Virus record (IMG/VR): IMGVR_UViG_3300025913_000114
Span: 1-21,725 of that record
Source: a virus
Reading direction: 5' to 3' (one strand)
Length of the DNA: 21,725 nt
The notes under the pieces are model-generated. The model saw only the letters and a list, made by a program, of their open reading frames with translations. It searched no databases and was not told where the DNA came from. The position numbers and the translations under genes are program-made. This document shows positions 1 to 21,725 of the stretch, piece by piece (position 1 is the first letter of the stretch; every line of letters starts with the position of its first letter).

Positions 1-50
1 GTGCTCTGCACACAATCTCAGAATGAAAATTTCCGATCCCTGGGGGTGCC

Positions 51-512
51 ATGCCTGGCAGGACCCCCAAGCCGGCCGGCCTGAAGCTTCTCGAGGGCCG
101 CGGCAACGGCAAGGACTCCGGCGGCCGCGAGGTCAAGCCGACACCCGGCTTCACCAGGCTGCCGCCGGAACCGCCGGAGTTCTTGGCCGGCCGCGCCCGC
201 GAGATGTGGGACCAGGTCGTGTCCGAGCTGCAGCGGCTGCAGCTGCTCAAGCCCATCGACCAGGCCTCGCTCACTGCCCTGTGTCTGACCTGGGAACGGT
301 TGTGCGCGGCGCAGGCCATCGTCAAGCGTGAGGGCCTGGTCCTGGAGACCGAGCGGGGCCCAATGAAGAACCCGGCGATCCTCATCGTCGAGGCGGCGTC
401 GAAGGAGCTCAGGGCCTGGTCCTCCGAGTTCGGCCTGACCCCGTCGTCTGAGGGTCGCCTCGGCGGTCTGGTCCCCAGCGGCGATGACGACGACGACAAC
501 CCGTTCGGCTGA
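51..512 (+). CDS. terS: Terminase small subunit, P27 family
   Basis: This 153-residue protein is the likely DNA-recognition subunit of the packaging motor. It would bind the phage packaging site and hand the DNA to the large terminase encoded next. The N-terminus (MPGRTPKPAGLKLLEG) is the usual start of P27-family small terminases. The helical core (about residues 45-100) is followed by the conserved KNPAILIVEAASKELR stretch (106-121) and EFGLTPSSEGRL (126-137), which is diagnostic for the family. The C-terminus is a run of aspartates (DDDDDNPFG). The start at 51 is preferred over an ATG at 23 because the latter is in another frame that gives an arginine- and proline-rich shadow. A weak G-rich element (42-46) precedes it. 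The gene overlaps the large terminase by 29 bases. Confidence 0.92.
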   Translation: MPGRTPKPAGLKLLEGRGNGKDSGGREVKPTPGFTRLPPEPPEFLAGRAREMWDQVVSELQRLQLLKPIDQASLTALCLTWERLCAAQAIVKREGLVLETERGPMKNPAILIVEAASKELRAWSSEFGLTPSSEGRLGGLVPSGDDDDDNPFG

Positions 513-2223
513 GCGCCAAGATCGGTACGACCCCAGGGAGCTGCGCCGCCTCAAGATCAGCCCAGAGGTCGGCTGGTACCTGTACAGCCGCGGGATCCCG
601 TTGCCGGAGTATCCGCCGCGGTTCAAGACCCCCGAGCCGCGCCGATTGGCCGGTGCGCGGTTCGACCCTGAGCGCGTCGACCGCGTGCTGGCCGCATTCA
701 AGCAGCTGCGCCACACGCAAGGGCAGTGGGCCGGCCGCCCGCTGACGCCGGACCCGTGGCAGGTCGCGTACATCCTGGCGCCGGTCTACGGATGGGTCCG
801 GCTCAACGACTCCGGGCACTGGGCCCGCATCGCCCGCACCGAGTACGTGGAGCTGCCGCGCAAGAACGGCAAGACCACGATCTCCGGTGGCCAGGCCTGC
901 TACCTGATGGGCGCCGACGGCGAGAACGGCGCCCAGGTCATCGCCGCCGCGGCGTCCAAGCCTCAGGCCCGGTTCTGCTTCGACCCAATCAAGCTAGTCG
1001 CGCAGAAAAGCCCAGGGCTGAAGAAGAACGTCCGAGTGATGCGGGACCGGATCCTTCACCCGAAGTCCGGCTCCTACTTCGAGGTCGTCTCCAGCCTTGC
1101 CGACCTGATCCACGGCGCCAACATCCACGGCGGCGTCATCGACGAACTGCACGTGCACAAGACCGGCGACCTGGTCGAAGCCATCGTCACCGGGACCGGC
1201 GCCCGCGAGCAGCCACTCATCGTGATCATCACGACCGCCGACGACGGCAAGCCGAACAGCGCCTATGCCGAGTACCGGCTGCTCATCGAGCGGCTGGCCC
1301 GCAAAGTGCTGGTCGACTTCAGCGTCTACGGCGTCATCTTCGCCGCCGACCCGAAGGACGACCCGCACGCCGAGGCCACCTGGCGCAAAGCGAACCCCGG
1401 CTACGGGATCAGCCCGACCAAGGAGTTCCTGCAGCAGGCCAGCACCAAGGCGAAGAACAGCCCGGCGCAGCTGGCCAGCTTCCTCCGGCTGCACCTGGGC
1501 ATCCGCACCAAGCAGACCACCAAATTCATCACGCTGGGGTCCTGGGACGCCAACGCTGGCGTCGTCGACGAAGCCGAGCTCGCCGGCAGGACCGCTTTCG
1601 GCGGCCTGGACCTCGCGAGCACCTCCGACGTCACCGCGCTCGCGTGGCTCTTTCCGGCCGAGGACGGCACCTTCGATGCCATCTGGCGCCTGTGGATCCC
1701 CGAGGACAACCTCGACGACCTGGACAAGCGCACCTCCAACAACGCCAGCGTGTGGGTGCGCGACGGCTGGCTGACGCTCACGCCCGGCAACGTCACCGAC
1801 TACGACCACATCGAAGAGCAGATCCGCCGCGACGTAGAGACCTTCGACGTTCAGGACATCGCCTACGACGCCTGGAACGCCAGTCAGCTGGTGAACAACC
1901 TGACCGCCGAGGACGTCCCGATGTCCCCGATCCGCCAGGGCTTCGGGTCGCTGACCGCACCGACCAAGGAGCTGCAGCGGCTGCTGCTCCTGGGCCGCAA
2001 GCGCGGCCCGGTGCTGCGCCACGGCGGCAACCCCGTCCTGCGCTGGATGATCGACAACCTCGCCGTCCAGACCGACGCCGCCGGCAACGTCAAGCCGGCC
2101 AAAGACAAGGGCGCCGACAAGATCGACGGCGTCGCCGCGCTGATCAACGCCATCGAGCGCACCCTGCGCACCGAGGCGCCATCAGAGTCCGTGTACGAGG
2201 AGAGAGGGCCGGTGATCCTGTGA
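484..2223 (+). CDS. terL: Terminase large subunit (ATPase and nuclease)
   Basis: This 579-residue packaging motor would translocate DNA into the prohead using ATP and cut the concatemer. The ATPase domain has a Walker A-like LPRKNGKT (residues 124-131), a Walker B GGVIDELH (216-223) with the catalytic Glu next to Asp, and a coupling motif IITTADDG (248-255). The RNase H-like nuclease domain carries candidate metal-binding aspartates in FGGLDLAST (D376), IAYDAWNASQL (D462) and DKIDGVAAL (D545 or D548). This is the Terminase_1 (HK97/P27-partner) type, commonly associated with cos packaging, and the length is normal. The start lies inside terS. The stop overlaps the next GTG by four bases (GTGA, 2220-2223), suggesting translational coupling. 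Confidence 0.95.
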   Translation: MTTTTTRSAERQDRYDPRELRRLKISPEVGWYLYSRGIPLPEYPPRFKTPEPRRLAGARFDPERVDRVLAAFKQLRHTQGQWAGRPLTPDPWQVAYILAPVYGWVRLNDSGHWARIARTEYVELPRKNGKTTISGGQACYLMGADGENGAQVIAAAASKPQARFCFDPIKLVAQKSPGLKKNVRVMRDRILHPKSGSYFEVVSSLADLIHGANIHGGVIDELHVHKTGDLVEAIVTGTGAREQPLIVIITTADDGKPNSAYAEYRLLIERLARKVLVDFSVYGVIFAADPKDDPHAEATWRKANPGYGISPTKEFLQQASTKAKNSPAQLASFLRLHLGIRTKQTTKFITLGSWDANAGVVDEAELAGRTAFGGLDLASTSDVTALAWLFPAEDGTFDAIWRLWIPEDNLDDLDKRTSNNASVWVRDGWLTLTPGNVTDYDHIEEQIRRDVETFDVQDIAYDAWNASQLVNNLTAEDVPMSPIRQGFGSLTAPTKELQRLLLLGRKRGPVLRHGGNPVLRWMIDNLAVQTDAAGNVKPAKDKGADKIDGVAALINAIERTLRTEAPSESVYEERGPVIL

Positions 2224-2441
2224 AAGGCCGTCGACTCGTTCGCGAGCTGGAGCGCCGGCGCGTGGTTGTTACCACCACCGCGGCGGAGACGTTCGACGGG
2301 ATCCTGCTAGATGCCGACGACGGGCACCTGGTCCTGGTCGACGCCGCGCAGCTGACCCAGACCGGCGACAGCGTCGTTATTGACGGGCAGCTGTGGCTGC
2401 CGACTGACCGCGTCGCCTACCTGCAGCGGCCGGAGGTCTGA
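2220..2441 (+). CDS. Small Sm-like (LSm-fold) candidate protein
   Basis: This is a 73-residue protein starting at the GTG that overlaps the terL stop (GTGA). It ends one base into the portal start, so it is tightly coupled on both sides. A purine-rich stretch (GAGGAGAGAGGG, about 2200-2211) lies upstream. The centre, RRVVVTTTAAETFDGILLD followed by ADDGHLVLVDA, matches the Sm1 pattern: a strand, then hydrophobic-x-G-x-L, an Asp, and hydrophobic strands ending in Asp-Ala. A second strand pair (VVIDGQLWLPTDRVAYLQ) could be the Sm2 half. The position between terminase and portal is recurrent in actinophages, but no function is established that I can cite. The fold is inferred from pattern only. 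It could equally be another small beta-barrel that docks on the portal or terminase. Confidence 0.75.
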   Translation: MKGRRLVRELERRRVVVTTTAAETFDGILLDADDGHLVLVDAAQLTQTGDSVVIDGQLWLPTDRVAYLQRPEV

Positions 2442-4432
2442 TGTTCCTGTCCAACGGCGCCCCGGTCCTGGTCCCGCCCGGCACCCTGGCCGACACCACG
2501 CCGATGTTCGCGGACGCGAACTACTACTCGCGTTCTGCCCTCGAGCTCACCGGCCGCATGGCGGCCTACGGGCAGCTGTACCGCAAGCAGTTATGGGTCG
2601 GCTCGATCGTGCGCAAGCTGGCCCGCTCCACCGCCCGGCTGAACCTGGACCTGCGCGAATCCTCGGATCCGCAGGCCGGCCTCGACACCGTCTCACCGCT
2701 GGCGCAGCTACTGGCCAGGCCGAACGACCGCTTCGACCCGTTCAAGCTCTGGTTTTGGACCAGCGCCACATACGACGTCTACGGCGAGACGTTCTGGCTG
2801 AAGCTGCGCGACCTGGACAACGTCGTGCGCGAGCTGCATCCGATGCACCCGACCAACGTGGTCGTGTACCGGGACTACAAGGGCGAGCTCGGACCGCCCG
2901 GCGGCATCTGGTACATCTACACCTCCGGCGTGCGGTCAGTGAGCCTGCTGCCACCGATCCCGGCCGCCGACGTCGTGCCGTTCACGTCCTACAACCCCGA
3001 CGACACCGAGCGCGGCGTATCCAACCTCGAAGGCCTGCGGGAGACGCTGCTCGCCGAGGACGCCATGCGCCGCGCCTCGGCCAGCTTCTGGCGTCACGGC
3101 GCCCGGCCGGCGATGGTCCTGAAGACCGACAAGAAGCTGACCGACCCTGCGATCAAGCGGCTCAAGTCCCGCATCGACGATGCACACGGCGGCGCCGACA
3201 ACATGGGCGGGACCCTGGTCCTGGAGGACGGCCTCGACGTCACCCCGATGCAGCTGAACGCCGAGGAGCTGCAGTACATCGAGAGCAGGAAGATCAATCG
3301 CGAGGAGGTGTGCGCCGCCTACGACGTCCCGCCGCCGGTCGTGCACATCCTCGACAAAGCCACGTTCTCCAACATCACCGAGCAGATGCGGTCGATGTAC
3401 CGGGACACGATGGCGCCGCGGCTGGAAGAGCTCGAGTCGATCATCAAGCACCACCTGGTCCCGGACTTCGGTGGCAGCCAGGTCCCGCGGTTCAACCTGG
3501 ATGAGGTGCTCCGCGGGGACTTCGAGACCCGCGCCGAGGCAGCGGTAAAACTGGTCACCGGCGCCGTCATGAAGCCGGCCGAGGCCAGGCCCATGTTCAA
3601 CCTGCCGCCGGCCGGCCCCGAGGCGGACAAGCTCTACGCCAACCAGGCCACCCAGCCCCTGGGAACCCCGGTCGGCGGGGCGCAGCCGGGCGCGCTGCCC
3701 GAGGCGCGGCCGCCGCTGGCGATCGAGGGCCCGCGGCCGGACGCGGTCCGCGCCGAGCGCTCCATGATGGGCCGCCTCGGCGCTGCCAAGACAGCCGGCG
3801 CCGACCTGCGCGCCCAGCTGGTCGCCGCGCACGCCGCGCAGCTGCGCAAGGCCTTCGCCGCGCAGCGCGCCGATGCCATGGCCGCCGCCTCCCGCAAAGC
3901 CGCGGCGCCGTTCAACGCCCAGACCTGGGATGTGGCCCTAGCCGATCTTCTGGAGGGGCTGGCCACGGCGACCGCGAAGCTGATGGGCGGCGAGACCGCG
4001 CAGTCGCTCGGCGGAAGCTTCGACGTCGGCACGATGGCCGACTGGATCCGCACCAACGCAACCGTCTCCGCGCAGCGGATCAACACCACCACGCTGGACC
4101 AGCTCGCTGACGCCCTGGAAGACGCCACCGACCCGGCGGCCGCCATCGCGCAGGTCTACGACGTGCTCACCGGCTCGCGCTCCGAGCAGATCGCGAACAC
4201 CCGGGTCGCTGTCGTCGGCGGCAAGGCCCGGCGTACCTCCGCCGCGCAGAACGGCGCCACCACCAAGACGTGGGTGACCGGGACCAATCCGCGGCCCGAC
4301 CATGCCGCCGTCGCCGGCGAGACCGTCGCCCTGGGGCAGCGGTTCTCCAACGGGATGGACGGCCCCGGCGACCCGGCCGGCGGCGCCGATGAGGTCGCCG
4401 GGTGCAACTGCGACCTGGCATTCAGCAGATGA
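2441..4432 (+). CDS. Portal protein fused to MuF-like head morphogenesis domain
   Basis: This 663-residue protein is longer than an ordinary HK97-family portal (about 400-500). Residues 1-400 are the portal: LWVGSIVRKLARSTA near 51, YDVYGETFWLKL (111-122), a loop ending in FTSYNPDD, RASASFWRHGARPAMVL (211-227), and REEVCAAYDVPPPVV (287-301), a hallmark of HK97 portals. It would form the dodecameric DNA gate at one capsid vertex. An Ala/Pro linker (about 401-440) and an alanine-rich helical region follow. The last 60 residues are typical of the SPP1 gp7/Mu gpF C-terminus: KTW (W611), RPDH (R618, H621), G626, RFSNG, GPGDPAGG and a closing CNC (655-657). This fusion would place a minor head protein at the portal. 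The end overlaps an ATG at 4429. Confidence 0.92.
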   Translation: MFLSNGAPVLVPPGTLADTTPMFADANYYSRSALELTGRMAAYGQLYRKQLWVGSIVRKLARSTARLNLDLRESSDPQAGLDTVSPLAQLLARPNDRFDPFKLWFWTSATYDVYGETFWLKLRDLDNVVRELHPMHPTNVVVYRDYKGELGPPGGIWYIYTSGVRSVSLLPPIPAADVVPFTSYNPDDTERGVSNLEGLRETLLAEDAMRRASASFWRHGARPAMVLKTDKKLTDPAIKRLKSRIDDAHGGADNMGGTLVLEDGLDVTPMQLNAEELQYIESRKINREEVCAAYDVPPPVVHILDKATFSNITEQMRSMYRDTMAPRLEELESIIKHHLVPDFGGSQVPRFNLDEVLRGDFETRAEAAVKLVTGAVMKPAEARPMFNLPPAGPEADKLYANQATQPLGTPVGGAQPGALPEARPPLAIEGPRPDAVRAERSMMGRLGAAKTAGADLRAQLVAAHAAQLRKAFAAQRADAMAAASRKAAAPFNAQTWDVALADLLEGLATATAKLMGGETAQSLGGSFDVGTMADWIRTNATVSAQRINTTTLDQLADALEDATDPAAAIAQVYDVLTGSRSEQIANTRVAVVGGKARRTSAAQNGATTKTWVTGTNPRPDHAAVAGETVALGQRFSNGMDGPGDPAGGADEVAGCNCDLAFSR

Positions 4433-4440
4433 GGAGAGCC

Positions 4441-5388
4441 ATGAGGACCACGGTTGTCCAGAAGGACGCCATCGCCGCGATCACCCCGGGCGACGATGAC
4501 GAAGGCTCGCCGAACGGCTCCTTCCACATCATCTTGTCGACCGCGGCCAAGGACCGCGACGGCGAGGAGCTGCAGCCCGGCGAGTGGGAACAGCCGCTAC
4601 CGGACCACATCACCATGGACATGGACCACGGCATGTCCGTGGCCACTACCGTCGGATCCGGCACGCCGACCCTAGAGAACGGGCAGCTGCACGTCCGCGG
4701 CACCTACGCCAGCATCCCGCGCGCGCAGGAAGTCCGGGCCCTGGTCGGTGAAGGCCATATCAAGACCACCTCGGTCGCGTTCCTGCGCAAGACCACCTCG
4801 GACGCCAAGGGCGCCAAGACCACCCGCCGCGAGCTCCTCAACGGCGCGTTCGTCGCGGTGCCCGCGAACCCCGAGGCGCTGGTGCTGGCCAGCAAGGCAG
4901 CCACGGCCGCCAAGGAAGGCCGGCGCAACTCCGCTGCCGACCACGCCTCGATCCAGGGCATCCACGACTACGCCACGGCCCTCGGCGCCTACTGCAACGA
5001 CGGCAAGGCCGCGGCCGCCGACGGACGCAAGGACGCTGACACCGAGCAGGACGACGACCCGGGCACCCTGGCCCAAGGCGTCGACGCCGCCATCGATGAG
5101 GCGATCGACCTGTTCGCGCAGGTCGACGCCACCACACTTCCCGAGCCGGTACAGCAGGCCATCGCGCTGATCACCAGCGCCGACGCCACGATCGACAACC
5201 TGCTGGCCGCGCTCGGGGTAGCCGATCCGGACGAGACCGAGGATCAGACCGCCGGAGCCGACGACGCCGCCAAGGCCGCGCAGTCCGCTCCCGCCGTCGA
5301 CGTCGCCGCCCTGGCCGATCGCATGAAGGCAACCCGCGCCCGCGCGCTCGCCGCGCTGGCCGCCGCTTACGAGAAGACAGGACACTGA
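4441..5388 (+). CDS. Prohead (maturation) protease, HK97 gp4-like, with long C-terminal extension
   Basis: This 315-residue serine protease would cleave the delta domain of the capsid protein during prohead maturation. The protease core spans residues 1-150. The likely catalytic His is H63 (MDMDHGMS), the Ser is S111 (IKTTSVAF), and a conserved acidic position lies in RRELLNGAFVAVPANPEA (130-147). Residues about 165-186 (HASIQGIHDYATALGAYC) form a segment often seen after the protease core in actinophages. The remaining, roughly 130-residue tail is Ala/Asp-rich and may help assembly or be disordered. I chose ATG 4441 over 4402 and 4429 because GAGGAG at 4431-4436 sits at the right distance, and the other starts add only residues inside the portal gene. 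Confidence 0.92.
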   Translation: MRTTVVQKDAIAAITPGDDDEGSPNGSFHIILSTAAKDRDGEELQPGEWEQPLPDHITMDMDHGMSVATTVGSGTPTLENGQLHVRGTYASIPRAQEVRALVGEGHIKTTSVAFLRKTTSDAKGAKTTRRELLNGAFVAVPANPEALVLASKAATAAKEGRRNSAADHASIQGIHDYATALGAYCNDGKAAAADGRKDADTEQDDDPGTLAQGVDAAIDEAIDLFAQVDATTLPEPVQQAIALITSADATIDNLLAALGVADPDETEDQTAGADDAAKAAQSAPAVDVAALADRMKATRARALAALAAAYEKTGH

Positions 5389-5389
5389 T

Positions 5390-6631
5390 ATGCCATCACT
5401 GCTGGAGGCCAAGGAGAGCGTCAAGAAGCTCTCCCTGCAGGCCCTGGAGGTCGTCGAATCGACGACCATGACGCCGTCCGAGCAGAAGGACGCGCTCGAC
5501 CGGATTGAGGAAGACCTCGAGAAGGCGCAGAAGGACGTCGCGAACCTCACCCACATCGAGGAGAAGCGCGCGAAGTTTATGGCCGCATCCGGCGGCGACC
5601 TGGCCGCGGCCGCCGAGGCCAAAAGGAAGGCGACGCTGAAGAGCCTCGGCGAGCAGTTCGTCGAATCCGACGGCTACAAGAACCAGCTCAAGCGCGGCGG
5701 GTTCAAGGGAAGCTCCTTCTGGTCCACCGGCGACGTCGAGCTGAAGACGACCCTGACCGAAGGTACGGTCGCCAGCCCCGGCCCCGGTTTCGCACCTATC
5801 GCCACACCGGTGGTGCTCCCGGGCGTCGTGGACATCAAGTTCCAGCCGCTGGTCATCGCCGACCTGATCCCGCAGGGCGCCACCACCAGCACCCTGATTC
5901 GGTACCTGGTCGAGACCGCGGTCACCAACGCCGCGGCCGCCACCGCCGAAGGCGGCGCCTACCCCGAGTCGGCGATCGCGTTCGACAAGGTCGACGAGAC
6001 CCTGCACAAGATCGACACGATCCTGCCGGTGTCCGATGAGATGCTCGAGGACTGGCTGCAGACCCAGTCCTACATCAACGCCCGGCTGCAGCTGTTCATC
6101 AACCTCAAGGAGCAGTCCCAGCTGCTCGCCGGCGACGGCACCGGCGCCAACCTGCTCGGCCTGCTCAACCGGACCGGCCTGGCCACCGCCATCCCCAAGG
6201 CCGGCAACGGTGGTTCCATCCCGGCCTCCGACAACGACATGGACGCGATCTACCGGCAGATCACTCAGATCCGCATCACGTCCTTCATGGAGCCCGACGC
6301 CTCCGTGATCGACCCGATTTCCTGGCAGAACATCCTGCTGGCCAAGAACAGCCAGGGGTTCTACTACGCGAACGGGCCTTTCGTGTCCGAGGCCGACTCG
6401 ATGCTGTGGGGCAAGAAGGTCGTCCACACACCGGCTATGAGCGCCGGAACTGCCCTGGTCGGCGCTTTCGGCCAGGCCGCGCAGATCTTCCGCAAGGGCG
6501 GCATCACCGTTGAGGCCAGCAACAGCCACAACGACAACTTCGCCAAGGGCATCGTGTCCATCCGCGCCGAGAAGCGCCTGGCCCTAGCCGTCTACCGGCC
6601 CGGGGCTTTCGGCGAGGTCACCGGCCTGTAG
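5390..6631 (+). CDS. Major capsid protein, HK97 gp5 fold
   Basis: This 413-residue protein builds the icosahedral shell. Residues 1-85 form a charged coiled coil (ESVKKLSLQALEVVES, then EQKDALDRIEEDLEKAQKD) that corresponds to the HK97 delta domain. It acts as an internal scaffold and is removed by the protease encoded just upstream, and no separate scaffold gene is visible. The cleavage site is probably between residues about 85 and 120. The mature part has the expected order: an E-loop region rich in Gly/Pro (about 125-140), DLIPQGATTST, AEGGAYPES, LPVSDEMLEDW, the spine helix, LLAGDGTGANLLGLL, and the C-terminal ASVIDPISWQNILLAKNS and HNDNFAKGIVSIRAEKRL. The start follows the protease stop by one base. 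Confidence 0.96.
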   Translation: MPSLLEAKESVKKLSLQALEVVESTTMTPSEQKDALDRIEEDLEKAQKDVANLTHIEEKRAKFMAASGGDLAAAAEAKRKATLKSLGEQFVESDGYKNQLKRGGFKGSSFWSTGDVELKTTLTEGTVASPGPGFAPIATPVVLPGVVDIKFQPLVIADLIPQGATTSTLIRYLVETAVTNAAAATAEGGAYPESAIAFDKVDETLHKIDTILPVSDEMLEDWLQTQSYINARLQLFINLKEQSQLLAGDGTGANLLGLLNRTGLATAIPKAGNGGSIPASDNDMDAIYRQITQIRITSFMEPDASVIDPISWQNILLAKNSQGFYYANGPFVSEADSMLWGKKVVHTPAMSAGTALVGAFGQAAQIFRKGGITVEASNSHNDNFAKGIVSIRAEKRLALAVYRPGAFGEVTGL

Positions 6632-6633
6632 AC

Positions 6634-6676
6634 CGATCCGGCCGCGGCCGCTACCTACCCGGCCGCGGCCGGATCG
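6634..6676 (+). terminator. Perfect 17-bp hairpin after the capsid gene
   Basis: Arms 6634-6650 and 6660-6676 are perfectly complementary (17 bp, nearly all G and C) around a 9-base loop, three bases after the capsid stop. No uridine run follows (GCACCATCCCC), so it could be a U-less actinobacterial terminator, a partial attenuator that lowers expression of the neck genes, or a 3' stabiliser for the capsid mRNA. Confidence 0.8.
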
Positions 6677-6704
6677 CACCATCCCCACGATCGAAGGAGA
6701 CGAC

Positions 6705-7010
6705 GTGTCCGAGACGCCTGTCGAGCATGACGCCATCGAGGAGAACCCCGCCGCTCCGGCCACCCCAGATCCACCGGTCACCGTAGAAGCGCCCTGGCAC
6801 AACGCGCCCGGCACCGGCGCGTACACGGAGCCGGAAGTGCAGACCGTCCGCGCCTTCGACAAGCCCACCGAGGATGGCCCGGTGGTCGCCAAGGTCCTGG
6901 AGCCGCCGGCGCGGCCGCGGGCGACCCGCGGCCGCCGCGCGAGCTCCGCGAAGGCCGAGCCGACCGAGGCCGAGACCGCCGAGGACGACGACCCGGCCGA
7001 GACGGCCTGA
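6705..7010 (+). CDS. Hypothetical disordered acidic protein
   Basis: This 101-residue protein starts at a GTG behind a good Shine-Dalgarno sequence (GAAGGAG, 6694-6700). I do not recognise its family. It is rich in Pro, Ala, Glu and Asp. It has one more ordered-looking stretch in the middle (EAPWHNAPGTGAYTEPEVQTVRAFD), then a basic patch (RPRATRGRRASS) and an acidic tail (EAETAEDDDPAETA). Most of it is probably disordered. The place between capsid and head-tail adaptor would suit a small capsid-associated or assembly protein, but nothing in the sequence shows a specific function. The central WHNAPGTGAY segment may be the functional part. The gene ends four bases before the next start. Confidence 0.75.
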   Translation: MSETPVEHDAIEENPAAPATPDPPVTVEAPWHNAPGTGAYTEPEVQTVRAFDKPTEDGPVVAKVLEPPARPRATRGRRASSAKAEPTEAETAEDDDPAETA

Positions 7011-7014
7011 GCCG

Positions 7015-7599
7015 ATGGCCTACGCCACCGCGGCCGACCTGTGCAGCTTCATGCAGGTCCCGTCCGTGGACACCGCCACGGCCGAGCTGATCCTGCAGGG
7101 CGTGTCCGACGCGATGGATGAATGGGCCGGCCAGACCCTGGCGCAAGCTGACGTCACCGGGATCCTGGTCGACGGCAACGGCTCCGCCGAGGTGCTGCTG
7201 CCCGGGGTCCCGGTCAACTCGATCGCCTCGATCGAGCTGCTCGGCGCCGACGGAACCTGGACACTGCTGACAGCCGGCGTCGACTTCGACTGGGACACCT
7301 CCGGGGTACTGCGCCGCCGCTGGCCGCGCCAGGACTACGCGACGGATCTCGCGCCATCATGGCCGAACCGGCTGCAGTGCATCCGCGCCGCCTACAACCG
7401 CGGCACCGGCGGGCTGAGCAAAAAGCTGCAGTTCGTCTGCCTCGGCGCCTCGGCCCGGCTGATGCCCAACCCCATGGGCCTGATCTCCGAGCAGATCGGC
7501 GGGATGCAGCTGCGCTATGGCGCCAAGGTCGCCGGTATCGAGTTCACCGCGATCGAGCAGCGCATCCTCGACCGCGCCTCAGACTCGTTCCTCGCCTGA
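7015..7599 (+). CDS. Head-to-tail adaptor (gp6/gp15-like connector)
   Basis: This 194-residue protein would form the ring directly beneath the portal. The N-terminus, MAYATAADLCSFMQVPSVD, then AELILQGVSDAMDEWAGQTL, is the helical start typical of head-tail connectors of HK97-like phages. A beta region follows with LLPGVPVNSIASIELLG and a DWDTSGVLRRRWPR turn, then helix-forming residues (SKKLQFVCLGASARLMPNP) and a C-terminal helix (FTAIEQRILDRASDSFL). I start it at ATG 7015 rather than further upstream, because the upstream in-frame extension lies within the preceding gene and is low-complexity. No clear ribosome site is visible, so coupling to the upstream gene (four-base gap) is likely. Confidence 0.88.
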   Translation: MAYATAADLCSFMQVPSVDTATAELILQGVSDAMDEWAGQTLAQADVTGILVDGNGSAEVLLPGVPVNSIASIELLGADGTWTLLTAGVDFDWDTSGVLRRRWPRQDYATDLAPSWPNRLQCIRAAYNRGTGGLSKKLQFVCLGASARLMPNPMGLISEQIGGMQLRYGAKVAGIEFTAIEQRILDRASDSFLA

Positions 7600-7612
7600 C
7601 AGGGAGCACCCG

Positions 7613-7900
7613 ATGACCGCAGCACCACCCGGCACCGAAATCTTGTCGATCAGCCGCCCGGACGGCAGCGCCATCACCGCGACCGTCCACTACGACCCGG
7701 ACACCCGCGCCTGGGCCGATCCGGCGGTCACCGTCGACGGCGCCGGCTCGGCCGTGCTCTACCTCGACAACAGCGAAGGCTGGCTGATCCCAGTGCCGAT
7801 CCAGGCAGGCATCCCGATGTCCGCCGCAGTGATCATCGCCGCCGGCGTCCCGGACCGCGGTACCGGCAGCATCCTGCTGCTGGAGAACCCCCCGACGTGA
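7613..7900 (+). CDS. Hypothetical small beta-rich protein
   Basis: This is a 95-residue protein starting at ATG 7613 behind AGGGAG (7601-7606). I do not recognise a family. The composition alternates hydrophobic and polar residues, as in a small beta-sandwich: ITATVHYDPDTRAWADPAVT, SAVLYLDNSEGWLIPVP, then AAVIIAAGVPDRGTGSILLL. There are no cysteines, signal peptide or membrane helix. Its stop overlaps the GTG of the next gene by four bases (GTGA, 7897-7900), so the two are probably made together and may interact. Placed between adaptor and stopper, it is likely a virion surface or decoration component, but this is inference from position only. Confidence 0.78.
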   Translation: MTAAPPGTEILSISRPDGSAITATVHYDPDTRAWADPAVTVDGAGSAVLYLDNSEGWLIPVPIQAGIPMSAAVIIAAGVPDRGTGSILLLENPPT

Positions 7901-8820
7901 TCACACGCGTCCAGGCCGCCGCCAGCGGCGTCAACGGCGCCTCGGCCGCGGCGACGCTCGCGGCCGCGCCGACCGCCGGCAACCTGCTGGTCGCCTGGGC
8001 CAACAGCGACGCCCTGGTGACGATCGGCGGCTCGGGCTGGAATGCGGGCCCGGTCGTCATCGACGGGAACGGCGCCTACGCCTGGTGGAAAGTCGCCGGG
8101 CCTGGCGAGCCGGCCGCGGTGACTTTCACGCCGTCGGTGTCCGACTGGATCGTGGCCGGCCTGATCGAGTACTCCGGCCTCGCCTCGACACCTTTCGACG
8201 TCTCCGGCACGTCGATGATCTCCGGGTCGTCGACGACGTCAACCACCGCGGTCGCGGTCACCACCGCCGCCGACCACGATCTCGTCGTCGGTCTGGCGCA
8301 CCTGCACTCCGCCGGCGCAGGCCTCGCCGCGCCGACCGCGCCGACCTGGTCTGGCGGCCTGTCCACGGTCCTCGGTCACGGGATGGACGCTGGCGGCATC
8401 ACCGCGGTTTACACGATCGTCGGCGACGACCTGGACGCCGGCGGCGCCGGCAGCGTCTCCACCGCGGCGTCCTGGACCGGGCCGTGGCCCGACGCGCAGG
8501 AGCTGGTCCTGGCGTTCAAGGCCCTCAGCCTCATCGACGGCGCGGCCGCGGCGAGCTCGGCCAGCGCCGTGGCGGCCGCCGGCACCCGCGCGGTTCCCGC
8601 CGCGGCCGCGCCCGGCGCCGGCTCGGCCCTGACCGCCGGCGGCCGCGGTACCGCCCATGACGGCGTGGCGGCCGCCTCGGCGAGCGCGGTCACCGCGGCG
8701 GCGCGGCGCACCGTGCACGCGGGCGCCGCGCTGGCCTCAAGCTCCGGCATCACCGCGCCGAGCAGCAGTCACAGCCGTCTGACACTCCGGCCCTACACGG
8801 GCACCACCTACCGACCCTAG
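7897..8820 (+). CDS. Structural protein: beta-sandwich domain plus Ala-rich repeat tail
   Basis: This is a 307-residue protein with a GTG start coupled to the previous gene. Residues 1-210 look like a jelly-roll or concanavalin-like beta-sandwich found in phage and bacterial surface proteins: AGNLLVAWANSDA (27-39), GSGWNAG, YAWWKVAGPGEPAAVTF, DWIVAGLIEYSG, HDLVVGLAHLH, then AQELVLAFKAL closing the fold. From residue 214 the protein becomes Ala/Ser/Gly-rich, with about three degenerate units of roughly 20 residues (ASAVAAAGTRAV, GSALTAGGRGTAH, ASAVTAAARRTVH), and ends in LTLRPYTGTTYRP. The tail may be a flexible stalk exposing or anchoring the domain. A capsid decoration or carbohydrate-contacting role is plausible, but the function is not shown by the sequence. 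Confidence 0.82.
   Translation: MITRVQAAASGVNGASAAATLAAAPTAGNLLVAWANSDALVTIGGSGWNAGPVVIDGNGAYAWWKVAGPGEPAAVTFTPSVSDWIVAGLIEYSGLASTPFDVSGTSMISGSSTTSTTAVAVTTAADHDLVVGLAHLHSAGAGLAAPTAPTWSGGLSTVLGHGMDAGGITAVYTIVGDDLDAGGAGSVSTAASWTGPWPDAQELVLAFKALSLIDGAAAASSASAVAAAGTRAVPAAAAPGAGSALTAGGRGTAHDGVAAASASAVTAAARRTVHAGAALASSSGITAPSSSHSRLTLRPYTGTTYRP
8536..8763 (+). repeat. Degenerate Ala/Ser-rich protein repeats
   Basis: About three units of roughly 60 bases encode a pattern of small residues around a V/L-T-A core, then Gly or Ala, Arg and a His/Pro position. They lie in the C-terminal tail of the gene at 7897-8820. The nucleotide repeats are imperfect (GC-rich runs of gcggccgc type), so the unit borders are approximate. 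Confidence 0.5.
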
Positions 8821-8829
8821 GGAGCGACC

Positions 8830-9216
8830 ATGTCCGGCGGACTGACCCAGGCGATGGACAACAAGCTGGTCGACCACATCAACGGCGTCGCCGCGTTTAC
8901 ACAGCCGACCACGCCGCTGCACGCGCGGCTGATGACGGCGAACGGGTCCGCGACCGCGGCCGGTACCGAGGTCGCCGGCGGCTCCTACGCCGCGCAGGCG
9001 GTCACCTTCGGCTCGGCCTCGGCCGGCGCGGCCGCGAACAGCGCGCAGGTGGTTTTCACCGGCATGCCCGCGGTGACCGTGACCGGTGTCGAGATCTGGG
9101 ACACCTCCGGCAGCCCGCAACGCCTGTGGTGGGGGCCGTTGTCCGCGAACAGGATGCTGAACAGCGGTGATACGTTCCAGTTCGACACCGGCATGCTGGC
9201 TGTCTCCCTGACATGA
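8830..9216 (+). CDS. Virion protein of the GTEV-GGSYA family (decoration or fibre-like)
   Basis: This 128-residue protein belongs to a recognisable small phage structural family. It has an N-terminal helix (LTQAMDNKLVDHINGVAAF), a strand reading TPLHARLMTANG, the hallmark GTEVAGGSYAAQAVTFGSAS (46-65), NSAQVVFTGMPAVTVTGVEIWD, LWWGPLSANRMLNSGDTFQF and a terminal LAVSLT strand. In databases such proteins are variously called tail fibre or capsid proteins. The fold is probably a small beta-sandwich and the precise virion location is unsettled. Its position in the neck cluster next to the beta-sandwich protein at 7897 favours a head-decoration role. It starts behind GGGAG (8820-8824) and overlaps the stopper by four bases (ATGA, 9213-9216). 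Confidence 0.82.
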   Translation: MSGGLTQAMDNKLVDHINGVAAFTQPTTPLHARLMTANGSATAAGTEVAGGSYAAQAVTFGSASAGAAANSAQVVFTGMPAVTVTGVEIWDTSGSPQRLWWGPLSANRMLNSGDTFQFDTGMLAVSLT

Positions 9217-9554
9217 GCATCCTGGCCGTCGACACCGTCACCGTCGTTCGGGCCCCCCTGGTGGCCGGCCGCTACGGCGGCCAGACCCGCGACTGGTCCA
9301 ACGCGACCCGCACCGCCTATCCCAACGTGTGCGTCCAGCCGGTCTCCTCCACCGAGGACGTCCGCGATCGCGAGCTCTTGATCGGCAAATACACCCTGTT
9401 CACCTCGCGCGGCCAGGACATCGACCTGCTCGCGACCGACCGCATCGAGTGGAACGGCACCACGCTGCAGGTCGACGGCGACCCCAACAGGTGGCCAGCG
9501 CCCGGGGGCGGCGTGCACCACGTAGAGGCCTCACTGAAGGGAGTGACCGGCTGA
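9213..9554 (+). CDS. Head-to-tail stopper (head closure protein)
   Basis: This 113-residue protein would close the connector after packaging and provide the docking face for the tail. The pattern is that of actinophage stoppers: DTVTVVRAPLVAGRYGGQTRD, an internal VQPVSSTEDVRDREL (residues 37-51), TLFTSRGQDIDLLATDRIEW, TTLQVDGDPNRWPAPGGG (83-100) and a closing VHHVEASLKGV strand. The 'V-DG-P-W' element near the C-terminus is especially characteristic. The ATG overlaps the preceding stop (ATGA), and the stop overlaps the ATG of the next gene by one base. Confidence 0.87.
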   Translation: MSILAVDTVTVVRAPLVAGRYGGQTRDWSNATRTAYPNVCVQPVSSTEDVRDRELLIGKYTLFTSRGQDIDLLATDRIEWNGTTLQVDGDPNRWPAPGGGVHHVEASLKGVTG

Positions 9555-9850
9555 TGGGCCACTTCGTCCCGAACCCCGACTTCGAGAAGCAGCTCTTCGC
9601 CTCCGAGGAGCTCACCGAGCTGGTCTACAAGGCCGGCGACCGGGTGCTGGACGCCGCGCGCAGCGGCGCCGCCGCCGTGGCCTCCTCCGGCGACTTCGAG
9701 GCCTCGCTCGAGGTCGACCACCACCGGTCACGCTCTGGCCGACCGATCTCGACGATCTACAGCCTCGACGAGGGCTCGCTGTCGATCGAGTTCGGTACCC
9801 AGTTCACGCCGCGGCACCGCGTTCTGGGCCACGCCCTCGAAGCCGCATAA
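9554..9850 (+). CDS. Tail completion/neck protein, HK97 gp10-like
   Basis: This is a 98-residue protein with a helical N-terminus (ELTELVYKAGDRVLDAARSGAAAV), a strand containing FEASLEVDHH, a short RPISTIYSLDE loop, and the typical SIEFGTQFTPRHRVLGHALEA ending, here with its E-F-G-T core. This combination is characteristic of the gp10-like neck proteins located between stopper and tail terminator. The ATG at 9554 lies in the stop of the upstream gene (TGATG). An AAGGGAG at 9538-9544 supports it, and I reject the longer in-frame reading upstream because it would overlap the whole stopper gene. Confidence 0.82.
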   Translation: MGHFVPNPDFEKQLFASEELTELVYKAGDRVLDAARSGAAAVASSGDFEASLEVDHHRSRSGRPISTIYSLDEGSLSIEFGTQFTPRHRVLGHALEAA

Positions 9851-9858
9851 GGAGAGAA

Positions 9859-10074
9859 ATGCAGGTCAAGCTGAACGCCTTTCGAGGCGACGACCGGCCC
9901 GGCGACATCATCGATGTCTCCGACAGCGACGCCGCCACCCTGTTTGAACATGGCGCCGCGCACCCGGTCGACGACGGCGATGCCGAGCCCGCCGCCGAGG
10001 AGAGCAGCGCCCAGGTCGTGTCCGGATCGGCGGCGCTGGCCGCGACGTCCGGGACCGACACCGAGACGCCGTGA
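9859..10074 (+). CDS. Small hypothetical protein with N-terminal PGD-type module
   Basis: This 71-residue protein starts behind an excellent AAGGAG (9849-9854). Residues 1-36 (MQVKLNAFRGDDRPGDIIDV, then SDSDAATLFEHGAAHP) match a short module common in phage neck regions: a strand, a basic loop with P-G-D, and a helix ending in G-A-A. I do not know its function. The rest is an acidic, Ala/Ser-rich tail (DDGDAEPAAEESSAQVVSG) that is probably disordered. The stop overlaps the GTG of the tail terminator (GTGA, 10071-10074). It lies in the interval between gp10-like protein and tail terminator, where such proteins are common. Confidence 0.75.
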   Translation: MQVKLNAFRGDDRPGDIIDVSDSDAATLFEHGAAHPVDDGDAEPAAEESSAQVVSGSAALAATSGTDTETP

Positions 10075-10502
10075 CCGATCCGGCGCCGATCCTGCCCGTC
10101 GACGACGAGGCGCTCGTGTGCGGATGGCTCGCCGGCCGCGCCGAGCTCGCAGGCGTCACCATCGCCGACCGGCTGCCCGACACCTACGACGGGACCGGCC
10201 TGGTCGTCACCGTCACCCGCATCGGCGGCGCGATGGACCGCGGCGGGGGCGGCCAGTGGGCGGATCGGCCCCGGCTGGACATCGACTGTCACGGCCCGAC
10301 CAAGGCCGCGGCGAAAGACCTGTCGGCGACCGTCCGCGCCGTCCTGGCAGTGGCTCGCTGGGCCGATCACAGCGCCACCGGCGCCGTCTGGTCCTCCTAC
10401 CGCGAGGACGTCGGCCCTCAGTGGCTGCCGGACCCGCAATACCCCGGCGCCGGCCGCTACATCCTGCAGGTCTCCCTGCTGATCCACCCCACCGCCGGCT
10501 GA
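10071..10502 (+). CDS. Tail terminator protein
   Basis: This 143-residue protein would cap the tail tube when it reaches the length set by the tape measure and join it to the head. The features match actinophage terminators: an N-terminal helix (DDEALVCGWLAGRAEL), a DRLPDTYDGTGLVVTVTRIGG strand-turn (here V-T-R-I-G-G, residues 48-53), DRPRLDIDCHGPTKAAAKDL (65-84), a long helix (SATVRAVLAVARW), and a C-terminal GPQWLPDPQYPGAGRYILQV strand ending in LLIHP. The GTG start overlaps the previous stop by four bases. The assignment also rests on its place directly before the tail tube gene. Confidence 0.87.
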   Translation: MTDPAPILPVDDEALVCGWLAGRAELAGVTIADRLPDTYDGTGLVVTVTRIGGAMDRGGGGQWADRPRLDIDCHGPTKAAAKDLSATVRAVLAVARWADHSATGAVWSSYREDVGPQWLPDPQYPGAGRYILQVSLLIHPTAG

Positions 10503-10532
10503 CCGGCCGCCGACACCACGAAGGAAGCCACC

Positions 10533-11123
10533 ATGCCCACCGCGACATCGATCAACGCTGGCGATCTGCGCGTGCCCAACCGCGGCCGCGTCCTGGTCGC
10601 ACCCAAGGGGAGCACGGTCCCGAGCGACACCACCACCGCATGGGACGCCGCCTGGTCAGACCTCGGCTACACCGACGAGAAGGGCGTGACCTTCTCCAAG
10701 AAGGACACCAAGACGCCGATCAAGGCCTGGCAGTCGATCTCCCCGGTCCGCTACATCCTCACCGACCGGGACATCCACTGGATGTTCGTGATGGAGCAGT
10801 GGAACAAGAAGACGTTGGCGGTCTACTCCAACGAGGGGCTGTCGGCGGTCGTGGCCAACGGTGCCGTGTCCGGCGAGTTCAAGCTGTCCTTCACGCCCAA
10901 CCCGAAGGACGTGGAGATGATGATGGGCTTCGAGTGGACCGACGACGTGAACACCATCACGCACAGGGTCTTCGCCAGCCGCGGCTCGATCTCCGACACC
11001 GCCGACATTCCGATCACCCACAGCGGCCTGGCCACCCTGGGTGTCACCTATCAGACGATGGCCACCGACAACGTCACCGACCTGGTGACGATGCTGATGA
11101 AGGACCCGTCGATGGCGCCGTAA
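10533..11123 (+). CDS. Major tail tube protein
   Basis: This 196-residue protein would polymerise into the tail tube. The N-terminus is MPTATSINAGDLRVPNRGRV. The core contains DAAWSDLGYTDEKGVTFSKK (residues 38-57), a common pattern for actinophage tube proteins in which a Gly/Tyr-rich turn leads into the first tube strand. It continues with TPIKAWQSISPVRYILTD, SGEFKLSFTPNPKDVEMMMG and ATLGVTYQTMATDNVTDLVT, as expected of a beta-barrel tube fold. There is no added Ig-like domain. The ribosome site AAGGA (10521-10525) fits the start. The gene is followed by a hairpin at 11138-11169, in line with high, separate expression of this abundant protein. Confidence 0.9.
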   Translation: MPTATSINAGDLRVPNRGRVLVAPKGSTVPSDTTTAWDAAWSDLGYTDEKGVTFSKKDTKTPIKAWQSISPVRYILTDRDIHWMFVMEQWNKKTLAVYSNEGLSAVVANGAVSGEFKLSFTPNPKDVEMMMGFEWTDDVNTITHRVFASRGSISDTADIPITHSGLATLGVTYQTMATDNVTDLVTMLMKDPSMAP

Positions 11124-11137
11124 GGCGTCCCTCAAGC

Positions 11138-11169
11138 GCGGCGGCCCGCCGGGGAAGTCGGGCCGCCGC
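11138..11169 (+). terminator. 11-bp GC hairpin after the tail tube gene
   Basis: Arms 11138-11148 and 11159-11169 are perfectly complementary with a 10-base loop. They lie 14 bases after the tail tube stop and are followed by TTCACTTCCCC, a weak pyrimidine run without a true U tract. It probably acts as a partial terminator or mRNA stabiliser between the abundant tube protein and the low-abundance chaperones. Confidence 0.7.
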
Positions 11170-11198
11170 TTCACTTCCCCCTGAGTAAGGACACACCC

Positions 11199-11597
11199 AT
11201 GACGTACGACATCAACGCCGAGCGCGCCCGCCGCCTGGAGGCCGTCGGCGGCGAGCACTGGCCCATGAAACTCGACGGCAAGATCTACAAGCTGCCGCGC
11301 GAGATCCCGTGGGAGCTCGGCGAGCGGATGGACGAACTTAAGGCCAGCTCCGGCGCTGAGGGCATCCGCGAGATCCTCGCGATCGTGCTTGGCGATCAGG
11401 CCGAGAGCTTCCCGTTCGGACGACTGTCCCCGCAAGACCTTGCTGCTTTGCTCGACGCCTATCTCACCGAGATCGGCGCGAACTTGGGGGAATCGCAGGG
11501 CTCGTCGACCTCATCCGCACCCACGGCGACGCCCTCGAAGCGGACCTCCAAGCCACGTACGGCATCGCGCTCACGGACCTCTACCAAGGCACGCTGA
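11199..11597 (+). CDS. Tail assembly chaperone G
   Basis: This 132-residue protein would bind the tape measure protein and help tube assembly before being released. It is the zero-frame product of the G/GT pair. Residues 1-97 are the folded part (LEAVGGEHWPMKLDGKIYKL, IPWELGERMDELKASSGAEG, LLDAYLTEIG). After Gly97 the reading continues into a Ser/Thr/Arg-rich tail (SKRTSKPRTASRSRTSTKAR) that is probably unstructured and largely a by-product of overlapping the T frame. A GTAAGGA element (11184-11190) precedes the ATG. The overlap with T spans 11489-11597. A chaperone pair directly before the tape measure gene is one of the most conserved features of long-tailed phages. Confidence 0.87.
   Translation: MTYDINAERARRLEAVGGEHWPMKLDGKIYKLPREIPWELGERMDELKASSGAEGIREILAIVLGDQAESFPFGRLSPQDLAALLDAYLTEIGANLGESQGSSTSSAPTATPSKRTSKPRTASRSRTSTKAR
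11486..11492 (+). promoter_or_regulatory. Candidate -1 ribosomal frameshift site (GGGGGAA)
   Basis: In the G frame the codons are TTG GGG GAA. Slipping back by one base after GGG lets the Gly tRNA re-pair with GGG, and translation then continues GGA ATC into the T frame. This is the only obvious homopolymeric run in the region where both frames are open and the conserved parts of G end and T begin. No firm downstream pseudoknot was identified by eye. Confidence 0.7.
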
Positions 11598-11911
11598 GCT
11601 GGCGTCGCCTCTCGGCCCTCGTCCGGCACCTGCCGCCCGACGGGATCCTGGCCCGTGCCCGCGCCGGTGGCGCGCTGTGGACCACCACCGAGCACCTGCT
11701 CGCCGGCGTCTTCGATTCCCTGCAGGTCCTGCAGTGGATGTATGCCATAGCGCACCACGACCCGAAGAAGCCGGAACCGCCGTATCCGCAGCAGCTGCCT
11801 CGGCCCGGCGAAGTCCCGGCTGAGGCACCGGCACCGGCCTCGAAGTATCTCGCGCTGGCCGACGTGCCAGCAGCCACCCCCGCCGAACTGGCGGTGTGGC
11901 TTAACAGCTGA
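11489..11911 (+). CDS. Tail assembly chaperone T region, expressed as GT fusion by -1 frameshift
   Basis: This frame has no start codon near its beginning and would be missed by ordinary gene calling. Read from 11489 it gives 140 residues and a stop TGA at 11909-11911, so the GT fusion would be about 237 residues (G 1-97 plus T). Its content is typical of the T domain: LVDLIRTHGDALEADLQATY, ALTDLYQGTLSWRRLSALVR, HLPPD, ALWTTTEHLLAGVFDSLQVL, and a Pro-rich PKKPEPPYPQQLPRPG close to the end. In related phages T recruits tube subunits while G coats the tape measure. The low frequency of frameshifting sets the G to GT ratio. Confidence 0.85.
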   Translation, partial: GIAGLVDLIRTHGDALEADLQATYGIALTDLYQGTLSWRRLSALVRHLPPDGILARARAGGALWTTTEHLLAGVFDSLQVLQWMYAIAHHDPKKPEPPYPQQLPRPGEVPAEAPAPASKYLALADVPAATPAELAVWLNS

Positions 11912-11934
11912 ACAGCGACCCCCGGAGGTGAGAG

Positions 11935-14337
11935 GTGTCCTCATCGCTTTCCGGGGGGACCGCCTATGTCGATGTCGCGCTCGGCAAGACGACGGATCTG
12001 CAGCGTGGCGTCGCCACTGCCGGCGAGGGCGCCGCCGACACTGCGAAGTCGTCCTTCCTCGGCCGGGTCGGCTCCATCGCACTCGGCGGCGCACTCGGCA
12101 ACGCCCTGACCACCGGAATCAGCTCCGCTTTCAGCGCTGGCAAAGAGGCCGTCTTCGGCTTCAACAGCGAGCTGCAGCAAGCCGACATTGGCTTCAGCAC
12201 GATGCTCGGGAGCTCACAGAAGGCCGGCGCCTTCGTGCAGCAGCTGCAGCAGTTTGCGAAATCGACTCCATTTGAATTCGGGAACCTTGTCCAGAACGCC
12301 CAGGAAATGATGGGCATGGGCATCGCGGCGAAGGACGTCATCCCGGACCTGACAGCCCTCGGCGACTCGGTCGCCTCGATCGGTGGATCGGCGAGCCAAG
12401 TCGACTCCGTGACCCTCGCGTTCGACCAGATGAACGCCAAGGGCACGCTCGACATGGGCAATATGCAGCAGATCATGCAGAACGGCGTCCCGTCCGCTCT
12501 GAAGATCCTGGCCGACCACTACAAGACCACGACCGGCCAGATGATTCAGATGATCTCGACCGGCAAGGTCCAGTCGAGCGAGGCGCTGCCCGCACTGGTC
12601 GCCAGCATCGAGAAGGGCACCAAGAGCACGGCCGCGCTCGGCGGCATGATGGACAAGCAGTCCCACACTATGGCCGGCGCCCTGTCCAACATCAAGGACT
12701 CCGCTACGCAGGCGATGGCCGGCGCGTTCAAGCCCGTCTTCGACGAGGCCAGCAGCGCTGCGCAGGGCCTGGCGAACTTTCTCGGCTCGGACGCGATCGC
12801 CAACGCCACGAAGAAGATCGGCACCGGCCTGGCCGGGTTCTTCACGGACACCGGGGATGGGATCCGCGGGATCCGGCGCGGCTGGTCCGACATGTACGAC
12901 GACATGGGCTCGAAGTCGATCACCGAGCGGATCGGCGCACAGACCCGCAATGCGTTGGGGCTGATCGCCGATATCGGGGTCGGCTTCAAACACGCCTACG
13001 ACTACGGCGGCCCGGCCGGCTCGGTTATGGAGGGGATCGGCCAGAAAGCGCGCGAAGCCTGGGATGCGGCCAAGCCGATCGCAGTGGACTGCTGGGACAA
13101 GATCAAGTCGGGCGTCTCCGAGGTCGGTCCGATTCTCAAGACCCTGATCCTCGACAAGCTCGACACCCTCAAAACGATTGCGCGGGACGCCTACCCGATC
13201 ATCGTCACTCTGGCGAAGGGCATCGGCCCGGTCCTGGGCCAGGAGCTGAGGGCGGCCGGCGATCTGATCAAGAACCATCTGTTGCCCGCATTCCTGGCGT
13301 TCAGCCAGTTCGTCCAGCAGCAGGTGATTCCGCGCGTCGCCGACCTGGTGAGCTTTGCCGTCCAGAAGCTGCTGCCGATCTTCCACCAGATCGGCGATGC
13401 GATCTCACAGAAGGTGCTGCCCGAGATCGGCCACCTCGCCGATCTCTTCCAGCAGAAGGTCCTGCCAGCCCTGCAACCGGTGATCAAGGACGGTTTCGGG
13501 CTGCTGCACGACGCCATCCAGAAGCTGGCGCCGATTGTCCAGGACCTGGTGCGGTTCTGGATCGCGAACGTGCTGCCGACGCTCGAGGACGTCGCGAACA
13601 TCCTGGTCGGCAAGCTGATCCCGTTCGCGCTGCAGGTCGCAGACGTCCTTACCAAGGTCCTGCGACCGGCCTTCGATGTGGCGGTCGTGATCATCCGCGA
13701 CGTCTTCATCCCGGCCCTGAAGCTGACAGACCTGATCTTGCTCGGCCTGATGGACACCAGCTACAAGGCGATCGGCGGCGTGATCGATGCCATCCACGGC
13801 GTCGGCGCCGCTGCTGGCTGGTTCAAGCAGCAGTTCACTGACGCGAAAGACTGGGTCGTCGACCAGTTCAACAAGGTCACATCCTTCGTCTCCGGCATCC
13901 CAGGCAAGATGGCCTCGGCCGGCGCCGGCATGTGGGACTGGGTCTCAGCCTCATTCAAGTCGGCGATCAACACCGTGATCGGCTGGTGGGACGCCCTCCG
14001 GTTCCCGCTGCCCAAGGTCCACATCTGGGGCGTCGGCGACGTCGGTGGCGGCGAGGTCGGCGTGCCGTACATCCACCCGCTGGCCACCGGCGGCCTGGTG
14101 ATGCCGACCCCGGGCGGGACCGTGGTCCGGGTCGCCGAGGCTGGCCAGCCCGAGATCGTCTCCCCGATCCCCATGATGGAGGAAGCCGTGTCTCGCGCGC
14201 TCGCAAGGTCACCCCGGCCCGTTGGCCGTGACGCCCCGCTCATCGGCACCGTCAACACCCCGCAGGGAATGTCGGCGAACAGCCTTGCCGAACTGCTGTA
14301 CGGCAAGCTGACGGCCCGCGGCGCGGCGGTCGGCTGA
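11935..14337 (+). CDS. Tape measure protein
   Basis: This 800-residue protein sets tail length and is ejected ahead of the DNA. At about 1.5 angstroms per residue it predicts a tail near 120 nm (inference). It starts at GTG 11935 behind GGAGGTGAG (11924-11932). Residues about 60-250 are the tape measure N-terminal domain (FNSELQQADIGFSTMLGSSQ, KSTPFEFGNLVQNAQEMMGM, MQQIMQNGVPSALKILADHY). The middle is long and helical with repeated hydrophobic segments (VLPEIGHLADLFQQKVLPAL, NVLPTLEDVANILVGKLIPF). The end is Trp-rich (WDWVSASFK, VIGWWDALRFPLPKVHIWG) and closes with LATGGLVMPTPGGTVVRVAE, the usual C-terminus in actinophages. I see no built-in lysozyme or peptidase motif, so host wall penetration must use another virion protein. 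Confidence 0.95.
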   Translation: MSSSLSGGTAYVDVALGKTTDLQRGVATAGEGAADTAKSSFLGRVGSIALGGALGNALTTGISSAFSAGKEAVFGFNSELQQADIGFSTMLGSSQKAGAFVQQLQQFAKSTPFEFGNLVQNAQEMMGMGIAAKDVIPDLTALGDSVASIGGSASQVDSVTLAFDQMNAKGTLDMGNMQQIMQNGVPSALKILADHYKTTTGQMIQMISTGKVQSSEALPALVASIEKGTKSTAALGGMMDKQSHTMAGALSNIKDSATQAMAGAFKPVFDEASSAAQGLANFLGSDAIANATKKIGTGLAGFFTDTGDGIRGIRRGWSDMYDDMGSKSITERIGAQTRNALGLIADIGVGFKHAYDYGGPAGSVMEGIGQKAREAWDAAKPIAVDCWDKIKSGVSEVGPILKTLILDKLDTLKTIARDAYPIIVTLAKGIGPVLGQELRAAGDLIKNHLLPAFLAFSQFVQQQVIPRVADLVSFAVQKLLPIFHQIGDAISQKVLPEIGHLADLFQQKVLPALQPVIKDGFGLLHDAIQKLAPIVQDLVRFWIANVLPTLEDVANILVGKLIPFALQVADVLTKVLRPAFDVAVVIIRDVFIPALKLTDLILLGLMDTSYKAIGGVIDAIHGVGAAAGWFKQQFTDAKDWVVDQFNKVTSFVSGIPGKMASAGAGMWDWVSASFKSAINTVIGWWDALRFPLPKVHIWGVGDVGGGEVGVPYIHPLATGGLVMPTPGGTVVRVAEAGQPEIVSPIPMMEEAVSRALARSPRPVGRDAPLIGTVNTPQGMSANSLAELLYGKLTARGAAVG

Positions 14338-14338
14338 G

Positions 14339-15214
14339 ATGCCCGGCGACCTGATCACCGGCGACTACCAGATGCAGCTCGGCACGCTGCTGCTCGGCGC
14401 CGGCACCCCGTACGAGATCGAGGCCGACACCGGCCTGGTCGGCTGGGACGACCTGCCGGGCCTGGACGTCGCCGACGTCCCGCGCCCGGGGGCGCCCGGC
14501 GCGTGGCCCGGCACCATCCAGCCTCAGTCCCGCATCATCACCATCCAGATGAGCGTGCACAACGACGGCGCCGGCCACGCCGCCAACATCGCCGCTCTAC
14601 GCGCCGCCACCACCGCAACGCTGCTCGCCGGCGAGACCCCATTCGCCGTACAACTCGGCGGACAGATGACGTTCTGCAACGCCAGGTGCCTTCAGCGCTC
14701 GCTGCCCAACGGCGACAACTACGCCGGCGGCCGCACCCCCAAGGCACTCGTGCAGCTCGAGGCCACCGACCCGCGCCGCTACTCCCCGGCGCAGTCCTCC
14801 GCGGTCACCGGGCCGCCGGCCGCCACCAGCGGCATCACCTGGCCCGTCACCTGGCCGATCACCTGGCCCGCCGGGACCGCCGGCGGCACCGTGAACGTCG
14901 TCAACAGCGGCGACTTCAATACCCCGCTGACGATCAGCATCCGGGGCCCGCTCACCACCCCAGCGGTTTACAGGCTCGACACCGGTGACGTCCTGGAGCT
15001 CAACACGACCATGGCCGCTGGCGACGTCGCGATCGTCGACACCCTCGCCGGCACGGTCACCATGAACGGCTCGACCGCCAACCTGCTCACCGACCGGTCC
15101 GCGCCGGTGACCAGCTTCCTTATGCCACCCGGCACGACCGGCCTGGCGCTGCGCGGCGCCGTCACCGACCCGGCCGCCTCCATGACCGTGAACTGGCGCA
15201 GTGCCTACCTGTAG
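14339..15214 (+). CDS. Distal tail protein (Dit-like)
   Basis: This 291-residue protein would form the hexameric ring that joins the tail tube to the tip. The N-terminal domain (GDYQMQLGTLLLGAGTPYEI, then GWDDLPGLDVADVPRPGAPG) and the ITIQMSVHNDG strand fit the siphovirus tail-component family. ALVQLEATDPRRYSPAQ (about 135-151) is the conserved junction seen in actinophage Dit proteins. A short TWP repeat (residues 167-178) leads to a C-terminal beta-sandwich (GTVNVVNSGDFNTPLTISIR, then DVLELNTTMAAGDVAIVDTL) that may be a carbohydrate-binding-like domain. The start is one base beyond the tape measure stop (TGAGATG). Confidence 0.88.
   Translation: MPGDLITGDYQMQLGTLLLGAGTPYEIEADTGLVGWDDLPGLDVADVPRPGAPGAWPGTIQPQSRIITIQMSVHNDGAGHAANIAALRAATTATLLAGETPFAVQLGGQMTFCNARCLQRSLPNGDNYAGGRTPKALVQLEATDPRRYSPAQSSAVTGPPAATSGITWPVTWPITWPAGTAGGTVNVVNSGDFNTPLTISIRGPLTTPAVYRLDTGDVLELNTTMAAGDVAIVDTLAGTVTMNGSTANLLTDRSAPVTSFLMPPGTTGLALRGAVTDPAASMTVNWRSAYL
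14837..14872 (+). repeat. Three tandem 12-base units in the distal tail gene
   Basis: Units at 14837, 14849 and 14861 share ACCTGGCC and encode Thr-Trp-Pro-x three times (V, I, A at x). They form a linker between the two Dit domains. Such short hydrophobic linker repeats occur in related tail proteins and can expand or contract by slippage. Confidence 0.75.
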
Positions 15215-15226
15215 GAGCAGCACACC

Positions 15227-16198
15227 ATGACCACAGTGCGGACCTTCGCCATCGCCACCACCAGCGACTCCGCCGAGGACTATCGCCTCGTCGACAGCGG
15301 GCTGCTGGTGCCCGTCTCGGCGCTGAACGCCCGCAGTGGCGTCACGTCGACCCCCACACTGACCGGCACCGGCAACTTCACCTGCAACGTCGGCGCCTTC
15401 ACCGCGGCCATCGACGGCACCTCGAACGCCTTGCAGGGCGTCTACCGGATCGCGGTCGACGGCGCCACACCGATCACCATCAATGCGGCGTCCACCCAGG
15501 CCCGCATCGACCTGATTTACGCGCAGATCCTCGACCAGGCGTACGACGGCTCAGGCCTCGCCAAAGGCCAGGTGCAATACCTCGCCGGCACCCCCGGATC
15601 CGGCTCCGCCCCCGCCACGCCCGCCAACGCCGTCGCGCTCTTCACGGTGCCCGTCGCGGCGAACGCCACGTCCGTCGTGTTCGCCAATGCCACCGCGGTG
15701 TTCCCCTACACCGCGGCGGTCGGCGGGATCGTCCCGGTGCGCTCGGCCAGCGACAAGCCCCCCGCGGCGTCCGGCGTGCAGTACCGTCACCGCCTGGACG
15801 TCAGCGCCAGCAGCGGCGCCTCGCCGCTGGAGTGGTCGACCGACGGCGTCACCTACACCTCGGCCTACGACCCGAACGCCGCCTACGGCACGTGGACCGC
15901 GACCACGGTCGGCAGCCTGTTCAATGCCTCCATCACACCTCAGTACCGCACCGCGCCGGGCAACAAGGTCGAGCTGCGTGGCTCCATCGTGACCAACGCC
16001 AGCGTCGCCGACAACAACGGCGTGATCGGCGGCCTGCCTATCCCGGCCTCGTCCAGAGGGATGCGGCCGGCGATCAACGGATCGCCGGATTTCATGCTGT
16101 TCATCCAAAACGGCACGGCCATCGCCGCCAACAGGGGTGGCAACACACTGCCTATCAGCACCGTGATTTACCTTGACGGTCTGTCCTACACGCTCTGA
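15227..16198 (+). CDS. Tail fibre/baseplate protein, candidate receptor-binding
   Basis: This is a 323-residue protein behind AGGAG (15213-15217). Residues 1-165 follow a domain common in actinophage tail tips: YRLVDSGLLVPVSALNARSG, FTCNVGAFTAAIDGTSNALQ, ASTQARIDLIYAQILDQAYD, VQYLAGTPGSGSAPATPANA and VALFTVPVAANATSV. A linker (VRSASDKPPAASGVQYRHRL) joins it to a C-terminal beta domain (WTATTVGSLFNASITPQYRT, VELRGSIVTNASV, LPIPASSRGMRPAING) that resembles fibre-tip domains. This C-terminal domain is the best candidate in the window for contacting the host surface, together with the protein at 17276. The stop and the next ATG overlap by one base (TGATG). Confidence 0.82.
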   Translation: MTTVRTFAIATTSDSAEDYRLVDSGLLVPVSALNARSGVTSTPTLTGTGNFTCNVGAFTAAIDGTSNALQGVYRIAVDGATPITINAASTQARIDLIYAQILDQAYDGSGLAKGQVQYLAGTPGSGSAPATPANAVALFTVPVAANATSVVFANATAVFPYTAAVGGIVPVRSASDKPPAASGVQYRHRLDVSASSGASPLEWSTDGVTYTSAYDPNAAYGTWTATTVGSLFNASITPQYRTAPGNKVELRGSIVTNASVADNNGVIGGLPIPASSRGMRPAINGSPDFMLFIQNGTAIAANRGGNTLPISTVIYLDGLSYTL

Positions 16199-17268
16199 TG
16201 GATGCCCAATACCGCGTCCGGTTCGCCGGCACGCTCTCCGACCAGCTGATCGGCGACTTCCCCTTCGAAGGAACCAGCTTCGAGGCACGCATCGGCGCCG
16301 CCGGCGCGATGTCAGGCAACATCCCGATCGCCCGCGGCGACAGCACATTCGGTGCCCGGGTCGCCGCCATCCATGGATCCGCAGCGACCACCGCCTACGT
16401 CTACCGCAACGGCGTGCCGTGGTGGGGCGGCCCGGTCTGGACCAAGACCCTGGCCAGCGACGAAAACGGTGGTCGCTGCGGATCCATGGATGCCGCCACG
16501 TTCGAGTCCTATCTCGACCGGGTCCTGCTCGCCACGGACCTGCCCGCGTTGCCCGGCACCGACCAGATGGACATCGCCAGGTCGTTCATCAACCACATGC
16601 AGTCCGACCCGCACGCCAATGTGGGCCTGACCTGCGACACCATCCAGTCGGGCATCATCCGCGACCGTGTCCTCTACGCCGCTGCGAGCCGGCCGTCATA
16701 CCTCAAGATGCTGAGCGACTTGGCCGCGCTCGACCAGGGCTTCGAATTCGTCACCCAGGTCCTCACCGACCCCACCACCGGCGCGCGCATGCGGCGCCTG
16801 CGCCTGGGCTACCCGATCCTGTCCAGCGGCGTCACCCACCGCATCAGCAGACCAGGCGCGATCCTCAGCTACAGCTTCCCCGAGGACGGCACCCGGGCCG
16901 CTACCTCCCTGATGGCCACCGGCAGCGGCGCCAACAGCTCCGTCCACACCAACGCCGGCGCCTACGCCGCCGGCTACCCCAGGACGGACCTCACCACGTC
17001 GTACAGCTCCATCACCGACATCGCCACCCTGGAGGCGCACGCGACTGCCGACCTGGCTTTGGTCGCGCCGCCGTTCGGAGTGCCCGCGGTGCGTGTCCGC
17101 CTGGACGCAACGGACATCACGCCTCAGTGCCTCGGCGACTCGGTGCGGATCAGCATCGTCGACGAGCTCTTCCCGGCCGGCGTCACCGCGACCTACCGGC
17201 TGGTCGGCATGACCGTCGCGCCCGAGGAGCGCGGCCGGTACGAGACCTGCGACCTGATCCTGAACTGA
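16198..17268 (+). CDS. Tail-associated minor tail protein (Gp37/Tal N-terminal-like)
   Basis: This 356-residue protein belongs to the tail tip hub group. The N-terminal part (FEARIGAAGAMSGNIPIARG) and a conserved segment YVYRNGVPWWGGPVWTK (residues 68-84), then FESYLDRVLLATDL (102-115), match actinophage minor tail proteins that follow Dit. The middle (DLAALDQGFEFVTQV, MRRLRLGYPIL) and the C-terminus (VRVRLDATDITPQCLGDSVR, then YRLVGMTVAPEERGRYETCD) complete the family pattern. It should form the cone under the Dit ring. It has no recognisable wall hydrolase domain. Codons 58-98 are bounded by the perfect inverted repeat described separately, which is unusual for a structural gene. Confidence 0.85.
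   Translation: MDAQYRVRFAGTLSDQLIGDFPFEGTSFEARIGAAGAMSGNIPIARGDSTFGARVAAIHGSAATTAYVYRNGVPWWGGPVWTKTLASDENGGRCGSMDAATFESYLDRVLLATDLPALPGTDQMDIARSFINHMQSDPHANVGLTCDTIQSGIIRDRVLYAAASRPSYLKMLSDLAALDQGFEFVTQVLTDPTTGARMRRLRLGYPILSSGVTHRISRPGAILSYSFPEDGTRAATSLMATGSGANSSVHTNAGAYAAGYPRTDLTTSYSSITDIATLEAHATADLALVAPPFGVPAVRVRLDATDITPQCLGDSVRISIVDELFPAGVTATYRLVGMTVAPEERGRYETCDLILN
16368..16492. repeat. Perfect 26-bp inverted repeat inside a tail gene
   Basis: Arms 16368-16393 and 16467-16492 are exact reverse complements, separated by 73 bases. They encode IHGSAATT (residues 58-65) and GGRCGSMD (91-98). The codon phase is mirrored exactly, so if the 125-base segment were flipped the frame would remain open with a different middle (beginning VFVAGQGLGP). 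In mRNA the arms could form a 26-bp stem with a large loop. Confidence 0.93.
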
Positions 17269-17275
17269 GGCGCCG

Positions 17276-17995
17276 ATGACCGCCAACCACACGCGTACTC
17301 CGCTCGATGTCATCGAGCTCCTGGACCGCCGCGTCAAGGCGCTCGAGGCCGCGCGCGCGGCCGGCGCGCAGTACGGCCTATGCACCTCGACCACGCACCC
17401 GGCGAACCCGACCACCGGGCTGCAGATCCTGGAGACCGACACCGGCCTGCGCGCCTACTGGTCCGGCTCGGCATGGATGTACCCGCCGCAGCGGATCGGC
17501 CAGAAGCTACTGACGGCGTCGGCACCGTCGATCACGCTGGCGGTCCCGACCGGGCCCGCTTTCAGCACGCTGCGCGTGGCGTGGTCGGCGCGCAGCGACT
17601 ACAGCGGCGGCTCGGCCACCTACATGTACCTGCAGCTCAACGCCGACACGAACACGACGCACTACGACTGGCAGATCAACCAGGCATCCGGGAGCACCAG
17701 CAGCCCCGGCGCCAGCCCGAGCGCGGTCGGCCAGATCGAGGTCGGCACGATGCCCGCGGCCACCGCGACCAGCGGCTACGTCGGGGGCGGCGAGCTCACG
17801 ATCGCCAACGCCAGCGGGACCACCTTCAAGGCCGTCTCGGCGCACTCGACCTCGATGGAGAGCGCCACCAGCGGCTTCAGCGGCACATACGGCGGCGACT
17901 GGCTGCAGTCGGTCCCGATCTCCTCGATCACGCTGGCCCCGCAGTTCGGGAACTTCGTCGCCGGGACCGCCGCCTACCTTTACGGAGAGACCTGA
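17276..17995 (+). CDS. Tail fibre-like minor tail protein
   Basis: This is a 239-residue protein starting at ATG 17276 with GAGG at 17266-17269. Residues 8-28 (TPLDVIELLDRRVKALEAAR) form a likely short coiled coil for trimerisation. Then comes a tail-protein module (GLQILETDTGLRAYWSGSAW) of the 'TDTGL-YW-GSAW' type that occurs in many phage fibres. The rest is Ser/Thr/Gly-rich and beta-forming (LRVAWSARSDYSGGSATYMY, YVGGGELTIANASGTTFKAV, FSGTYGGDWLQSVPISSITL), suitable for a trimeric tip domain. It probably decorates the tail tip and may bind the host. The stop overlaps the ATG of the secreted esterase (TGATG at 17993-17997), so the two are co-translated. Confidence 0.8.
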   Translation: MTANHTRTPLDVIELLDRRVKALEAARAAGAQYGLCTSTTHPANPTTGLQILETDTGLRAYWSGSAWMYPPQRIGQKLLTASAPSITLAVPTGPAFSTLRVAWSARSDYSGGSATYMYLQLNADTNTTHYDWQINQASGSTSSPGASPSAVGQIEVGTMPAATATSGYVGGGELTIANASGTTFKAVSAHSTSMESATSGFSGTYGGDWLQSVPISSITLAPQFGNFVAGTAAYLYGET

Positions 17996-19188
17996 TGATC
18001 AACCGCGTGGCCCGAGCGCTCGCCGCGCTGCTCCTGGTCCTCGGCGTAGCCGGCGCGACCGCCCCCACCGTCCGTGGCGCGGCCCCGGCGGCCGCCGCGG
18101 ACGGCTGGACCGCGACCTGGTCCGCAGCGCTCTCCTACGCCCCGGCCGTCGGCGGCTGGTCCGACCAGACGCTCCGCCAAGTCGTCCGGACCTCGCTCGG
18201 CGGGACCTCGCTGAGGCTTCGCCTGAGCAACCGATACGCGTCGACCCCGGCGATCGTCGGGCACGTCACCATCGGCACCCAGATGAACGGGGGGACCACG
18301 GTCGAGGCGGCCCCGCTGCCGGTCACCTTCGGCGGCTCGACCGCGCTCACCCTCGCTCCCGGTGCGTCGGCCACCTCCGACCCGATCCCGCTCGCGACGG
18401 CCCCGGCCACGCGCCTGCTGGTGTCCTTCTACGTCCCCGCCGGCGCGAACATGATCACCGCGCGGCACGACGTCAGCGATGAGACGAACTTCAACGCCGC
18501 CGGCGACGCCACCGGCGCGCAGTACTTCCCGACGCTGAACGTCTTCGGCTTCACCGCGCTCCTGGACGGCCTCGATGTCCCCCGGGGACCGCCGGCGACC
18601 GTCGTCGCGATCGGCGACTCGATCACCGACGGCCTGCACACCGACAGCGACACCGACACCCGGTGGCCGAACTACGCGGCCGCCCGCGCCGCGGCCGCCG
18701 GACTGGCCATCGTCAACGCCGGTGTCTCGGGGTCTGCCGTCACCTTTGATCAAAGCTTCGCGCTGTCCGAGGTGCACCGGTGGGCGACGGACGTCCTCGG
18801 CGTGCCCGGCGTGTGCGGCGTCGTCGACGCCGGCGGGATCAATGACCTCCGCGGCGGCGCATCAGCGGCGACCCTGATCGCAGCGAAGCAGCAGCTGGCC
18901 GCGACGACGCATGCGGCTGGCCTGCAGTACTTCCTCACCACCCTGACTTCAGACACGGGCTCGACCGGCGCCACGTCGGCCGAGGCGGCGCAGATCGCGA
19001 TCTACAACCAGTGGGTCCGGTCCGGGACCACCGGCGCGGATGGTTTCTTCGACTTCGACAACGCCGTCGACGCTGGCGGCGCGCTCAAAGCCGTCTATGA
19101 CAGCGGCGATCACCTTCACCCGAGCTCCGCCGGCGCCGCGGCCCTCGCCAACGTCGTCGACGTCTCGAAGCTGTGCCTGGCAGCATGA
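17995..19188 (+). CDS. Secreted SGNH/GDSL-family esterase with Sec signal peptide
   Basis: This 397-residue enzyme probably removes acyl groups from a carbohydrate or lipid substrate. The start is a signal peptide: Arg4 and Arg7, a hydrophobic core (ALAALLLVLGVAGATA, residues 8-23) and Ala-rich cleavage sites ending near A35. No lipobox Cys is present. Residues 38-165 are the accessory beta domain of bacterial secreted SGNH hydrolases (WTATWSAALSYAP, TLRQVVRTSLGGTSLRLRLS). The catalytic blocks are complete: VAIGDSITDG with S209, NAGVSG (241-246), GGIND with N283, and DHLHPS with D372 and H375. The long frame extending back to 17380 overlaps the fibre gene and is rejected. The ATG overlaps the fibre stop. 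It looks like a host-type gene captured into the late operon, either as a lysogenic-conversion or virion or lysis esterase. Substrate unknown. Confidence 0.9.
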   Translation: MINRVARALAALLLVLGVAGATAPTVRGAAPAAAADGWTATWSAALSYAPAVGGWSDQTLRQVVRTSLGGTSLRLRLSNRYASTPAIVGHVTIGTQMNGGTTVEAAPLPVTFGGSTALTLAPGASATSDPIPLATAPATRLLVSFYVPAGANMITARHDVSDETNFNAAGDATGAQYFPTLNVFGFTALLDGLDVPRGPPATVVAIGDSITDGLHTDSDTDTRWPNYAAARAAAAGLAIVNAGVSGSAVTFDQSFALSEVHRWATDVLGVPGVCGVVDAGGINDLRGGASAATLIAAKQQLAATTHAAGLQYFLTTLTSDTGSTGATSAEAAQIAIYNQWVRSGTTGADGFFDFDNAVDAGGALKAVYDSGDHLHPSSAGAAALANVVDVSKLCLAA

Positions 19189-19208
19189 CCAACCCCTGAG
19201 GAGCCCTC

Positions 19209-20186
19209 ATGACGATCTTCGGTCCCGACCTGTCCAGCTACCAGGACGGCATCGACGTCACCAAACTGCCGTACCCGGTCGTCATCGCCAAGTGCACGGA
19301 GGGCACCTACTACACCGATGCCGACTACCCGGCATGGCGGCTGCAGGCCCGTCAGAGCGCGAAGTTCCTTATCCCCTACCACTTCGTCTCCGGCGAGGAT
19401 CCTGCTGCCCAGGCCAAGCACTTCGCCGACAAGATCGGAGACAAGAGCCTGCCGGCCATGCTCGACTTCGAGTCTGCCGGCGGCTACTCGCCAACACTGC
19501 GACAGCTGCTCGACGTCGCCGACGCCTGCGATGGCCTCGGCATCCACATCGCCCTGGCCTACCTGCCCCACTGGTACCACGAGCAGATCGGATCGCCGCC
19601 GCTCGGCGGCCTGGCAATCCGCGGCATCGCCCTGGTCTCCAGCCAATATCCCGGCGGCGCCGGCTACCCCGGCGACGATGCCGCCGGCTGGGAGGCCTAC
19701 GGCGGCATGACGCCGCTGATCTACCAGTTCACCAACGACGCGGCCGTCCAAGGTCACGCCGTCGACATGAACGCCTACCGTGGCTCAATCGCCGAGCTCG
19801 CGGCCGCCCTCACCCCACACTCAGGAGGCACCGTGTCCGTTCTCGACAGCACCGACATCCACAACGTCTGGGGCTACTCCCACGGCGACGCCCCGGACGT
19901 CCACCAGACCCTGACGAATGCCGCGGCCGCGGCCGGCCAGGCAAACAGCAAGATCGACGAGGTCCTGCAGATTCTCAAGCAGCAGCCGACGTCGGCGCCC
20001 ATCCTCGCGCCCGCCGACGTCGACGCCCTGGCTGCCGCCATCGTCACGCCCCTGGCCGCCGCGATCGCCCCGCACATCCCCGACGTCGACGCCACCGCGG
20101 TCGCCCAGGCCGCCGCCGGGCCGGTCGCCCACGCCGTCGTGATGCAGATGGGCGCGGATCTCAGCGCCACCCCGGCCGCGAGCTGA
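19209..20186 (+). CDS. Endolysin, GH25-type muramidase
   Basis: This 325-residue enzyme would cut the glycan backbone of peptidoglycan (beta-1,4 MurNAc-GlcNAc bonds) at the end of infection. Residues 1-200 are the GH25 barrel: FGPDLSSYQ with D7, VVIAKCTEGTYYTD, YHFVSGEDPAAQAKHFADKI, the catalytic MLDFES with D86 and E88, and QFTNDAAVQGHAVDMNAYRG with D186. The C-terminal 115 residues contain a helix (LTNAAAAAGQANSKIDEVLQ) and an Ala/Asp-rich end, perhaps for wall binding or oligomerisation, with no motif I can name. It lacks a signal peptide, so a holin is expected. GAGGAG at 19198-19203 decides the start. Confidence 0.9.
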   Translation: MTIFGPDLSSYQDGIDVTKLPYPVVIAKCTEGTYYTDADYPAWRLQARQSAKFLIPYHFVSGEDPAAQAKHFADKIGDKSLPAMLDFESAGGYSPTLRQLLDVADACDGLGIHIALAYLPHWYHEQIGSPPLGGLAIRGIALVSSQYPGGAGYPGDDAAGWEAYGGMTPLIYQFTNDAAVQGHAVDMNAYRGSIAELAAALTPHSGGTVSVLDSTDIHNVWGYSHGDAPDVHQTLTNAAAAAGQANSKIDEVLQILKQQPTSAPILAPADVDALAAAIVTPLAAAIAPHIPDVDATAVAQAAAGPVAHAVVMQMGADLSATPAAS

Positions 20187-20191
20187 TACCC

Positions 20192-20422
20192 GTGGCTGCC
20201 CTTAGCTCGACCGACCGCACCGACCTGAACCGCGCGGCCCGCATCATCGCAGCCATCAGCGTTGCCGGGCCGGCCATCGCCGAGCTCCTCCACCCCTGGA
20301 TCATCAGGTTCCCCGCCATCGGCGCCGTCGTCGCCGCCCTGGAGGTGCTGTGGACGGCCTACGCCAAGCAGCACCCCGCAGGCACGCCGCCGGCGGACGT
20401 CCCGCGCCAGAGCTCACCGTGA
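20192..20422 (+). CDS. Small putative membrane protein, holin candidate
   Basis: This is a 76-residue protein starting at GTG 20192, five bases after the endolysin stop. Two hydrophobic segments are visible, residues about 15-32 (AARIIAAISVAGPAIAEL) and 38-57 (IRFPAIGAVVAALEVLWTAY), separated by HPW. This is followed by a short polar, Pro-rich tail (KQHPAGTPPADVPRQSSP). The size and hairpin-like topology suit a holin with two membrane helices, and the position directly after the endolysin supports this. The helices are short and Ala-rich, so membrane insertion is not certain. The stop overlaps the next GTG by four bases (GTGA). Confidence 0.7.
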   Translation: MAALSSTDRTDLNRAARIIAAISVAGPAIAELLHPWIIRFPAIGAVVAALEVLWTAYAKQHPAGTPPADVPRQSSP

Positions 20423-20868
20423 GACACCTGGCAGCGCTGCCGCGACGCTGGCGGTTCGCCTCGGAGCCCTTCGAGCTCTTCCTCGCGCTCGCCGCCCTTT
20501 TCTCCGGCCTGTCCGTGCTCCTCGGCACCACCCGGCCCGGATCCCTGACCGCCCAGATGTCCCCGGTCATCCTGCGCGCCTGGGGCGCTTCCCTGAGCGT
20601 GGGCGGCGCGCTCACCATAGCCTCACGGTGGCTGCTCGCCGGCGCGGACACCGCCGGCGCGCTGATGCGAGCGCTCCGGCTGGAGCAGATGGGGATGACC
20701 CTGTTCGCCACTACTGCCGGCATGTACGCCATCGCCATCATCTCCATCGGTCGAGCCGGCCTCGCCGCTGGACCCATCATCATCGGCTGGTCCCTCGCCT
20801 GCGCCGTCCGCACCTGGATCATCCGCGCGGAGCGGCGCACACTTCCCCCGCTCGACCCCGGCGGCTAG
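20419..20868 (+). CDS. Four-helix membrane protein of the lysis region
   Basis: This is a 149-residue protein with a GTG start coupled to the preceding stop. Four membrane helices are likely: about 18-36 (FELFLALAALFSGLSVLLG), 51-68, 91-110 (MGMTLFATTAGMYAIAIISI) and 114-131 (GLAAGPIIIGWSLACAVR). The N-terminus is basic (MRHLAALPRRWR) and the C-terminus is basic then Pro-rich, so both ends are predicted to be cytoplasmic. Similar membrane proteins commonly sit in the lysis region of actinophages and are called holin-like or simply membrane protein. The function is not proven. It might be a holin, a holin regulator, or a superinfection-exclusion factor. Confidence 0.82.
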   Translation: MRHLAALPRRWRFASEPFELFLALAALFSGLSVLLGTTRPGSLTAQMSPVILRAWGASLSVGGALTIASRWLLAGADTAGALMRALRLEQMGMTLFATTAGMYAIAIISIGRAGLAAGPIIIGWSLACAVRTWIIRAERRTLPPLDPGG

Positions 20869-20878
20869 GAGGCGCCGC

Positions 20879-21220
20879 GTGGACCTCACCACGGTCCTGT
20901 CCGCCATGGGCGGCGTCGGAATGCTGACTTTCCTGCAGCAGGCCGTCGGTCTGTACCGGGAGGAGAGGCGCAAAACCTCGGCCGAGGCTCGCGCCCAGGC
21001 CGCCGCGCCCGTGACTCAGCAGTCGCTGATGATGGGCATGGCCGACCAGAATTCCAGCATCCAGCAGCGTACGATCGCTGCCCTCGAAGACCAGCTCGAC
21101 AAAGCGCTCCGCGACAACGCGACCCTGCGCCAGGATCAAGAAACCCGAGAGCGCCTCATCGCGCGCCTCTCCATCCGAATCGGCCAGCTCGAGTCCCAAG
21201 CCGGTCAGAAAGACCCATAG
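20879..21220 (+). CDS. Small coiled-coil protein at the end of the late operon
   Basis: This is a 113-residue protein starting at GTG 20879 behind a strong AGGAGG (20867-20872) that overlaps the previous stop codon. Residues 1-25 form a mildly hydrophobic stretch (VLSAMGGVGMLTFLQQAVGL) that could be a membrane anchor. Residues 26-60 are basic then polar, and 62-107 form a good coiled coil (IAALEDQLDKALRDNATLRQ, RERLIARLSIRIGQLESQ). This layout recalls small membrane-anchored coiled-coil proteins such as inner spanins, but the anchor is weak and Gram-positive phages usually lack spanins. The function is unknown. A lysis or holin-associated role follows from position only. Confidence 0.8.
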   Translation: MDLTTVLSAMGGVGMLTFLQQAVGLYREERRKTSAEARAQAAAPVTQQSLMMGMADQNSSIQQRTIAALEDQLDKALRDNATLRQDQETRERLIARLSIRIGQLESQAGQKDP

Positions 21221-21222
21221 CC

Positions 21223-21251
21223 GCGGCCCCGCCCATCCAGGGCGGGGCCGC
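21223..21251 (+). terminator. Rho-independent terminator closing the late operon
   Basis: Arms 21223-21234 and 21240-21251 form a perfect 12-bp GC stem with a 5-base loop (ATCCA), followed by TTTCGT. It begins two bases after the last plus-strand stop and lies five bases from the end of the convergent minus-strand gene, which it may also shield from read-through. Confidence 0.9.
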
Positions 21252-21256
21252 TTTCG

Positions 21257-21725
21257 TCATGTCTGGGGCACGACCACCTGGCGCCCGCGCTTCCATCGCG
21301 TCAGCACAGCCTCGTGGCCCACCTGCTCGCCAGTCGACGGATTCAACTGGAAGCGCCCGAAGACGGTTCGCACGTCTAGAGTCACCAGCTCCTGCCAGAG
21401 CCGTCCTGCATCTACGGAGCCCGCCGATCGCGCGGAGGCCGTAGCGATCACTCCCGCCGCGTAGGCCTGGACGGCCGGATAGTCGGGCCCGGCGCCGAAG
21501 CGACGCCCCCACTCGGCGAGGAAGGCGGTTTCGTCTATCCCGAGATCCACCTCGGCGTGCGCACCGGCCGCCCACTGGCCGATGCCGAGTACCCCGTCAG
21601 GCGCCTCAACATCTCGTGCGAACTCTCTGATGCCAGCGGCAACGGAGCACACAAGCCGCGGCGGAGTGTCCAGCCTCTGAGCAGCGAGGACCGTCGCGAC
21701 GTCATCCTCGTAGACGCCGGCGCTG
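21257..21725 (-). CDS. ABC transporter substrate-binding protein (branched-chain amino-acid type), partial
   Basis: This minus-strand gene ends at 21257 and is open to the window edge, so only its C-terminal 156 codons are visible. Translation of the last 73 bases shows no stop and continues the protein upstream of the apparent GTG at 21652 (AGVYEDDVATVLAAQRLDTP). The conserved tail is that of periplasmic-binding-protein family 6: GVLGIGQWAAGAHAEVDLG, FLAEWGRRFGAGPDYPAVQA, YAAGVIATASARSAGSVDAG, LVTLDVRTVFGRFQLNPSTG and EQVGHEAVLTRWKRGRQVVV. Such proteins capture amino acids or related solutes outside the cell for import, usually as lipoproteins. It is a typical chromosomal gene and not a phage one, so it marks host DNA beside the prophage. 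The signal peptide and lipobox would be outside the window. Confidence 0.8.
   Translation of the reverse strand, partial: SAGVYEDDVATVLAAQRLDTPPRLVCSVAAGIREFARDVEAPDGVLGIGQWAAGAHAEVDLGIDETAFLAEWGRRFGAGPDYPAVQAYAAGVIATASARSAGSVDAGRLWQELVTLDVRTVFGRFQLNPSTGEQVGHEAVLTRWKRGRQVVVPQT

Follow-up and report, generated by a model that had tools for sequence, protein, structure and literature searches.

The inverted repeat and the gene that contains it

The stretch of DNA analysed here, which we refer to as the window, is a virus record of 21,725 bases from IMG/VR. The contig is incomplete and carries the structural genes of a tailed phage: the terminase, portal, protease, capsid, head closure, major tail protein, tape measure and minor tail proteins, followed by a GDSL lipase-like gene and a GH25 lysozyme. 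At the end of the window (21220-21725), the last gene on the + strand is followed by a hairpin that is rich in GC and has a short run of T, and an ORF on the opposite strand (21257-21652) gives a weak, below-cut-off match to a periplasmic binding protein; this end is possibly host DNA at the edge of a prophage.

One of the minor tail genes (ORF 16198-17268) encloses both arms of a perfect inverted repeat: the sequence CATCCATGGATCCGCAGCGACCACCG at 16368-16393 is followed, after a spacer of 73 nt, by its exact reverse complement at 16467-16492, each arm being 26 nt long. When mismatches are allowed, the inverted match grows to 37 nt at 89%. It is the sole perfect inverted repeat longer than 17 nt, with a spacer of at most 300, in the whole window. 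The longest inverted repeats in 30 random windows (first-order Markov, with the dinucleotide make-up kept) measure 11-14 nt, and arms as long as the observed ones are expected about 4e-8 times in the window; the original prediction, that two such arms are very unlikely by chance and lie within a coding gene, is borne out. A shorter perfect inverted repeat, of 17 bp with a spacer of 9 nt, occurs at 6634-6676, just past the stop of the capsid gene, and is probably an intergenic regulatory or terminator hairpin.

The protein that is encoded by the repeat-bearing gene belongs to phrog_1885 and the gp27-like hub proteins, as found both by the profile match and by the hub fold of its predicted structure. 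The AlphaFold model (pLDDT 92.5) matches gp44 of phage Mu (1wru; TM-score 0.64/0.70, E 8.8e-14), as well as the MuSo2 tail protein and gp27-like parts of injection systems. The features of the locus are collected in Table 1.

Table 1. Positions in the window of the repeat-bearing gene, the two arms of the repeat and the short elements between and within them.
Feature	Position	Strand	Remarks
Minor tail protein, baseplate-hub-like, 356 aa; repeat-bearing gene	16198..17268	+	phrog_1885, E 1.8e-52; hub fold
Left arm, source copy, probably the older one	16368..16393	+	Residues 58-65; IHGSAAT, compared with IRGSGAT in L014/L171
Spacer of 73 nt, encoding YVYRNGVPWWGGPVWTKTLASDEN, in the family's normal orientation	16394..16466	+	Near-invariant W/G residues
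CGTC, half of a 4-nt pairing inside the spacer	16398..16401	+	Occurs in L015 and L170
GACG, other half of the spacer pairing	16459..16462	+	Occurs in all four close relatives
CGG microhomology, putative first switch point	16467..16469	+	GG conserved; C is G in relatives
Right arm, exact reverse complement of the left arm, probably derived	16467..16492	-	Family residues lost
Putative replaced tract, 22 nt, residues 92-98 (GRCGSMD)	16470..16491	+	Largest identity drop in the gene

Comparison of the two arms with related genes

Related genes were collected with a profile (A1) built from phage homologs, which returned 75 viral loci and 80 loci from bacterial genomes. The closest relatives, L014, L015, L171 and L170, are 55-63% identical to the window protein, and no relative above 63% protein identity was found in the searches with the window protein alone, with the profile or with neighbouring proteins: the upstream neighbour returned no relatives, while the GH25 protein returned loci none of which adds a copy of the hub gene. 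Neither the exact left arm nor the exact spacer occurs in any other viral contig searched. A contig of 4.9 kb from another record (L205) is 99.9% identical to window positions 818-5722, i.e. the same virus has been recovered twice, to judge by the sequence, but the tail region is missing from it.

The repeat is missing from the four close relatives and from about 140 more distant homologs: none of the 145 distinct homologs has an exact inverted repeat longer than 16 nt in this gene, and the arms of the longest one, of 16 nt, lie far apart. At the positions that correspond to the 26-nt arms, 8-12 of the 26 bases pair in the relatives, where chance would give 7.4 +/- 2.4; because this pairing is near chance, the pairing in the window has probably been created rather than preserved, which suggests that the repeat arose anew more than that an old repeat was corrected.

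The two arms differ in how they compare with the relatives. In the region of the left arm, the window has AAIHGSAATTAYVYRNG, L014 and L171 have IRGSGATAMYIYRGG, and L015 has VKSSGGSAVYVYRNG; the left arm is 67% identical to L014/L171 in nucleotides, where the gene average is 69-72%, and 62% identical in amino acids. In the region of the right arm, the window has ENGGRCGSMDAATFESY, whereas the four close relatives share the pattern G-x-P-x-[VM]-x-I-[GS]-A-[GS]-T; the right tract is 33/33/29/54% identical to the four in nucleotides and 12% in amino acids, while the four are 54-75% identical to each other in nucleotides over the same tract. For three of the four, nucleotide similarity at 16470-16491 is near chance. 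When the drop in nucleotide identity between the window and a relative is ranked in windows of eight codons (n = 349), the right arm occupies ranks 1 to 5 and the left arm ranks 44 to 162. In the alignment of 148 proteins, the right segment of the window scores lowest for its fit to the family; at position 95, where 145 of the 147 relatives have A, V, L or M, the window has a glycine.

The surroundings of the right arm have kept their length and their homology. From W81 to F102 the window counts 21 residues, as do all four close relatives, with no gap, and the conserved flanks (D-E-x-G before, A-x-T-F-E after) continue without a gap; flanks and spacer alike are normal in comparison with the relatives. 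The loss of the family residues at the right arm, together with the unchanged length and a left arm that resembles L014/L171, points to a replacement at 16470-16491, where the left arm, as its reverse complement, appears to have taken the place of up to 22 bases without a shift of register. The alignment with close relatives that had been proposed as a check on the repeat therefore gives a direction, in that the left arm is ancestral-like and the right arm departs from the close relatives; the comparison supports an older left arm and a derived right arm of equal length.

Within the left arm, positions 16369-16378 hold a palindrome of 10 bp (ATCCATGGAT), part of which differs from all four close relatives; this palindrome could have originated in an earlier small event.

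A probable template switch as the origin of the right arm

We consider it probable, at roughly four chances in five, that the repeat is the scar of a single template-switch mutation with two jumps, which would have occurred during replication. The arrangement that such a mutation leaves behind is found here in three respects: the derived tract repeats a nearby source in reverse complement (22 nt within the exact 26-nt match), the source is ancestral-like while the differences cluster at the target, where the right arm ranks lowest, and the sequence returns to the original template on both sides. The original prediction had offered a template-switch scar, an invertible cassette and a selected mRNA stem side by side; the comparison with relatives, by which the left arm is the older one, favours the first of these.

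The event may be pictured as follows. The nascent strand would have copied the gene through about position 16469 and would then either have folded back on itself or have switched to the opposite strand, with CGTC/GACG and CCG/CGG as the annealing sites: CGG at 16467-16469 pairs with CCG at 16391-16393, and together with CGTC/GACG, a pairing that exists in L015 and L170 in genes that lack the repeat, it could hold the fold-back. About 22 nt of the left arm would have served as the template for a reverse-complement copy, before synthesis resumed on the original template at the GCC codon (16492), which is conserved, with the length unchanged; residues 92-98 would thereby have been overwritten and a perfect 26-bp hairpin left. 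We infer the number of steps from relatives that are only 55-63% identical in protein. In the structural model, the replaced residues lie in a loop (88-92) and at the start of a strand (93-100), a site where the change may be tolerated; the protein presumably continues to function.

Several observations count against a template switch. The left arm fits the wide family poorly, its segment having the second lowest score of the 148, yet it resembles L014/L171; the prior complementarity is weak, so that the switch would have needed little homology; the residue change is non-conservative, with glycine at the hydrophobic position 95; and the lengths of the arms and of the spacer exceed those of the cases known from yeast.

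Alternative explanations

The repeat could have been produced in the library or in the assembly, by a fold-back chimera or by misassembly of a repeat; the right site would then carry the left arm's reverse complement in the contig and not in the virus itself. The poor fit of the right-arm residues, the worst among the 148 homologs, would agree with such an artefact, and no second record spans the site, L205 being confined to 818-5722. However, the artefact would need two well-placed junctions, an equal length and an open frame, amid flanks and a spacer that are normal, while fold-back chimeras usually have a single junction, beyond which the original sequence is not resumed; an artefact with two junctions, equal length and an intact frame is possible but unlikely, and we regard this explanation as improbable. 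Selection for a hairpin in the mRNA or in single-stranded DNA, for instance for RNase III processing or translation pausing, is still less probable. Folding of the mRNA, which had been proposed as a check, does yield a strong stem (-93.5 kcal/mol, compared with -58.4 +/- 4.1 for shuffled sequences), but a stem of this strength follows automatically from any 26-bp repeat and would thus be a by-product of a template switch; the arms of the relatives pair near chance and the stem is not conserved, so that its absence from the relatives leaves selection for it without support. The search of Rfam gave no match, and no terminator-like site or promoter was found.

That the repeat encloses an invertible cassette, a 73-nt segment flipped by a recombinase to vary the tail protein, is very improbable, although perfect inverted repeats lie within the gene and the segment is open both ways. 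The flipped spacer gives VFVAGQGLGPDRAAPPRHAVAVDV, without a stop, as had been noticed in the original prediction; since any inversion keeps the frame, this is no special support for a switch, and at 67-70% GC some 25 codons without a stop are nothing unusual: an antisense ORF here (16312-16614) runs to 100 aa. The flip would lose the WWGGxxWT motif of the hub-fold protein, which is near-invariant (W76 and G78 in 147/147 relatives, W81 in 146, W75 in 145, G77 in 144 and T82 in 143-146); the present middle does match the conserved sequence of the family, as the original prediction had it (143-147 of 147 at the motif positions), and the suggested variant of the tail tip is not supported, given this motif, a baseplate-hub fold that is not a receptor-binding one, and relatives that have neither the repeat nor the flipped peptide. 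The repeat is absent from the 145 homologs, among which the arms are not conserved, and the right arm is derived rather than a conserved site; among the relatives, which are what the search for the inverted form covered, no 6-mer of the flipped peptide occurs. The annotated genes, which come from a scan of part of the ORFs of an incomplete contig, include no identified recombinase, in line with the earlier remark that no invertase is visible. The segments inverted by the Gin/Hin family are far longer than 73 bp, and a hub protein is not a usual target of phase variation. It is equally improbable that a stem produced by template switching now lets the 73-nt core flip at low frequency, through host recombination or further template switching, as a reversible, inactive allele of the hub.

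Two arms that flank a short centre are also what an inserted small element with terminal inverted repeats of 26 bp would show, but the centre here consists of coding sequence that the family conserves, and the length equals that of the relatives; with such a centre, a transposon-like insertion is ruled out for practical purposes.

Relation to known systems

The template-switch reading has close counterparts in yeast genes, where template switches homogenise the arms of inverted repeats and change several adjacent residues (Abraham and Hazkani-Covo 2021, PMC8604942). There, as here, a cluster of substitutions makes one arm the reverse complement of the other within coding sequence, in frame and with an unchanged spacer; the yeast arms, however, are of 7-16 bp (26 here), the spacers searched are of at most 70 (73 here), at most five residues are changed (seven here), and ancestry is taken from strains, whereas here it is deduced from relatives of 55-63% identity and there was little prior complementarity. 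In RNA genes, perfect hairpins are created by template switching (Monttinen and Loytynoja 2022, PMC8794818): a perfect stem arises in one event by reverse-complement copying of nearby sequence, described by four switch points, as would be the case here; those genes (microRNA, rRNA) are eukaryotic and placed in dense phylogenies, whereas ours is a phage structural gene that lacks one. The classic template-switch systems are the lacZ reporters of E. coli and rIIB of phage T4, as summarised in PMC7202029 (which cites Ripley 1982); the quasipalindrome mutations described in that summary share with our case, as it is pictured above, the fold-back of the nascent strand, bacterial or phage replication and a more perfect inverted repeat as the product, but they start from a clear imperfect repeat, whereas our relatives have only 8-12 of 26 pairs.

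Intragenic inversions have been reported in bacteria (Chanin et al. 2024, as cited in PMC11868660); our literature search on the phrase "intragenic invertons" gave no match. The locus resembles these and the Gin/Hin systems in its inverted repeats and in an arm length close to 26 bp, and differs from them in that no recombinase is identified, the sites are not conserved, the flip loses the core motif and the segment is of 73 bp.

If the template-switch reading is correct, the locus is a clean, large, natural template-switch mutation in a phage structural gene, by which seven adjacent residues were rewritten, probably at once, with the frame intact. The mechanism is an ordinary one, to which nothing new is added; the example is unusually large and clean for a phage structural gene. 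It suggests that phage proteins may change by jumps of several residues, which may pass for positive selection, a misreading that has been argued for multi-residue template-switch changes in yeast (PMC8604942).

A further long inverted repeat has been observed in a related phage contig (L020), where two perfect arms of 28 bp, with a spacer of 53 nt, lie at 4039-4147, directly downstream of ORF 3601-4029 and apparently between genes.
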